From assembly GCF_026627925.1 (NCBI RefSeq), contig NZ_JAPNLE010000001.1, positions 372,001 to 436,000 on the forward strand: 64,000 nt of DNA, written 5' to 3'. This DNA comes from Cupriavidus sp. D39. GTDB lineage: Bacteria; Pseudomonadota; Gammaproteobacteria; Burkholderiales; Burkholderiaceae. The position numbers and the translations under genes are program-made. This document shows, in pieces, positions 1-64,000 of the stretch (the first letter of the stretch is position 1; every line of letters begins with the position of its first letter). The notes under the pieces are model-generated. The model made no database searches, was not told the DNA's origin, and saw only the letters and a program-made list of their open reading frames with translations.

Positions 1-425
1 TCCCGATCGGCGATACGCGCCCTGCTTCCGCTGCGCAAAACTACCGCAGCGCGGTCGACCATTGACCAAGGGTGGGTCTCCTGGGCTGCGGCCGACACTG
101 CAGCCCGATTTTTTGCCCGTGCCGCGGTGAACAGAGACGACTGACCTGCCGGGATCCGGAGCGGGCGCGCAGTTTCATGCGGCACTATCTGCCCGAGCTA
201 ATGGATGCCGCGGCGGCGCCGCGTGCGGCGCTCGCAAAAGCTAGCGCCGCAGTAGCAGAGGAGCGCCTACTCACCCGGCGTGACGGGCTCAAACCAGTGG
301 GGTAGGACAGTCCCTTCAATGGGGTAGGAAAGCCCCTTCAACTCCAAGGCCAATTAACAACCCTACGGTACCTCTCCTATGCTTTAGTTGCGTGTGGCGA
401 AGGGCCCTCATCCTCGATCACCCGC
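1..425. other. Window start without a recognisable gene
   Basis: No reading frame here resembles a family I recognise. The longest plus-strand frame (72-305, 77 codons) is arginine- and alanine-rich as expected of a chance frame in GC-rich DNA and has no clear ribosome binding site. The stretch ends at a strong terminator hairpin, so a gene whose body lies to the left of the window may end here. Confidence 0.4.
298..341. repeat. Tandem 22-bp direct repeat, two copies
   Basis: Two adjacent 22-bp units (298-319 and 320-341), each beginning TGGGGTAGGA and ending CCCTTCAA, differ at two positions. Origin and function are unknown. Confidence 0.6.
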
Positions 426-467
426 AGTGCCGCGACTCTCCTCCCCTCGGGTCGCGGCACTTTTTTT
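426..467 (+). terminator. Rho-independent terminator
   Basis: A perfect 11-bp stem (AGTGCCGCGAC at 426-436 with GTCGCGGCACT at 451-461) encloses a 14-base loop and runs directly into seven T residues. The orientation is for plus-strand transcription coming from the left. The LigD fragment starts only about 12 bases later, so the breakpoint of that fragment lies next to this terminator. Confidence 0.85.
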
Positions 468-478
468 ATCGATGAAAC

Positions 479-612
479 GCAAAGCGGCCCTGCAGAAACT
501 GCTGGCTGACCCGCCGGCCGGCCTGATGTATGTGCAGGACGTCGACGATGGGGAATGGCTCTACGACAACGCGCTGGCGTTGAAACTGGAGGAGGTCGTC
601 GCGAAGCGGGCC
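479..612 (+). pseudogene. ligD: LigD ATP-dependent DNA ligase fragment (motif IV region)
   Basis: About 44 codons in one open frame read like the middle of the LigD ligase domain: a KAALQKLLADPPAGL stretch, an acidic GEWLYDNAL segment and EEVVAKRA, which matches nucleotidyltransferase motif IV (normally EGVVAKR). Nothing before or after in the frame is LigD-like: a terminator lies just upstream, and downstream the sequence joins the inside of a transposase gene. The fragment begins almost exactly where the broken ligD at 6441-7536 stops, so the two may be parts of one gene separated by rearrangement. No start codon of its own is expected; it is a remnant. Confidence 0.7.
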
Positions 613-1213
613 TTTGCGATAGAGCTTCGCATCGGGATCGGTCCTGGACTGATGCGTATCGTTGCTGCGCTTGTGCCCCCTGAAGTCGCCGCTATCGTTG
701 TCGCCGTCGCTGCCATCCTTTCGAACAAAGCTCTTGTGGCCTGCCCACGCCTGAATCAGCGTGCCGTCCACGCTGAAGTGCTCGGCCGACAGCCAGTTTT
801 TCTTCTGCGCAAGGGCAAGCACCTCGTTGAAGAATTCAATCACCGCATCGTGCTGGATCAGGCGCGCCCGATTCTTGGTGAAGACCGTGGGCACCCAGAC
901 TGCGTCGTCCATCGACAACCCGATGAACCAGCGAAACAGCAGGTTGTACTGCGTCTGCTCCATCAATTGACGCTCGGACCGGATGCTGTAGAGCACCTGC
1001 AGCAACATCGCTCGCAGCAGCTTCTCCAGCGCGATGCTCGGGCGACCACCCTTGATGTCGGCCTCATACATCCCCGCGAACAGCCGATCCATCTTCGCCA
1101 AGGCTTGATTGACCATGGTGGCGAATCGGGCACAGTGGATGGGACTTGGGCACAAAATCGTCCAGCCGCCGCATGGTGAACAAGCTTTCGGTGAAGGTAT
1201 CTGCGCCGCGCAT
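609..1213 (-). pseudogene. IS5-family transposase, truncated and frameshifted
   Basis: The minus strand encodes the amino-terminal half of an IS5-family transposase. It starts MRGADTFTESLFTMRRLDDF at 1213 and continues through MYEADIKGGRPS, LMEQTQYNLLFRWFIGL and HFSVDGTLIQAWAGHKS, the region carrying the first catalytic Asp of the DDE triad. An extra base near 1126-1130 breaks the frame between the first 30 codons and the rest. The gene stops abruptly after DAKLYRKG, where it abuts the LigD fragment, so the carboxy-terminal half with the remaining catalytic residues is missing. It cannot make an active transposase. Confidence 0.85.
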
Positions 1214-1607
1214 GCGATGTCGGAGAGTGAGTCGTGTCGAGTTCTCAGATCAACGTTTCGACATGGCGATGCGCTGACTCGGGGCCGAGGTACTTCAGCA
1301 GCCTGTTAGACCGTGGAATCTGTCGAAGCATGTGGCATTTGCATCGCTGCCGGGGGGCGCTGAAACTCCAGAGCGAAGACTGGGCTCCTCGCTCTGCACA
1401 GCGGATTCGACGAGGTTGAATCGATCGAGCCTTCGCTCAGCCGGTTGGATTGGCTCGTGATCTCGTATCGACTCATTGTCGGATCCCTGCCAAAAGCAAC
1501 CGAGTCCGAGCAACCGAGTCCGAGACAAGATAACCGTGGCAGCGCTACGGAGGCACCGCTCACCGGTGTTGGTGCACAATACGGTTGGCACGATGGAGAC
1601 AAGCTAT
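1214..1607. other. Intergenic stretch, no gene seen
   Basis: Open frames exist on both strands but overlap each other, lack family resemblance and have no convincing ribosome binding sites. The left part may contain the outer end of the truncated IS5 copy; no clear terminal repeat could be paired. Confidence 0.4.
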
Positions 1608-1994
1608 ATGGGCACGGAAGCCACCAGAAGCGAAATTGAAGCGGCCATCAGCCGCATCCTCCAAGGCACGCCAAAGCGCGTTGCCAGCGAGCGCCGTCTT
1701 TGCATTTCCGCAGTTGCGGAGGAAGCTGCTGTGTCAAACGCTACGATCCACAATCGCTATCCAGACCTAGCGGTGCGGATTCGTACAATCATGAAGCAGG
1801 GTATCGAGGCTGAGGCATTGGCCCAAAGCGAGGAAATTGCCAATTTGAGGCGCGCTTTGGCGCAGTCACGACAAGCTCTGAGAGGAAGAGACGACGAAAT
1901 TCGCCACCTAAAAGCCGTAAATCTGCTCTTGGCAAGAGAGATCCAAGCGCTTAGGGAGGACTTGGAATCGCTCCGCTCCAGTTGCACCGGCTAG
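1608..1994 (+). CDS. Small HTH plus coiled-coil protein, possible mobile-element accessory factor
   Basis: The 128-residue product has two parts. Residues about 15-55 form a predicted helix-turn-helix (ISAVAEEAAVSNATIHNRYPDL), similar to regulators that read DNA through a TetR-like helix pair. Residues about 65-125 are a continuous coiled coil (EEIANLRRAL and RDDEIRHLKAVN). This design resembles TnpC/DUF6262-type proteins that accompany some site-specific recombinases, but no recombinase is adjacent, so the role is inferred. The start at 1608 has a GGAG site nine bases upstream; an in-frame ATG at 1593 is an alternative. The next gene is an IS110 transposase in the same direction. Confidence 0.5.
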   Translation: MGTEATRSEIEAAISRILQGTPKRVASERRLCISAVAEEAAVSNATIHNRYPDLAVRIRTIMKQGIEAEALAQSEEIANLRRALAQSRQALRGRDDEIRHLKAVNLLLAREIQALREDLESLRSSCTG

Positions 1995-2077
1995 TGATCG
2001 TCTGATAAAGGGAGTCGTGCGCCCCTTTCAACATATTTAATCTCGGGCGTGACCGTCGGGGTAGATCCTATGAAGCA

Positions 2078-2105
2078 TCTAGGCCTCGCCACGCCGAGGC
2101 CTAGA
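2078..2105. other. Perfect hairpin in the IS110 leader
   Basis: An 11-bp perfect inverted repeat (TCTAGGCCTCG at 2078-2088, CGAGGCCTAGA at 2095-2105) with a six-base loop lies 35 bases before the IS110 transposase start. IS110-group elements encode their guide (bridge) RNA in the non-coding end before the transposase, so this hairpin could be part of such an RNA. That is an inference from position and structure only. Confidence 0.45.
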
Positions 2106-2140
2106 ATCAGCGTGCCGAGCTTGGCTCATAGGAGACCATC

Positions 2141-3292
2141 ATGCGTACAGATCAGGCATACACGGGTACAGAGGAGCGGGTGTTGGCGGTCTCGCTTGAA
2201 CTGGCAACCGCGAAGTGGAAGGTCGCGTTACACGACGGGCAGCGCGAGCAACCGGCGATACACACCGTCGCCCAACCGCAGGCGGCAACCCGCTTGCAGG
2301 CCGTGCTGGACCTGATCGAATACCAGAAACGCAAGTGGTCGCTGCCGGCAGGCGTGAGGCTCGCCGTGAGCTACGAAGCCGGCCAGGACGCGTTCTGGAT
2401 CTATCGCGCGCTGCAGGCACGAGGGATCGACTGTTATGTCGTCGATCCGGCCAGCATTCCGGTCGAGCGCCATCAGCGACGGGCCAAGACCGATCGGCTC
2501 GATGCGATTAAGCTCGTCATCAACCTACGCGCGTGGCTGCGAGGCGAGCGCGACCGCATGCATGTGGTTCACGTGCCGTCTTCGCAGGACGAGGCGTCAC
2601 GCCAAATGATGCGCGATCGCGGGGCACTGCAGAAGGAGGTCCTGCAGCATCGCGACCGGATGCGCAAACTGCTGGCCACGCTCGGTTGCTGGGATGACGT
2701 CGACAGCAAGGCCTTCGCCAACCGCCTCGCCCGTGACGAGGTGCTGTGCCACGACGGCGAACCGCTGCCGCCCGAGTTGCGTGAACGGCTGCTGCGCGAG
2801 TGCGAACGGTTGGCGCTGGCGGAGAAGCAACTCGCCGTGCTCGAGAAGACGAGACAAGCAATCCTGCCGGCACCCGCGCGCAAGCGGATTGATGCCCTGG
2901 CACGCCTAAAGGGGATTGGCGAAGTGGGTGCGTCGCGCCTCGCCCTCGAACTGTTCTGGAGAGAGTTCAGCAACCGATGCCAGGTGGGTGCCTGCGTAGG
3001 CCTGGTGCCGCAGCCCTACGATAGCGGCGAGAGCCAGGTAGACCAGGGCATCAGCAAACAGGGCAACCGACGGGTCCGCGCTCTACTGGTCGAGATGGCG
3101 TGGTGCTGGCTGCGCTACCAGCCCGACAGCGCGCTGACACAGTGGTTCATCCAGCGCACGCAGGGCACGGGACCGAATCGCCGGGCGCGGCGCATCGCCA
3201 TCGTCGCGGTCGCCCGACGCCTCGCGATTGCGCTGTGGCGCTATCTGAAGGACGGCGTCATCCCTGAAGGCGCACACCTGAAGTCGGCCTAA
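2141..3292 (+). CDS. IS110-family transposase
   Basis: A 383-residue protein of the usual IS110 length. The amino-terminal half carries the RuvC-like DEDD region (LAVSYEAGQDAFW, VVDPASIPVERHQRRAKTDRLDA); the carboxy-terminal half has the Transposase_20 region with ARLKGIGEVGASRL and the conserved block CVGLVPQPYDSGESQVDQGI followed by SKQGNRRVR. The reading frame is intact from ATG to stop. IS110 transposases form a Holliday-junction-like intermediate and leave no classical terminal repeats, so the element ends cannot be placed by inspection. The non-coding flanks hold hairpins at 2078-2105 and 3289-3306. Confidence 0.92.
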   Translation: MRTDQAYTGTEERVLAVSLELATAKWKVALHDGQREQPAIHTVAQPQAATRLQAVLDLIEYQKRKWSLPAGVRLAVSYEAGQDAFWIYRALQARGIDCYVVDPASIPVERHQRRAKTDRLDAIKLVINLRAWLRGERDRMHVVHVPSSQDEASRQMMRDRGALQKEVLQHRDRMRKLLATLGCWDDVDSKAFANRLARDEVLCHDGEPLPPELRERLLRECERLALAEKQLAVLEKTRQAILPAPARKRIDALARLKGIGEVGASRLALELFWREFSNRCQVGACVGLVPQPYDSGESQVDQGISKQGNRRVRALLVEMAWCWLRYQPDSALTQWFIQRTQGTGPNRRARRIAIVAVARRLAIALWRYLKDGVIPEGAHLKSA

Positions 3293-3684
3293 GCCCTCAG
3301 GCTTAGCAGGAAGGAGGTAAGGTTTAGCCAGACAGTACGTAGCAGACACGGTTTGAAGTGGACATGCCCGTGGCATTCCTGGGTTGCTGATGCAACCGAT
3401 TCATGTAGATGGGGCATGTTCCCGGCGACGTTTCCGGCGTAACGCGCATGCAGGATGAGGCCGGCCAGGCGCCGGCGGATAGAAGGTGGTCGGACGTCAC
3501 GTCCGACGCGCGCACAATCGGCTTCAGACTACTGGCTGCACGTAGGTACTGGCGCGTCGTTTGCAATGGAGGTGCTGGATTCGATTGCAGTCAAATACTA
3601 ACCAGTTCACCAAAGGGCTTGACAAAGTGCTGCTCATAGAAGGAATTCCCACTACAAGTAGAGTGTATCGAGGAGCGTGATGGG
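3293..3684. other. Non-coding stretch after the IS110 transposase
   Basis: No gene is recognised. A 7-bp hairpin (CTAAGCC, loop CTCA, GGCTTAG; 3289-3306) overlaps the transposase stop codon. In the IS1111 subgroup of IS110 elements the guide RNA lies downstream of the transposase, so part of this stretch could belong to the insertion sequence. The right part lies where the tnpB gene of the IS66 remnant would be expected, but no tnpB coding sequence is visible. Confidence 0.4.
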
Positions 3685-3965
3685 CTACCATAGCATCAGG
3701 CGTTGGTCCAAGTCGAGGCGAACTTCCAGCGCCGCACACTGCATCATCGACTGCGTTTCGGACGCCAGCGGCATCGCGCCGACGTCGATGAAGGCGTCGC
3801 GCCGCCGACTTCGGCCAACTGCCTGCGCCAGCGGCAGAACGTCGCCGTCGAAACCGACTCCGCCTGGCAGAACGATTTGATCTGCTGACCGCTCGACGCA
3901 AACCGCGCCAGCCGTTGGCGCCATTCCACTTCCTTATTCGATTGCTTTACGAGCATCCCATTCAT
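3685..3965 (-). pseudogene. tnpA: IS66-family TnpA accessory protein remnant
   Basis: The first about 60 codons read EWRQRLARFASSGQQIKSFC and FCRWRRQL, the helix-turn-helix of IS66 TnpA. The typical carboxy-terminal part (FIDVGAMP then LEVRLDL) follows in a different frame, so a frameshift near 3790-3810 splits the gene. The start at 3965 has a GGAG site seven bases upstream. TnpB and TnpC of IS66 are absent downstream, so only a fragment of the element remains. Confidence 0.75.
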
Positions 3966-4129
3966 GACCAATCTCCATCGTGCTGAACATGAAGGAGATT
4001 GTGCCGACGGGGACGCCGGTCGGATATAACGCCGCTGGCTTACCTCTTACCTACTCCCTCAGCCCTCTCACGTCAGATGGATCAGGCCTTTGCTGCCCGG
4101 TAGCCAGCTTCTGGCCGGGTTCACGAAAG

Positions 4130-4167
4130 CTTGGCGTGCAATATTGTCCGTTCTCTGAAGCGACCCC
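4130..4167 (-). repeat. Solitary Tn3-family 38-bp terminal inverted repeat
   Basis: Read on the minus strand the 38 bases begin GGGGTCGCTTCAGAGAACGG and end GCACGCCAAG. Both length and sequence pattern (GGGGTC, CAGA, ACGG, then GCACGC and AAG at the inner end) match the ends of Tn3-family transposons. The GGGG end faces right, so the element would extend to the left, over the insertion-sequence debris. No Tn3 transposase, resolvase or second end was found in the window. Confidence 0.75.
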
Positions 4168-4228
4168 TTACTGACGTCGAGCACGATGCGGCCGCTGTCT
4201 CATTTCTTCAGGGTGCCAACCTCCCGCG

Positions 4229-5041
4229 CTAACGCTGCAGCTTCCGATACTCATTGAAATGTCGGATCGCCCGCATCCCGTTGCCGAGGGTCTCGTAGAT
4301 ACGAGCCGCGTTGAAGTGCGCGTCGGCAAAGTCCGGCGCTAATTGGATACAGCGCTCATAGCTGATGAGTGCCTCCCCGGGGCGTTCCTGATCCTCCAAC
4401 GCTACGGCCAAGTTGAAGTGGAGCAACGGCTCGCTCGGCAGCTGTGAGATGCCAGAGCGGTACAGTTCGGCCGCGTCGCCAAACCGGCGCGCGTCGCACA
4501 TCATGCAGCCCAGGTTGAGATACGGATCCAGAAACGTTGGTTCTGCCGCCAAGGCCCGCCGGTATGCGGCCTCGGCATCGATCGGCTTCTCCGTTTCCAG
4601 TTCGGCACCGATGAGAAACCAATCCTGCGCGTCGGCAGCTGGTGGCCGCGCGTCGTGCAGTGATTGCACAATCGCGGCGCCCGGGTCGCCGGGCTCAAAA
4701 TCCATCAGCATCTGGCCAGACACGGCCTGCCATCCTTCTCTGCCCTCATCCCTTGTCGCCACCTCGTTGCCCATCGCGCGAATCCGCACGCCGGTCAGCG
4801 GCTGGCCGGCTCCGCGAGCGGCCTTCACCCTCGCCAGCGCGCGGACAATCAGCCGCGTTGGGATCTTGGCGTCATGCAGTGAATTTGCTGTCCGGAGAAG
4901 CACCATGTCCTGAAACGTGAAGAGGAGCTTCCGGCGCGGCCCGCGTGTGGGCGTGATGATCCCCTCGGTGACCAGCCTAGTGGCCACCGAACGCGGGATG
5001 CCCAGCATCGTCTCGGCGTCCTTCAGGGTGTACGTCGGCAT
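4229..5041 (-). CDS. MerR-type regulator with TPR domain, partner of Ku
   Basis: The 270-residue product starts MPTYTLKDAETMLGIPRSVA, a MerR-like winged-helix (residues about 1-70). A spacer follows, then tetratricopeptide-like helical repeats from about residue 140 (AEAAYRRALAAEPTFLDPYL, GDAAELYRSGISQLPSEP, ISYERCIQLAPDFADAHFNA). The start lies seven bases beyond the ku stop codon, so the two genes are almost certainly co-transcribed. DNA binding is inferred from the first domain and protein-protein contact from the second. It could tune ku/ligD expression or act with Ku on DNA ends; neither is shown by the sequence. Confidence 0.75.
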   Translation of the reverse strand: MPTYTLKDAETMLGIPRSVATRLVTEGIITPTRGPRRKLLFTFQDMVLLRTANSLHDAKIPTRLIVRALARVKAARGAGQPLTGVRIRAMGNEVATRDEGREGWQAVSGQMLMDFEPGDPGAAIVQSLHDARPPAADAQDWFLIGAELETEKPIDAEAAYRRALAAEPTFLDPYLNLGCMMCDARRFGDAAELYRSGISQLPSEPLLHFNLAVALEDQERPGEALISYERCIQLAPDFADAHFNAARIYETLGNGMRAIRHFNEYRKLQR

Positions 5042-5048
5042 CGGCCCG

Positions 5049-5942
5049 TCACTTTTTCGCCGCTGAAGCTCGCTTGGCGGGAGCTGGCGCTGGCGCCGCA
5101 GTGGCACGCTTCCCAGTCTTCTTGCTCTTGCCCTCCGCTGCAGCCGCTGAGGCCGGTGCCTTCGTTCCGCCCTGTTTGCGCTGGGCCATGCTTGCGCGCA
5201 GGGCCTCCATCAGGTCTATCACTTCCGCGCCCTGCCGCGGTTCGCTTCGCTCCTCGCTCACGGTGATCTTCTTGTCGATGGCCGCCAGGATGCGGTATTT
5301 CTCCTCATCCTTGTATGCCGTGGGGTCGTATCCGTCCACCGAGTTCTGTTCGATCAGCTGCTGGGCCAACGCCAGTTCGGCTGGCTGGACCTGGGCCTTC
5401 TCCACGTGCAGGTCCACCATCGATCGAACTTCGTCAGCGTAGATTAGTTGCTGTAGCACCAAGCCCTCGTCGGTCGCCCGCACCTGCACCATGTACTGCT
5501 TGCCTTTCCAAGTCCACTGCGCGAGCGCACAAGTCCCTGTCTTTCGCATAGCCTCGGCGAGCAAGTTATATGGCTTGCCGCCACGCTTGTCTGGGCCCAG
5601 GTAGTAGGCCTTGTCAAAGTAGATCGGATCGATGGCCCCGGATGGCATGAATGACACGATATCGACCGTGTGCTTCGCCTCGTCCTCCAGCGCCTTCAAT
5701 TCGTCTGGCTCAAACACCGCATAGTGATCCGGCTCGAACTCATAGCCCTTGACCACGTCGGACCGCTCGACCACCACATCCTCGCGGATGCATACGTACT
5801 GCTGTTTGAGCCTTGAGCCGCATCCCTTATGTAGCAGATTGAAGCTAACCCCCGTTTTGCTTTCCGTAGCGCTATAAATCTGCACTGGGATCGACACGAG
5901 GCCAAAGCTGAGAGAGAGGGAGGCAATGGAACGGGCAGCCAT
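5049..5942 (-). CDS. ku: Ku, non-homologous end-joining protein
   Basis: The 297-residue protein has the bacterial Ku core from residue 1 (ARSIASLSLSFGLVSIPVQI, SFNLLHKGCGSRLKQQY, KGYEFEPDHYAVFEPDEL) to about residue 250, followed by a Lys/Ala/Pro-rich basic tail (residues about 255-297), as in many bacterial Ku proteins where the tail aids DNA and ligase binding. Ku forms a homodimeric ring on double-strand ends and recruits LigD. ATG 5942 is preferred over an in-frame GTG at 5951. It is transcribed away from the ligD remnant, and its stop lies seven bases before the MerR/TPR gene. Confidence 0.95.
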   Translation of the reverse strand: MAARSIASLSLSFGLVSIPVQIYSATESKTGVSFNLLHKGCGSRLKQQYVCIREDVVVERSDVVKGYEFEPDHYAVFEPDELKALEDEAKHTVDIVSFMPSGAIDPIYFDKAYYLGPDKRGGKPYNLLAEAMRKTGTCALAQWTWKGKQYMVQVRATDEGLVLQQLIYADEVRSMVDLHVEKAQVQPAELALAQQLIEQNSVDGYDPTAYKDEEKYRILAAIDKKITVSEERSEPRQGAEVIDLMEALRASMAQRKQGGTKAPASAAAAEGKSKKTGKRATAAPAPAPAKRASAAKK

Positions 5943-6182
5943 GGCGATCACCGTACGGGTCGGGAGTACATCGATCTAGCTTAGATCGTGCCTGACGAAC
6001 CTGCGGCGTTCCACTGTCACTTTGCGGATAGGCGAGCACTTCGTGGCAGAACATGTGCGTGTAATTTTTGTCGGACTTACATGGTGACCAGTGCGATACC
6101 AAGTGTCGGACAGCGGCTTATTGCCGTTTGCATAGGACGGGGAAATACTGCGATCACAGAGGACGACGAAACGGAGACAGTC

Positions 6183-6431
6183 ATGGCGAACAAAAATGTG
6201 CATGTCGTTCCACACGGCGATAAATGGCATGTCGTGCGCGAGGGCGCCCACGAGCCCTCTTCTGCGCATGACGACCTAGAGGACGCCATCGCGGCCGGCA
6301 CGACGGAGGCAAAGCAGGACAACGTCGAGTTGATGATCCATGGGCGAGACGGGCAGATCCGCATGCGCAACAGCTACGGGCACGATCCTCGCGATCGTGA
6401 AAGGGTAAAGCCCGCGCCGCCCGGCTTGTGA
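6183..6431 (+). CDS. DUF2188 protein
   Basis: An 82-residue soluble protein with the DUF2188 pattern: an amino-terminal HVVPHGDKWHVVREGA strand pair, a central helix (EDAIAAGTTEAKQDN) and a VELMIHGRDGQIRMRNSYGHDP ending in two parts. The biochemical role of the family is unknown; members are small and often sit near stress or repair genes. The stop lies nine bases before the ligD start, suggesting one transcript, divergent from ku. Related copies are at 9909-10136 and, decayed, at 9178-9330. Confidence 0.85.
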   Translation: MANKNVHVVPHGDKWHVVREGAHEPSSAHDDLEDAIAAGTTEAKQDNVELMIHGRDGQIRMRNSYGHDPRDRERVKPAPPGL

Positions 6432-6440
6432 ACTCAGTCC

Positions 6441-7536
6441 ATGACTAAGTCGGCATCTACCAACGCGCGGAGCCTGGAGCGATACCGTCAGAAGCGGGAC
6501 TTCGCCGCGACGACGGAGCCGAGCGGCCAGGTGTCCGCCGCGAGCGCCGCCAGCGGCGCACTGCGCTTTGTCGTGCAGAAGCATGCGGCTCGCCGGCTCC
6601 ACTACGATTTTCGTCTCGAGCTTGAGGGTGCCCTCAAGAGTTGGGCGGTCCCCAAGGGACCCAGCCTGGATCCCGCAGAGAAGCGGATGGCCGTGCATGT
6701 CGAGGATCACCCGCTGGATTATGCGAGCTTCGAAGGCGTGATCCCGCCCAAGGAGTACGGGGCCGGCACAGTCATCGTTTGGGATCGGGGGACGTGGATG
6801 CCGGTCGGCGATCCGGTCGCCGGCTACCAGAGCGGCAAGTTGAAGTTCGAGCTGCAAGGTGAGAAGCTACATGGTCATTGGACCTTGGTCAGAATGCACG
6901 GCCACGGCGACGAGCGTCAGGAACCCTGGCTCTTGATCAAGGAGCGGGATGCGTTTGCGCGCTCTGCCGCCGAGTACGACATCACCGAGGCCCTACCGGA
7001 CAGCGTGCTGGCTCAGGGCAACAGCAAATCGGCTGCCGGCGGTAACGCGAAGACTGCCGTGCCAAAGCAGCGTCGCTCGCGCCCGGGGCAGGGCCGACTC
7101 GTACTGCCCGCTGCAGCACGCCCCGCCCCCTTCCGCTTGCGTTGGCCCCGCAACTTGCGACGCTCGCTTCAGCGGTGCCGCGCAACGCCGAACAATGGGC
7201 CTTTGAGATCAAGTTCGACGGCAATCGGTTGTTGGCAAGGGTCGACGGCGACGATGTCCGTCTCTTCACAAGAAATGGCCATGACTGGACATCACGCCTC
7301 AAATCGCTTGCGGCGGAGATACGCGCTCTTGGCCTCGGTTGCGCCTGGCTGGATGGGGAGATCGTGATACTCAGCGACAAGGGCACCACGGACTTCCAGG
7401 CGCTGCAGAATGCGTTTGATAGATCGAAGGTGGAGGACATCCAGTACTTCGTCTTTGACCTCCCCTTCTTCCATGGCCACGACCTACGACAGGTCCCGTT
7501 GGCCGAGCGCTGCGCCCCTAAGTTACTAGTGGCGTC
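6441..7536 (+). pseudogene. ligD: LigD (phosphoesterase and partial ligase domain), frameshifted and truncated
   Basis: Residues about 20-200 form a complete LigD 3'-phosphoesterase domain (LRFVVQKHAARRLHYDFRLE, VEDHPLDYASFEGVIP, GAGTVIVWDRG). The ligase domain follows in another frame from about 7142, with motif I FEIKFDGNRL (adenylated Lys), motif III AWLDGEIV and IIIa YFVFDLPFFHG. The frame changes in the linker, probably at the GGGG run 7085-7088. Coding similarity stops after VPLAER near 7515-7536, before motifs IV and V, and no polymerase domain follows. The missing next piece resembles the fragment at 479-612. As written, the gene cannot make a working LigD. Confidence 0.88.
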
Positions 7537-7607
7537 CAAAAGGCCGCCCTACACTTGGGTTAACAATGGACAACATGAAGCGCAACATCCTGCCCGGCGC
7601 TCACACG

Positions 7608-8005
7608 ATGTTAGCCTTTCATAACATGCTCGTCGGAGGCGAAACCAACGAGACCGTTCGGTTCGAGGCAAGTGGCAAGTCAGCGACTTGCCACTTGCGC
7701 GCCTGCTACCGCGGTCGAGTCATCGACGTGACCGCGACAGACTTTTTGAGGCCCTGTGCCAAATTCGGGAAACGCTAGCGTTGCAGGGGCTATATCCGCT
7801 GTGCCACGGAGTGAGCCTCGACGTGTACTCCATCGGCTCCAGCAGAAACCTGAATAGTGGATTGCTTGCCTATCGCCTCACCATGGGCCGGCAGGTTACT
7901 CAGTTCGATGTCGTGGAAACTTTTGGATGCAACGCCCAGATAACTCCGGCCACTGTGGCAGAGCAACGCGATTTCTATTCGCAATGGCTCCAATCCACTG
8001 CGTGA
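7608..8005 (+). pseudogene. Hypothetical protein, first of two tandem paralogues, frameshifted
   Basis: Read in two frames, this gene matches its downstream neighbour along its whole length: RFEASGKSATCHLRACYRG against RFEASEELDVCRLRALYRD, then GVSLDVYSI against GASLDVYYI and QWLQS against QWLLS. The first 19 residues align without gaps, which fixes the start at 7608. The frame breaks at the T5 run 7741-7745, where one base is missing relative to the paralogue (DFFEALRRI becomes out of frame). Function is unknown; no membrane segment or catalytic motif is visible. Confidence 0.7.
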
Positions 8006-8030
8006 GGCCGTCAATCAAAAATCACTTGCC

Positions 8031-8432
8031 ATGCCCACCCTTATAGTTCCGCTCAGTGGCGGCTCCCCGGACGAACTGATCCGGTTCGAGGCGAGCGAAG
8101 AATTGGACGTCTGTCGCTTGCGTGCCCTCTACCGTGATCAGACCATTGACCTGATGGCTCCGGATTTCTTCGAGGCACTCCGCCGGATCCGCGACATTAT
8201 GGCGTTGTCCGGGATAGGCCCACGTTGCTACGGCGCGAGCCTGGATGTGTACTACATCGATGGCGCCCAGCAGCTCGGTAAGGGCTTGTTCGCGCACCGA
8301 CTCATGATGGGGCGACAGCCGGTAGTGGAGGACATGGTCGAGACCTTTGCCATCGGCGCTGACGTGTGCCCCGCGACGGTGGTCGAGCAGAAGAAGTACT
8401 ACCAGCAGTGGCTACTGAGCCTACGCACATAG
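8031..8432 (+). CDS. Hypothetical protein, second tandem paralogue
   Basis: A 133-residue intact protein with no transmembrane segment. It is the unbroken relative of the preceding gene. Conserved between the two are an amino-terminal beta-rich part (GGSPDELIRFEAS), an acidic helix (DFFEALRRIRDIMAL), LDVYYI and an aromatic tail (KKYYQQWLLSL). I do not recognise the family. It starts 25 bases after the first paralogue and is followed by a terminator, so the pair probably forms the end of a transcript. Confidence 0.7.
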   Translation: MPTLIVPLSGGSPDELIRFEASEELDVCRLRALYRDQTIDLMAPDFFEALRRIRDIMALSGIGPRCYGASLDVYYIDGAQQLGKGLFAHRLMMGRQPVVEDMVETFAIGADVCPATVVEQKKYYQQWLLSLRT

Positions 8433-8444
8433 CTACGTCATCAG

Positions 8445-8494
8445 GCCGCGCTCCCTCGCCGCCGGCCTAAGCATTGCCGGGCGCGGCGTTTTTT
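8445..8494 (+). terminator. Rho-independent terminator after the paralogue pair
   Basis: A 7-bp outer stem (8445-8451 with 8481-8487) with an inner 5-bp stem (8462-8466 with 8476-8480) is followed by six T residues at 8489-8494. It begins 12 bases after the stop codon of the hypothetical gene. Confidence 0.65.
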
Positions 8495-8904
8495 CAGTTC
8501 AAAGCGGCAAATGGCCGAAACGACGTAGGTGGTCACGATGCTGTTCTCAGCGGCACACGGGGCGCCGGCTCAGCCGGCATCGTATCCGCCGGCGACGGTC
8601 TATTGAAGCCCCCTCGCTTACCGCTTCGGCATCCTTCCTACGAGTTCTTTTTTGCCCGATCTACAGCGGGCCGCTTGTCCACAGTCTTCCAGTGCCGCGC
8701 CGCCATTAGCCCAGCGCGCGAAGCAATCCCACATGCTGCGACAAAGTCCGCCGACGCGGGGCAGCGAGTTTCCAAAGGATAAGGTCACCGGCGACGGGCC
8801 GCAGTCGACCCGTAAGAGACGGTCAAACCTCAGTCTCCTTGTTGTGTATGGCATCGAATAGATGCATGCTTGGAATGTCGCCAGCCAAAATTGAGGGGCG
8901 GTTC
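8495..8904. other. Intergenic stretch, no gene seen
   Basis: Reading frames of 60-100 codons occur on both strands but show no family pattern. Nothing structural stands out. Confidence 0.4.
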
Positions 8905-9129
8905 ATGACGCAGCAAGCACGGGATCTTTATCGGAGTGCCAATGGCGACCGTTGGTCGCTGGTTCGCGACCTGGATTCAGGACGCTTGTTCATCCGGCAT
9001 GAGCCCAACATGCCATCGGGCGGCCAGACATCCGAAACAGCCGTCGGCGATTTCCTCGTGTGCGACGCGCACGGACCAGAGCATGCGGAGTTGTTGCGGC
9101 TTATCGGAACGCTTGTCGAATCCAGCTGA
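8905..9129 (+). CDS. Small hypothetical protein
   Basis: A 74-residue protein beginning MTQQARDLYRSANGDRWSLV. The pattern of a short strand pair around GDRWSLVRDLDSGRLFIRHE, a Ser/Gly loop and a carboxy-terminal helix (GPEHAELLRLIGTLVES) is that of a compact soluble domain. I do not recognise the family. ATG 8905 is chosen because homology-like composition begins there; the frame is open for 22 more codons upstream. Confidence 0.55.
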   Translation: MTQQARDLYRSANGDRWSLVRDLDSGRLFIRHEPNMPSGGQTSETAVGDFLVCDAHGPEHAELLRLIGTLVESS

Positions 9130-9177
9130 CGTCGGCGCATAGCTGATTCAGCACTCTGAGTACAGCGCGCGCCCGCC

Positions 9178-9330
9178 AATATCCATGTGGTTTCGGATAG
9201 ACAGGGCGGCTGGGCCGTGGCCGTTGACGGTCGAGACGGGCCCATCAGTCACTACCCGAGCCAGCGGCAGCTGTCATCGCCGCCACGGCGAATCACGTCG
9301 AACTGTTTATCCATCGCAGGGATGGCTCAG
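9178..9330 (+). pseudogene. Decayed DUF2188 gene
   Basis: Two overlapping frames together spell a DUF2188 protein: NIHVVSDRQGGWAVAVDGRD in one frame, then AAATANHVELFIHRRDGS style sequence in another after a shift near 9262-9275. The order matches the intact copy at 9909-10136 (NIHVVRMEAGRWAVAVEGAD, VELVVHGRGG). No start codon or ribosome binding site is preserved. Confidence 0.65.
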
Positions 9331-9570
9331 CATCGTCGGCCCCCCCAGTTTCGCTGTTGTTGCCTATGAGGCTCCGACGGGCAGGTCTTAAGGCAGCTTC
9401 TCACCAGCCACCAAGCGAGGAGCCGTGGGCCCCATGGCGAAGTTGTAAGGGCACGCCCCTATGGTCGCCCCGCCGCTGATGCATTAACTTTGCGATCCCT
9501 CGTCCTTAGTACCCTGGCCACCCAGAACAACCGAGTGGACTTTATCCGCCACACCTATTAGAACGGGTCA

Positions 9571-9783
9571 ATGGAGACAACGATGCTGACACCTCATGAA
9601 GTGGCCGCACTCATGCTGATCGAAGAAGCAGCACCCAACATATCCGACCTCGACCGCGCGGCCATCGAAGCGCTCGTCGAGCGGCAACTGGTGCACCTAG
9701 AACGCATGGATTCCGGACACAAGCGCCCGAGCATCACGAGCTGCGGCAGTGATATGCTCAACGCCCTAGCCAAAGGGCACTGA
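9571..9783 (+). CDS. Small hypothetical helical protein
   Basis: A 70-residue protein, mostly helical (HEVAALMLIEEA, DLDRAAIEALVERQLVHLE), with a polar tail. The spacing of hydrophobic residues suggests a small winged-helix-like or three-helix fold; the segment AIEALVERQLV followed by SGHKRPSITSCGSDMLNAL resembles the wing region of small HTH proteins, but this is only a resemblance. It stands alone. Confidence 0.5.
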   Translation: METTMLTPHEVAALMLIEEAAPNISDLDRAAIEALVERQLVHLERMDSGHKRPSITSCGSDMLNALAKGH

Positions 9784-9908
9784 CACAATCGCTGTTCGCG
9801 TAAGTAACAACTTATCTTTGCTTAGGACTGTCGGACGCAATTCGATAGGCGTTTCCTGCTCGTTGGCCTATACAAGGATCAAAAAAACCAACGCAGGAGA
9901 ACAAGAAT

Positions 9909-10136
9909 ATGTCCCCATGCAATATCCACGTGGTTCGCATGGAGGCGGGCCGATGGGCTGTCGCGGTAGAAGGTGCGGACGAGGCGCCGTCACAGCACGC
10001 ATCTCGTGAAGAAGCAATTGCCGCTGGCGCAGAGAGGGCGAAGCAGAGCGGGGTCGAACTTGTCGTTCACGGTCGTGGCGGCCGGATCAGAAGACGAAAC
10101 CGCTTCAGCCACGAGGCCGAGGATCGCATTGGATGA
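9909..10136 (+). CDS. DUF2188 protein, second copy
   Basis: A 75-residue protein with the DUF2188 layout: IHVVRMEAGRWAVAVEGADE, a helix (SREEAIAAGAERAKQSG) and VELVVHGRGGRIRRRNRFSH. An AGGAG site precedes the ATG. It is shorter and more basic at the end than the copy at 6183-6431. Function unknown. Confidence 0.8.
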   Translation: MSPCNIHVVRMEAGRWAVAVEGADEAPSQHASREEAIAAGAERAKQSGVELVVHGRGGRIRRRNRFSHEAEDRIG

Positions 10137-10242
10137 TGAAGGCACGCGGGCATCCAGCGCCGATACTGAACGGGATTCTTGATCTTGAGTCGCGCGCACA
10201 GAGCACGACGCTTGCTTCACGACGATGGGGCGACGTAGGAGA

Positions 10243-10494
10243 TCAGCGGCCTAGGCGAGCGCCCCAGCGAGCATGCACCGGGTTGCCGCTTGATCGCATA
10301 GCGCCCTCTCTCAGCTCCTTCAGCAGGCAGCCACACGACTTGGTTCTCTTGAGGTTGGAGGCCCGGATAGTCTTCAGCGCGCCACAATCGCATCGGCAGT
10401 CGCAGAAATAGGCATCACCCACCTTGTATTGGGGCCCCAGCGTTACTAGTCGCCCTACCCGTGTCCCTGCCTCGATCACCTTGTTGTCGTGCAT
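10243..10494 (-). CDS. Phage-type AP2/HNH-associated Cys-rich domain protein
   Basis: The 83-residue product has the pattern found at the amino terminus of phage AP2/HNH-type DNA-binding proteins: GTRVGRLVTLGP, CDCRCDCGALKTIRASNL and KSCGCLLKE, giving paired CxCxC and SCGC cysteines likely to bind zinc. The usual AP2 or nuclease domain is missing; the last about 20 residues are arginine-rich and do not look conserved, so this may be a truncated relic of a phage gene. Confidence 0.6.
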   Translation of the reverse strand: MHDNKVIEAGTRVGRLVTLGPQYKVGDAYFCDCRCDCGALKTIRASNLKRTKSCGCLLKELREGAMRSSGNPVHARWGARLGR

Positions 10495-11574
10495 GGTATT
10501 TCCTGATGCCCAAGAGCTTCCACAATATTGCGCTGATAGGCATATAGGAAAGCCCGAACCCTAACGTTGTATGGCTGCCACAGGGTTGCTCGCTGTCGGA
10601 GAGGTCAAAGTCGAGCGGTCCCGAGCCCTAGCCGAGAAATAATAGGAACCATTGACGAAACGTTCGAGACGTCACCGAGGCCAGTTAGACCTTGATCGAA
10701 GTCATCGACGGAGCAGGGGTACACGACATGGCCACTCGCACAAATGCCGCGCTTGAGACAGTCGACAGCTAACTACGCATACCGAATACGTAGCGGCGGG
10801 GTTGCGATCCGTGCTGGTCTGGTTGAGCACCCCCGGACGCCATTTCAATGTCGATCGATATTATCGATCGTTTTAGTTAGGCGATCCCGGACGCCGAGAG
10901 GCCGTTCAGATCGGGTTACCCGAGCCCGAGCCGCCCCGCGCGCAGGGGTAATGCGTTTTGTTCGATGAGGGGGATGGGTACACCAAGGTGACCGGGCGGC
11001 GATGCGGAAAAAATAGACGGCGGCGAGATCACCAGCCGTCCGTCGCAAAGCCACATGGGAGGCATTCCATTCGGTTTCCCAAATATGCCTCATGAGCTAT
11101 TTCGGCCATCCGCCGTCGGCCGGACGTGAGGTCTAGCGTAGGGCAGCTTTTTTTGAGGAGCGGAAACGAACGGTGAAGCATAAGCGTCAAATGCGTATCT
11201 TTTAGACGTGCGGGGCAATTCCGGTGCAAGTTCAGGGCAGTCCAACTAATTCCGTATTTCTTTTGCGGGACCCCGTCCCGAAAAGGCACGATACAAGCAA
11301 GGTCGTAGTGTACGTGCAGAAGCGGCGTGGGCTTGGTTTGTGCGCTGGCCGGAATTACAAATTCCTGCCCTGAACTCACACATTACGGCGTAGCGGGGGT
11401 GTGATATACATGGCCGTTCGCCTGCTGCTTCGCGCCCTGTTGGTAGGTACGCTCCTTGCGGTTCACGTTCATGCGGTTCACGAGAACTCGTGGTTGCGAT
11501 GCATGCATCGCCCGCAAGTCACCTCGTGTGCGGCGGCTCATGTCGAACCGTGTGACCACAATCAGGAGAGAGCG
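10495..11574. other. Gene-poor stretch of about 1.1 kb
   Basis: Base composition is more AT-rich than the flanks. Several open frames exist, the longest on the minus strand at 11029-11379 (116 codons), but none resembles a known family or has a good ribosome binding site. A short palindrome lies at 10852-10870. The right end leads into the BON-domain gene and should hold its promoter. Confidence 0.4.
10852..10870. repeat. 19-bp palindrome
   Basis: CGATCGATA and TATCGATCG form perfect 9-bp arms around a single T. It resembles a dimer operator but no regulator or promoter can be tied to it. Confidence 0.5.
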
Positions 11575-12017
11575 ATGAAAATTCCTGCACGTACCCTGCG
11601 CATGACTTGTGTTGCTGCCGCGCTGGCGGCAGCTACCGGCGGCGCGTCTGCGCTCAATACAGGCGGCTTCATGCGCGTCGCCACCGACACCACCACGGCT
11701 GCGCCACCCAACTGGTCCCTGGCATGCCGGGCCGCGTCGCGGGTGACCGCGACCAGCAGCCTGCGGACACCACTGAAATGAGCGACAAGGCCGCGCAATC
11801 CGTCAGCGACAGCGCCATTACAACCAAGGTGAAGACCAAGCCGCTTGCCACCAAGGACCTGAAGTCCACGGGCATTCACGTGAAGACCAAGAACGGCACG
11901 GTCAACCTGAGCGGCTCGGTGCCGACGAAGGAACAGCACCAGCTCGCAGTCGATGCCACGCGTAGCGTTGAGGGCGTGAGTTCAGTGACCGACGAGTTGA
12001 AGGTCCTATCGCGCTAG
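11575..12017 (+). pseudogene. BON-domain (OsmY-like) periplasmic protein, frameshifted
   Basis: The gene starts with AGGAGAG then ATG and a signal peptide (MKIPARTLRMTCVAAALA and a GGASA cleavage region). After a shift between about 11690 and 11775 the frame continues as ADTTEMSDKAAQSVSDSAIT and a single BON domain (TKPLATKDLKSTGIHVKTKN, GTVNLSGSVPTKEQHQLAVD, VEGVSSVTDELKV). BON proteins such as OsmY are periplasmic stress proteins thought to bind phospholipid. A second possible start at ATG 11776 would give the domain without a signal. One indel would restore a typical gene. Confidence 0.7.
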
Positions 12018-12144
12018 TCCGCAACCGCCCTGCCCCGGGGATACCCTGCAGGACAGACTCACCTGAGCGGCGCGGAGCCTCAGGCCACGATCCCGGCCTC
12101 GAGGTTCTCGTGCCGCGAGATGTCGTGCGGGCCTGCGGCTCAGC

Positions 12145-12817
12145 TCAGGCGTGCTTGCGTTTGACGGCCGGCCAGTGGCCGTTCGCTTCAAGCAGCGGGC
12201 GCACGCTTTCCACGGCAGTATTCAGCGCCGAGCGCAGTTCCACCAGGTCCTGCCGCAGCGTGACCTGGTTGAAGCGCGAGATGTCGAGCAGTTCGTCAAC
12301 CAGCCGTGTCAGGTGATGGAGCTGGCGCCCGATCACGTCGCGCGCGCGGAACATGTCCTCGCGCGAGGGCGAGAGATGCTGCAGCAGGTCGGCGGCGCTG
12401 CGCATCGGTGCCAGCGGGTTGCGCAACTCGTGCGCCAGCATGGCGAGGAACTGGTCCTTGCGGCGTTCCTCCTCGCGCAGCGCGCACAACGCCCAGTTCT
12501 GCGTTGTGACGTCCTGGCAGATGCCTGCCAAGCGCAGCGATCGGCCATCCGGGCCGGGGGTACTGCGGACCGGGAACGCGCGCGCGGATTTCGCGAATCT
12601 CGCCGCTCGGCCGTGTCACCTGAAATTCCATATCCATCCTGCCATCGCGCAGCATGTCTGCGAACGCGGCTTCCACCCGCGAGCGGTCTGCCGGCGGCAC
12701 GCGGTCGAGACAGCGGCTCGAATCTTCCAGAACTTCCTCGGCCGTGTGGCCCAGGAGCGCGGCAAATGAAGGGCTGACGAACAGAAGTCGTTGCTCGCCG
12801 GGGTCCGGAATCCACAC
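12145..12817 (-). pseudogene. PAS-histidine kinase remnant
   Basis: One frame gives a PAS domain (LLFVSPSFAALLGHTAEEVL, MDMEFQVTRPSGEIREIRAR); after a shift near 12570 another frame gives the linker and HisKA domain (KDQFLAMLAHELRNPLAPMR with the phospho-accepting His, and LTRLVDELLDISRF). The protein ends after LLEANGHWPAVKRKHA; the HATPase domain is missing, and the amino terminus begins abruptly next to another gene. It is a double-truncated kinase fragment without catalytic ability. Confidence 0.75.
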
Positions 12818-12823
12818 GTATGC

Positions 12824-13063
12824 TTACTCGGCAGTCACATAGACCAAGACCGCCAGGTCCGCGCCGACCACGTTGGTCTGGATCGTCGGGCTCAGGCTCA
12901 GTTCCCTTACCAGCCAAAGCTTGCCGGCAGCGTCCGGCAGGCGAATGACCACACCAATAGCGAGATGCGGGATGGGCGCGTCTGCGGTCAGGTCAGCCAC
13001 GAGAACGGGGGCGCCGGCGGGCGTGGCGTTGGTTACATCAATGAAGGTGTATTTGAAAGTCAT
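12824..13063 (-). CDS. Hypothetical 79-residue protein
   Basis: The product starts MTFKYTFIDVTNATPAGAPV and continues with alternating hydrophobic residues suggesting an all-beta fold (LAIGVVIRLPDAAGKLWLVR, GADLAVLVYVTAE). I do not recognise it. Its stop codon touches the first preserved codons of the kinase remnant, so a deletion or insertion junction lies at about 12820. Confidence 0.5.
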   Translation of the reverse strand: MTFKYTFIDVTNATPAGAPVLVADLTADAPIPHLAIGVVIRLPDAAGKLWLVRELSLSPTIQTNVVGADLAVLVYVTAE

Positions 13064-13536
13064 AGCATCTCTAGGGAGGATCTGCGACCGCGCGCTTAGA
13101 CTGAGCCACTCCGACTTCATCTTGAAGCAGCTTCTCACAACGAATGGCTGCGATAAGCGACTGCCGTTGTGGGGTTCCCCGCTGTAGTAGGAGTCGACCC
13201 GCGTACCGGCCGTTGGCGCGATGCTCGCCGACCCAGCGCCCCCGTTCGCCTCGTCTCGTCTTTGGGGAACTGGATTGGAGCATCGCACTATTTCATAAGG
13301 GAAATCGTAATGGCGATCACCCCAATTGCCGCGAGGGTAACGATCACAAAGAGCAGCATGGGCTTGTCCGAGGTGGGTAGTCCAGTGTCCTTCGAGCCAT
13401 GCGCAAATGCTATCGGGCGCGCACTGATTTCATGCCGGATTTTGTCCTACAGGCCGTTCGTCATTGCGAGGCGCCATGACAGCAAGTCGGGGATGCGCCT
13501 ACCGCAGTGAAACGGGAAGAGAAAAACTGGAAATTG

Positions 13537-13573
13537 TGCCCTCGGCGTCTCGCGCTGAGGGCATTTCTCTTCT
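13537..13573. terminator. Candidate terminator hairpin
   Basis: An 11-bp stem with one G-T pair (TGCCCTC at 13537-13543 with GAGGGCA at 13557-13563, extended by GCG/CGC) and a 5-base loop is followed by TTTCTCTTCTT on the plus strand. It could end the minus-strand gene at 13710-14015 or an unseen plus-strand transcript. Confidence 0.4.
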
Positions 13574-13709
13574 TGTCCAATATCATGGATGGATATGTGT
13601 ATGCCAGTATTTATATACTGAAAGCTGGCCTACCCAACACGTTACCGCCTCTGCGAGGCGGCATTTTCTCCCAGGAAAGCGGGGGTGGGCCCTGCGGATA
13701 GCTGAGGAC

Positions 13710-14015
13710 TCATCGCTTGTGGTACGACAATACTTTGCGCCGTGCGTAGCGCGGATAGCGGGCGTCCAGCATGTCTGCTATCGCCTGCGGGCGGCACCCG
13801 TCATCGTGCGGGCATTCGAGCAGATGCGTGTCCGCACAGAAATGCGGGATCTCCTGCAGCAACTCGTCGCGCCGCTCGGGCTGGAAATACAGGCGACGGG
13901 CCTTTGTCCATTGGCGGTAGCCGGCATGCACGAGTGCCAAGAGGGCACCGGGTGTTCCGTCCAGCGTGGCGGCGAGGGCGTTGGCTTGAAGCTGCAGGGT
14001 CTTGGTGTTTGTCAT
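13710..14015 (-). CDS. Hypothetical 101-residue protein
   Basis: The product starts MTNTKTLQLQANALAATLDG. It has amphipathic helices, a basic middle (YRQWTKARRLYFQPERRDEL) and a segment with two Cys and several His/Asp residues (HFCADTHLLECPHDDGC) that could bind a metal. The end is basic (RYARRKVLSYHKR). I cannot assign a family. ATG 14015 is preferred to upstream in-frame starts because the residues before it look non-coding. Confidence 0.55.
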   Translation of the reverse strand: MTNTKTLQLQANALAATLDGTPGALLALVHAGYRQWTKARRLYFQPERRDELLQEIPHFCADTHLLECPHDDGCRPQAIADMLDARYPRYARRKVLSYHKR

Positions 14016-14187
14016 CTCAGGGGATCTCCGCAGTCGGCTGGTTGACCGACATCTCCAAGTATCATCCGTGGTGAGACCGCTGCAAGCCGATGCCACCTCC
14101 GGGAGGGTTAGAGGAATTTCTTCATCTCCCATTGCCCAGGCACTGGCTTCTCGCCAGCAAGCCGAGGCCGCCGAAACCTCCCCCGCG

Positions 14188-14760
14188 TCAGAATGGTTGT
14201 CGACGAAGGGACTGGTAGCCGATGGAGGGCAGCAGTTGGGTCGCGACCTCGATCAGACGCGAGCGGCCGTCGCCGACGTGAACTTTCGCGGCCACGTGTC
14301 CCTTGACCTCCGGATCGCAGCCACCGAGCGCGACGAGCATGCTGAAGGTGAGCAGCTCGCGCGTGGGAGCTTCGATGCCGGTTCGAGTGTAGTAGTCGCC
14401 GAAGCAGTTGGCTGATAGGTAGTGTTGGATGTGTGACTGATCTTCTGGCGAGGAGGCATAGAGCCTGTAGACGACGTCGCTGCCGATGATCCGCCTCTGG
14501 ACCTCAAGGCCCTTATCCTCGCGGTCCTCGAACGTGGCCGTGGATTGGTCCGGTAGCGGCAGTACGACGCCGCGCTCGGTGAACACCTCGTTGGTGGCGT
14601 GGCTGAAGTCGAAGACCTTGGCCATACCCACATCCGGCACGGCCTGATACACAATCTCCTTGGCCTCCACCGGGGTGACCCCGACGTTCAGCGCAGCGCC
14701 GAGCATGAGCCGGTACTCACGTAGAGCCTGGGAGGCGATCATCGCTGCGAGCTGAACCAT
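14188..14760 (-). CDS. Carboxymuconolactone decarboxylase-family protein, probably incomplete
   Basis: Two CMD-like halves are visible: LAAMIASQALREYRLMLGAA then LNVGVTPVEAKEIVYQAVPD, and RELLTFSMLVALGGCDPEVK then GHVAAKVHVGDGR. The family uses a Cys-containing helix pair for decarboxylase or peroxidase chemistry; the second half retains one Cys (ALGGCDPE) but not a classical CxxC. The first CMD half starts without its usual preceding residues, and the last residues (GYQSLRRQPF) diverge from the expected ending, so both ends may be damaged. It is a stand-alone gene. Confidence 0.65.
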   Translation of the reverse strand: MVQLAAMIASQALREYRLMLGAALNVGVTPVEAKEIVYQAVPDVGMAKVFDFSHATNEVFTERGVVLPLPDQSTATFEDREDKGLEVQRRIIGSDVVYRLYASSPEDQSHIQHYLSANCFGDYYTRTGIEAPTRELLTFSMLVALGGCDPEVKGHVAAKVHVGDGRSRLIEVATQLLPSIGYQSLRRQPF

Positions 14761-15358
14761 CCTCTGGTCGGGAACGCTTGCGCCTGAGTGATCCCGTGCG
14801 GAAAAGGCGCCCCGCCAAGCCCTCTACCAACCCGGGTAGCAGCTTGGACAGCTCATAGCGGCGCGGACAGAAGACTCGCGTCTCGCGGCTATCGCTGTAG
14901 TGCCAGGCCGGATTCCTACTATCGCGTGCGGTTCAAAGCCATAGAGAAATTAGCGCAGTTCCTTTCAATGCCTCGGCGGCGCTTGCCCGTCTCCTGATGC
15001 GCCTGCGTGCCTGCGTCCGCCTTTCTTCGCGGCAAGGCCTCAGAGTGGCCGTCACACCAACGGAGGAACTATCAAAGCCATCTGATACTGTCGGTTTCGC
15101 TGCAACTGATACTGTTCCCGACTCCACACTTAGTGCATGCTGAATGCGCCCTGGAGGCGCAAGAAACATAGGAACAGCCGTGCATCAGTTGCACATGGCA
15201 AAGCCGATACAGCGTTCGGCCGCCTGAGCGACGATCGGCTTTCGAGGCTGCGCATAGTTAAGCCCCTCCTGCGTCTCATACGCTTTTTGCCCGAGGGTTT
15301 CCGCCGCCTGTGCGTCCGTCGCGCATCGCATTCACACCTTAATATCAAACGGAACGCC
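14761..15358. other. Intergenic stretch upstream of the histidine kinase
   Basis: No gene is recognised. The kinase frame is open back to 15137, so a longer amino terminus is possible, but the extra residues are arginine-rich and lie before the first membrane segment without a typical pattern. The stretch should contain promoters for the kinase and possibly for the minus-strand CMD gene. Confidence 0.4.
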
Positions 15359-17413
15359 ATGAATCTGGAAACCTATCGGCCCGCAGCGGCTGCCGTCATC
15401 CGGCAGCGCTTGTTCATGCCCCTGGGGACCGCCATCGCACTGATTGTAGGCATCTGGGTCGCCGTAGCGTTGTGGGCAGGCTGGGACAGAGGTACCTCCA
15501 TCGGCCGAATCAATGCCGATGCCAGTCGGCTCGCCTTTGCGATCGGCCAGAGTGTCGAACGAACGATGATGGAGGCGGACCAATTGACCTCGCTGATCGG
15601 GGGAGCCGTGATTGAGCTAGGCCCTGAATTGCCGCTTGCAGAATGGACCCGCAACGGCTATCTCGCCACCGAGCCGTTCCTGCAGACGGCGGTCCTGGAC
15701 GAGACAGGACGCATCAGGGCTTCCACCAATCCAGCGTTTGAGCCGCTGGACCTATCCGACCGCGCGCATTTTCGCGTTCACATCGACAATCCCCGGCCGA
15801 CTCTGTATGTGAGCAAGCCCCTGGTCGGCCGCACCTCCGGACGCTGGGTGGTGCAGCTATCCAAAGGCATCGTCGCGCCGAACGGGCGTTTCCGCGGAGT
15901 CGTGGTGGTATCGCTCGATCCGCTCTCGCTTACCAATGTCTACAAGAGTATTTACCTCGGTAACAAAGGCGTGATCGGGGTGCTCGGCACTGAAGACTTT
16001 ATATTCCGGGCGCGCTTGAGCGGGTCGAGCGCCACCCCTGGGCAGTTCGTGCCGGCAAGCTCCGAAGTCCGAAAAGCCCTCTCCGGGCCCGGAGACGCGC
16101 AAGTCACTGATGAGAGCCCCATCGACGGCATCGAGCGCATATTCGGCATCCAACGGCTGTCACGGGGCGATCTCGCCGTGGTGGTGGGCTACAACGTGCA
16201 TGAGGCCTTGGCGGCGTACCGGAGTAGACTGATGGTGATTGTCATGCTCGCGAGCGCCATTTCCGCGCTGATTGTCTACTTTCAGTTCCGCCAGGCAAAG
16301 GCCATCAAAAATCTGGCCTTGCTGGCAGACCGGGAAGCAGTGGTGACCCGCAGCCTGAATGAGAGAAAGCAGCATCTCCATGCGCTCTTCCTTGCCGTTG
16401 ACGAAGGCATTGGTGTCTTCGACAGGAATCACGTGATCGATGACGCCAATCCGGCGCTCTGCAGCTTGCTCGGCGTCTCGCTCGGGGAATTGCGCGGCGC
16501 CACACCGCAGCAATTTATCAACCACCTGTATCAGGGCCGCCGTCCCTCCCCCGATGCGACCGCGCCGGCGGAATTGCTTGCGGAACTCAGCCGCACGGCC
16601 TTGTCCCACGAGTTCACCGCGCTGATCGCGTTCGATATCGCGGCGTCGCCGGCGTACAGCGTCCGTATCGTGCACTTTACGAGCGGCACCGGCTGCGTTC
16701 TGTCCATCCGGGACGTGACTGCGGACAGGCGCGATGCACGGACGAAATCCCACTTCATATCAGCCGCCCCGCACGAACTCAAGACACCCTTGACCAATGT
16801 CATGGGCTACGCCGACTTGCTTGCCGCCGACCTGATCCCTCCCGAGAAGCGTCACGGCATCTACCAGACCATCCGCACGCAGGCGCAGCGGACCTACCGC
16901 CTGGCATCCGACCTGCTGGATTTGACCCGTCTCGAAGCGTTCGGCGCTGCAGAACTGAGCTTCCACAGGGTGGACCTTGAGCGTCTGGTGCGAGAGCTCA
17001 TCGAGACCGATTTCTCGGATGGCGGCCGCGTAAGGCTGGCGTCAGAGGGAGGGCCCTTCTTTGTGATGGCAGACCATGCAGCTTTGAGCCGGGCGCTCCG
17101 TAACGTGATCGAGAATGCGGTCCGCTTTTCACCCGCGGGCAAGGAAGTGGACGTCGCGATCTCCACGGCTGAGACCGAAAGCGGCAGCGTCACGCTATGC
17201 GTCCTGGATCGAGGCGCAGGCATGAATGCGGACAGCGCCAGAATGGCGTTTGACAAGTTCTATCGTGGGAATCGACTGGACGCCTCGGCAGGGAGCGGGC
17301 TTGGCTTAACCATCGCGCGGGAGATCGCGCTGCTTCATCAGGGCCAGGTAGGTCTTGTGTCGGAGATCGGCAAAGGCACAAAGGTAACGCTCAGCCTTCC
17401 GAGCGTGGCATAA
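15359..17413 (+). CDS. Membrane sensor histidine kinase (Cache, PAS, HisKA, HATPase)
   Basis: The 684-residue protein has a membrane helix (about residues 19-42), a periplasmic dCache-like sensor (DLSDRAHFRVHIDN, YVSKPLVGRTSGRWVVQLSK), a second helix (MVIVMLASAISALIVYFQF, about 285-305), and a PAS domain (LFLAVDEGIGVFDRNHVI). HisKA follows with the phospho-accepting His in APHELKTPLTNVMGY, then HATPase with the N box (LRNVIENAVRFSPAG), DRGAGMN and GSGLGLTIAREI. The motif before the His is PHELKTPL rather than the common SHELRTPL. It has no attached receiver and no response regulator next door; the next gene is an HD-GYP protein with a similar periplasmic sensor. ATG 15359 lacks a strong ribosome binding site. 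Confidence 0.9.
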   Translation: MNLETYRPAAAAVIRQRLFMPLGTAIALIVGIWVAVALWAGWDRGTSIGRINADASRLAFAIGQSVERTMMEADQLTSLIGGAVIELGPELPLAEWTRNGYLATEPFLQTAVLDETGRIRASTNPAFEPLDLSDRAHFRVHIDNPRPTLYVSKPLVGRTSGRWVVQLSKGIVAPNGRFRGVVVVSLDPLSLTNVYKSIYLGNKGVIGVLGTEDFIFRARLSGSSATPGQFVPASSEVRKALSGPGDAQVTDESPIDGIERIFGIQRLSRGDLAVVVGYNVHEALAAYRSRLMVIVMLASAISALIVYFQFRQAKAIKNLALLADREAVVTRSLNERKQHLHALFLAVDEGIGVFDRNHVIDDANPALCSLLGVSLGELRGATPQQFINHLYQGRRPSPDATAPAELLAELSRTALSHEFTALIAFDIAASPAYSVRIVHFTSGTGCVLSIRDVTADRRDARTKSHFISAAPHELKTPLTNVMGYADLLAADLIPPEKRHGIYQTIRTQAQRTYRLASDLLDLTRLEAFGAAELSFHRVDLERLVRELIETDFSDGGRVRLASEGGPFFVMADHAALSRALRNVIENAVRFSPAGKEVDVAISTAETESGSVTLCVLDRGAGMNADSARMAFDKFYRGNRLDASAGSGLGLTIAREIALLHQGQVGLVSEIGKGTKVTLSLPSVA

Positions 17414-17712
17414 ATTGTTGTTCACCCGCAGGCGCTCGTTCAGCCTTCTGAAAGGGGCCTGCCTAATCATGACGGAATTCCCGAGTATGAAGCTGGAGCC
17501 TAGGTGCACGCATACCTATCATCGGTCGTCCCGGGTTGCCTGCCAAGCCCACCGCTCGACGAGCCGCGCGCTACGGGTGCGAGTATTGGCGCTGCGATTG
17601 TTCGTTGGCATGGAATGGCGCAACCGCCTCCGCCGACGGACGGGGCCACCTCTCCGACCTAAGGCGAGGGTAAGAACCGCTATCCTTCCGTCTTGCCCCA
17701 AGGGAAGATCTC

Positions 17713-19485
17713 ATGGATGAGCCCCGGAGCAAAATGGCAGGAGGGCGCGTTCCAGCGCGGGGAATTTCGCTCACCTCGGCACTGATTGCCAACATCGCCT
17801 TGCTCACCGCCGTCATCGCTATTCTCTGCGCTAGCCTCATAGCGCTATGGGGAGCGCAGGATATCCACAGCCGGGAGAGTGAGCGTCTTGTCGACACGGC
17901 CCGGATAATAGCCAGGCAGATATCGCTCGATCTCGACGAACGGTACCGCGATACCCGCACCGTTCGCGACCTGTTCGAGCGCGAGCTGGCGGACGCAACC
18001 ATCCAGCAGAAGCGTGAAGTTCTGGAGCGAATGCGCGCCGCCCACGCGTACTTCTCCTGGCTGGGCGTGGCCTCGGCAAATGGCCAGATCGAACTCGGCA
18101 CTGAAACGCTGCTGGAAGGCGGTAGCGTTGCGCAGCGCGACTGGTTCGAGGGCGCGCTCAACAGCCCGGCATTTTTCGGCAACCTTCATCCGGCCAAGCT
18201 ACTCGAGCAGCATATTCGCAATCCGGACGGCGCGCCGCTGCGCCTGCTCGACATCGCGCTGCCTCTGCGTAATGCGGACGGCCAGGCGACGGGTGTTCTT
18301 GCCGGCCATCTGAACTGGCGGATGATCGAGGACGCGGTACGTGACGGCATCGAAACGTCGCCAGACGCTTCCCCGCTTGCAGCTGCCGTGGTGAGTGCCG
18401 ACGGGGTGATTCTCTACGACACGCAAGGCGCTACCGGCGAAGCCCGTGCATTGCTCAAGCAGCTCGCGCTCGGGCAGATGATCGAGGCCACCTGGCCGTC
18501 GGAGCGGCAGACGTCACTGCTGGTTGCGGCACCCCTGCCGCTGGGGCACGTCTTTACCGGCCTCGACTGGCGCATTGTTCTGCGCGAGTCCGCACCGGCC
18601 GTCAGGGCGAGCATAACGCGCATGACGTGGCGGATCGTCGGCGTCTGCGCGTTAGTGGGCCTGGTGTTCTCGCTGCTGGGCCTGCTTACGGTACGCACCA
18701 TTACGCGCCCGCTCCAGGCGCTGGTTGGCCAGATATCGAGATTCGGCGAAACAGAGGTGTTACCGGAAACAAGCGTCAGCGATCGCATTCTGGAGGTGCG
18801 CGATCTTCAGACTTCCTTTCTGGGAATGGCAGCCAGGGTTCGCGAGCAGAAGGCGCTGCTGCGCGAAACGCAGATCGAGATCGTCAGAACCCTCGGCCGC
18901 GCGGCCGAGTACCGCGACGATGAGACCGGCCAGCATGTATCCCGCATGAGCCTGTGCTGCGCCCACCTGGGCAGGCTTGCCGGCATGGATGACAAGGACG
19001 TGGACATGCTGCGGGTGGCCAGCCAAATGCACGATATCGGCAAAATCGGCATTCCGGATCATGTGTTGCTCAAGCCGGGCAGGTTCGACAGCGAAGAACG
19101 CGCCATCATGGAGCGTCATCCTGAGATCGGTGCCCGCATTCTCTCCGGCATGGATACGCCGTTCACCGTCCTTGCCCGTACGATTGCCCTGACCCATCAC
19201 GAGAAATGGGATGGCAGCGGCTATCCGAATCGCCTGGCCGGCAGAGATATTCCGCTGGAAGGCCGCATCGTCGCCATTTGTGACGTTTTCGACGCACTGC
19301 TCTCGGATCGGCCATACAAGCAAGGGTGGCCGCTGGACAAGGTGGTGGCCTCTATGCGCGAGCAGTCGGGTCACCACTTCGATCCGAGGTTGCTGGCGCT
19401 ACTATTGAGCCATCTCGATGAGTTCGTCCGGATTCGCGAAAAATTCCGCGATGAGTTTCGCGACCCCCAGTTTCGCGAAGCTTAG
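17713..19485 (+). CDS. HD-GYP phosphodiesterase with periplasmic sensor and HAMP
   Basis: The 590-residue protein has a membrane helix (about 20-45), a periplasmic Cache-like sensor with SWLGVASANGQIELGTE, and a second helix (VGVCALVGLVFSLLGLLTV region, about 300-322). A HAMP-like linker (TRPLQALVGQISRFGE) and a complete HD-GYP domain (about 390-575) follow: ETGQHVSRMS, MHDIGKIGIPDHVLLKPG, THHEKWDGSGYP, DVFDALLSDRPYK and HHFDPRL. The family hydrolyses cyclic di-GMP, lowering its level and favouring motility over biofilm. About 300 bases separate it from the kinase upstream, enough for its own promoter. Confidence 0.92.
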   Translation: MDEPRSKMAGGRVPARGISLTSALIANIALLTAVIAILCASLIALWGAQDIHSRESERLVDTARIIARQISLDLDERYRDTRTVRDLFERELADATIQQKREVLERMRAAHAYFSWLGVASANGQIELGTETLLEGGSVAQRDWFEGALNSPAFFGNLHPAKLLEQHIRNPDGAPLRLLDIALPLRNADGQATGVLAGHLNWRMIEDAVRDGIETSPDASPLAAAVVSADGVILYDTQGATGEARALLKQLALGQMIEATWPSERQTSLLVAAPLPLGHVFTGLDWRIVLRESAPAVRASITRMTWRIVGVCALVGLVFSLLGLLTVRTITRPLQALVGQISRFGETEVLPETSVSDRILEVRDLQTSFLGMAARVREQKALLRETQIEIVRTLGRAAEYRDDETGQHVSRMSLCCAHLGRLAGMDDKDVDMLRVASQMHDIGKIGIPDHVLLKPGRFDSEERAIMERHPEIGARILSGMDTPFTVLARTIALTHHEKWDGSGYPNRLAGRDIPLEGRIVAICDVFDALLSDRPYKQGWPLDKVVASMREQSGHHFDPRLLALLLSHLDEFVRIREKFRDEFRDPQFREA

Positions 19486-19584
19486 CTATGTGTAAGGCGT
19501 CGACCGACGAGCCGTGAATGGCATCAGTGGGGCGAAAGTACCCCGTCGGGACCCACTAGCGGATTATTGTCAGCCTGGCACCAC

Positions 19585-19980
19585 ATGTCTCCCAAATTTT
19601 TCGAGTACCGCGACTTCGAAGTGACGGCCTTTGCGGAGCGAAGCTTTACAGTCCCTTGGGTCGCTACGTATTACGCGTTTCCCTGCGCTGAGAGTTCAGC
19701 GGAGAGCGCGGAGGAGGTCCTGTCCTTCAAGTTTCTCTATGATGGCCAGAAACCCAGGCTGGTCTGGAACGCAGAGGAGACAATAGCGGAAGCGGCGGCT
19801 TTGGCAAGGGGGAGCCATCGACACAAAGCTGTTGATGGCTTAGCTGTGCGACCAGACCCTCCTTCATTCTTTAGCTCCAAAGCTTCCCATCCGCCGCCCC
19901 GATATGACGCAAATCGAGAAATTTTTCAGCCAGGAAGTCGCCGACGCCATTGGCATTGGCGCAGCTCTCCAGGCCGCTGA
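19585..19980 (+). CDS. Hypothetical protein, probably run-on at the end
   Basis: The first about 80 residues (MSPKFFEYRDFEVTAFAERS, PWVATYYAFPC, LSFKFLYDGQKPRLVWNAEE) look like a genuine small domain. After TIAEAAALARGSH the composition changes to Arg/His/Pro-rich and overlaps the next gene, so a frameshift or lost stop near 19820 is likely. No family is recognised. Confidence 0.5.
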   Translation: MSPKFFEYRDFEVTAFAERSFTVPWVATYYAFPCAESSAESAEEVLSFKFLYDGQKPRLVWNAEETIAEAAALARGSHRHKAVDGLAVRPDPPSFFSSKASHPPPRYDANREIFQPGSRRRHWHWRSSPGR

Positions 19981-20137
19981 TTTGGCCCAAAAGATGCACG
20001 AGACAATGGACCGGGCCAACGCAAGACTCATCGCTGCAGGCCGGCCCACTCTTCAAGAGCAATGGGTCAAAGTTGAACAGAGGATCGCATCCAGCAAAGT
20101 GGACCGCGAGAGACGGCTGCACGGGCCACCATGTTAG
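19904..20137 (+). CDS. Possible small helical protein
   Basis: A 77-residue frame starting MTQIEKFFSQEVADAIGIGA with a long amphipathic helical region (ADLAQKMHETMDRANARLIA). It overlaps the tail of the previous frame. It may be a real small protein or a fragment; the ending (RRLHGPPC) looks unnatural. Confidence 0.35.
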   Translation: MTQIEKFFSQEVADAIGIGAALQAADLAQKMHETMDRANARLIAAGRPTLQEQWVKVEQRIASSKVDRERRLHGPPC

Positions 20138-20290
20138 GATTCCCGGAGCGCTGTGAGGGCGCAATGGAAGAACAACGGAACAGTGCATACCGTGGCTTTG
20201 AAATGTCCCCGACCGTTGGCGGGGAGCCAACTGCGGGTTTTCACGTCGTTGCCTAGCGGGACCGGCCGTTTGGCGCCGTCTGGGTCAGTG

Positions 20291-21794
20291 CTAGACGGAA
20301 ACTCCCATCCGCTCGCGCGCTGCTACACCACTGAGCCTGCAGCCCGCCTGCGACATCCCTTTCGGCAGGCCCGCCTGGATGCAAATGTGCTTCAATTCGG
20401 TGAAGTCCGCGAGGGCGTCATAACCGTGGAGCCGTCCAAGGCCGCTCTGCCGATAGCCGCCCGTCTCCGCTTCGGCGAACAGGCGGTTGTGGTCGTTGAC
20501 CCAGACCGTGCCGTTGCGCAGCGCCCGCGCGAGGCGCATGGCGCGCTCGCCGTGCTGCGTCCAGACGCTGGCGGACAGGCCGAAGACGGTGTTGTTGGCC
20601 TTGGCCAGCGCCTCGCCTTCGGTCGCGAAGGTCTCGAATGTGACGAACGGCCCGAAGATCTCCTCCTGGCAGAAGAAGGCACTGGGGTCGCTGTGTTCCA
20701 CCAGTGTGGGGCTGAGGAAGGCGCCGCGCGCGAGCGCGCCGCCCGGCATCGTGCCGCGCAGCAGGACCGTGTCCGCCTCGTCGCAGGCGCGCTCGACTTG
20801 CGCGCTCACCATCGCGCGCGTCGGGTGGTCGATCAGCGGGCCGATTTGCGTGTTGGGCTCGATGCCGGGCCCGAGGCGCAGCGCGGCAAGGGCCTCGGTC
20901 AGGTGCCGGCGCATCTGTGGCGCGATGGCTTCGTGCACCAGTACCCGCCGCGCGGCGGTGCATTGCTGGCCCGAGATGACGGTGGCAGCAAGCGCGAGCC
21001 GTTTCGCGACCGCTTGCGCGTCGACGTCGTCGAACACCAGGCAGCACGATTTCCCGCCGAGTTCCAGCGAGAGTTTTTTCACGCTGTCCGCAGCGGCGAT
21101 CATGATCTTCTTGCCGGTTGCGGTCGATCCTGTGAAGCTCACTACGTCGCACGTCGTGCGAACGCACTAGGTGGTCCGCTGCCGCATAGCCCGTTTCGCA
21201 GACCAGATTGACGGCGCCGGCCGGCAGGGCCGTGCGCTCGAACAAGCGCAGCATGGCGGCTGTGAACAGCGTGGTTTGCGCTGCCGACTTGACCACTGCC
21301 GTGCAGCGCGCGGCAAGCGCTGGCGCGAGGGAGCGCACGAGCAGCACCGCCGGCGCGTTCCAGGGGACGATGATGGCGGCGACGCCGGCCGGCTCGCGCA
21401 GGATGGTCGATATCGTGCCTGGCTCGGGCTCCAGCACGTGACCCGGGATGTGCCGCGCCAGCCCGGCGTAATAGCGGACCTCTGAAATAGCGGCGCCGAC
21501 CTCGCCCCGGGCTTGTGCGACCGGCTTGCCGTTTTCCGCGGTGAGCAGACTGGCCAGGCGCTCTCGCTCTGCCTCGAGCGCACCAGCCCAGGCTAGCAGC
21601 ACGTCCTGGCGCAGGCGGGCATCCTGGCCCCAGGTGGTGCGCTCGAAGACATGGCGCGCGGCGGCGATGGCGGCTTCGGCTTGCCAGGTGCCGCCGTCCG
21701 CGAACTGCCCGATCAGGGTCCCGTCGGCGGGGTTGACGCTATCGGCGGAAGGCTCGCCGGTCCATGCGCCGGCAATCCAGTGTTGCGCGTTCAT
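20291..21794 (-). pseudogene. NAD(P)-dependent aldehyde dehydrogenase, one frameshift
   Basis: The first 217 codons encode the aldehyde dehydrogenase amino half (NPADGTLIGQFADGG, IIVPWNAPAVLLVRSLAPAL, LPAGAVNLVCETG). An extra C at about 21150 shifts the frame; removing it gives SHDVDVVSFTGST and joins the second half, which has the catalytic Glu (LSLELGGKSC), catalytic Cys (SGQQCTAARRV) and QEEIFGPFVTFETF. Its ATG overlaps the stop of the LysR gene by four bases (ATGA), so both are in one transcript, divergent from the ubiD operon. It would oxidise an aldehyde intermediate of that pathway. The indel may be a sequencing error. Confidence 0.88.
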
Positions 21795-22735
21795 TCCATC
21801 TTCTCCTTGTTCAAGTCTTGGCTGCCGGCGGGCGTTGCCGCGTCCGACGTACGCTGGATCTCGCTGGCAATGATGCTGACCAGCGCCTCGGCCGCTGTGC
21901 TCAAGGGGCGGCGGGGGTGGCTGATGCGCACGATGTGCCGGATCAGCCGTGGCGCCAGGATGGCGTGCACGCGCAACGTGCCCCGGTCCACCGCGCGCTG
22001 CACCGCGATGCGCGGCAGGATCGTGGCCATGTTGGTTGACGCAACAAGCTTGACGATGGTGCCGAGCGCGTCGATCTCGTACTTGGGCGTGAGCATCATG
22101 TCCAACTGGTGCGCCGCGCTGTCGAGCACGCCGCGCAGGCCGTGGCGGTTGGTGGGCAGCACCAGTTCCACCGCGGGGAGGCTGGCTAGCTGGACCGAGC
22201 CGGGCAGGTCCGGGCCGTGGGCCGCGCTCGTTGCCAGCACCATTTCTTCGTCGAGCAGCGGCCGGGAGTCGAGTGACAACTGGGCGCGCGGCTTGTTGAT
22301 GATGGCCACGTCCAGCTGGCCACCCGCTACCCAGTCGATCAGCGTGGTGCTGTAGCCGTCGGCCACGGTCACCTCGACCTGGGGATAGCGCATACGAAAG
22401 CTGGTCAGTGCTTCGGCGAGCGCGCCCTCGGCGATGGAGGCGATCAGGCCGATCGTGATGTTGCCGGAGACGACCTCGTCCCGTTGCACCAGTTGTTCGC
22501 GCGCATGCGTGATGTCGCGCATGATGGGCAGGAACAGCCGATACATCTGGCGGCCCGCGGCGGTCGGCGACATGCCATGCGCGCCGCGCTCGAACAGTTT
22601 TAGATTCAGCTCTTCTTCCAGCCTGGCGATCTGCATGCTCAGCGCGGGCTGCACGATATGCAGCCGCTTGGCGGCCCGAGTGACCGATCCGTCCTCGAAC
22701 AGCGCGATAAAGTACTGGATCTGCTTTAAATCCAT
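21791..22735 (-). CDS. LysR-family regulator of cluster A
   Basis: The 314-residue protein begins MDLKQIQYFIALFEDGSVTR with the LysR winged-helix (residues 1-60) and has a typical LysR substrate-binding domain (about 90-300). The start at 22735 is chosen because the paralogous regulator at 28784-29689 starts at the same residue. The two proteins are nearly identical over the DNA-binding helices (RAAKRL, IVQPALSMQIA). It is divergent from ubiD with about 350 bp between, where likely operators lie, and is translationally coupled to the aldehyde dehydrogenase behind it. Confidence 0.92.
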   Translation of the reverse strand: MDLKQIQYFIALFEDGSVTRAAKRLHIVQPALSMQIARLEEELNLKLFERGAHGMSPTAAGRQMYRLFLPIMRDITHAREQLVQRDEVVSGNITIGLIASIAEGALAEALTSFRMRYPQVEVTVADGYSTTLIDWVAGGQLDVAIINKPRAQLSLDSRPLLDEEMVLATSAAHGPDLPGSVQLASLPAVELVLPTNRHGLRGVLDSAAHQLDMMLTPKYEIDALGTIVKLVASTNMATILPRIAVQRAVDRGTLRVHAILAPRLIRHIVRISHPRRPLSTAAEALVSIIASEIQRTSDAATPAGSQDLNKEKME

Positions 22736-22759
22736 GTGCCCGAGTCGCCTCATTGTGTA

Positions 22760-22774
22760 ATCATTAAAAATGAT
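22760..22774. promoter_or_regulatory. Inverted repeat next to the LysR gene, possible autoregulatory site
   Basis: ATCATT and AATGAT form perfect 6-bp arms around AAA in an AT-rich context about 25 bases before the LysR start codon. The position suits LysR autoregulation. Binding is inferred. Confidence 0.4.
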
Positions 22775-22940
22775 ATTTGGAAATCAATACATATAAATCA
22801 GTGATCTCCAAGGCGGCGGATGCCAGCGCCGGCAATCGGCCTGAGGTGCAAAATCCACCGGGCGCAGCCTCTAAAGCGAAGATCGCTTCAGGTCTCTATT
22901 AGCGTTCAGCGCCTGTCGCCTGTCATCGGGTCAAACACGT

Positions 22941-22959
22941 ATATCAGCAACTATGATAT
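22941..22959. promoter_or_regulatory. Candidate LysR-box (ATATCA-N7-TGATAT)
   Basis: Perfect 6-bp arms separated by seven bases give the dyad typical of LysR-type recognition sites. It lies about 130 bases upstream of the ubiD start in the divergent promoter region. Confidence 0.5.
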
Positions 22960-22970
22960 TTCGGATCAAT

Positions 22971-23008
22971 AAACAGTATTAGACCTGATGCATCTTCCTG
23001 ACTAGGCT
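22971..23008 (+). promoter_or_regulatory. 38-bp element shared with the second LysR cluster
   Basis: The element begins AAACAGTATTAGACCTGATG and ends ACTAGGCT. It matches 27 of 38 positions of the element at 29883-29920, without gaps, and lies 79 bases before ubiD. The first half contains a near-dyad ATTAG-AC-CTGAT. It may be a promoter with a LysR activation site. Confidence 0.55.
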
Positions 23009-23086
23009 TGCCTCACATTGAGTGCGGCCGGGCCAGTCTGGACCAGTCTGGCCTGGGCCGCACACCGACGACCCAGGAGTCACGCT

Positions 23087-24580
23087 ATGCCCAGGCAACC
23101 CGCCGAAACGACGAACAGCGCGCCGCAAGCCGCACCATTGCCCGAAGGGGCGCTGACCCTGCGCAGCTGGCTGCGCCACCTCGGCAACACGGACCGGCTG
23201 GCTGCAATCGACGAGCCGGTGGCACTAGAGCACACCCTCGCAGCCGTCGCCAAGCGGCTCGATGGCGAGCGCGCGGCGTTCTTCCGCCGGCCTGGCGGCC
23301 ATGCCGTTCCGGTCGTGAGCGGGTTCATGTCGCGCCGCGCGTGGATCGCCGAGGCGATGGGCGTGCCCGAGGCCGGCTTGCTCGAGCGCTTGCGCAGCGC
23401 CGCCGCGCAGCCTTTGCCGGTGAGCGAGGTGGCCCAGGGCGAGGCCGCATGCCAGCAGGTCATCCACCTGGACAAGGTGAACCTGCACAAACTGTTGCCC
23501 ATCCCAACCCACAGCGAGCACGACAACGGTCCCTATATCACGGCCGGTCTGGCCATCGCGCGGAACCCGCGCACGGGCGTGCAGAACGTCTCGATCCACC
23601 GCATCCAGGTGCATGCACCGGACCGCATGGCCATCCTGATGCTGCCACGCCATCTCGATGCGTTCTACCGCGCGGCCGAAGAATGCGGCGAGGCGCTATC
23701 CATCGCCATCGTCATCGGCGTCGATCCTCTCACCATGCTGGCTTCGCAGGCCATCACGCCGATCGACCATGACGAGCTGGAGATCGCCGGGGCCTTGCAC
23801 GGCGCGCCGCTTGCCGTGGTCAAGTGCCGTACCAGCGATGTGCGTGTGCCGGCCAATGCCGAGATCGTGATCGAGGGCCGGCTTCTGCCCGGCGAGCGCG
23901 AGATGGAAGGGCCCTTCGGCGAGTTTCCCAAGTACTACAGCAGCGCCGAGCCGCGCGAAGTCATCCAGGTCGACGCCGTCACGCACCGTCATCGCCCGAT
24001 CTATCACACCATCGTGCCTGCGGAGATGGAGCACCTGCTGCTCGGGGCGATTCCGCGCGAGGCGACCTTGCTGGCGCATCTGCAGCGCAGCCATCCCGGG
24101 GTGCAGGATGTGCATCTGTCGGTGGGCGGCGTATGCCGGTACCACTTGTATGTAAAGCTCGACAAGAAGCGCGAGGGCGAAGCGAAGAACGTCATTCTCT
24201 CGGCGTTTGGCGCGCACTACGACATCAAGCAGGTGGTCGTGGTGGATACCGATGTCGACGTCCACGACCCGGCCGAGGTGGAATGGGCCGTCGCGACGCG
24301 CTTCCAGGCAGACCAGGACCTGGTGGTGATCGCCGGGGCGCAGGGCTCGGTGCTCGACCCCTCCACGACCGTCGCGGCCAGCCTCGCCGGCATCGACAAT
24401 CCCGAGCCGCACCTGCAAGGCATCTGCGCCAAGATGGGGCTGGACGCGACCCGCCCGGTCAAGTACGCGGCGCATGTGTTCACGCGCGTGCGGATTCCCG
24501 GCGAGTCAACCATCGATTTACAGGCGCTGGTGTCGGTCGACCCATCGCACTGGGAAGCGTATCTCGGCGATGGAGCTTGA
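23087..24580 (+). CDS. ubiD: UbiD-family prenylated-FMN decarboxylase
   Basis: The 497-residue protein has UbiD-family hallmarks: HDNGPYITAGLAIARNPRTG, VSIHRIQVHAPDRM (prFMN and metal region), EREMEGPFGEFPKYYS (acidic active-site residues) and RIPGESTIDLQALVSV near the end. UbiD enzymes reversibly remove or add CO2 on aromatic or conjugated acids using prenylated FMN made by UbiX, which is the next gene. ATG 23087 has AGGAG seven bases upstream; the frame is open 23 codons further, but those residues are atypical. Substrate is unknown: catabolic relatives act on hydroxybenzoates, gallate and similar acids, and the presence of a dedicated LysR and receptor argues for catabolism rather than ubiquinone synthesis. 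Confidence 0.92.
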   Translation: MPRQPAETTNSAPQAAPLPEGALTLRSWLRHLGNTDRLAAIDEPVALEHTLAAVAKRLDGERAAFFRRPGGHAVPVVSGFMSRRAWIAEAMGVPEAGLLERLRSAAAQPLPVSEVAQGEAACQQVIHLDKVNLHKLLPIPTHSEHDNGPYITAGLAIARNPRTGVQNVSIHRIQVHAPDRMAILMLPRHLDAFYRAAEECGEALSIAIVIGVDPLTMLASQAITPIDHDELEIAGALHGAPLAVVKCRTSDVRVPANAEIVIEGRLLPGEREMEGPFGEFPKYYSSAEPREVIQVDAVTHRHRPIYHTIVPAEMEHLLLGAIPREATLLAHLQRSHPGVQDVHLSVGGVCRYHLYVKLDKKREGEAKNVILSAFGAHYDIKQVVVVDTDVDVHDPAEVEWAVATRFQADQDLVVIAGAQGSVLDPSTTVAASLAGIDNPEPHLQGICAKMGLDATRPVKYAAHVFTRVRIPGESTIDLQALVSVDPSHWEAYLGDGA

Positions 24581-24584
24581 TGCC

Positions 24585-25178
24585 ATGGCCAGCCAGAGAC
24601 GCATCATTGTCGGCATATCCGGCGCCAGCGGCGCGGCCATCGGCGTCAATCTCCTCAAGGCGATGCACAGCCTGGACGGCGTCGAGTCGCACCTCATCGT
24701 GTCGGCTTCCGGCATGCTCACCGCGACCCAGGAACTCGGCATCAAGCGCAGCGAACTCGAGGCGCTTGCCGACGTAGTGCATAACGTGCGCGATATCGGC
24801 GCGGCGGTAGCCAGCGGCTCTTTCGTGACCGAGGGCATGGTGGTCGCGCCGTGCTCGATGAAGACACTAGCGTCGGTGGCCAACGGGTTTTCCGACAACC
24901 TGCTGACCCGCGCCGCGGACGTGGTGCTCAAGGAGCGGCGGCGCCTGGTGCTGGTGGCGCGCGAAACCCCGCTGAACCTCGCGCACCTGCGCAACATGCT
25001 GCACGCCACCGAGATGGGCGCGATCGTGATGCCGCCCGTGCCCGCCTTCTACGCGCATCCGACCAGCATCGTGGACGTGGTCAATCACACCGTGGGCCGC
25101 ATCCTGGACCTGTTCCAGATCGAGCACGACACGCTGGCCAGCCGCTGGTCGGGCCTCGCTCACGACTTTGCCGGCTGA
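24585..25178 (+). CDS. ubiX: UbiX-family flavin prenyltransferase
   Basis: The product of about 197 residues has the flavoprotein motif IIVGISGASGAAIGVNLLKA, then GMVVAPCSMKTLASVANGFS (PCSMKT is characteristic of UbiX), ETPLNLAHLRNML and PPVPAFYAHPTS. UbiX attaches dimethylallyl phosphate to FMN to form prFMN. It starts four bases after the ubiD stop, with GGAG within the ubiD end as ribosome binding site; an in-frame ATG at 24570 overlapping ubiD is an alternative. The tight coupling implies cofactor supply to this UbiD. Confidence 0.92.
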   Translation: MASQRRIIVGISGASGAAIGVNLLKAMHSLDGVESHLIVSASGMLTATQELGIKRSELEALADVVHNVRDIGAAVASGSFVTEGMVVAPCSMKTLASVANGFSDNLLTRAADVVLKERRRLVLVARETPLNLAHLRNMLHATEMGAIVMPPVPAFYAHPTSIVDVVNHTVGRILDLFQIEHDTLASRWSGLAHDFAG

Positions 25179-25247
25179 CGGCCAGCGCTGCGGACCGGGG
25201 CGCTGATCCCGGCCGAACTTTGAATACTGAACATGCAGGAGACAGAC

Positions 25248-26210
25248 ATGAAAACTTGGCTCGCCCATGCCGGGCTCGCTTTGCTGTTGCTGACGGGGCT
25301 TGCCCATGCGCAAGGCTATCCCACCAAGCCGATCCGCATCGTGGTGCCCTACCCGCCCGGCGGCTTCAACGACACGCTGGCCCGCATCGTCGGCAGCAGG
25401 CTCACCGCAGCCTGGGGCCAGCCCGTGGTGGTGGACAACAAGCCCGGCGCGGGCACCATCATCGGCACCTCGTTCGTGGCCAAGGCCGCGCCCGATGGCT
25501 ACACGCTGCTGGTGGTGCAGTTCCCCTTCGGTGCCAATCCCTGGCTCTATAAGTCGCTGCCGTACGACACCCTCAAGGACTTCACGCCCGTCATCCTGGC
25601 AGGCCAGTCGCCGATGACCCTTGTGGTGACCAACGGATCGCCGATCCGCTCCGTGGACGATCTTGTCAAATCCGCTAAGGGCACGCCCGGCAAGATCAAC
25701 TACGGCTCGTCGGGAAGCGGCTCGTCCAACCACCTTGCCATGGCGCTGTTCGAGCGCAGTGCCGGCGTCACGCTCGCCCAGGTTCCCTACAAGGGCAGCA
25801 CGCCCATGCTGACCGATCTGGCCGGCGGGCAGGTCGAAGTGGCCTTCGACGCGTTGCCCCATGTGCTGCCTTTCGTGAAGTCCGGCAAGGTGCGCGCGCT
25901 TGCCGTCGCCGACCGGAGCCGCTTTGCGTCGCTTTCCACGGTGCCCACCATGGCCGAGAGCGGCCTGCCCGGCTACGACGCGTCATCCTGGCACGGCATT
26001 GTCGCGCCGGCCGGCACGCCCCCGGAGATCGTGCGAAAGCTGAACGCGCAGATCAACGACGCGCTGCGCACGGCGGATGTGCGCAATATCTTCCACGAGC
26101 AGGGCGTGCGCCCCGACGGCGGCAGCCCCGCCGACTTCTCTGCGTTTATCGGCAAGGAACTGGCGAAGTGGAAGCAGGTGGTGCATGACGCGGCCATCCC
26201 CTTGCAATGA
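25248..26210 (+). CDS. Bug-family periplasmic substrate-binding receptor
   Basis: The 320-residue protein has a signal peptide ([21 protein letters not shown]) then the Bug signature [40 protein letters not shown] and [14 protein letters not shown]. Bug proteins are the soluble receptors of tripartite tricarboxylate transporters and commonly bind carboxylic acids; many are orphan, as here, since no TctA/TctB membrane genes are seen. CAGGAG lies eight bases before the ATG. Its place in the operon suggests it binds the carboxylic acid degraded by the cluster. Confidence 0.92.
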
Positions 26211-26244
26211 CGGAGCAACGACGCACATGACAAGGGGAGACCGC

Positions 26245-27983
26245 ATGGATACGCCCAGGGAGCGTTTCGACTACGTGATTGTTGGCGGCGGGTCCGCCGG
26301 TTGCGTATTGGCCAATCGCCTGTCGCAGGACCCGGCCATCCGCGTCGCGCTGATCGAGGGGGCGTCGATACACCGCCGGACGCTGTGCCGGTGGAGATCC
26401 TCGACAGCTATCCGATGCCCTTGTTCTTCGGTGACCGGTATATCTGGCCATCGCTGCAAGCCCGCGCCGTGGCAGGGGGCAGGTCCAAGGTCTACGAGCA
26501 AGGGCGCGTCATGGGCGGCGGCTCCAGCATCAACGTGCAGGCCGCAAACCGCGGGCTGCCGCGCGACTACGACGAGTGGGCCGCGTCGGGCGCGCCCGGC
26601 TGGTCGTGGCAGGATGTGCTGCCGTATTTTCGCAACCTTGAGCGCGATGTGGACTACGGCAACAGCCCGCTGCACGGCAGCCACGGACCGGTGCCGATCC
26701 GCCGCATCCTGCCGCAGGCTTGGCCGCCGTTCTGCACGGAGTTTGCGCACGCGATGGGCCGCAGCGGCTTGTCCGCGCTGGCCGACCAGAACGCGGAGTT
26801 CGGCGATGGCTGGTTTCCCGCCACCTTCTCGAACCTGGATGACAAGCGGGTTTCGACCGCCATCGCCTATCTCGACGCGGATACGCGCCGGCGGGCCAAT
26901 CTGCGGATCTATGCCGAGACAACGGTGCGCAAGCTCGTCGTATCCGGCCGGGAAGCGCGTGGGGTGATCGCCATCCGGGCCGATGGGTCGCGGCTGGCGC
27001 TGGACGCCGGGGAGGTCATCGTGTCCGCGGGCGCCTTGCAGTCGCCCGCTATCCTGATGCGCGCGGGGATCGGCGACGCCGGCGCGCTGCAGGCCCTCGG
27101 CATCGAGGTCCTGGCCGACCGGCCCGGCGTTGGCCGCAATCTCCAGGATCATCCGGCGCTGACGTTCTGCCAGTTCCTCGCGCCCCAGTACCGCATGCCG
27201 CTCTCGCGCCGGCGCGCCAGCATGACGGCGGCGCGCTTCTCATCGGGGGTGCCAGGTGGCGAGGCGTCGGACATGTACCTGTCCAGTTCCACACGGGCGG
27301 GTTGGCATGCACTCGGTAATCGGCTCGGCCTCTTCTTCCTGTGGTGCAACCGGCCATTCTCGCGCGGGCAGGTGAGCCTTGCGGGAGCCCAGCCGGATGT
27401 GCCGCCCATGGTGGAACTCAACCTGCTCGACGACGAGCGGGATCTGCGGCGCATGGTGACCGGCGTACGCAAGCTGGTGCAGATCGTGGGTGCGTCGGCC
27501 TTGCATCAGCATCCGGGTGATTTCTTCCCCGCTACGTTTTCGCCGCGCGTCAAGGCGCTGAGCCGCGTGAGCCGCGGCAATGCGTTGCTCACAGAGTTGC
27601 TGGGGGCACTGCTTGATGTCTCGGGGCCGCTGCGCAGAAGCCTGATCGCGCGCTTTTTCACGGGCGGGGCAAACCTGGCCAGCCTGCTGGCGGATGAGTC
27701 CGCGCTGGAGGGCTTTGTGCGCCAGAGCGTCTTCGGGGTCTGGCATGCCAGCGGCACTTGCCGGATGGGCGAGCATGCGGACCGGAGGGCGGTGACGAAT
27801 GCGGCGGGCCGCGTTCACGATGTTGGCAGGCTGCGCGTCGTTGACGCTTCGCTGATGCCGCGGCTGCCGACGGCCAATACCAACATCCCCACCATCATGC
27901 TCGCGGAAAAGATTGCCGACACCATGCAAGCCGAGCGCCGCGCCGTCCGGCTGGCATCGAGCGAAGTTGCCCATCCGAGTTGA
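26245..27983 (+). pseudogene. GMC-family FAD oxidoreductase, one frameshift
   Basis: The start encodes the FAD-binding fold ([20 protein letters not shown]). One base is missing in the G run 26358-26362; restoring it gives ALIEAGG-like sequence and joins the second frame ([69 protein letters not shown]). The end has the GMC active-site pattern VWHASGTCRMGEH and TANTNIPTIMLAEKIAD. Corrected length is about 579 residues, normal for choline-dehydrogenase-like enzymes that oxidise alcohols to aldehydes. It would feed the aldehyde dehydrogenase at the left of the cluster. The indel may be a sequencing error. Confidence 0.9.
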
Positions 27984-28061
27984 AAACCGAAGCTCAAATC
28001 CACGCTGAAGAACGAAGCTGCACGATGGCGCGCCACCGGCGGCTGGAACGAGGAGATAACG

Positions 28062-28763
28062 ATGAAATACGATGACGAAATCCGCGCACGCTCTTACCGC
28101 TTCCGCGACGAATATGTCGCCGCCACCCCTGCGTGGTATCGCGGCGAATTGCATCTGGCCTTCACGCTGCTATTCACCGGCGGGGTGATTGCCTGGTGCG
28201 CGATGAAACTGCAAGCACCGACGCTGGCGCAGTGGCTCGCGATCGTGCCAATCTTCTTGCTCGGGAACTGGGCCGAGTGGGCCGCGCACCGCTATATATT
28301 GCATCGACCGACGCGCTTGTTCAGCGCGATCTATAAACGGCATTGCGCGGTGCATCATCGCTTCTTCACACATCTGACGCTTGAGTACAAAGGCCAGAAG
28401 CACTGGCGCGCCTTGTTGTTTCCGCCCTTTGCGCCGGTAGCCTTCGTGCTGGCGGCCGTGCCGTTCGCGCTGGTGATCGGCGTGGTGTTCTCGAAGAACG
28501 CGGGCTATATCGCGCTGATGACGATGGCGGCGTACTACCTGATGTACGAGGGCCTGCATACGCTGTCGCACATCACGGATAGCCCGCTGCTGGACCGGAT
28601 GCCGTTCGTGGGGACCGTGCGGCGCCTGCACGTCACGCATCACGATCCTGAGCTGATGGCCACGCAGAACTTCAACCTGACCTTCCCGATCTGCGACACG
28701 CTGTTCGGCACGCGCAGCGATGCGCCGCGCGAGGTGCGCAGCCCGGTGGAAGGCCGGCGGTAG
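28062..28763 (+). CDS. Fatty-acid-hydroxylase / sterol-desaturase-family membrane di-iron protein
   Basis: The 233-residue membrane protein carries the histidine clusters of the family: EWAAHRYILHRP, HCAVHHRFFTH, GLHTLSHI and RRLHVTHHDPE. Hydrophobic segments at about residues 32-50, 60-75, 125-150 and 155-175 would anchor it. Such enzymes hydroxylate or desaturate lipid-like or alicyclic substrates with O2. GGAG precedes the ATG. It is the last gene of the ubiD operon, separated by 20 bases from the convergent LysR gene. It could provide the first hydroxylation that the GMC and aldehyde dehydrogenases then oxidise. Confidence 0.85.
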   Translation: MKYDDEIRARSYRFRDEYVAATPAWYRGELHLAFTLLFTGGVIAWCAMKLQAPTLAQWLAIVPIFLLGNWAEWAAHRYILHRPTRLFSAIYKRHCAVHHRFFTHLTLEYKGQKHWRALLFPPFAPVAFVLAAVPFALVIGVVFSKNAGYIALMTMAAYYLMYEGLHTLSHITDSPLLDRMPFVGTVRRLHVTHHDPELMATQNFNLTFPICDTLFGTRSDAPREVRSPVEGRR

Positions 28764-28783
28764 CCAGGGCCACTGCGCCAGGA

Positions 28784-29689
28784 TCAGGCTGGCGTTCCGG
28801 ATACCCTGCGGATCTCCTCGGCCACGATCGCGATCAGCGCGTCGGCGGCCGTGCTGAGCGGGCGCTGCGGGTGGCTCACGCACACCAGGTGGCGCACGAT
28901 GCGCGGCGCCAGGATCGGGTACATGCGCAGCCGGCCCTCATCCACCGCGCGCTGCACCACGATGCGTGGCAGCACCGTGGCAAAGCGCGTGGCCTCGACG
29001 AACTGCACGATGGTGCCGAGGATGTCGATCTCGAATTTTGGCTGCAGCGTGACGTCTTCGATCTGCGTCGCGGCGTCCAGCACGCCGCGCAAGCCATGGC
29101 GTTTGGTGGGCAGCACCAGTTCCAGCCCGGGCAGCTTGGTGAGTTCCACCGCCGCCGGCAGTTCCGGGCCATGCTCGGCGCTGGTGACCAGCACCATTTC
29201 CTCGTCGTGCAGGGATTGCACATGGAGCGAGAGCTTGCCACGGGGCTTATGCACCACCGCCGCGTCGAGCTGGCCGGCGGAGACCAGGTCGATCAGCGTG
29301 GCGCTGAATCCGTCCGCGACCGATACCTCCACATTCGGGTAGCGCGCGTTGAAGCGCGCCAGCGACCCCACCAGCACGCTTTCCGTTTCCGACGCCACCA
29401 TGCCGATGGAGATGCTGCCGGCCACCTGCTCTTCGCGTTGCATCAGTTGCTGCCGCGCATTGGCGAGGTCCCGCGTGATCGGCAGGAACAGCCGGTACAT
29501 CATGCGGCCGGCGGCGGTCGGCACCATCCCGTGCGGGATGCGATCGAACAGCTTCTGCCCGAACTCTTCCTCCAGCTTGGCGATCTGCATGCTCAGCGCC
29601 GGCTGCACGATATTCAGCCGCTTGGCCGCGCGTGTGACGGAGCCATCTTCGAACAGCGCGATGAAGTACTGGATCTGTCTGAGGTCCAT
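28784..29689 (-). CDS. LysR-family regulator of cluster B
   Basis: A 301-residue LysR regulator starting MDLRQIQYFIALFEDGSVTR, a close paralogue of the regulator at 21791-22735; the first 90 residues differ at few places and the effector domain keeps the same blocks (QRAVD, ILAPRIVRH, PQRPLSTAADALI). The divergent neighbour is the molybdenum hydroxylase operon. Shared DNA-binding residues and a shared 38-bp upstream element suggest the two regulators read similar sites. Confidence 0.93.
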   Translation of the reverse strand: MDLRQIQYFIALFEDGSVTRAAKRLNIVQPALSMQIAKLEEEFGQKLFDRIPHGMVPTAAGRMMYRLFLPITRDLANARQQLMQREEQVAGSISIGMVASETESVLVGSLARFNARYPNVEVSVADGFSATLIDLVSAGQLDAAVVHKPRGKLSLHVQSLHDEEMVLVTSAEHGPELPAAVELTKLPGLELVLPTKRHGLRGVLDAATQIEDVTLQPKFEIDILGTIVQFVEATRFATVLPRIVVQRAVDEGRLRMYPILAPRIVRHLVCVSHPQRPLSTAADALIAIVAEEIRRVSGTPA

Positions 29690-29882
29690 GCTAAGTGGGT
29701 CGATTCGGTATCAACGAATTTGTGTAACGGGACTGAGCGTATCAGCTTTTTTGCTGCGGCAGGCCTCGGAAAACCTGGCCGATATCTGGGGAAAACCCTT
29801 ATCTTTCGCATGCGGTGAGGCCGCATGCGCCCACTAAGGACCGCCCTGCCTGGCATCATCAGAAGTGATTAACACAATCAAA

Positions 29883-29920
29883 AAACAATATTAGAACTAA
29901 TACCATATTCTCACTAAGCT
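29883..29920 (+). promoter_or_regulatory. 38-bp element shared with cluster A
   Basis: Begins AAACAATATTAGAACTAATA and ends ACTAAGCT. It includes the perfect dyad TATTAG-AA-CTAATA (29888-29901). It matches the element at 22971-23008 at 27 of 38 positions and lies between the divergent LysR and molybdenum hydroxylase genes. Confidence 0.55.
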
Positions 29921-30140
29921 CCTGTTCAACGTTGCATGAACCGGCGGATTCGCCCACCGGGTCCGGCGCGCAGAACGGAGTCAGGAATGAGAACAAACGA
30001 TGCTGGCGGCATGACCGGCACGACACAGGAGACAGCGGCAGCGGGTGTTTGCCCCGCGCCGCGACACGCTTTCCGTGCCGGCCCGCAATCCCCGCTAACC
30101 AGATGGACCGCCCCGGTCCCGCCACGCGGGAGGACCGGTC
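29921..30140. other. Leader of the molybdenum hydroxylase operon
   Basis: About 220 bases separate the shared element from the first gene. Short open frames run through (for example from 29936) but show no pattern of a real protein. A long untranslated leader is the simplest reading. Confidence 0.4.
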
Positions 30141-33100
30141 ATGAGCGACAAGCGCAGCCTGCCGGCAGCAGCAGCGGCCCTCCACCTTGAATCCGCTGCG
30201 GCCGGGCGCCAGCGTCACGTGGGCCGCGCGATGGAGCGGCTCGAGGACGCCGCGATCCTCACTGGCCGTGGCCGCTATGGCGACGACCTGGGCGTGAAGC
30301 CCGGCACCCTGCACGCGGCCATCGTGCGTTCCCCGCATGCGCATGCCGAACTTGGCACCGTCGATGCCACCGCCGCGCTTGCCGCGCCGGGCGTGCACGC
30401 CGTGCTTACCGGCGCCGACCTGGCGGCCTGGTCGCGTCCCTTCGTGGTCGCCGTGAAGTCACCAATGGAGCAATGGGCGCTGGCCATGGACCGCGTGCGC
30501 TATGTGGGCGAGCCGGTGGCCGTGGTAATGGCCGAGAGCCGTGCCCTGGCCGAAGACGCGCTCGACCTGGTGCGCGTCACTTACCGCGTGCTGCCGCCGG
30601 TGGTATCGATCGAAGCCGCGCTGGCCGACGATGCGCCCATCCTCCATCCCGGCGTAGGCTCCAATGTGGTGAGCGACCGCCACTTCCGCTACGGCGAGCC
30701 TGAAGCCGCCTTTGCCGCGGCGCCGCACCGGGTCACGCTGACCGCGCACTATCCGCGCAACACCTGCACGCCGATCGAATGCGGCGTGGTGATTGCCGAG
30801 TTCCTGCCCGGTGACGAGGGCTACGACGTCACCTCCAATTTCATGGGGCCGTTCTCGCTGCATGCGGTGATGGCGATGGCGCTCAAGGTGCCGGCCAACC
30901 GGCTGCGCCACAAAGCCCCGCGCGATTCCGGCGGCAGCTTCGGCGTGAAGCAGGCCGTGTTTCCCTACGCGGTGCTGATGTGCCTGGCGTCCCGCAAGGC
31001 CGGCGCACCGGTGAAGTGGGTGGAAGACCGGCTCGAGCATCTCAGCGCCGCCACCTCCGCCACCGCGCGGCTGTCCACGCTGGAAGCCGCGGTGAAGGCC
31101 GATGGCCGCATCGTGGCGCTGTCCTATGACCAGGTCGAAGACTGCGGCGGCTACCTGCGCGCGCCGGAGCCCGCCACCTTCTACCGCATGCACGGCTGCC
31201 TGACCGGCGCCTACGACATCCCCAACCTGCTGGTGCGCAACCGGGTGGTGATGACCAACAAGACGCCCACCGGCCTGGTGCGTGGCTTTGGCGGCCCGCA
31301 GGTGTATTTCGCCCTGGAGCGGCTGGTGCAGCGCATCGCGACGCAGCTCGGCCTCGATCCGCTCGATGTGTATCGCCGCAACTTTGTTGCCGCCGATGCC
31401 TTTCCCTATCGCGCCGCGGCGGGCGCGTTGCTGGACTCCGGCAACTACCAGCTGGCGCTGGCGCGCGCGCTGGAAGAAGGCGGCTACTCCGAGCTGAAGT
31501 GCCGCCGCGAAGCCGCGCGCGCCGAGGGCCGGCTGTATGGCATAGGCTTTGCCGCCATCGTCGAGCCGTCCGTGTCCAACATGGGCTATATCACCACCGC
31601 CATGCCGGCCGAGGCGCGCAAGAAGGCGGGGCCGAAGAACGGCGCCATCGCCAGCGCCACGGTCAGCGTCGACCTGCTCGGCGGCGTGGTGGTCACCATT
31701 GCCTCGACGCCGGCCGGGCAGGGCCATATGACCGTGTGCGCGCAGGTCGTGGCCGACGTGCTTGGCGTGGACCCGGCCGACGTGGTGGTGAACGTCGAGT
31801 TCGATACCCACAAGGATGCGTGGTCGGTTGCCGCCGGCAATTACTCTAGCCGCTTTGCCGGCGCGGTGGCCGGCACCGTGCATCTGGCCGCCGAGCGGGT
31901 GCGCGACAAGCTGGCGCGCATCGTGGCGCCGCAGTTCGGCTGCACGCCTGCGGAGGTGGTGTTCGAAGACGGCCGCATTGCCCGCAAAGGCGCGCCCGAA
32001 TCCGGCTTGCCCTTCACGCGCGTGGCCAGCAATGCGCCGCACTGGTCACCGCAGCAGTTGCCGGCGGGAGAGGAGCCGGGCCTGCGCGAGACGGTGTTCT
32101 GGTCGCCGCCCAACCTGGAAGCGCCGGATGAGAACGACCGCATCAACACCTCGGCCGCCTACGGCTTTGCCTTCGATATGTGCGGCGTGGAGATCGACCG
32201 CGCCACGGGGCGCGTGCGTATCGATCGCTACGTGACCGCGCACGACGCCGGCACGCTGCTCAACCCGGCGCTGGCCGATGGTCAGATCCGCGGCGCCTTC
32301 GCCCAGGGGCTGGGCGCGGCGCTGATGGAGGAGTTCCGCTATGGCGCCGACGGCAGCTTCCAGTCCGGCACGCTGGCCGACTACCTGATGCCGACCACCT
32401 GCGAGGTGCCCGATCCGGTGATCGTGCACCTGGAAACGCCAAGCCCCTTCACGCCGCTCGGCGCCAAGGGCCTGGGCGAGGGCAACAACATGAGCACGCC
32501 CCCTGCATCGCCAACGCGGTGGCGGACGCGCTCGGCGTGCAGGACATCCGCCTGCCGCTGACCCCGGCCAAGGTGATGGCCATGGTGGGCTTCGACGATC
32601 CGCCACCGTCTCGCCCCGAATTGCTGGAAGCCATACGCGAGGCCGCCGTGCCCGCGGCCCGCAAGGGCAGTGGCAAGGCGCTCACCGCGCGCGGCTCGGT
32701 GGATCTCGACGCCACGCCAGAAGCCATCTTCGCCGTGCTGCTGGACCCGCAGGCGCTGGCCAAGGTGGTGCCCGGCTGCCACGCGCTGGAGCGCACCGCC
32801 GAGAACCACTACCGCGCCGACGTGACGGTAGGGGTCGGGATGATCAAGGCGCGCTTCGAGGCGGAGATCGCCCTGTCGGACCTCGATCCCCCGCGCCGGC
32901 TGCGGCTGGCGGGCGCCGGCATGTCCTCGCTGGGCAGCGCGCGCGGCGCCGGCCTGGTGGAGCTGGTCCCGCATGGCAGCGGCACGCGCCTGAGTTACGA
33001 CTACGAGGCCGAGGTATCCGGCAAGGTCGCCGCCGTGGGCGGACGCATGCTGGAAGGCGCCGCCAAGGTGGTGCTGCGCCAGTTGTTCGAATCGCTCGGC

Positions 33101-33178
33101 CGCCAGGCCGCCGGCAAGCCGGTACGGCCGCAAGGCTGGCTTGCCCGCCTGCTGGCCCGTTTGGGAGTCCGTCGATGA
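30141..33178 (+). pseudogene. Molybdenum hydroxylase large subunit fused to a CoxG domain, one frameshift
   Basis: Residues about 25-790 match xanthine-dehydrogenase-family molybdopterin-binding subunits: RLEDAAILTGRGRYGDDL, RSPHAHAELGTVDATAAL, TGLVRGFGGPQVYFALERL (in place of the AYRCSFR loop of true CO dehydrogenase) and PLGAKGLGEGNN with the catalytic Glu. One C is missing in the run 32499-32503; correcting it restores TPPCIANAVADALG. The protein then continues into a CoxG/SRPBCC-type domain (GSVDLDATPEAIFAVLLDPQ, VVPGCHALERTA), giving about 1012 residues. Such enzymes hydroxylate aromatic or heteroaromatic rings with water. The stop overlaps the FAD-subunit start by ATGA. Confidence 0.9.
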
Positions 33179-33990
33179 AACCATCCGCCTTCGATTATCT
33201 GCGCGCCGAAACCACGCAGCACGCGCTCGACGCGCTGGCCCGTGGCGGCGAGGGCGCGCGCGTGCTGGCCGGCGGCCAGTCGCTGATGGCGGTGCTCAAC
33301 ATGCGCCTGGCGCAGCCGCAACTGCTGATCGATATCTCGCGCACCGCCGAGCTGAACACGGTGCGGGTGGAAGACGCTCACCTGGTGGTGGGTGCCGCGG
33401 CCACGCAGGGCAGCGTCGAATGGCGCGCCACGCTGGCCGACGAGGTGCCGCTGCTGGCCATGGCCTTTCCGCATATTTCGCATTTCCAGATTCGCAACCG
33501 TGGCACCGTGTGCGGCTCGGTGGCTCATGCCGATCCGAGCGCCGAATTGCCCCTGGTGCTGACCGCGCTGGGCGGCGAGGTGGTGCTGCGCGCCGCGCGG
33601 CGCCGCCGCGTATTGCCGGCGGCCAGCTTCCTCCAGGGCATGTTGATGACGGCACGCGAGCCCGACGAGTTGGTGGAGGCGGTGCGCTTTCCGCTGCGGC
33701 GCCCCGGGGCGCGCTACGGCTTTGCCGAATTCTCCGCGCGCCACGGCGATTTTGCGCTGGTGGCCTGCGCGGCCACCGTGACCGATGACGCCATCGCGCT
33801 GGCGGTTGGCGGCGTGGCGGACCGGCCGGTGCTGGAAACCTGGCCGCGCCTGCAGGGCAAGGACCTGGAGGAGGCCATCAACGATTTCAGTTGGAAACTG
33901 GGCGCGCAGGACGACGCCCATATCAGCGCGCAGTACCGCCGGCACCTGGTGCGGCAACTGGGCATGCGTGTGATCGAGGAGGCAAAATGA
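33175..33990 (+). CDS. Molybdenum hydroxylase FAD-binding subunit (CoxM-like)
   Basis: The 271-residue protein has the FAD_binding_5 motifs VLAGGQSLMAVLNMRLAQPQ and RNRGTVCGSVAHADPSAELP, followed by a CO_deh_flav_C type tail with YGFAEFSARHGDFALVACAA. It passes electrons between the iron-sulfur subunit and an acceptor in the hetero-oligomeric enzyme. Start and stop overlap both neighbours by four bases, showing translational coupling. Confidence 0.93.
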   Translation: MKPSAFDYLRAETTQHALDALARGGEGARVLAGGQSLMAVLNMRLAQPQLLIDISRTAELNTVRVEDAHLVVGAAATQGSVEWRATLADEVPLLAMAFPHISHFQIRNRGTVCGSVAHADPSAELPLVLTALGGEVVLRAARRRRVLPAASFLQGMLMTAREPDELVEAVRFPLRRPGARYGFAEFSARHGDFALVACAATVTDDAIALAVGGVADRPVLETWPRLQGKDLEEAINDFSWKLGAQDDAHISAQYRRHLVRQLGMRVIEEAK

Positions 33991-34565
33991 GCAAGACCAC
34001 CAAGGGCGCCGAATCCGGCAAGCCCGCCGAGATGATGCAGCGCCAGGAGCGGCGCCGCATCACCCTGACCCTGAACGGCCGCGAACGCAGCGGCCATTGC
34101 GAGCCGCGCGAGCTGCTGTCGGATTTCCTGCGCCACGAGCTCGGCGCCACCGGCACCCACGTTGGCTGCGAGCACGGCGTCTGCGGCGCCTGCACGGTGC
34201 GGGTCGACGGCGTAGCCGCGCGCTCGTGCCTGATGCTGGCCGTGCAGGCCGAGGACCGCACCATCGATACCGTCGAAGGCCTGGCGCCGGCCGATGGGCT
34301 AAGCGACCTGCAGGAGGCCTTCCGCCGCCACCACGCGCTGCAGTGCGGATTCTGCACGGCCGGCATTCTGATGTCGTGCGCGGACTACCTGGAGCGCGTG
34401 CCGGAACCCAGCGAAGCGCAGGTGCGCGACATGCTGTCCGGCCACCTGTGCCGCTGTACGGGCTACACCCCCATCGTGGCCGCCGTGCTCGACGTAGCCG
34501 CGATCCGTGCACGGGCTCGCCCTGCTGCTGCCGGCGTAGTTACCGAGGAGGCCTGCGATGCTTGA
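33987..34565 (+). CDS. Molybdenum hydroxylase 2Fe-2S subunit (CoxS-like)
   Basis: The 192-residue protein has an amino-terminal plant-type ferredoxin domain (GATGTHVGCEHGVCGACTVR) and a carboxy-terminal 2Fe-2S domain (ALQCGFCTAGILMSC, GHLCRCTGYTPIV), all eight Cys present. It starts within an ATGA overlap after a GGAGG site. A 30-residue polar extension precedes the first domain. It completes the three-subunit enzyme. Confidence 0.95.
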   Translation: MSKTTKGAESGKPAEMMQRQERRRITLTLNGRERSGHCEPRELLSDFLRHELGATGTHVGCEHGVCGACTVRVDGVAARSCLMLAVQAEDRTIDTVEGLAPADGLSDLQEAFRRHHALQCGFCTAGILMSCADYLERVPEPSEAQVRDMLSGHLCRCTGYTPIVAAVLDVAAIRARARPAAAGVVTEEACDA

Positions 34566-36168
34566 TCTCGGCCGCACCTTCCTGCAGAGCGTGGAGCGCA
34601 GTCCGCATGCGCCCGCCATCGTCGATGGCGACCTGATGCTCACCTATGCGCAGTGGTACGAGCGTATCCGTTGCGTCGCGTCCGGCCTGCGCGAGATTGG
34701 CCTGGAACCGGGCGACCGCCTGCTGGCCGTATTGCAAAACCGCTGGGAAATGGCCACGCTGCACTGGGCCTGCCAGTTCGCCGGCATCGTGATGGTGCCC
34801 CTGAACTGGCGCGCCAAGCCTGAGGAGCTTGATTATTGCGTGCAGGATGCCGCCGTCAAGGCGCTGGTGTTCGAGCCTGTCAGCTCCGATGCCGTGCTGG
34901 CCAGCCCGGCGGCGCAGGCCGTGCCCTGCATTGCGCTGGACTGCGCGGCGGGCGGCTCGATGTCGTTCGCCTCGCTGCTGGACAGCGTTGCGTTGCATGA
35001 CGCCCCGGTGGCCGAAGCGAGCGCTGTCTCGCTGATGCTCTACACCTCGGGCACCACCGGCAAGCCCAAGGGCGTGCCGCGCCGGCACCGGCAGGAGCGC
35101 GCCGCCGCGCTCGCCCACGTGGCCCAGAACCTGTATCGCCATGGCGAGCGCACCCTTGGCGTGATGCCGCTTTACCACACCATGGGCGTGCGCTCGCTGC
35201 TGGCGATGGCGCTGGTGGACGGCCTGTTCGTCTGCGTGCGGCGCTGGAACGCCGGGCAGGCGCTCCAGGAGATCGCCACCCACCGGATCACCTGCCTGTA
35301 CCTGGTGCCGACGCTGTACCACGACCTGCTGGCCGATCCAGGATTCGATCCCTCGGCGATCCGCACCGCGACCAAGCTCGGCTTTGCCGGCGCGGCGATG
35401 AGCGACGGCCTGCTGCGCCGCCTTGCGCTGGCCTTCGAGCCGGAGCTGTTCGTGAACCACTACGGCTCATCGGAGGTGTACACCTTCAGCATCGACCAGC
35501 GCGCCACCCGCAAGCCCGGCAGCGCGGGGCGCGCCGGCATCAACACGCGCCTGCGCGTGGTGCGCCTGGACGCCCGCTCGCCCGACGATCTGGCGGCCAC
35601 CGGTGAGGAAGGCCAGATCATCGCCGACCTGCGCGGCGATGAGGCCTTCGAAGGCTACTGGAACCGCGACGACGCCAACGCCAAGTCGCTGCGCGACGGC
35701 TGGTACTTCACCGGCGACACCGGCTACTTCGACGCCGAGGGCGACCTCTTCGTCAGCGGCCGGGTCGACGACATGATCATCAGCGGCGGCGAGAACATCT
35801 CGCCGGTCGATATCGAGTCGGTGCTGTCGCTGCATCCGGCGGTGGACGAAGTGGCGGTGGCCGGCGTGCCGGACCCGCGCTGGGGCCAGAAGGTGGTGGC
35901 CTTCGTCAAGTCGCGCGGCAACGTCGATGCGCAGGCACTGGATACCTACTGCCGCGGCTCGGACCTGGTGAACTTCAAGCGCCCGCGCGATTACGTCTTC
36001 GTGGAGGAGATCCCCAGGTCGCCGGTCGGCAAGATCCTGCGCCGCAAGCTCTCCGCCGGCGAGTACGAGCCAGCCTCGCATTCCGGCAACCCTGACCTCA
36101 ATCTCAACCCCAACCCCAACCCCAACCAGGCAGCGGACGCCACGCCTGTCGACACGATCAAGGAGTAA
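34558..36168 (+). CDS. Acyl-CoA ligase (AMP-forming)
   Basis: The 536-residue enzyme has the AMP-binding P-loop MLYTSGTTGKPKGVPRRH, the A5-like VNHYGSSEVYTFS, GDTGYFDAEGDLFVSGRVDD, SGGENISPVDIESVL and the carboxy-terminal lysine region RSPVGKILRRKLS. It would activate an aromatic or aliphatic acid to its CoA thioester. Its start overlaps the 2Fe-2S subunit by eight bases. The last about 25 residues include a low-complexity Asn-Pro repeat (LNLNPNPNPNQ) encoded by a short hexamer repeat. The substrate cannot be told from the sequence. Confidence 0.92.
   Translation: MLDLGRTFLQSVERSPHAPAIVDGDLMLTYAQWYERIRCVASGLREIGLEPGDRLLAVLQNRWEMATLHWACQFAGIVMVPLNWRAKPEELDYCVQDAAVKALVFEPVSSDAVLASPAAQAVPCIALDCAAGGSMSFASLLDSVALHDAPVAEASAVSLMLYTSGTTGKPKGVPRRHRQERAAALAHVAQNLYRHGERTLGVMPLYHTMGVRSLLAMALVDGLFVCVRRWNAGQALQEIATHRITCLYLVPTLYHDLLADPGFDPSAIRTATKLGFAGAAMSDGLLRRLALAFEPELFVNHYGSSEVYTFSIDQRATRKPGSAGRAGINTRLRVVRLDARSPDDLAATGEEGQIIADLRGDEAFEGYWNRDDANAKSLRDGWYFTGDTGYFDAEGDLFVSGRVDDMIISGGENISPVDIESVLSLHPAVDEVAVAGVPDPRWGQKVVAFVKSRGNVDAQALDTYCRGSDLVNFKRPRDYVFVEEIPRSPVGKILRRKLSAGEYEPASHSGNPDLNLNPNPNPNQAADATPVDTIKE
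36106..36127. repeat. Hexamer repeat (AACCCC) inside the ligase gene
   Basis: Three complete AACCCC units and a partial fourth encode Asn-Pro repeats near the ligase end. Because the unit is six bases, copy-number change would keep the frame. Confidence 0.7.
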
Positions 36169-36171
36169 GAC

Positions 36172-36987
36172 ATGACCCAGGGAACCGAACTGATCCATCC
36201 CGACCAGCAACGCCTGCAACAGCTCGACGGCTTCTCCGTGGAGATCAATGCCGCGCGCGAGCGCGCGGACATCATCCTGCACCGTCCGCCGTACAACGTG
36301 ATCGCCATGGCGGCGCGCGACCAGCTGCGCGCCGTCATCGAAGCACTGGATGCCGACGAGCGCGTGCGCGTGATCGTGCTGCGCTCGCAGGGCGAGCATT
36401 TCTCCAGCGGCGGCGATATCAAGGGCTTCCTGGAGGCCTCGCCCGAGCACGTCTCGCAGTTGGCCTGGAACGTGGCGGCGCCGGCGCGCTGCAGCAAGCC
36501 GGTGATTGCCGCCAACCGCGGCTATTGCTTCGGCGTGGGCTTTGAGCTGTCGCTGGCCTGCGACTTCCGCATCGCCACCGAGACCACGCAGTACGCGCTG
36601 CCGGAGCAGAAGCTCGGGCAAATCCCTGGCTCGGGCGGCTCGGCGCGCCTGCAGAAGATGGTAGGCATCGGCCGCACCAAGGACATCGTGATGCGCTCGC
36701 GCCGTATCTCGGGCAAAGAAGCCTACGAGTGGGGCATCGCGGTGGAATGCGTGGCCGACGCCGAGCTGGAAGCCGCCACCGATGCGCTGGTCGACGAACT
36801 GCGCGGCTTCTCGCCGCTGGCGCAGCGCACCGCCAAGAAGCTGCTCAACGACACCGAGGACGCGCCGCTGTCGATCGCCATCGAGCTGGAAGGGCATTGC
36901 TATAGCCGCCTGCGCAGCTCGGACGATTTCCGCGAAGGCGTGGAAGCCTTCCACGGCAAGCGCAAGCCGGCGTTCCGCGGCAACTGA
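36172..36987 (+). CDS. Enoyl-CoA hydratase/isomerase-family protein
   Basis: The 271-residue crotonase-fold protein has RSQGEHFSSGGDIKGFLEA (oxyanion hole) and NRGYCFGVGFELSLACDFRI with the second oxyanion-forming Gly, then PEQKLGQIPGSGGSARLQKM. The pattern is that of hydratases or lyases acting on CoA thioesters. It begins four bases after the ligase stop. It probably handles a CoA intermediate produced by the ligase. Confidence 0.92.
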   Translation: MTQGTELIHPDQQRLQQLDGFSVEINAARERADIILHRPPYNVIAMAARDQLRAVIEALDADERVRVIVLRSQGEHFSSGGDIKGFLEASPEHVSQLAWNVAAPARCSKPVIAANRGYCFGVGFELSLACDFRIATETTQYALPEQKLGQIPGSGGSARLQKMVGIGRTKDIVMRSRRISGKEAYEWGIAVECVADAELEAATDALVDELRGFSPLAQRTAKKLLNDTEDAPLSIAIELEGHCYSRLRSSDDFREGVEAFHGKRKPAFRGN

Positions 36988-37164
36988 TGGAAATCGCGGG
37001 CGCGCCGGCAAGGCCGCCCGCATCCCGGACGAACTGACCGGATAACGATGCCCGCTGCCACGGCGCAAGCATCGCGGGGAGCGCTCGCCTGCCGGCAAGG
37101 CACCGCCCGGGCGCCATCGCTGCCGTAATGATCCAAGCAGAGATCCAAATCAAAGGAGACAACA

Positions 37165-38507
37165 ATGGAAGCCGTAGCAAAGAAGAGTACAGAGACGATC
37201 AGCGAGGCGCTGCCAGCGGCGAGCAATCGCCAGGTGTTTGGTGCCGTGACGGCGTCCTGCATGGGATGGGCGCTGGACCTGTTCGACCTGTTCATCCTGC
37301 TGTTCGTGGCGCCGGTGATCGGCAGGCTGTTTTTCCCGTCGGAGCACGCGATGCTGTCGCTGGCTGCGGTGTATGCGTCGTTTGCCGTGACGCTGCTGAT
37401 GCGGCCGCTCGGCTCGGCGATTTTCGGCTCCTATGCCGACCGCCACGGCCGCAAGGGCGCGATGGTGGTTGCGGTTACCGGCGTTGGCTTGTCCACGGCG
37501 GCGTTCGGGCTGCTGCCCACGGTGGGACAGGTGGGCCTGCTTGCGCCAGCCTTGTTCATCCTGCTGCGGCTGGTGCAGGGGATCTTTGTCGGCGGCGTGG
37601 TGGCATCCACCCACACCATCGGCACTGAATCGGTGCCGCCGTCCTGGCGCGGCGCCGTCTCGGGGCTGGTTGGCGGCGGTGGCGCGGGTATCGGGGCACT
37701 GCTGGCTTCCATCACCTACATGGCAATGACTGCGCTGTTTCCCGGGGATGCGTTCGACACCTGGGGTTGGCGCTGCATGTTCTTCTCCGGCATCATCAGC
37801 TCGGTGCTCGGCCTATTCATCTTCAATTCGCTGGAGGAGTCGCCGCTGTGGAAGCAGTTGCAGGCGGCCAAGGGACATGCCGCTCCGGTTGAGAACCCGT
37901 TGCGTGTCCTGTTCTCCAGCAAGTACCGCGGCGTCCTTGTTGTCAACATCCTGCTCACGATCGGCGGTGGCAGCGCCTACTACCTGACCTCAGGCTATCT
38001 GCCGACCTTCCTCAAGGTCGTGGTAAAGGCTCCGGCGGGCGCATCCGCGGCCATCCTGATGGCCAGCAGTGTCGGCGTTATCGTGGCATCGATATTTGCC
38101 GGTCACCTCAGCACGCTGATTGGTCGCAAGCGATCCTTCCTGCTGATCGGCGCCTTGAACGTGGTGCTGCTGCCGTTGATCTACCAATGGATGCCCGCGG
38201 TACCGGATGTCACCACGCTTGGCATGTATGCCGTGGCGCTGGCGATGCTGGGCAGCATGGGTTTTGCTCCGATCCTCATTTTCCTGAACGAACGGTTCCC
38301 CACCAGCATCCGTGCCACGGGGACTGGCCTGTCATGGAATATCGGCTTTGCCATCGGCGGCATGATGCCGACGTTTGCGTCGCTGTGCGCGAGCACCCCG
38401 CCGACCTGCCAAAAGTGCTGGGGATCTTCGTCGCGGTGGTCACTGCCATTTACCTGGCCGGTGCGGCGATCGTTCCGGAGACCGCCGGCCGCCTTGGGGA
38501 AAAGTGA
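37165..38507 (+). pseudogene. MFS transporter of the aromatic-acid/metabolite:H+ symporter type, one frameshift
   Basis: The protein has 12 expected membrane helices, with MGWALDLFDLFILLF in helix 1, the loop GSYADRHGRKGAM between helices 2 and 3, and NERFPTSIRATGTGLSWNIG before helix 11. One base is missing at about 38387-38391; correcting it continues as EHPADLPKVLGIFVAVVTAI and ends GRLGEK after about 447 residues, normal for the family. An AAAGGAGACAAC site precedes the ATG. It is the last gene of cluster B and probably imports the substrate acid. Confidence 0.88.
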
Positions 38508-38690
38508 GGGTGACTGCGCAGTTAGGGAAACCCGGCCGTTCAGGACTGTCGCAGGACTGGACGGTCAGGCATCCCTTCGTGCGCTGGCATGGGCCTCGAC
38601 GGCGCCGCTGCGTCCAGGCGCTGTTTTGCCCAGTTGCGATGTTCGAGGGCGCGCCAATCCCGATGTGCAAACAACTGACTGGAGAGCCCT

Positions 38691-38728
38691 TCGCGATATG
38701 TGGTGTTGGCTCAAATGTGGTCTTGCGG
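38691..38728 (+). repeat. Left 38-bp terminal inverted repeat of the outer RIT
   Basis: Begins TCGCGATATGTGG and ends GTCTTGCGG. It is identical over 38 bases to the reverse complement of the right repeat. Inside are two direct copies of ATGTGGT, likely recombinase half-sites. A further 10-bp pair (GCCACATAAA at 38769-38778, TTTATGTGGC at 45430-45439) lies inside each end. Confidence 0.9.
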
Positions 38729-38785
38729 CGCCCGAGCCGCGATCCTGACAGGATCCGGCCGGCCGAACGCCACATAAAAAGCCTG

Positions 38786-39781
38786 CTACAAGGACCGGAG
38801 AAACGCCATCAGCGCGGGATCTTTGGCCCACCGCCTATTCGCCTTTCGATCGCTAGGGATAGTCAGCCGCGCCAGGGCGTTAGCCTTCGTCTCCAAATCA
38901 ATTTCGGCGTAAACGTTGGTCGTATCGATGGAGACATGACCAAGCCACGCCCGTACGGTATTGATATCGACGCCGGATCGAAGCAGGTGGGTCGCAGTTG
39001 AATGTCTAATGCTGTGCGGGCTGACGCGCTTGGATGCGAGCGAGGGCATATTGGCTCGCGCCTTGACAGCGTAACGCTCTACGACCGCGTGAATACCGAA
39101 GCGCGTCAGGGGTTGCCCACAGCGATTGAGGAATACCCGTTCCTGCGGTGGTCGTTGGCCAGCGAGGTTGCACAACTCTTGCACGGTGTCGGGCCATAGC
39201 GGACACTGGCGCCATTTGCGTCCCTTGCCGAGAACGCTCACGCTGCTGGAGATCGCATCGGCGTTGCCGATGGTCAGGTGGGCCGCCTCGTCCGCCCGCG
39301 CACCGGCATTGTAGAGAAACAGCAACAGGGCGTAGTCACGGCGACCTTGAGATGTACGTCGATCTGGACAAGCAAGGAGCGCATCCATTTCAGCTTTGTC
39401 GAGATAGGGCACCACCGCTCTTGTAGTCTTCTTGTAGGGGATGCAGCGCAACTGGGTGCACCATTGGATATGTTCCGGGCTGTGCTCGCCAACGAATCGA
39501 GCCAAAGCATGGATAGCAGCCAGACGCTGATTCCGCGTCGCAACGCTGCATCCGCGACAGACTTCGATGTCTGAGAGGAAGTCCCGGACGATCTCGGCCG
39601 ACACATCTGTCATTGCCAGCCGGTCGACCGGTTTGTGGGTTTGACCTGAAACGAAAGGGATCAGTTGGCACAGCGTGTCGCGGTAGCTCTGCTGGGTGTT
39701 GCGAGCGAGGTTCCGCTCGCCAATCAGGTACTCGAGCAGGAAACGCCGGACCCATGGGCCAAGTAGCATTGTGTCACGCAT
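38786..39781 (-). CDS. ritC: Tyrosine recombinase RitC of the outer RIT
   Basis: The 331-residue protein has a SAM-like core-binding domain (residues about 10-100) and a catalytic domain with Arg in NAGARADEAAHL, HSIRHSTATHLL (H-x-x-R), LGHVSIDTTNVYAEI with His and the nucleophilic Tyr, and a basic KGRKWRQ strand. ATG 39781 overlaps the ritB end by eight bases. A GTG three codons upstream is an alternative. Confidence 0.9.
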   Translation of the reverse strand: MRDTMLLGPWVRRFLLEYLIGERNLARNTQQSYRDTLCQLIPFVSGQTHKPVDRLAMTDVSAEIVRDFLSDIEVCRGCSVATRNQRLAAIHALARFVGEHSPEHIQWCTQLRCIPYKKTTRAVVPYLDKAEMDALLACPDRRTSQGRRDYALLLFLYNAGARADEAAHLTIGNADAISSSVSVLGKGRKWRQCPLWPDTVQELCNLAGQRPPQERVFLNRCGQPLTRFGIHAVVERYAVKARANMPSLASKRVSPHSIRHSTATHLLRSGVDINTVRAWLGHVSIDTTNVYAEIDLETKANALARLTIPSDRKANRRWAKDPALMAFLRSL

Positions 39782-40205
39782 GATCGTCACCTCCCCGGGC
39801 GTAGCGCTCGAATCGTAAGCTCGCCTGTTGCAGCAGCTCTGGCGTCATGGTCAGGTAGTGTTGGGTGGCGGCAATATGCACGTGACCAAGATAGGTTGCC
39901 AACTGAGGCAGCAAGCGTTGTACATCGGCGCCTTCGCGATACCAGGAGACCAACCGGGTAACCGTATAGGTGTGCCGAATGTCATGAAGTCGTGGCTGAT
40001 ACCGTGCACTATCGTCACGACGTACCTGTGCGCGTTCACGCAATTGTTTGAAGGCATACTCGGCGCCGGCTCTGGACAGGCGATGTCCGCGTTCCGTCAA
40101 CAGGAAGGCAGCGTCGCGGTTGAGCGGCGGCCATTTGTTGCGTTCGGCGGCATACTGAACCAGCACCGACGTTAGATCTGGTCCGGTCGGCACCAGCCGT
40201 GTCTT
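39774..40205 (-). pseudogene. ritB: 3' part of ritB of the outer RIT
   Basis: Reads KTRLVPTGPDLTSVLVQYAA then PRLHDIRHTYTVTRLV, YLGHVHIAATQHYLTM, the catalytic carboxy-terminal half of a tyrosine recombinase (H-x-x-R, His and Tyr intact). It lacks the amino half, which is found at 43616-44134. Joining TTCTACAA from that part with AAGACACGG here restores ESKFYKTRLVP, the expected continuous sequence. Confidence 0.9.
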
Positions 40206-40235
40206 GTGGCTACGCCGCTAGCGGCGTAGCCACAA
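40204..40235. repeat. Perfect 32-bp palindrome at the RIT-in-RIT junction
   Basis: TTGTGGCTACGCCGCT and its exact reverse complement are fused without spacer. It lies between the outer ritB coding sequence and the inner element's left terminal motif; four bases overlap that motif. Nothing comparable exists at the right junction. It could be part of the inner element end or a product of the insertion. Confidence 0.85.
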
Positions 40236-40340
40236 CTATGCCGAATTCACGGCAATGCCGATCAAGCTGGGATCGGATCCCGATGATGCTTGTAAAGAGC
40301 CCAGCAGGAGGTCAGTCTCAGGTCGCCGGATCGGCATAGT
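40232..40340. repeat. Left end of the inner RIT: paired ACTATGCCG motifs
   Basis: The outer copy ACAACTATGCCG (40232-40243) and the inverted inner copy GATCGGCATAGT (40329-40340) face each other about 86 bases apart. The same arrangement occurs at the right end, suggesting each end binds recombinases at two inverted sites. Confidence 0.75.
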
Positions 40341-40348
40341 TTTAATGG

Positions 40349-41347
40349 CTAAAGACCCTTGAGAAACGTCGCGAGCTTACTGTCAGGCCGGTATCGTACG
40401 GGCTTGCCATCATGTGGTTCGACATTAGCGAGAATTTGTTCCTTCAGCTCCAGACTGGCATCCAGGTACATCTGGGTTGTCTGGAGCGATTCATGGCCCA
40501 TCCACAGGGCGATGTTGAATGGATCCACGCCAGCTTGCAATAATTCCATGGCTGCCGTGTGCCTCAGCACGTGCGGCGTCACTCGTTTCTTTCGCAGCGA
40601 AGGACATCCCCTGGCAGCCTTGGTAGCGTACTTTTTCAGGAGACGTTGTACCGCGTCCGAACTGAGATGTCCACCTCGAACACTCGGAAACAGCGCGTCA
40701 CTGTTGGGTGTGCGAGGCTCTTTCATCCAAGCTTTTAGAATAGCGGCGGTCTGCTTGCTAAAAGGGGTAACGCGCTGTTTTCGACCTTTACCTACAACAT
40801 CAATGTGCGCGCCTGTGCCGAGGGTCACGTCCTCGCGTGTGAGGCCGGTCATTTCCGACACACGAAGTCCCGTCTCCACACCCAGTCGGAGTAAAGCATG
40901 ATCGCGACGACCACACCAGGTGCGCTTATCTGGTGCACCGAGCAGCGCCTTGACTTCCGGCCGCGTCAGAAAGTGAATGAGCCTGCGATCGTAGCGTTTG
41001 CCGGGCATCGACAGCACGCGCTGGATCTGCGCGGAATACGCGGGCGCCTCGAAGGCCGCGTAACGGAAGAACGAGCGAATCGCCGTCAGGCGCAGATTCC
41101 GGGTGCGGACACTGATAGCCCGGGTCTTCTCCAGATCATTCAGAAATGCTGTCACGAGCGGCGCATTGATGTCCTCAAATGCCAGATGATCCGGCGGTTT
41201 GCGCAGACGCTTGTAGGCAAAGCGAAGCAGCAGCCTGAACGTGTCCCGATAGGAACTGATGGTGTGCGGACTGGCCTGCCGCTGTTGCATGAGACGTTCC
41301 GTAAAGAACCGCTGCACTAATGCTGGGAAACCGACGGTAGATTTCAT
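40349..41347 (-). CDS. ritC: Tyrosine recombinase RitC of the inner RIT
   Basis: The 332-residue recombinase has the Arg of TGLRVSEMTGL, the beta-strand Lys region GKGRKQRVTPF, HVLRHTAAMELL and MGHESLQTTQMYLDAS with His and Tyr. The start overlaps the ritB stop by ATGA. All catalytic residues are present. Confidence 0.92.
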   Translation of the reverse strand: MKSTVGFPALVQRFFTERLMQQRQASPHTISSYRDTFRLLLRFAYKRLRKPPDHLAFEDINAPLVTAFLNDLEKTRAISVRTRNLRLTAIRSFFRYAAFEAPAYSAQIQRVLSMPGKRYDRRLIHFLTRPEVKALLGAPDKRTWCGRRDHALLRLGVETGLRVSEMTGLTREDVTLGTGAHIDVVGKGRKQRVTPFSKQTAAILKAWMKEPRTPNSDALFPSVRGGHLSSDAVQRLLKKYATKAARGCPSLRKKRVTPHVLRHTAAMELLQAGVDPFNIALWMGHESLQTTQMYLDASLELKEQILANVEPHDGKPVRYRPDSKLATFLKGL

Positions 41348-42276
41348 GACACATCCTTCCAGCGACGCTCCAGGCGCTTCATCGCCTGCTTCATGAGCTC
41401 TGGGTGCTGCTCGACATACCAGTACGTATCTCTCGCCCACTGGTGCCCGAGGAACGTCGACAGCACCGGTAACCAACGCACCGGGTCTTTACCCGATCGG
41501 TCTAATCTCGCCAGCGTCGTGACCGCAAATAAATGACGATAGTCGATCAGGCGGGGAGCGCGCTTTGCTGACGAATCGCGAAGACCGATTTCCCGTGTGA
41601 GCGCCGTAAATGTATGAGAAACCATGTCTCCACTGAGAGGCTTGCCTTGCGAAGTGATGAACACATGGGTTTCCGGGCGCCCCGCAAGACATCGCCCGCG
41701 ACGTCGAAGATAGTCTGCAAGTGCATCTCGAGTGGAGGAATGAATAGGAACCCACCTCGACTTTCCAAATTTACTTCCCCGCACCGTCAGTACGCCTTCT
41801 TTCAAGTCAACGTCTTCGAGTTCCAAATTGACCGCTTCACCGGGGCGCAACCCCGTGACGCTTAGCAGACCTATCAGCGTAAAATATGTCCACCGCCGCA
41901 GTCCCGATGCCGGAGGAAGAGCCAGCGCGGCAGCCAATATCTTCTGGGTTTCCTCATCGGTGTAAAGGTAGGGAGCGCGCCGATGATACCGGTGCGGCAA
42001 CAATTCGGCCCGTGGAATCTCTGTATGCGGATCGAAGGCACTCAGATAGCGTGCAAAGCCACGCACCACACCTAATCGCTGAGCCCAGATCACCGGTTGA
42101 ACCGACGGGGACTTTAGTGCCCAGGTCAACGCCAGTGACGCGCTGATGTGAGAGGCCCGACGTCGTTCCATAAAGCAGACGAAGTCTTCCAGACGTTGGC
42201 CTGCTTCATGGAGTTTGAATCCCAGACGACGACGCATCGTCAGGTATTCTTCCATTGATTTGCGTAGCGTACTCAT
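41344..42276 (-). CDS. ritB: Tyrosine recombinase RitB of the inner RIT
   Basis: The 310-residue recombinase has Arg in TGLRPGEAVNLELE, Lys in GSKFGKSRWVP, LGHQWARDTYWYVE with His and Tyr. The H-x-x-R box reads LIDYRHLF, so the first His is replaced by Ile while the Arg is kept; the outer element's RitB has LHDIRHTY. ATG 42276 gives the ATGA coupling seen at other junctions; an upstream start at 42294 is possible. Confidence 0.9.
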   Translation of the reverse strand: MSTLRKSMEEYLTMRRRLGFKLHEAGQRLEDFVCFMERRRASHISASLALTWALKSPSVQPVIWAQRLGVVRGFARYLSAFDPHTEIPRAELLPHRYHRRAPYLYTDEETQKILAAALALPPASGLRRWTYFTLIGLLSVTGLRPGEAVNLELEDVDLKEGVLTVRGSKFGKSRWVPIHSSTRDALADYLRRRGRCLAGRPETHVFITSQGKPLSGDMVSHTFTALTREIGLRDSSAKRAPRLIDYRHLFAVTTLARLDRSGKDPVRWLPVLSTFLGHQWARDTYWYVEQHPELMKQAMKRLERRWKDVS

Positions 42277-43505
42277 GATCGGGTGCTCGGCCATGGCGGC
42301 GCCAAGGTCCGCAGTGAATCCAGGTCGACCTTCGCGTATATTCTCGTCGAGTCGGGACTTTTGTGGCGCAAGACTTCGCTAATCTCGGCCAGCGAGGATC
42401 CTTGACGCAGCATCTGCGTCGCTAACGCATGCCGGAATTGATGGGCTCCTTTTCTCGACGAATCGATACCAGCCCGCTCCAGAGCGTATCTGACTACATT
42501 GCATACCGCTTTTTCCGTCTTGAACCCACGAATCGGCGCGTTTATACGCAGGAAGACACTTCGACTCTCAGAATCCGAGCGACCGTTTTTCAGGTAGTCG
42601 GCGATCGCTTCACCCACCGGCGCGAGTAATGGCAACGGCGAATCCTGACCGCCTTTTCCGTGAATGTTCAACGTGCCCGTTTCCCAATCGATGTCATCCA
42701 ACGTCAAGGAAACCACCTCGCCACTCCGCAATCCCAGCCGGGCAAGGAGGAGCAGAATCGCATAATCCCGGCGGCCGACGGGGCGACGGCGGTCGCAACT
42801 GGCCAACGCTCGCCTAGCATACTCAGGGGAAATCGCTTTGGGGATTAACGCCATTAACCAGTGGGCGACCCTGGGGATCGCTGCGGCGAGGTCAAGCTTG
42901 ATCAATCCACGATAACGCGCATACTGCAAAAACGAGCGCAAGACCTTTGCGATCGATTGCGCTCGCGCAGGACTTTGAGTGGCCTCATGCTGAACAAAGT
43001 CGATGATCTCGCGAGCACGGAGATCCGAGAGCCGCGTCGCCCCATCACCGAATTGCTTTGTTAAAAACAAATGCGCACACCACCGATATTTCCTGATCGT
43101 CGTGGCTGCCAAGCCTCGTTCCTGGTGCAGATACAAAGAGTATTCGTTTACCAATTTTTCAACTGGTGTCTGCGCAACGGGCGCGTCCTTTGCAACGATT
43201 CCATTTTCTTGCAGCAATTGTATAAAGCGTCTTAGCGCATATTTTGCGCCGTTCCGATGACAGCGGTGGTGTGCCCGGTAGCGCAGATAACGCTGCGCGG
43301 TTTCATGAGTCACTTCCTCAATCGACATTTTCTTGCACTTGAGCCACACGCTGAAATCGGCAACGAGAAGCAAGTGCCTGCGAATAGACTCTTGCGCGTA
43401 GCCTTGATCATTCAGCAGACCTTCAAATGCACCGAGTCGTTCAGCAAGGGGGCCCTCGGGTGTATCGAGTGGGTGCGACCGCGTTTTGGGGTACAACTTC
43501 TCCAT
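42273..43505 (-). CDS. ritA: Tyrosine recombinase RitA of the inner RIT
   Basis: The 410-residue recombinase has a longer amino-terminal part (about 190 residues of core-binding helices) before the catalytic domain: RLGLRSGEVVSLTLDD, HGKGGQDSPLPL, HQFRHALATQML and LRHKSPDSTRIYAKVD. In the last box Arg-His precedes the usual Gly position (LRHK instead of LGHR). ATG 43505 is chosen; the frame continues to a TTG at 43541. It is the first gene of the trio. Confidence 0.9.
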   Translation of the reverse strand: MEKLYPKTRSHPLDTPEGPLAERLGAFEGLLNDQGYAQESIRRHLLLVADFSVWLKCKKMSIEEVTHETAQRYLRYRAHHRCHRNGAKYALRRFIQLLQENGIVAKDAPVAQTPVEKLVNEYSLYLHQERGLAATTIRKYRWCAHLFLTKQFGDGATRLSDLRAREIIDFVQHEATQSPARAQSIAKVLRSFLQYARYRGLIKLDLAAAIPRVAHWLMALIPKAISPEYARRALASCDRRRPVGRRDYAILLLLARLGLRSGEVVSLTLDDIDWETGTLNIHGKGGQDSPLPLLAPVGEAIADYLKNGRSDSESRSVFLRINAPIRGFKTEKAVCNVVRYALERAGIDSSRKGAHQFRHALATQMLRQGSSLAEISEVLRHKSPDSTRIYAKVDLDSLRTLAPPWPSTRS

Positions 43506-43545
43506 GACCTGCGCCTCTTGTAAAAGAGGGTCTAATATCAATCAG

Positions 43546-43632
43546 ACTATGCCGATCAGGTTTCGTTCATTGTCCTTGAATTGCAGCTCGCCATGTCCAA
43601 ATCGAACATAGTTAACTACGCGGCATAGTTGT
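43546..43632. repeat. Right end of the inner RIT: paired ACTATGCCG motifs
   Basis: ACTATGCCGATC (43546-43557) is the exact inverse of the motif at 40329-40340, and CGGCATAGTTGT (43621-43632) the exact inverse of 40232-40243. The end therefore mirrors the left end, with about 63 bases between the two motifs. Confidence 0.75.
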
Positions 43633-44134
43633 AGAACTTGCTTTCACGGATGCAAAGGATTCCAGAGTCCAGATCCACATCCGCCAGATTCAGACTGACA
43701 GCCTCGCCGATGCGAAGCCCAGTACCATAGAGCAGTAGCAGGAGCGTCCGGCAGGTTAGCGATGACAGATTGCAGCGCTCACGATCCGCCGTCGCCGCCA
43801 GTAGACGCTTCATCTCTTCTCGCGAATAGATGTACGGCACGAAGGTTCGGGGTTCCTTGGGTACCGTTAAGGGTAATGGTGAACTGGCGGTGTAGCCGCG
43901 AGCAATGGCAAAGCGGTAGAAGCCGCGCAGCGCGCTGAGCTTGCGATGCCAGAAAGCCGTGATGGGACCCTTGCCGGCAAGGAACGCATAGACACGATCG
44001 GCGTCGATCTCGCGCATATCGATGTCGCCGAGCGTTCGATAAAAGGACTTCAAGGTACGCGCCTCAGTGGCAAAGCGCATCCCCAGTGACTGTTTGTAGG
44101 CCACGTACGCGACAACCGCTTCAGGCAGTTTCAT
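43616..44134 (-). pseudogene. ritB: 5' part of ritB of the outer RIT
   Basis: Encodes the core-binding domain (VVAYVAYKQSLGMRFATEAR) and the first part of the catalytic domain with TGLRIGEAVSLNLADVDLD and IRESKFY. The frame then enters the inner element and stops a few codons later (NYAA). The start overlaps the ritA stop by ATGA. The remainder of the gene is at 39774-40205. Confidence 0.9.
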
Positions 44135-45378
44135 AGCAAGTCTCCTAGGGCAAAGTCAGCAACCTGCCTCAGGCCAGCCAGATCGACCTTGGCATAGGTG
44201 CGCGTCGCATAGGCGCTGCGATGACCCAGGTGGTCACCGATTTCCTTGAGTGAGAGTCCCTCAGCCACGAGATGGGTCGCGCACGCGTGTCGAAGTGAAT
44301 GCGGTCCACCACGACGGCAACTGATATTCAGAACCCGCAATCGTCGGTTGACCAGGTAGTGCAGACTCGTAGGCGCGAGTGGACAAAACGGGGCTCGTAT
44401 GGTGAGAAACAAAGAGCGCGAGCCAATATGAGGTCGCACCTGTTTCAGATACCGCAGAATTGCTTCACCTACCTCGGCTGCAAGCGGGTAGTCCTGTTTG
44501 CTCCGCTGCTTTGGACGGCTGATGTGAAGGATGTCATGTTCCCAGTCCACGTCGTCCAGTGTCAGGGCCACGACTTCACCCCTTCTCAGCCCGTAGACCG
44601 CGAGGAGCAACAGAATGGCGCGGTCCCGGATATCATGGGGACTGTCCGTATCGGTGCTGCGAATGAGTCGCTGCACGTCTTCCCACTTCGGCCCGGCTGG
44701 AAGCGTCTCGTGGCTGAACAGACGCGGTCCTTCGATACCGGCGGCGAGTCTCTTCGAACACCAGGTTTGCTCACCGGCGTAGCGGAGGAAACTTCGCACC
44801 GCGCCAGCAAGGCTGGCCATCGATACCCGGGACCAGCCTTGCATTCGTCTCAGTGCAAAGAAGGCGTCGACCTGTTCGAGTCGCATCTCGCCGATGCTGC
44901 TTCCTTGCTCGCTGAGCCAGGACAAAAACGCCTGAACGTGCCAGCATCGATTGTGAATCGTGTGTGACGACAGGCCGCGCTCCTCGCGCAAGTAGCTGTC
45001 GAACCGTTGAACAAGATCGACGAATGGCGGCGTTTCAGGTTGCTGCTCCTGCAGTCGTCCCAGGAAGCGAAGCCAGGCCGTAGCGGTCTGAATAAACCGT
45101 TCCCGCGAGAACCTTCCCGTCAGGATTCGCTGATGCCGTCGCTGGTAACGAACCCAGCGATCGGCTGCTATCTCGACCTCCGCAGACGGAATCAATCGTC
45201 CGTTGTCGAGCGCGATACGCTGGGAAATTGCCAGGAGCTCAGGTGCAAGGCTCAACAGCGTTGAATGGGCTGCACCGCCCTGTGCGCAGTGGTCCAGATA
45301 GCGTTCTCGATCATCGGCCGATGGACCATTGCGATGACGAGCCAGTACACGAGGGTAATGAAACAACGTACTGAACAT
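44131..45378 (-). CDS. ritA: Tyrosine recombinase RitA of the outer RIT
   Basis: The 415-residue recombinase has a long amino part, then YGLRRGEVVALTLDDVDW, KQRSKQDYPL, HSLRHACATHLV and LGHRSAYATRTYAKVD, with all catalytic residues (R, K, H, R, H, Y). It is the first gene of the outer trio, read inward from the right terminal repeat. Confidence 0.92.
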   Translation of the reverse strand: MFSTLFHYPRVLARHRNGPSADDRERYLDHCAQGGAAHSTLLSLAPELLAISQRIALDNGRLIPSAEVEIAADRWVRYQRRHQRILTGRFSRERFIQTATAWLRFLGRLQEQQPETPPFVDLVQRFDSYLREERGLSSHTIHNRCWHVQAFLSWLSEQGSSIGEMRLEQVDAFFALRRMQGWSRVSMASLAGAVRSFLRYAGEQTWCSKRLAAGIEGPRLFSHETLPAGPKWEDVQRLIRSTDTDSPHDIRDRAILLLLAVYGLRRGEVVALTLDDVDWEHDILHISRPKQRSKQDYPLAAEVGEAILRYLKQVRPHIGSRSLFLTIRAPFCPLAPTSLHYLVNRRLRVLNISCRRGGPHSLRHACATHLVAEGLSLKEIGDHLGHRSAYATRTYAKVDLAGLRQVADFALGDLL

Positions 45379-45479
45379 GATCGGATCTCCGAGTTAACCT
45401 TCGGATCTCCGACACTACTCCGGCGCCAATTTATGTGGCCTTCAATAGGCATACACCGCTGACGAACCTCGTACTGTCC

Positions 45480-45517
45480 CCGCAAGACCACATTTGAGCC
45501 AACACCACATATCGCGA
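45480..45517 (-). repeat. Right 38-bp terminal inverted repeat of the outer RIT
   Basis: Exact reverse complement of 38691-38728. It defines the right edge of the outer element, about 100 bases upstream of ritA. Confidence 0.9.
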
Positions 45518-45544
45518 CAAGTGTGATCGATCACATTTGTCGCG
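45513..45544. repeat. 32-bp near-perfect palindrome at the right RIT border
   Basis: CGCGACAAGTGTGATC is followed by its reverse complement with one mismatched pair. It overlaps the last five bases of the terminal repeat and extends into the flank. It may be part of the target site or an operator; the left flank has no equivalent. Confidence 0.65.
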
Positions 45545-45695
45545 GGAAAACCGCACACCGGATTCGGAGGGAGGGGACGGCGCTCGCCGTTTCCTACCCC
45601 TATCCCATCGGCCCTTTAAGCCGTTCGCGGATCGCTGGCGAAGGCTGACCAGAACCATGACGCGGATGTCCGCTTTCGAGAAGGCCACGAGTCGC

Positions 45696-46262
45696 TCAGG
45701 CATTCGCATCCTGATGGTTGCCGTCCCGTTCCATGCCTCGGTGATGCGCCGCCTTCATAAACGCAGGTTTGCCTTGCTCAGCTAGCGCGGCATCAACCGG
45801 GTCGTCGCGCTGGCGCATCAGCCAGTAGACGATGCCGAGCGCAACCAATGCAGCCGCAAGAGCAGCGATATGCGCGGGCGCCGTGGCCGGGTCGAGAATG
45901 ATGAATTTGCGCGCTATCGCCAACAGGGCAATGAGGATGACGGTCTTGACCTGGACAATGTGGTCGCGCCGCACCATAACCCTGGTGATTGAATGCTTGA
46001 ACTCCATTGCGATCAGCAGTGTCATGACCATGCCGAACACCGATTGAAACGTCCCATGATCCAGCGGGTTCAGTGCGCCCGACATAAGCAACATGGCGAC
46101 CGCGCGTATCAGTTGCCAAAGCGATACGACAATGATCACGGAAACCACTGCGCTCAGGACGTGGGCAACGATCTGCTCGAAGCGCTCATAGAAGTTCAGA
46201 ACGCGCCACTGCAGCCGAAATGCATCGAGATCCTTGCGCAGGCTGCCACTTTCATTCCTCAT
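45696..46262 (-). CDS. PsiE-family phosphate-starvation-inducible membrane protein
   Basis: The 188-residue protein has four membrane helices: about residues 35-58, 78-98, 108-125 and 127-145. Between them are the PsiE-type motifs ERFEQIVAHVLSAVVSVIIV, MTLLIAMEFKHSITRVMVRR and VKTVILIALLAIARKFIILD. Function of PsiE is unknown; related genes occur in transmissible heat-resistance islands together with Hsp20 genes, as here. The carboxy tail is polar and His-rich. It is read towards the RIT element. Confidence 0.85.
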   Translation of the reverse strand: MRNESGSLRKDLDAFRLQWRVLNFYERFEQIVAHVLSAVVSVIIVVSLWQLIRAVAMLLMSGALNPLDHGTFQSVFGMVMTLLIAMEFKHSITRVMVRRDHIVQVKTVILIALLAIARKFIILDPATAPAHIAALAAALVALGIVYWLMRQRDDPVDAALAEQGKPAFMKAAHHRGMERDGNHQDANA

Positions 46263-46399
46263 GGTTCACCCTTCCTGATAGATAGACATCGACGAAGCGA
46301 ATTGAGAGGGAAGCCGGGGGCATGAGCCTCTCCGGGCTGGGCTTAAGGCTTCCTTAACATATTAGGGTGCGGAATCCCCAAAGTCATTTAAAGTTCCAT

Positions 46400-46680
46400 A
46401 TCCGGCTCTTGATACCGGCACGCCGTGCACACGCTCGCCTAGCCAGCGGCGCAAGGACGAAAGCGCCATCGGCCGGCCGAAGAGGTAGCCCTGCGCAAGG
46501 CGTACTCCCTGGAAATAAGCCTAGCCCGCTGGTCCTCGGTTTCCACGCCCTCGGCTATTACCGTCAGGTCCAACGCCCGCGCGAACTCGACCATCACGTC
46601 AATGACCTTGGTACTCACTCTATCGCCAGGCCCGGCCTGGACGTAGCTCTGGTCAAGCTTGGTCGCCCTCTGGCGTAGTC
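46400..46680 (-). pseudogene. EAL-domain remnant
   Basis: Minus-strand frames spell the last third of a cyclic-di-GMP phosphodiesterase EAL domain: KLDQSYVQ, then VSTKVIDVMVEFARALDLTV, IAEGVETEDQRARL and, after a shift near 46505, QGYLFGRPMALSSLRRWLGE. The EGVET and QGYLFGRP motifs are diagnostic. The EAL signature itself and the rest of the gene are missing. Confidence 0.75.
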
Positions 46681-46929
46681 ACCCGGCAGCCGGCCACTGA
46701 CTATGAACGCCGCTGCCCGCCGCTGCCCGCCGTTGCCTCTAGGAGTTGGCGCGAATTCTGCCTCATCATCGTTGCTTCCCTGTGAGGGCCAAAGGGTCTT
46801 TTCGTCCACAACTGGCCACGGTGCTAGCCCGCAAGCCGAATGGCGGCCGCCCACGTGTGCGAGATGTTCACATACGAAAGATAGGGATAGCCGGCTTGCC
46901 TTCAAGGGAAAAAACTTGAACGCTTGCCT

Positions 46930-46957
46930 CTTGAAAACCGGCAACAGATTGCCTATT
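46930..46957 (+). promoter_or_regulatory. Sigma-32-like heat-shock promoter
   Basis: CTTGAA (46930-46935) is followed after 16 bases by CCTATT (46952-46957), similar to the heat-shock consensus CTTGAA/CCCCAT. It lies about 125 bases before the first Hsp20 gene in an AT-rich patch. Confidence 0.5.
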
Positions 46958-47010
46958 TTAATTTTGCTCAGGCAGTCGCGTTGTTGCGCGCTGCGTGTTT
47001 CTGTTTGTTT

Positions 47011-47073
47011 GCCAGCGGCTTGGCAGGCGGGTGGGAGCGCGTTGCCCGTTCGCCTCCTTGCTGCATCAGGAGG
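47011..47073 (+). promoter_or_regulatory. ROSE-like RNA thermometer in the hsp20 leader
   Basis: The ribosome binding site AGGAGG (47068-47073) pairs perfectly with CCTCCT (47053-47058) across a nine-base loop; alternatively TTGCT (47058-47062) faces AGGA, the pairing typical of ROSE elements. A further small hairpin (GCCA/TGGC, 47011-47024) lies upstream. Melting at high temperature would free the site, eight bases before the ATG. Confidence 0.6.
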
Positions 47074-47081
47074 ATACGACC

Positions 47082-47522
47082 ATGAGTGATCTCTTTTTCG
47101 GAACCGATCTGTTCAGCGAGTTCGACCGCCTGCAACGGCAGATGGTGAGCTTGTTCGGCGGGTTCCCGTCCAGCATCCGCTCCGGCCGCTTCGGGGCATT
47201 CCCAGCCGTCAACATTGGCACGACGGACGACTCGATCGAAGTCGTCGCGTTTGCCCCGGGCATCAAGCAAGACAAGCTTGAGGTCTCGATCGACAAGGGG
47301 TTGCTGACGATCAGCGGCGAGCGCGAAGCGGCGCAGTCGGAGGATGACCCCGAGGCACGGCCGTACGCACAGGAGCGCTTCGTCGGCACGTTCCGGCGCG
47401 TCGTCGAACTGCCGCAGAACGCTGATCCCGACAAGGTGCAGGCGCGCTACGCCAACGGCTGCCTGTCGATCAGCATTGGCAAGCGCGAATCCTCGAGGCC
47501 TCGGGCGATCACCGTCCAGTAA
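47082..47522 (+). CDS. Hsp20 small heat-shock protein 1
   Basis: The 146-residue chaperone has a short amino region (LFFGTDLFSEFDRLQRQMVS) and the alpha-crystallin domain (about 45-140): FPAVNIGTTDDSIEVVAFAP then GIKQDKLEVSIDKGLLTISG, RFVGTFRRVVELPQNADPDK and ANGCLSISIGKRE. It binds unfolding proteins without ATP. The frame is open upstream to 46995 but ATG 47082 has the strong AGGAGG. First of three Hsp20 genes. Confidence 0.93.
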   Translation: MSDLFFGTDLFSEFDRLQRQMVSLFGGFPSSIRSGRFGAFPAVNIGTTDDSIEVVAFAPGIKQDKLEVSIDKGLLTISGEREAAQSEDDPEARPYAQERFVGTFRRVVELPQNADPDKVQARYANGCLSISIGKRESSRPRAITVQ

Positions 47523-47537
47523 TGTGAGGAGAAAGCC

Positions 47538-47945
47538 ATGAGCGACACTACCCAAGTCGTTGAACGCGACCAGAGCGCGGTTGCAAAACGCCAGGAAGAC
47601 AGGCCAACGCCCAGAGTCACGCTGCTTCCCGCAGTTGACATCTTCGAGGACAGCAATGGTGTCACCGTCTGGGCCGACCTGCCGGGCGTCACCAAGGACA
47701 AGCTCAATGTGAATGTCCACGATGGCAACCTCCATATCGAGGCGGAAGCCGTGGTGCCGACACCGTCTGGCCTGCGGGTGCAACATGCGGAAATTCGCGA
47801 GCCGCACTTCGCACGCGCGTTTTCTCTGAGTCCCGAGTTCGATACGTCGAAGATTGACGCGCACCTGCAGGATGGCGTGCTGAAGCTGACGATCCCACGC
47901 CGTGACGAAGCGCGGCCACGTCGCATTGCGGTTACCGCCGGGTGA
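47538..47945 (+). CDS. Hsp20 small heat-shock protein 2
   Basis: The 135-residue protein has an alpha-crystallin domain (LLPAVDIFEDSNGVTVWADL, PGVTKDKLNVNVHDGNLHIE, REPHFARAFSLSPEFDTSKI, LQDGVLKLTIPRRDEARPR). It begins 16 bases after the first Hsp20 gene with GAGGAG as ribosome site, so the two are co-transcribed. Class A/B pairs of Hsp20 often work together. Confidence 0.93.
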   Translation: MSDTTQVVERDQSAVAKRQEDRPTPRVTLLPAVDIFEDSNGVTVWADLPGVTKDKLNVNVHDGNLHIEAEAVVPTPSGLRVQHAEIREPHFARAFSLSPEFDTSKIDAHLQDGVLKLTIPRRDEARPRRIAVTAG

Positions 47946-48144
47946 ATGCTGGAGGGCCATCCGCGGCACTGGAAAAGGTGGCGTCCGGGTGGGCGCCACC
48001 GTCGCCCCCAAGAAGACGCGGATGACCATATCGGCGGCCCCACCACCATGGCTGGGCCTTGCGGCGTCGCCGATGGCCGGGCGCGACCGGTCGTTGCCGA
48101 CAGTCATTCGTACCCATCAAATGAGCATTTGGCAGGAGGGTAAG

Positions 48145-48694
48145 ATGAAAACGGAACTGGGCAAATGGAACCCCTTCAAGTTCCTACGGAAGACGACAGG
48201 GGAATGCGTCAAACGTCCCCGCGCCGAGGCACGGCACGCCCGACTGGCCTGACGTTTCGCGGCTGTTTTCTAGCGATCCCTGGCGAGCGATGGGAGAATT
48301 CCTGCACGAACCGGGCGCGGGCTTCGGTGGTTTGGATCGATGGTTCGGCGACTTCAGTTCGTCTCGCTTTCAACCTCGGATCGATGTGGTCGACGATGGC
48401 GAGGCCCTGAGGATCACGGCTGAGCTGCCCGGTATGGACCGCGAAGACCTGCAGACCACCATCGAAGATGGCGCCCTGCTCTTGCGGGGTGATAAGAAGC
48501 AGGACATTCGGAGCGAAGAGAACGGCTGCTACCGTCTGGAGCGAGCGTACGGCGCATTCATGCGCAGTATTCCTCTGCCGGATGGTGTCGACGTGGATCA
48601 CGTTGATGCGAAATTCGAAAGAGGACTATTGACACTACGCCTACCCAAGACTGGCTCATCGCAGCCTGCGGTCAGGAAGATCGAAGTTAAGTGA
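48145..48694 (+). pseudogene. Hsp20 small heat-shock protein 3, probable frameshift
   Basis: A start with AGGAGGG and MKTELGKWNPFKFLRKTTG is followed, after an apparent extra base in the G run 48199-48202, by PDWPDVSRLFSSDPWRAMGE and a full alpha-crystallin domain (PRIDVVDDGEALRITAELPG, EDLQTTIEDGALLLRGDKKQ, FMRSIPLPDGVDVDHVDAKF). Corrected length is about 182 residues. If the frameshift is real, translation could still begin at ATG 48290 without a clear ribosome site, giving 134 residues. Confidence 0.8.
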
Positions 48695-48704
48695 GACGAT
48701 CCGG

Positions 48705-49100
48705 ATGGAGACTTCAACGGAATTCGATTCTGAAGGGCTAACGCTGGGCAAACATCGGGTGCGACTTAGGTGTGCCCGCGGTTTCCCTACCGACAGAACG
48801 CGGAGCATGGCGGAGCTGGCCAAAATTGCGATCGAGAATAACTTGAGTGCGCGGGCCCGCTTGGTGGAGGTCACGGCAGAAGGCGAGAAGACCTATACGA
48901 TCAGTGTCGGCACGACCTTCGCGAAAGACCGAGAAGCGGCGCCCCACCTAGAGTTGGCACTGGCCACGATGTTCGGACTGGCGCCCGACCAAGTCAACGT
49001 GGAGGTCGAGGTGGTCAGTCAAACGGAGGTGGACACGCACTTCGGCATGTATGAGCGGATGCTGGCCGAAAAGCTTGGCATTGTGCCGCCAATCCAGTGA
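48705..49100 (+). CDS. Hypothetical protein downstream of the Hsp20 genes
   Basis: A 131-residue protein beginning METSTEFDSEGLTLGKHRVR. It has a mixed alpha/beta pattern (LAKIAIENNLSARARLVEVT, APHLELALATMFGLAPDQVN, VEVEVVSQTEVDTHFGMYER) and no membrane segment. It starts ten bases after the third Hsp20 gene and is probably in the same transcript. I do not recognise the family; a stress-related role is inferred from position. Confidence 0.6.
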   Translation: METSTEFDSEGLTLGKHRVRLRCARGFPTDRTRSMAELAKIAIENNLSARARLVEVTAEGEKTYTISVGTTFAKDREAAPHLELALATMFGLAPDQVNVEVEVVSQTEVDTHFGMYERMLAEKLGIVPPIQ

Positions 49101-50199
49101 AGCGCCGGGCACGTTGGCCGAGCCAATGGCGCTTTCGATGCCGATCCTGGCACTCGGCGCGCTACCCGCTGCGCGCCGAGAGGATTTGTCGCTTGGTGCG
49201 GCGACGGCGGGCGCCATGCGATCCTAACAACTCAGCGGGGATGTCTAGCGCATCCCCGCCACATCACGTCAAGAGCTCGGAAGGTCTTGCAGCCAACGCT
49301 CGGCCTGAGCGAAACCGACAACGCGCTTGCAGGCCTCGGCGCCATCGATCGATCGAGACTCGGCTACGCTAGCCGGTCGAACCCTTCCCGCCGATGCTGT
49401 CGTGCTTCTCGAGTCTAGATAGACATCGGCGGCCTGGTCGAGACGACTGCCAACTACATTTTGCCGCTCGCTCATCCACTCGGACGGAGCCCGGCTTACC
49501 TTGCGGCTTTGGTTCGCGGCGGAACGGGGCTTGTCGAGAGCCCCATGCGACCTATACTCATTGCACCAACGGTCTGCGGGTCCCGGGCGTAGTCATTTAA
49601 TCGGCCAGCCTCCTCCTTCATCGGGCTCTGGTAGCCGGCGGCCCGCGTACCAAATCGCTGCCGGTACAGCGCGTCAGGGATACCATCACAGCAGCGCCAG
49701 ATCTAGCCCATTCAAGGGTCCACAATGGCTCCTGTCGGACCTCCCGTTCACTTCCCCTCGGTGGGCAGCCAGGCTCTTCGGCGCACGATCGTGCACGGTA
49801 TTTGGACGCCGTCGATTGTGTCGCGTCGGGATAAACCTTCACAAGAGTCACGCGCACGAGCTCGCCCTTTTCGGCGGCGCCGGGCCACGCCCGCGATAGC
49901 GCCCCCAATCGGGCCAGGTCGCGACCATGAAGTTAACGGATTGCCGGGTCTTGGATGCAGCGGCTATCAGCACATTTACTCATGATCTCGCGATTTCATA
50001 TCGTTTGTGAGGGCGGCTCCCCTAAACCATACTTTGCATACACATCTTCGTTCTGAAGCGAGGCCGAAGCATCATTAGGGGAATGGATGTTTCACTGGTT
50101 TTCACCCGCGGATTCCGGCCTCGCACACGATCCGGTCTGCTACGGCAGCTTCGATGGATGGTCAAGGTAGCACACCCTGAGAAAACAATGGAGGAGCGT
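49101..50199. other. Long intergenic region before the Bug-CoA-transferase operon
   Basis: No recognisable gene. A 9-bp perfect hairpin (GCGGGGATG 49233-49241, CATCCCCGC 49249-49257) lacks a following T run. Frames such as 49269-49475 (minus) and 49618-49908 (minus) are not convincing. The right end should contain the operon promoter. Confidence 0.4.
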
Positions 50200-51192
50200 A
50201 TGTTGTTCAAAATTCAAGCGAGGTCACGTGCGATCAGGTTACTGCTTGCGGCAGTCTGCCTCGCCATCAGCTCGCTGCAGGCGTCCGCCGAGGCCTACCC
50301 CAGCAAGGCCATCACTTTCGTCGTCCCCTACCCGCCCGGCGGTGCCTCGGACATCATTGCGCGGCTGATTGCCCAGCGCATGGGCGAAACCTTCAAGCAA
50401 CCGGTGGTGGTTGAGAATCGCGCCGGCGCCAACGGCATCATCGCGCTGAGCCAGGTCGGCAAGGCCGCGCCAGACGGCTATACGATCCTGATGACCAACA
50501 TCGGGCCAAGCGCGATCAATCCCAGCGTCTATAGCAAGCTGCCCTACGATGCGGTCAAGGATTTCAGTCCGGTCACGCTGACAAGCCTGGTACCCCTCGT
50601 CATGGTGGCGAGTCCGTCGGTTGGCATCAACTCGGTCGGCGACCTCATCGCCAAGGCGAAAGCGGTACCCGGTGCCTTGTCCTATGCCGCCTCCGGCAAC
50701 GGCACCGCCGGCCACCTAGCGATGGAATTGTTCAAGACGAACGCGGGTATCGATATCAAGACAATCGGCTACAAGGGCGATATTCCCGCCCTGCAAGACG
50801 TGATGGCCGGACGTGTCGCCGTGATGTTCGCCACCGTGCTGGCCGCGTCCCCTCACATCCAATCCGGGCGGCTCAAGGCACTGGCCGTCACCACCGCCAA
50901 CCGCATCAACGCCCTACCCAATGTCCCGACCGTTGCCGAGGCAGGCATGCCGGGCTTCGAGGCGGTCTCTTGGGGCGGCGTAATGGCGCCGGCGCAAACA
51001 CCCAAGCCCATTATCGACAAGCTGCACGATGAGATCAACCGGATCCTCGCCACGGCGGAGTTCAGGAACCATCTGTCTTCGGTAGGCGCAGAGGCAATGG
51101 GCGGCACACCGGAGCAATTCCAGACCTACCTTGGCTCGGAAATCGCCAAGTGGGCGAAAGTCGCCAAGACTGCCAACGTCAAGCTCGACTGA
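50200..51192 (+). CDS. Bug-family periplasmic substrate-binding receptor
   Basis: The 330-residue protein has a signal peptide (RAIRLLLAAVCLAISSLQAS) and the Bug signature [39 protein letters not shown] and LPYDAVKDFSPVTL. ATG 50200 has GGAGG nine bases upstream. It opens an operon with a CoA-transferase, MaoC, flavoprotein, acyl-CoA dehydrogenase and dioxygenase, and is probably the receptor for the acid degraded by them. Confidence 0.92.
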   Translation: MLFKIQARSRAIRLLLAAVCLAISSLQASAEAYPSKAITFVVPYPPGGASDIIARLIAQRMGETFKQPVVVENRAGANGIIALSQVGKAAPDGYTILMTNIGPSAINPSVYSKLPYDAVKDFSPVTLTSLVPLVMVASPSVGINSVGDLIAKAKAVPGALSYAASGNGTAGHLAMELFKTNAGIDIKTIGYKGDIPALQDVMAGRVAVMFATVLAASPHIQSGRLKALAVTTANRINALPNVPTVAEAGMPGFEAVSWGGVMAPAQTPKPIIDKLHDEINRILATAEFRNHLSSVGAEAMGGTPEQFQTYLGSEIAKWAKVAKTANVKLD

Positions 51193-51290
51193 GCGCGCGG
51201 CTCGCGCAAACGCAACAACGATCCGTCATGGCGCCCCCTCCGGCTTCGCCATGACGGCGTCCGAACCTGCTTTCAACTAAGGGAATCAAA

Positions 51291-52499
51291 ATGGATCAAG
51301 AGGCGGGCAGCAAGCCGCTGTCAGGTATCAGGATTGTCGATTTCACCCGAGTCTTCGCCGGACCGTATTGCGCTATGCTGCTGGCCGACCTCGGCGCCGA
51401 GGTGGTTAAGGTGGAGCTGCCTGGCAGCGGCGATCCGTTGCGTACGCAGGGACCGCCGTTCCACCATGGCATCGGCATCACCTTCCTCGCAGCCAATCGA
51501 AACAAGCGCTCGCTCACGCTCGACATGCAGACCGCGGAAGGCAAGCAGATCGCCTACCGACTCTGCATGGAGGCGGACGTGGTACTGGAGAATTTCAGGC
51601 CCGACGTGATGCCGCGCCTGGGCTTGGGCTACGAACGCCTGTCGGCCGAAAATCCGCGCCTGATCTTTGCTTCCATCTCCGGCCTAGGTGCGGACGGGCC
51701 GGACATGCTACAAGGCGCGTTCGACCTGACCATCCAGGCCGTCGGTGGCTATATGAGCATCACCGGCGAGCCCGACGGCAAGCCGATCAAGCTTGGCACC
51801 TCGGCCTTCGACATGATCGCCGGGATGAACTGTCAGTCGGCCGTACTGGCGGCACTGCTGCAGCGCGCGACCACCGGTCGGGGGCAAAAGGTCGAGACCA
51901 GCCTGCTCGAAGGGCAGGTCGCGTTCCTGGCGAACGCCGCGCTGGAATATCTGCTCACCGGGACGAATCCGCGGAAATGGGGATCCGAGCACGCACAGCA
52001 AGCACCCTACAAGGCGTTCGAGACGGCGGACGGGTGGGCCGTGATCGGCGCCGGCTACCAGAATATCTTCGCGGCATTCCTCGGCGTGCTGGGGCGCGAG
52101 GACCTGCTCGACGACCCGCGCTTCACCGACCTTGCGGGCCGTGTCACCAACCGGGAGGCGCTCTACCCTATCCTCGACTGCGAGGTCATCAAATACAAGA
52201 CCATGGACCTGATCGGCGCGCTCGAAGCGGCAAAAGTGCCGTGCGCCCCCGTCAATGATATGGAAGCCGTTTTTCGGCATCGGCAGGTCCTGCACCGCGG
52301 CATGCTGCGCCACGTCGAGCACCAGGCCTACGGCGCCCTGCCGCAAATGGGATCGGCCACCAAGTTCTCGGCATTCGACGTGGCAATGGACTGGACTGCG
52401 CCACCGCTGCTCGGCGAGCACAGCGAGGAAGTGTTGCGCGAATGGCTTGGCCTCAGCGGCGAACGCATTGCCGCGCTAAGGGAAGCGAAGGTGATCTGA
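51291..52499 (+). CDS. Family III CoA-transferase (CaiB/BaiF type)
   Basis: The 402-residue enzyme starts with SGIRIVDFTRVFAGPYCAML then LADLGAEVVKVELPGSGDPL, and has NFRPDVMPRLGLGYE, YKAFETADGWAVIGAG and VPCAPVNDMEAVF. Family III transferases move CoA from one acid to another through an aspartyl intermediate; the conserved Asp is expected in FDLTIQAVGG, where one is present. It would activate the substrate acid taken up by the cluster. Confidence 0.93.
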   Translation: MDQEAGSKPLSGIRIVDFTRVFAGPYCAMLLADLGAEVVKVELPGSGDPLRTQGPPFHHGIGITFLAANRNKRSLTLDMQTAEGKQIAYRLCMEADVVLENFRPDVMPRLGLGYERLSAENPRLIFASISGLGADGPDMLQGAFDLTIQAVGGYMSITGEPDGKPIKLGTSAFDMIAGMNCQSAVLAALLQRATTGRGQKVETSLLEGQVAFLANAALEYLLTGTNPRKWGSEHAQQAPYKAFETADGWAVIGAGYQNIFAAFLGVLGREDLLDDPRFTDLAGRVTNREALYPILDCEVIKYKTMDLIGALEAAKVPCAPVNDMEAVFRHRQVLHRGMLRHVEHQAYGALPQMGSATKFSAFDVAMDWTAPPLLGEHSEEVLREWLGLSGERIAALREAKVI

Positions 52500-52542
52500 A
52501 TCCCGCGCGGGCCGCGTGTTTTTCGAAGGAGGAGATGAAGCG

Positions 52543-52983
52543 ATGGAAAATATTGAGTATGTGCAGTCGATGTCCGGCAAACTCGAAGACGTTGAAATCG
52601 GCACGACCTTGTATTTCACCAAGACGGTATCGGAGAGCGACGTCTACCTGTTCTCTGGAGTGACCGGCGATTTCTCGCCGAACCACGTCGATGAGGAATA
52701 CATGAAGCAAGGGATGTACGGCGAGCGACTCGCCCACGGGGCGTTGATGGTCGGCTTCATGTCGGCGGCTTCCTCCAGGATGCGTATCGGGCGAACTGTC
52801 TCGCTCGGGTACGACAGGGTGCGGTTCACGGCTCCGGTGAAGTTCGGCGACACCATCACGACCAAGTACACCATCATCCAGGTGGATCTCGAGAAAAAGC
52901 GCATCTACAACGAATGCACCTGTACCAACCAGCGCGGCGAGACGGTGGGATCGGCCGTCCATCTGCGTGCCTTTGTCGACTAG
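52543..52983 (+). CDS. MaoC-like hydratase
   Basis: The 146-residue hot-dog-fold protein has the (R)-specific enoyl-CoA hydratase pattern YLFSGVTGDFSPNHVDEEYM with catalytic Asp and His, RLAHGALMVGFMSAA, and FTAPVKFGDTITTKYTIIQV. It would hydrate an enoyl-CoA intermediate. AGGAGGAG precedes the start. The gene follows the CoA-transferase after 43 bases. Confidence 0.92.
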   Translation: MENIEYVQSMSGKLEDVEIGTTLYFTKTVSESDVYLFSGVTGDFSPNHVDEEYMKQGMYGERLAHGALMVGFMSAASSRMRIGRTVSLGYDRVRFTAPVKFGDTITTKYTIIQVDLEKKRIYNECTCTNQRGETVGSAVHLRAFVD

Positions 52984-53368
52984 TCTTCTGATCGGCTGAA
53001 CCAGGCAGCGCATCCCCCAAACGGGGTGCAACTGCCTTGCGCAAGTGAACTCGCCCGGCGCGGCGAACGAGGCTGTCCCGGACAGGCCGGCTGTCAGCCT
53101 GCCTGTCCGGCTTCCTCAGCCTCTCGCAGCAGCCAGCGGCGCAGCATCTCGAGTTTCGGGTCGTTGCGCTTGGCTGCCGGATAGCAGCCCCCGGCGCGAA
53201 GTTATACCAATTCCTCATGGGATGACAACTACGTATCGCTTGAGCGCTTGCCTGGCGATCCCACGGAATCCATGCTTGCATTCAACTTCCATCCCTGCTC
53301 ATGTGCACTCCCGTTCCTTGCCGCTTCTTGCCGTCTCGCCTTGAAACTACAACGATGGAGCATTGGCC

Positions 53369-55034
53369 ATGCTGCTGAAGCTTGAACACACGCACACGGA
53401 TGTGCTCGTCCTTGGCGGCGGCATGAGTGGCTATCGTGCGGCACTGGCGGCACGCAGGGCGGGGGCGCAAGTCATGATCGCTTATCGCGGCCACGGGGCA
53501 TCGCCTTACGTGATCGGATTCAATGCGCCGCTTGGGCATGCCGACGCGCGCGATACGCCGGAGATCTTCTTCGACGACATGATCCGCGGCGGCTACGGCC
53601 TGAATGACCGGCGCCTGGTGCGCGCGCTGGCTGACCAGTCGAACCCCGCCTACGAGGAACTCGCCGCGATGGGCGTGCCGTTCGCGTACAGCCCGCAAGC
53701 CTGCGCCGACGCCAGGCCGAAGGCGCTGCAACGCCATCTCTCCGGCAATACCTATCCCCGTTCGGTCTACATTCCCGCAGGCACCGGCCGCGCGATTCTG
53801 GAAGCAATGATGACGCGCGCGAGGGCGGACGGCATCCAGGCAGTTGGCGGCCACAAAGTGGTCGACTTGCTATGCGATGGTGAGGACGTCGTCGGCGCCC
53901 TGCTGTGGAGGCCACATTCCGGGACACTGACCGCGGTTCGGGCCCGCGCCGTGGTGATGGCCATGGGCGGCATAGGCCGTCTCTATACCGACAGCACCTA
54001 CCCCGTCGATGTCGGGGCCGATGCGTTCGGCCTGGCCTTCGACGCCGGCGCGCGCCTGATCGACATGGAGTTCGTGCAGTTCGAGCCGGTAGTGACAATC
54101 TGGCCCGAAGCATGCCGCGGCATGGAAATGCCGACCGCCATGCTGGGCGACGGCGCCCAATTGCGCAATGTCCATGGCGAGCGCTTCATGATGCACTACA
54201 ACCCCCGCTGGCCGAGCGCGGCATTGAGAAGGCGAGGATGGCCCTGTACATCCAGCAAGAAATCGACGCGGGCCGCGCGTTTCCCGAAGGTGGCGTGTTG
54301 TTCGATACTACGCGGCTTACGACCGAGCAACTCGAGAGCTACGTCTCGCACTGCAGCCGGCTGCGTGCCGCAGGCGTGGATCCTGCGCGGCAGGCGCCGC
54401 TGGTCGCGCCGGCCGCGCACAGCATCATGGGCGGCGTCCACATCGACGAGAACGGCTGGACCGGCGTGCCGGGCCTGTACGTCGGGGGAGAAGCTGCGGG
54501 CGGCGTGCACGGCGCAAGCCGGGTGGCGGGAAACGGGTGCAGCGACACACTGGTATTCGGTGCGATCGCGGGACGCGCCGCCGCCGCCGCCGCCGGCTTG
54601 CTGGAGCGCAAGGACCGTCCCTGGGGCGAATTCGAGGCGCGGGCCGTGGCGGATCTCACCGCGCGAAACGGCAGCGGCACCGCTAGCGCCGCCGAGACCA
54701 AGGAAGCGATCCGGCAGACGCTCTCGCGCGCGGCCGGCATTTGGCGCTGCCACGCTGCGCTGGTCGAGGGCCAGCAGGCAATGCACACCATTTCCGACCG
54801 GCTCGCAAATGCGAGCACCTCAAGCCTCGCCGACATAATTGAGTTGGGGAAGCCCGGCGCATGGCCACCACCGCCCACATGATCCTTGATGCCGCGCTGA
54901 CGCGTACCGAGAGCCGGGGTGCGCACCAACGTACGGATTTCCCCGCCCGCGACGATGCCAACTGGCTGCGTCACACCAGCTTCCGCCGCGATGCCGAGGG
55001 TCGCATGATCAAGGAAGCGATGGCGATCCAGTAG
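53369..55034 (+). pseudogene. Fumarate-reductase/succinate-dehydrogenase-type flavoprotein, two frameshifts
   Basis: The first part has the FAD-binding fold (TDVLVLGGGMSGYRAALAAR) and GNTYPRSVYIPAGTGRAILE. One C is missing in the run 54202-54206, after which the second frame gives HSIMGGVHIDENGWTGVPGL then YVGGEAAGGVHGASRVAGNG. A second shift between about 54838 and 54865 leads to [21 protein letters not shown], the family's conserved carboxy-terminal Arg-rich end, and the stop at 55034. Corrected length is about 555 residues. No Fe-S or membrane-anchor subunit is nearby, so it is a stand-alone oxidoreductase. Both indels may be sequencing errors. Confidence 0.85.
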
Positions 55035-55090
55035 GCTAGGTGAATCGCTTGATTCTGCATTGAGACATAGGAACAGAGGAGACAGAGCTC

Positions 55091-56236
55091 ATGGATTTTG
55101 AATTCACTGAAGAGCAGCGGATGGCGCTTGACGGCTGGACCCGTCTGGTCGATCGCGACATTGCGCCGATCGCTGCTGGGTTCCGCGATCAGGCATTCTC
55201 GAAAGAGGCGGCGCATCGCTTGATGAAGATCATGGTGCCGTATGGCGTGGGCTCGGGCTGGGTGCCTGAGGACGGCGGCGGCGCGGGCTACGATTTCCTG
55301 ACTAGCGGGCTGCTGTTCGAAGCGCTGGCGCGGGTAACGCCAGACGTCGCCGGTCTTGCCTGGGTGGCCGAGGGGGCTGCCTTGAAGGTGTACGCGAACG
55401 GCTCCGACGCGGTCAAGGCGCGCTATCTGCCCAGACTGATGAGCGGCGACATGATCGGCTGCTCCGCCATCAGCGAGCCGGGCATCGGCTCGAGCGTTCG
55501 CGAGATGCGCACACGCGCAGTGCGCGATGGCAAGTACTTTCGCATCAGTGGCGAGAAGATGTGGACGTCGAATGCATCGATTGCCGACATGGTTGTGGTC
55601 GTCGCCCGCACCGGCGACGACGAGTTCTCGATGTTTCTCGTCGATCGCGAGGAGCACGGATTCGAAACGGCGGAAATCCCCAAGCTCGGGCTGAATGGCT
55701 GGCCGCTCGGCCAGGTGCTCTTCAACGACGTGGTCGTGCCGGAAGAGAACCTGCTGGGCGGCATCGGTGCCGGCCTGCGTGAAACCATGAAAGGATTCGA
55801 CCGGTCGCGCTGTTTCGTTTCCACACTGGCGCTGGGGATCGCGCAGCGTGCGCTCGACGACGCCATCGATTACGCCAGGCAGCGCACGCAGTTCGGCAAG
55901 CCGATCGCCGGACACCAACTGGTACAAGCGATGCTGGCTGAAATGGCCAGCGACCTAGAGGCCTCGCGGCTGCTGGTCTATCGCGCATTGTGGATGATGG
56001 CGGCAGGAAAGCGATGCGAACTGGAAGCCGCCATCGCCAAGTCGTTTGCCACCGAGGCCGCGCAGCGGATCACCTCCAAGGCCATCCAGGTCCACGGGGC
56101 TTTCGGCATCACCAAGGAATTCCCGGTCGAACGGCATTTTCGCAATGCCCGCATGCTGACGATCCCGGACGGTACTACCCAGATAAACCAGCTCATCATC
56201 GGCCGGAAGCTGACCGGTATCGACGCGTTCCACTGA
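55091..56236 (+). CDS. Acyl-CoA dehydrogenase
   Basis: The 381-residue flavoenzyme has GWVPEDGGGAGYDFLTSGLL, CSAISEPGIGSSVREMRTRA (FAD/substrate binding), RISGEKMWTSNASIADMVVV, and RTQFGKPIAGHQLVQAMLAE. Near the end it reads MLTIPDGTTQINQLIIGR: many acyl-CoA dehydrogenases have the catalytic Glu at the Asp of PDGT, so the base may be Asp here or lie elsewhere. It would introduce a double bond for the MaoC hydratase. Confidence 0.93.
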   Translation: MDFEFTEEQRMALDGWTRLVDRDIAPIAAGFRDQAFSKEAAHRLMKIMVPYGVGSGWVPEDGGGAGYDFLTSGLLFEALARVTPDVAGLAWVAEGAALKVYANGSDAVKARYLPRLMSGDMIGCSAISEPGIGSSVREMRTRAVRDGKYFRISGEKMWTSNASIADMVVVVARTGDDEFSMFLVDREEHGFETAEIPKLGLNGWPLGQVLFNDVVVPEENLLGGIGAGLRETMKGFDRSRCFVSTLALGIAQRALDDAIDYARQRTQFGKPIAGHQLVQAMLAEMASDLEASRLLVYRALWMMAAGKRCELEAAIAKSFATEAAQRITSKAIQVHGAFGITKEFPVERHFRNARMLTIPDGTTQINQLIIGRKLTGIDAFH

Positions 56237-56429
56237 AGCGACGCCTGCGGGCAAAAAGGAAGGGCAGATAGAAAGGGGACACAGTGAATCCGAGACCGCA
56301 AGCCTTCTGTTGCCCAGCTGCAAGCACAGGACATCGGCGAGAAGATCCGCAATGCCGGCGCCCGCGATGTCCATCCCTTTCCCATCGCCACTGACGAACC
56401 GAGACATCCAGTCACTGAAAGGACTCAGC

Positions 56430-57290
56430 ATGACTTTAACGTTCCGCAGCCTTCACCCGCATTTTTCCGCTGAAGTCAGCGCTATCGATCTGCGCGACGC
56501 ATACGATCCCGCTCTGCTGGACCAGATCCGGGCCGGCATGGACCAATACGCCGTGCTCGTGTTTCGCAACCAGCTATTCAGCAATGAGGAGCAGTTGGCT
56601 TTTGCACAACGCTTGGACGGCACGCTGCACGCAAAGACTTCAGTGTCGGTCCTGGGCAAGAACCGCTTCGGGAACGAGGCGCTTACCGATATCTCGAACG
56701 TCAACGAGAAGGGCGAATTGCTGGACGCAAACGATCGCCGCCGCGTTAGCACGCTGAGCAACCGACTGTGGCACACCGATGCATCGTTCGAGAACCCGGC
56801 GGGCCGCTACTCCATGCTGTCTGCCCGGGTGGTGCCGCCGGTCAGTGCCGACACGGAATTCGCCGATATGCGTGCCGCCTACGATGCCCTCGACGCCGAC
56901 ACCCGGGCCGGCCTGGAGGGACTGAATGTCCATCACTCTATCGCTTACTCCCGGCATGTGATCGGATTCGATTTCACCGAGGAGGAAAAGCAGAAGCTCA
57001 AGGGTGCGGTTCATCCGCTGGTCCGTACCATTTCCGGCTCCGGGCGGAAGTCGCTTTACCTCGCCTCGCATGCCTCCCATATCGTCGAGCGGCCTGTTCC
57101 CGAGGGCAGGCTGGTGTTGCTGGACCTGACCGAGCACGCCACCCAGCAGCAATTCGTGTACCGGCATGCATGGCGCGCCGAGGATTTCGTCATCTGGGAC
57201 AACCGCGCCACCATGCATCGCGCACGCCCCTTCGACGACACAAGGTATCCCCGGGAACTGCGCCGTACCACCACGCTGGACATTGGTTGA
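56430..57290 (+). CDS. TfdA-like Fe(II)/2-oxoglutarate dioxygenase
   Basis: The 286-residue protein is close in length and motif order to TfdA (2,4-dichlorophenoxyacetate dioxygenase, 287 residues): DISNVNEKGEL, NRLWHTDASF with iron ligands His115 and Asp117, RYSMLSARVVPP, YRHAWRAEDFVIWDNRATMH with the distal His ligand, and ELRRTTTLD with the 2-oxoglutarate-binding Arg. It would hydroxylate an activated carbon and may cleave an ether or similar bond. ATG 56430 follows a long spacer after the dehydrogenase. The true substrate is unknown. Confidence 0.9.
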   Translation: MTLTFRSLHPHFSAEVSAIDLRDAYDPALLDQIRAGMDQYAVLVFRNQLFSNEEQLAFAQRLDGTLHAKTSVSVLGKNRFGNEALTDISNVNEKGELLDANDRRRVSTLSNRLWHTDASFENPAGRYSMLSARVVPPVSADTEFADMRAAYDALDADTRAGLEGLNVHHSIAYSRHVIGFDFTEEEKQKLKGAVHPLVRTISGSGRKSLYLASHASHIVERPVPEGRLVLLDLTEHATQQQFVYRHAWRAEDFVIWDNRATMHRARPFDDTRYPRELRRTTTLDIG

Positions 57291-57429
57291 GCCCTTGTTC
57301 ACCACCAGCGGCTTGCCCGTGCGAGGAGCCCAAGCAAAGCTGCTGCGCGGAGCGTCGCAGCCAAGCTCTGGCACTGCCCTTGAGCATAGGACTCACGGAG
57401 GTAAAAACAGGACGTAGGCGGCAATCCTG

Positions 57430-57585
57430 CAAAGGATCGGCCTGGCGTTGACAGCCGCGCTAGCAATCCCGGCAGCCGCGCAGGCACAGGCATGGCCGGG
57501 CAAGCAGCCAATCCGGTTCATGGTTCCTTACCCGCCGGGTGGCGCCTCGAACGTGACGGCTCGCATCCTCGGCGCCAAGCTTACC
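57430..57585 (+). pseudogene. 5' fragment of a Bug receptor gene
   Basis: The frame encodes a signal peptide end (ALTAALAIPAAAQAQA) and the start of a mature Bug protein (QPIRFMVPYPPGGASNVTAR then ILGAKL). The similarity stops at about 57585, just where the convergent GntR gene ends (57593). About 270 codons of the normal gene are missing; a proper start codon is also not evident. Confidence 0.75.
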
Positions 57586-57592
57586 CACTGTT

Positions 57593-58312
57593 TCAAGCGT
57601 CATTGCCTTCCAACTGATCTTTCACAGCTAGGTATGACGCCTGCAGCAAAGCCTTCGCGTTGCGCTCAGCGCCATCGGCGTCGCGCGCAGCAATAGCAGC
57701 CACCAGCCTCTCCCAGTCGTCCGCCGACTCCATGCGGCGTTGAGCGGTGCGGAAGCTGATCGATTTTTCCCGGATGGCATACCGCCACACCGCATGGTTG
57801 CTCAGATCCTCATAGATCGAGACTAGCCGCTTGCGCCCGTTGGCAGCCACGAGCAGGCGTTGCGTTTCGATCGAGGTACTAGCGTAGTCGGCTGGCTCCG
57901 TGGTCGGGTCATTGGCCAGATTGCGCAGTTTCGCGGCCTGCGCCTGCAGCGTTGTGATCAGTTCATCCGATCCTTTCTCGACGGCAAGGCGGGCAGCCAG
58001 GCCGAGCAACTGCGCCCGTATATTGAAGATCTCTTCGATCTCGCCGGCGTCAACCATCACGATGCGGGCACCATAGCGGGCGACGCGCTCGACGATGCCA
58101 CGCCGCTCCAGCAGGGCAATGGCTTCCCGGATGGTGCTCCTGCTCACGGCGAAGCGTTCCGCGAACATCTCCTCCTTCAGGCGCTCGCCTGGTTCCAACG
58201 CACCTTCGGCAACAGCCGCAAGCAACTGTTCCGCTACTTGCTCGGGAAGCGACTTGGCCAGGCGGCCGACTTGGACCGTCTGGGATTCAAAGAAGGAATT
58301 GGGGCCGGACAT
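57593..58312 (-). CDS. GntR-family (FadR-type) regulator
   Basis: The 239-residue protein has a GntR winged helix (LPEQVAEQLLAAVAEGALEP, EEMFAERFAVSRSTIREAIA) and an all-helical FCD effector domain (IFNIRAQLLGLAARLAVEKG, SIYEDLSNHAVWRYAIREKS). FCD regulators usually sense organic acids. It is divergent from the TauD-like dioxygenase gene; a dyad in the 176-bp gap is the likely operator. Confidence 0.92.
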   Translation of the reverse strand: MSGPNSFFESQTVQVGRLAKSLPEQVAEQLLAAVAEGALEPGERLKEEMFAERFAVSRSTIREAIALLERRGIVERVARYGARIVMVDAGEIEEIFNIRAQLLGLAARLAVEKGSDELITTLQAQAAKLRNLANDPTTEPADYASTSIETQRLLVAANGRKRLVSIYEDLSNHAVWRYAIREKSISFRTAQRRMESADDWERLVAAIAARDADGAERNAKALLQASYLAVKDQLEGNDA

Positions 58313-58403
58313 AAGGAAAGCTCAAGAATTTGTGAGGCCAAGTATATCCGTCCAGACCCTCCGCGCCCGAATGCTGTGGAATGCCCCTCTCCTCATCAAT
58401 GTT

Positions 58404-58431
58404 TTTTGTCGACATAAGACAGGCGACAAAA
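58404..58431. promoter_or_regulatory. Candidate GntR operator
   Basis: TTTTGTCG (58404-58411) and CGACAAAA (58424-58431) are perfect inverted 8-bp arms with a 12-base spacer. The left arm also belongs to TGTCGACA, a small palindrome of the type bound by FadR-like regulators. It lies 57 bases before the TauD-like gene and 91 bases before gntR. Confidence 0.55.
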
Positions 58432-58488
58432 TATACTGACTGCACCCCTCCAGCGAGGTGGAATCGAACAATCGTCCCGGAGATAACG

Positions 58489-59394
58489 ATGAGCAATATC
58501 GAAGTGCGTCCGCTTGGCTACGCAGCAGGCGCAGAGGTTCTTGGATTGGACCTGCGCAAGCCCCTGTCAAGCACCGAGGTGGATCAGGTGAACGCCGCAT
58601 GGCACCAACACCTCGTGCTGGTCTTTCCTGGCCAGGATCTGACGCCGCCGCAACTGATCGAATTCACGGGCAAGCTGGGTGACATTGAGCGCAATGAAAA
58701 TGTGCCCTATTACAGACACCCGGAATATCCCGAGGTGCTGCTGGTCACCAATAAACAGGTCAACGGCAAGCCGTCCCAGACGCGGAACACCGGCCGCAAC
58801 TGGCACGCCGACCTCTCCTACACCGATCGCCCCGCTAAAGGGTCCGTGCTGATGTGCAAGGAAAAACCGGATGTCGGGGGAGATACGATGTTTGCCAATA
58901 TGTACATGGCTTACGAGACGCTCAGCCCGATCATGCAAAAGTTCGTCGATGGCCTGGAGGCTGTGCACGACATCACGCTGATCAAGGGTTTCAACCGACG
59001 CGACCCTGCCCAGGTCGCTGACCTGAAGGCCAAGAACCCACCCATCGTCCATCCCCTGGTGCGAGTCCATCCCGACACCGGTCGCAAGTCGCTGTTCGTC
59101 AGCGAGCGGGTCCGCAACTTCGTCGGCATGACCGAGGAAGAAAGCCAGCCTATTCTCGATTTCCTCAACATGCATGCGACCTCGCCGGAGTTTGTCTATC
59201 GGCACCGCTGGAATCTCAACGACGTGGTGATGTGGGACAACCGCTGCACGCTGCATATCGCGCTGAAGGATTTCGACCAGTCCCAGCCGCGCCACATGAT
59301 GCGTTGCTCCATGCTGGGCGAAAAATCCGGCTACGTCCTGCCCGATGAGCACGAGGAAGGCTCGGCCAAGAGCGCACTGGTCGCGGTGTCCTGA
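58489..59394 (+). CDS. TauD/TfdA-family Fe(II)/2-oxoglutarate dioxygenase
   Basis: The 301-residue protein has GAEVLGLDLRKPLSSTEVDQ, TGRNWHADLSY with His106 and Asp108 as iron ligands, GGDTMFANMYMAYETLSP, HPLVRVHPDTGRKSLFVSER and YRHRWNLNDVVMWDNRCTLH with the distal His. It opens the operon Bug, ThDP enzyme, aldehyde dehydrogenase. It differs from the TfdA-like protein at 56430 and is not a recent copy. ATG 58489 is preferred to an upstream in-frame start because the N-terminal pattern of the family begins there. Confidence 0.9.
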   Translation: MSNIEVRPLGYAAGAEVLGLDLRKPLSSTEVDQVNAAWHQHLVLVFPGQDLTPPQLIEFTGKLGDIERNENVPYYRHPEYPEVLLVTNKQVNGKPSQTRNTGRNWHADLSYTDRPAKGSVLMCKEKPDVGGDTMFANMYMAYETLSPIMQKFVDGLEAVHDITLIKGFNRRDPAQVADLKAKNPPIVHPLVRVHPDTGRKSLFVSERVRNFVGMTEEESQPILDFLNMHATSPEFVYRHRWNLNDVVMWDNRCTLHIALKDFDQSQPRHMMRCSMLGEKSGYVLPDEHEEGSAKSALVAVS

Positions 59395-59429
59395 ACTGCA
59401 AGCCCGGCACCATCGAATAAGGAGGAGAC

Positions 59430-60416
59430 ATGAAGCGATACATCGACAAAGCGGCCAGACGCGCCGTGGTATTTGCCTTGCTGGCTGGGATGGCTGCCAT
59501 GGCTGGCGTGGCGGGGCCTGTTCGCGCCGAACCGCCAGTGCGGATCGTCGTGGGATTTCCGCCGGGCGGCACGACAGACGTCATCGCGCGCCTGGTTGCC
59601 AATAACCTGGGCGCCAGGCTGGGCCGGACCGTGATTGTGGAAAACCGGGCTGGCGCGAGCGGGTCGATCGCCGCAAGCATGGTTGCCAAGGCCCCCGCTG
59701 ATGGCGATACGCTGCTGTTCGCGCCGAGCAGTCACGCGACCAACGCGACGCTCTACGCCAACCAGCCCTTCGACACCGAGAAGGATTTCGCGGCGGTCGG
59801 CCTGGTGGCAACCACGCCCTATGTGCTCGTCGTCAATCCCAAGCTGCCGGTACACTCGGTTCCCGAACTGGTGTCTTATCTGAAGGAACACCCCGGCAAG
59901 CTGGCCTATGCTTCGTCGAGCCCGGGAACGGGCCAGCACCTGGCCGGCGAACTGTTCAAGAAGGCGGCGGGTGTCGACATGCTCCACGTGCCCTACAAAG
60001 GCAGTTCCGCCGCCCTGCCCGACCTGCTCGCCGGCCGCACGCCAATCATGTTCGACAACATCGCCGTGATGCTGCCGCACATCAAAAGCGGCTCGCTGCG
60101 CCCGCTCGCGGTGACCAGCAGCAAACGCTCGCAGCTGTTGCCCGACGCGCCAACGGTGGTCGAGACAGGCTTGCGTGACTACGAAGTGCTGGGATGGTTC
60201 GGGCTGTTCGCGCCGGCGAAGACCTCGCCTCAGGTGATCGGCACCTTGAGCACCGCCTTGAATGCGGCGGCCGAGGAGCCGGCATTCAGGAAGCAGCTTG
60301 CCGAACTGGGCGCTGAGGCCGTGCGCAGCACGCCGCAGAAGACCGATACCTTCGTGCGCAACGAAATCGGGAAATGGCGCGCCGTGATCCGGGAAGCCAA
60401 GATCACCCTCAACTGA
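59430..60416 (+). CDS. Bug-family periplasmic substrate-binding receptor
   Basis: The 328-residue protein has a signal peptide (VVFALLAGMAAMAGVAGPVR) and VRIVVGFPPGGTTDVIARLV, VIVENRAGASGSIAASMVAK, QPFDTEKDFAAVGLV. AAGGAGGAG precedes the ATG. It follows the dioxygenase after 35 bases. Third complete Bug receptor of the window; no transporter membrane subunits are present. Confidence 0.93.
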   Translation: MKRYIDKAARRAVVFALLAGMAAMAGVAGPVRAEPPVRIVVGFPPGGTTDVIARLVANNLGARLGRTVIVENRAGASGSIAASMVAKAPADGDTLLFAPSSHATNATLYANQPFDTEKDFAAVGLVATTPYVLVVNPKLPVHSVPELVSYLKEHPGKLAYASSSPGTGQHLAGELFKKAAGVDMLHVPYKGSSAALPDLLAGRTPIMFDNIAVMLPHIKSGSLRPLAVTSSKRSQLLPDAPTVVETGLRDYEVLGWFGLFAPAKTSPQVIGTLSTALNAAAEEPAFRKQLAELGAEAVRSTPQKTDTFVRNEIGKWRAVIREAKITLN

Positions 60417-60560
60417 GCTGAACCGTACTGAACTGAACCGAATAGCGGCCGGACAGCTCCCACGACCTGTGCCCGTCCCGGCCGGGTTCTCCCCTCGAAT
60501 CCTGACTACAGGCCGGGCCCCCACGCGGTGCCCGATGGCCACTCTTTATCTATCGAAGCG

Positions 60561-62237
60561 ATGCCTGACAACGCGAGTACCCGCTCCGGCGGTCAAATCC
60601 TGGTCGATGCCCTCAAGGTGCAAGGCACCGATATGGCCTTCTGTGTGCCGGGCGAAAGTTACCTGGCCGTGCTGGACGCACTGCACGACACGCAAGACAC
60701 GATCCGCCTGGTCACCTGCCGCCAGGAAGGCGGCGCCGCATTCATGGCCGAAGCCTACGGCAAGCTGACTGGCAAGCCGGGCATCTGCTTTGTCACGCGC
60801 GGGCCTGGCGCGACCAATGCCAGCATCGGCGTCCACACCGCCTACCAGGACTCGACGCCGATGATCCTGTTCGTTGGCCAGGTCGGCAGCGATTTCGTCG
60901 ACCGCGAAGCATTTCAGGAGATCGACTACCGGCGTATGTTCGGCCAGATGACGAAATGGGTTGCCAGTATCGACTCGGCGCAACGCATTCCCGAATACGT
61001 CAACCGCGCCTTCCAGATCGCCATGTCTGGCCGGCCCGGACCGGTCGTTCTGGCGCTGCCGGAAGACATGCTGACCGCAAGCGCCACGGTGCGGGACACC
61101 GCACCATGCCAGATTGCCCAACCATCGGCGAGCAGCAAGGACCTGCGGACGCTGCGCAGCCTGCTCTGCAACGCCCAGCGCCCGCTGATGATTCTCGGCG
61201 GAAGCGGCTGGATCGCCGAAGCCTGCCGCGACATCCAGCGCTTCGCCGAAGCGGCCGGCCTGCCCGTTGCTACCGCATTCCGCCGTCAGGACCTGTTCGA
61301 CAACCGCCATCCCAACTATGCCGGCAACATCGGGCTAGGCATGAGTCGGCAACTGACCGACCGCGTGAAACAGGCAGACCTGCTACTGGTGGTTGGTGCC
61401 CGGCTGGGCGAGGCCACCACCAATGGCTACACCCTGGTCGATCCCATTGACGCGCGCCAGACGCTCGTGCATGTCCATGCGGCCGCCGAAGAGCTCGGTA
61501 TCCTTTACCAGCCGGCCCTGCCGATCAACGCAGCAATGCCACGCTTCGCCAGCCAGCTGGCCGAACTGGAAGATATCCCGTGCGGCCCCTGGCGGCAATG
61601 GACCCTCGACAGCAACCGCGAGTATCTGGCCGACATCGAGCCACAGGCGCAACCGTTTGACGTCGACCTCGCCCTGATCGTCAAGGGGCTCGCGCAAGCC
61701 CTGCCGCAAGACGCCATCATCACCAATGGCGCCGGCAACTATGCCGGCTGGGTCCACCGCTACTTCCAGTACAAGCCTTGGCGAACCCAGTTGGCGCCCA
61801 CCAACGGAGCGATGGGCTATGGGGTGCCGGCAGCAGTGGCGGCCAAGCTGGCTGCGCCGAAGAGAACCGTGGTCTGTTTCGCGGGCGATGGCTGCTTCAT
61901 GATGAATGGTCAGGAATTGGCCACGGCTATCCAGCATGACGCTGCCGTGATCTTCATTGTTGTTAACAACGGCGTGTTCGGGACCATTCGCATGCACCAG
62001 GAGATGCACTACCCCGAGCGGCCATCCGGCACGCAGCTGGTGAATCCGGACTTCGCCGCACTGGCGCGCGCCTATGGCGCGCACGGCGAAACCGTGACCT
62101 CCACCCAGGACTTCGCGGCCGCATTCGAACGCGCACGATCGAGTGGCAAGGCAGCACTGATCGAAGTCCGTACCGATGTCCGCGCGGTGACGTCGCGCCG
62201 CACTCTCGCCGACCTTCAGGCGAGCCTCCCTCAGTAA
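60561..62237 (+). CDS. Thiamine-diphosphate enzyme of the acetolactate-synthase type
   Basis: The 558-residue protein starts [20 protein letters not shown] then [12 protein letters not shown], with the catalytic Glu in [19 protein letters not shown] and [19 protein letters not shown]. The ThDP-binding motif is [20 protein letters not shown] then [13 protein letters not shown]. This superfamily includes acetolactate synthase, 2-oxoacid decarboxylases and oxalyl-CoA decarboxylase. The link with an aldehyde dehydrogenase and dioxygenase argues for a catabolic 2-oxoacid decarboxylase that yields an aldehyde; this is inferred. Confidence 0.88.
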
Positions 62238-62275
62238 GGCCGGGTGGCGGGCACCGCCAACTCAGCCAGTCTCCG

Positions 62276-63852
62276 ATGAAAGGACTCAAATTGTCCGATA
62301 TCTACGAAACACTTGCGCTCTATATCGACGGAGAATTTGTCGAATCCGATGGCCGCCGGACTGAGGAGGTGCGCAATCCCGCCACGGGCGAGGTCCTTGC
62401 GCACTTGCCGCACGCCAGCCGTGCGGATCTCGACCGCGCGCTGTCCGCGGCCGAACGCGCCTTCGTATCCTGGAGCAAGAACTCTCCGCTGTGTCGCTCG
62501 CGCATCCTGCGCAAGGTCGCCGAGCTCGCGCGTGAGCGGGCCTCCGAGATTGGCAGGAACATCACGCGAGACCAGGGCAAGCCGTTGAGTGAAGCCATCG
62601 CCGAAGTCCTGAGCTGCGCGGAGCATGCCGAGTGGCATGCGGAGGAATGCCGCCGCATTTACGGCCGCGTGATTCCGCCTCGCCAGCCAAATGTGCGTCA
62701 GATCGTGGTGCGGGAGCCAGTGGGTGTCTGCGCCGCGTTCACCCCATGGAATTTCCCGTTCAACCAGGCCCTGCGAAAGATGGTGGCCGCGCTGGGCAGC
62801 GGTTGCACGCTGATCCTCAAGGGACCGGAAGATTCGCCCAGCGCCGTCGTGGCGCTGGCGAGGTTGTTCCACGATGCCGGCCTGCCTCCTGGCTGCCTCA
62901 ACATCGTGTGGGGCGTGCCGTCTGAAATTTCGGATTACCTGATCCGCTCGCCGATCGTGCGGAAAGTATCCTTCACGGGTTCAGTCGGTGTCGGCAAACA
63001 GCTCGCCTCGCTGGCCGGTGCCCACATGAAGCGTGGCACATGGGAACTCGGGGGCCATTCGCCGGTGCTAGTCTTCGACGATGCGGATGTGGACACCGCG
63101 GCCACCATGCTTGCGCGCTTCAAGGTCCGCAATGCAGGGCAGGTCTGCGTATCGCCGTCCCGCTTCTTCGTGCAGAGCAAAGTGTACGACCGCTTCGCCG
63201 CGCGGTTTACGGAAACACTGGCATCGATCAAGGTCGGCAATGGCCTGGACAGCGGTGTGGAGATGGGCCCACTCGCCCACGCCCGCCGCGTGGTGGAAAT
63301 GGAAGCCTTCGTGGACGACGCGCTTGCCCGCGGCGGAAAGATTGCCACCGGCGGCGCCCGGCTAGGTCACACCGGCCATTTCTTCGCACCGACCGTCGTT
63401 ACCGACCTACCAGCAGATGCTCGTCTCCTGACCAACGAGCCGTTCGGCCCCATCGCGCCACTGCTGCGCTTCAGCGATCCACAGGACGCTATCGCGCGAG
63501 CCAACGCCCTGCCCTTCGGCTCGTTACCGACCTACCAGCAGATGCTCGTCTCCTGACCAACGAGCCGTTCGGCCCCATCGCGCCACTGCTGCGCTTCAGC
63601 GATCCACAGGACGCTATCGCGCGAGCCAACGCCCTGCCCTTCGGGCTGTCGTCCTATGTCTTTACCGAATCACTGAAGACGGCGACGTACGCAAGCGGCG
63701 CGCTGGAGGCCGGCATGGTCAACATCAACCATTTCGGCAGCGCCCTGGCGGAAACGCCGTTCGGCGGTGTCAAGGACAGCGGTGTCGGCAGCGAAGGCGG
63801 TACGGAGAGTTTCGACGGCTACCTGGTTATCAAACACATCACGCATTGCTAG
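62276..63852 (+). pseudogene. Aldehyde dehydrogenase broken by a tandem duplication
   Basis: The enzyme has [52 protein letters not shown] with the catalytic Glu, [13 protein letters not shown] with the catalytic Cys and [16 protein letters not shown] 124-bp segment is repeated with a 125-bp period, which shifts the frame; removing one period joins [15 protein letters not shown] to the end ([20 protein letters not shown]) and gives about 483 residues. It would oxidise the aldehyde from the ThDP enzyme. A TTG start at 62291, after AAAGGA, is an alternative to ATG 62276. Confidence 0.88.
63396..63644. repeat. Perfect 124-bp tandem duplication inside the aldehyde dehydrogenase
   Basis: Copies 63396-63519 and 63521-63644 are identical, separated by one base. 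Both encode [20 protein letters not shown]. No mobile-element sequence is involved. Confidence 0.95.
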
Positions 63853-63934
63853 CGGACAAGTGCCGCGCAAGCACCTTGCGCATTCATTGACCGGCGCCGC
63901 AAAACAACTACACAAGAGTAAAGGAGCACGACCC

Positions 63935-64000
63935 ATGGCACTCAAGACCATTCAGGAGATTCCCCGGGAAATCCCGGTCATCGCCGAACCCGACGTCCTC
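63935..64000 (+). CDS. Start of a probable FAD-dependent oxidoreductase, cut by the window end
   Basis: Only 22 codons are visible (starting MALKTIQEIPREIPVIAEPD). The IPVIAEPDVL pattern is typical of residues just before the GGGPAG dinucleotide fold of FAD-dependent oxidoreductases. AAAGGAG lies nine bases before the ATG. It continues the aldehyde dehydrogenase operon. Confidence 0.5.
   Translation, partial: MALKTIQEIPREIPVIAEPDVL

What the first reader, a model, noticed from the sequence alone, without database searches (positions are those of the whole stretch)
38691..45517. A RIT element nested inside ritB of another RIT element
Six tyrosine-recombinase genes in a row resolve into two three-gene modules. 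The outer module (ritA 44131-45378, ritB in two parts, ritC 38786-39781) has its ritB cut after the ESKFY codons by a complete second module (40349-43505). Re-joining the ritB halves gives an uninterrupted protein. RIT elements are known as trios of different recombinases of unclear mechanism; one inserted into another of different sequence shows both moved and that ritB coding sequence can be a target.
Basis: partly seen in the sequence, partly recalled or inferred. Interest (0 to 1): 0.85.

Follow-up and report, generated by a model that had tools for sequence, protein, structure and literature searches.

The report
RIT element nested inside another RIT
A small mobile element made of three recombinase genes has inserted into the active-site codons of a recombinase gene of a second such element, and a wider comparison suggests that such elements usually aim at conserved motifs in genes of other mobile elements.

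Summary
A 3,425-bp insertion (window 40210-43634) splits the outer ritB. The same genome holds an uninterrupted copy of the outer RIT (98%, contig C11), so a natural empty site exists.

The insertion recurs. The same guest family (86-97% identical to the window's guest) sits at the same codons (SKFx|K(T/S)R) in ritB of five RITs whose RitB parts share only 34-43%, once in reverse.

Of 77 RITs with ends, a host was recognised for 65, at a motif read in the flank, often from one side only: 44 tyrosine-recombinase genes (37 at HxxRH), 8 IS66, 2 IS21-type transposases, 1 rve transposase, 1 serine recombinase, 2 RadC, 2 TrbI, 2 DUF932, 2 ArdC, 1 group II intron domain V. Target class follows RIT phylogeny.

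Typical anatomy: target, 6 bp, RIT, 6 bp, 20-bp palindrome, 6 bp, target. This suggests integration of a circle by tyrosine recombinases at 6-bp cores; no movement was observed.

RITs, and 'complex combinations' of them on pHG1, were known. A 2023 table lists RIT target specificity and empty sites as not tested. Ricker 2013 could not be read.

The parts
38650..38689 (+). T2 flank of the outer RIT, read as the 5' strand of a group II intron domain V relic (ends GGAGAGCCC)
   Evidence: 38648-38695 matches contig C9 (93.8%), where the flank runs on into GTCGCG GGAAAACC without an element; Rfam Intron_gpII covers the C9 site only weakly, E 0.041, below gathering
38690..38695 (+). 6-bp spacer s3 of the outer RIT (TTCGCG)
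   Evidence: C9 has GTCGCG
38696..38728 (+). outer RIT left arm, part of the 38-bp perfect inverted repeat 38691-38728
38786..39790 (-). outer ritC (334 aa)
39774..40203 (-). outer ritB, 3' part (from the K(T)R codons on)
   Evidence: 95% to RitB residues 177-316
40204..40209 (+). spacer s1 of the inner RIT (TTGTGG on +)
40210..40229 (+). 20-bp palindrome CTACGCCGCTAGCGGCGTAG of the inner RIT, on the KTR (3') side of the target
   Evidence: (I13); absent from the empty ritB on C11
40230..40235 (+). spacer s2 of the inner RIT (CCACAA on +, reverse complement of s1)
40236..43628 (-). inner RIT element between its terminal arms
40349..41347 (-). inner ritC (332 aa)
41344..42294 (-). inner ritB (316 aa)
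42273..43505 (-). inner ritA (410 aa)
43629..43634 (+). spacer s3 of the inner RIT (TTGTAG on +)
   Evidence: the empty C11 ritB has CTGTAG
43635..44134 (-). outer ritB, 5' part (up to ESKF)
   Evidence: 98% to RitB residues 7-177
44131..45378 (-). outer ritA (415 aa)
45480..45512 (+). outer RIT right arm, part of the inverted repeat 45480-45517
45513..45518 (+). spacer s2 of the outer RIT (CGCGAC)
45519..45538 (+). 20-bp palindrome of the outer RIT
   Evidence: (I11)
45539..45544 (+). spacer s1 of the outer RIT (GTCGCG)
45545..45607 (+). T1 flank of the outer RIT, read as the rest of domain V (GGAAAACCGC...) and domain VI
   Evidence: 45539-45599 matches C9 at 96.7%; by analogy with the C11 copy, which lies in domain V of a group II intron

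Best explanation
The window holds a RIT element (3.4 kb, three tyrosine-recombinase genes) that integrated by site-specific recombination into the catalytic-lysine hairpin codons of ritB of a second RIT, which itself sits in what looks like domain V of a group II intron relic. SHOWN by sequence comparison: the ends; a natural empty ritB in the same genome; 6-bp spacers at the junctions; a 20-bp palindrome (two arm-like halves back to back) on a fixed side of the target; either orientation of the element; repeated insertion at the same codons in distantly related hosts; target class following element phylogeny. INFERRED: the RIT moves as a circle whose joint is arm - 6 bp - palindrome - 6 bp - arm. 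RitA, RitB and RitC recombine one of its two 6-bp cores with a matching core in the target. Because the joint is nearly symmetric, the element can enter in either orientation while the palindrome stays on the same target side. Target and circle spacers end up at the two junctions, and the third spacer (s2) is a relic of an earlier site. Targets are conserved codons of other mobile elements because such DNA recurs wherever those elements go, as with homing introns and inteins (that comparison is recalled).
For: Empty site: contig C11 of the same genome carries the outer RIT without insert, 97.5% and 97.8% over 1886 and 1515 bp that meet at the target bases. Recurrence: guests 86-97% identical to the window's in four further hosts (pENH92, pHG1, Caballeronia jiangsuensis, X32 relic of 329 bp); the 120-aa RitB parts before the site are 34-43% identical in all 10 pairs of the five hosts. 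The break is after Lys-Phe-x in all five; one guest is reversed. Survey: 65 of 77 RITs with a recognised host. In 29 of 52 elements the rejoined 66-nt flanks read an open recognisable motif in the forward frames (e.g. HVLRHTTAM, YIYVRQST, CVHNHPSG, SHEVTHWT). Both RadC hosts break at position 75 of the Pfam RadC profile, and four IS66 flank pieces of three hosts begin at position 7-8 of the IS66 C-terminal profile. A palindrome was found in 52 of 76 elements examined (28 perfect). Spacers, after dropping 7 mis-registered and 4 more with palindromes on both sides: s1 equals s3 in 14 of 41; the reverse complement of s2 equals the element's own s1 or s3 in 22 of 41, against 36 of 422 comparisons with other elements of the same class. 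The C11 outer copy carries s1 GTCGCG, the spacer of the C9 site and of s1 in the window copy, while its s3 and the intact related intron have AGTGCG. Target class on the RitC tree: 13 changes, shuffled mean 26.3, as low in 0 of 200.
Against: No circle, excision or transposition was observed. In the 41 clean elements s1 differs from s3 in 27; s2 agrees with s1 in 9 of these, with s3 in 7 and with neither in 11, so which junction keeps the target's spacer is not constant and the bookkeeping is not fully explained. No palindrome was found in 24 of 76, several for want of flank. Five of 52 (L081, L087, L099, L134, L138) have palindromes on both sides, and L018, L049 and L096 show the same target half on both sides, which the simple model does not predict (assembly artefacts not excluded). 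Orientation in the clean HxxRH set is 6 '+' to 14 '-', not even. L059 and L129 have flanks but no recognised host. Random points in the same loci gave recombinase matches on at least one flank in 44 of 600 and on both in 20 of 600, so recombinase genes are locally enriched. Domain V at the window's own site rests on a weak Rfam match at C9 (E 0.041) and on analogy with C11; the split window site gave no match. Many hosts are identified from one flank only, and classes were assigned by hand.
Confidence: 0.85

Rival explanations
1. One ancient insertion inherited by all the six-gene clusters (a conserved compound element), not repeated targeting.
For: In all five type-1 hosts that could be read, the site is the same ritB codon.
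Against: Host RitB parts are 34-43% identical while guests are 86-97% identical to the window's; the outer flanks share no DNA match with pHG1 and X32 and only 38 and 56 bp with the other two; one guest is reversed; an uninterrupted outer copy exists.
Confidence: 0.03
2. RITs prefer palindromes or hairpins, and motifs of mobile-element genes are hit only because such genes are common near RITs.
For: Recombinase genes are enriched near RITs (44 of 600 random points with a match on at least one flank); a palindrome adjoins many elements; domain V is a hairpin.
Against: The empty sites seen (C11 ritB, C9, intron L152) lack the palindrome. Border residues cluster at RitC 258-263 in most HxxRH rows (a few short alignments stop at 243-254). 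Target class tracks RIT phylogeny.
Confidence: 0.07
3. Insertion by homologous recombination or gene conversion between similar recombinase genes of host and guest.
For: Guest and most hosts encode tyrosine recombinases with similar motifs.
Against: Ends are sharp inverted repeats with 6-bp spacers; hosts also include IS66, RadC, TrbI, ArdC and a group II intron, which are unrelated to RIT genes.
Confidence: 0.02
4. The same homing, but by copy-out/copy-in as proposed for SE elements, with the donor copy kept, rather than by excision.
For: 6-bp footprints recall SE and Tn554 (PMC10214605); RITs occur in several copies per genome; the C11 outer copy carries a C1/C9-type spacer while the C1 copy is still in place.
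Against: No data on circles or donor sites; no Tfp or Srap gene lies in the element.
Confidence: 0.35

Closest known systems
RIT elements (recombinase in trio)
   Same: Three overlapping tyrosine-recombinase genes ritA-B-C in one direction, about 3.5 kb, an inverted repeat and palindrome at the ends, insertions in radC and transposase genes, and 'complex combinations' on pHG1 (PMC3414803, section read; PMC2864759, passages).
   Different: Codon-exact insertion at catalytic motifs, the 6-bp spacer anatomy, the palindrome-side rule and RIT-in-RIT nesting with an empty site are not in the passages I read; Ricker 2013 and Van Houdt 2009 were not read.
SE elements, GInts and Tn554
   Same: Several tyrosine recombinases, target specificity, 6-bp footprint for SE and Tn554 (PMC10214605, passages and Discussion; GInt paper PMC5385486, passages).
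   Different: SEs and GInts carry further conserved proteins (Tfp/GinC, Srap/GinD; TnpC in Tn554) and are mostly larger; RITs have the palindrome and three spacers.
Homing introns and inteins in active-site motifs
   Same: Target the most conserved codons (recalled, not from a call).
   Different: They are spliced out and spare the gene product; a RIT leaves the gene broken while it is there.

Membership tests
RIT element (inner) | three adjacent, overlapping tyrosine-recombinase genes A-B-C on one strand | tested here: met
   overlaps of 4 and 22 bp
RIT element (inner) | terminal inverted repeats and about 3.4-3.5 kb | tested here: met
   40236-43628, ends CTATGCCG/CGGCATAG, same ends in relatives
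RIT element (inner) | catalytic residues in all three recombinases | tested here: inconclusive
   RitC has HxxRH and Tyr; inner RitB has Ile in place of the first box II His; RitA was only read by eye
RIT element (inner) | mobility | tested here: met
   by comparison only: empty site and separate insertions; no experiment
RIT element (outer) | trio with inverted repeats; intact copy elsewhere | tested here: met
   38-bp perfect repeat; intact C11 copy
SE / GInt | Tfp/GinC and Srap/GinD genes beside the integrases | tested here: not met
   one search lists no ORF of 90 aa or more between the guest's arms that does not overlap the three genes
SE / GInt | 6-bp spacer exchange | tested here: inconclusive
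   6-bp spacers present and correlated; no recombination assay

The most novel reading that the evidence does not exclude
RIT elements as a whole are homing parasites of the mobilome: each RIT clade recognises the DNA of one conserved motif (recombinase HxxRH or Lys hairpin, IS66, IS21-type and rve transposases, serine-recombinase YxRxS, RadC HNHPSG, ArdC HExxH, group II intron domain V), so they nest in other mobile elements and in each other, and carry up to three 6-bp spacers that record present and past targets.
Probability: 0.65. Interest if true: 0.85.

Novelty: new variant of a known kind. Interest (0 to 1): 0.74.

Why it matters
A 2023 table lists target specificity, empty sites and movement of RITs as not tested by experiment. 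The comparison here gives concrete, testable answers: core site, 6-bp spacer, predicted circle joint and a natural empty site. It offers a reading of the 'maze' of recombinase genes on pHG1 as RITs nested at catalytic codons of RITs. It also suggests that mobile elements disable one another at their active sites, which bears on how they compete.

Tried and rejected
Rejected: palindrome as part of the target (absent from the empty ritB on C11, from C9 and from intron L152). Rejected: simple target-site duplication as the whole story (s1 equals s3 in 14 of 41). Rejected: palindrome always at the ritC end (it is at either end), or always 3' of the host gene (so in the recombinase, RadC, ArdC, rve and serine-recombinase hosts read, but on the 5' side in the IS66, TrbI, DUF932 and IS21-type hosts read).

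Led nowhere: Rfam on the window flanks (no match); hosts of L059 and L129; Pfam on several wrong-frame flank ORFs. The palindrome search failed in 24 of 76 elements. Seven mis-registered ones (L059, L077, L079, L081, L104, L128, L147) were left out of the first spacer count (45), and four more with palindromes on both sides (L087, L099, L134, L138) out of the second (41). The first count gave 15 of 45 and 23 of 45 against 50 of 550. Host classes were written by hand into; later confirmed RadC for both hosts, IS66 for four and a recombinase for L134.
Full report
CHECK OF THE OBSERVATION. The window comes from a Cupriavidus-like genome (inferred: genome G301 of the same genus group holds a match at the same coordinates as the C. 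oxalaticus X32 plasmid). It holds six tyrosine-recombinase genes on the minus strand between 38786 and 45378. All match tyrosine-recombinase models below the NCBIfam cut-offs. The outer repeats are a perfect 38-bp inverted repeat. Outer ritB is in two pieces that match RitB residues 7-177 and 177-316.

EMPTY SITE. A search of the whole genome found the outer RIT again on contig C11, 98% identical and without the guest. Its two parts, 1886 and 1515 bp, meet on C11 within the target bases. C11 reads GTGTCCTGTAGAAC where the window has GTGTCTTGT and TTGTAGAAC at the two junctions. The C11 copy encodes one RitB of 311 aa with ESKFYRTRLVP. The next best matches to the guest in this genome are about 70%.

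RECURRENCE. The guest family occurs in C. necator NH9 pENH92 (91%), H16 pHG1 (97% and 95% in two pieces), Caballeronia jiangsuensis (86%) and as a relic in C. oxalaticus X32 (94% over 329 bp). In each it follows Lys-Phe-x of a RitB-like gene: window KFY, NH9 KFK, pHG1 KFR, C. jiangsuensis KFG, X32 KFG. The 120-aa RitB parts before the site are 34-43% identical in all ten pairs, so these are separate insertions. In C. jiangsuensis the element is reversed, yet the palindrome still lies on the K(S/T)R side. Another near copy (L071, 94%) fills its contig; L018 and L047 gave no readable host.

LAYERS. The window's outer RIT lies between flanks that are joined in contig C9 as GAGAGCCC GTCGCG GGAAAACCGC, which I read as group II intron domain V. 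Rfam gives only E 0.041 there, below gathering, and nothing on the split window site. Stronger evidence comes from the C11 copy. Its two flanks match adjacent stretches of domain V/VI of an intact group II intron on contig C6 (77% over 65 bp and 89% over 117 bp; Rfam E 0.00015 for that intron). On pHG1, one host RIT carries a type-1 guest at the Lys hairpin of ritB. The guest's ritC is cut at residue 263 by a type-2 RIT, next to ISAe1, and a further type-2 RIT adjoins the host ritB fragment and probably sits in its HxxRH box. Earlier authors called this region a maze (PMC2864759, passages) or complex combinations (PMC3414803, section).

SURVEY. They gave 123 trio-like clusters. Of these, 106 had three or more gene matches and an end alignment, and 77 remained after dropping inverted-repeat scores under 19 and duplicates. 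Ends were set by hand for the window guest, for one end of L010 and of L047, and the score was overridden for L009. Of the 77, 41 had a recombinase match on at least one flank and 23 on both (21 of these on one strand). With Pfam and frame reading, 65 of 77 got a host class: recombinase HxxRH 37 (four of them ritB), RitB Lys hairpin 4, recombinase box III 3, IS66 8, IS21-type transposase 2 (name IstA recalled; Pfam gives HTH, Mu-transpos_C_2 and a weak rve), rve 1, serine recombinase 1, RadC 2, TrbI 2, DUF932 2, ArdC 2, group II intron 1. Twelve got none: ten with flanks too short or unreadable, two (L059, L129) unknown. Conservation of the TrbI and DUF932 stretches was judged from two members each, not tested. 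By my reading, another RIT gene of the host trio is visible beside the split gene in 12 of 77: window, L009, L010, L046, L049, L052, L053, L083, L101, L118, L143, L149. The scan ranks by likeness to a RitC alignment, so class shares are not population frequencies; some rows are copies in one genome (L077/L079; L094/L095/L097).

ANATOMY AND MECHANISM. Reading along the target, the order is T2 - s3 - RIT - s2 - palindrome - s1 - T1, with 6-bp spacers. I noticed no exception to a constant palindrome side within a target class with two or more readable members, while the RIT lies in either direction: in the clean HxxRH set 6 '+' and 14 '-'. Five of 52 have palindromes on both sides. A circle joint that is itself nearly palindromic, with two usable cores, explains the rule. 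The reverse complement of s2 equals the element's own s1 or s3 in 22 of 41, against 36 of 422 comparisons with other elements of the class. In the C11 outer copy s1 is GTCGCG, as at C9 and at s1 of the window copy, while s3 and the intact intron have AGTGCG, as if s1 came from an earlier site. SE elements leave a related 6-bp footprint (PMC10214605). Circle formation, joint action of the three recombinases and the time order of spacers are inference.

SPECIFICITY BELONGS TO THE ELEMENT. On a quick tree of 63 RitC proteins, the 12 target classes need 13 changes (11 is the minimum); shuffled labels need 26.3 on average and never as few in 200. IS66-, IstA-, TrbI-, DUF932- and RitB-Lys-targeting RITs each form one side of a branch (DUF932 with support 94). 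HxxRH needs 7 changes, box III 2, and RadC and ArdC are not grouped. L148 and L013 are long branches of unsure place, and near-copies add to the clustering.

LITERATURE. Searches in the open library led to five papers that mention RITs and that I opened (PMC3414803, PMC2864759, PMC10214605, PMC8138268, PMC5385486: passages or sections). None of what I read describes motif-directed insertion of RITs. PMC10214605 Table 1 lists RIT target specificity, empty site and movement as NT. Ricker 2013 was not held, and Van Houdt 2009 was not looked up, so priority is not claimed.

Noticed in passing
G000 contig C1 about 223.4-226.5 kb (L069:7380-10488): A second, different RIT in the same contig sits in an IS66 transposase gene, just before KLNGLDPYAYL codons (IS66 C-terminal element).
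   Followed up: partly
L011:4317-4360 (C. oxalaticus X32 plasmid): Two ritC 3' halves joined head to head through a palindrome (GACTATATCGTGAACGATATAGTC) without a RIT between: possibly a product of RIT-mediated recombination between two target sites.
   Followed up: no
L018, L049, L096 and L081, L087, L099, L134, L138: RITs with the same target half on both sides in inverted order (first three) or with palindromes on both sides (last five); assembly artefacts or real inversion products.
   Followed up: partly
L157 (pHG1 28000-50000): Cluster of nested RITs: host RIT, type-1 guest in ritB, type-2 RITs at catalytic codons of the guest's ritC and probably of the host's ritB, plus ISAe1.
   Followed up: partly
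window 37165-38510: An MFS transporter gene just left of the outer RIT seems to change reading frame near 38385; sequencing error or a real frameshift.
   Followed up: no
L158:7003-7925 (pHG1): Remnant of the outer-type RIT (ritC matches only, 94-96%, in two frames) between hydrogenase gene clusters.
   Followed up: no
window 41344-42294: The guest's own ritB also encodes SKFGKSR, close to its own target; how it avoids inserting into itself is open.
   Followed up: no
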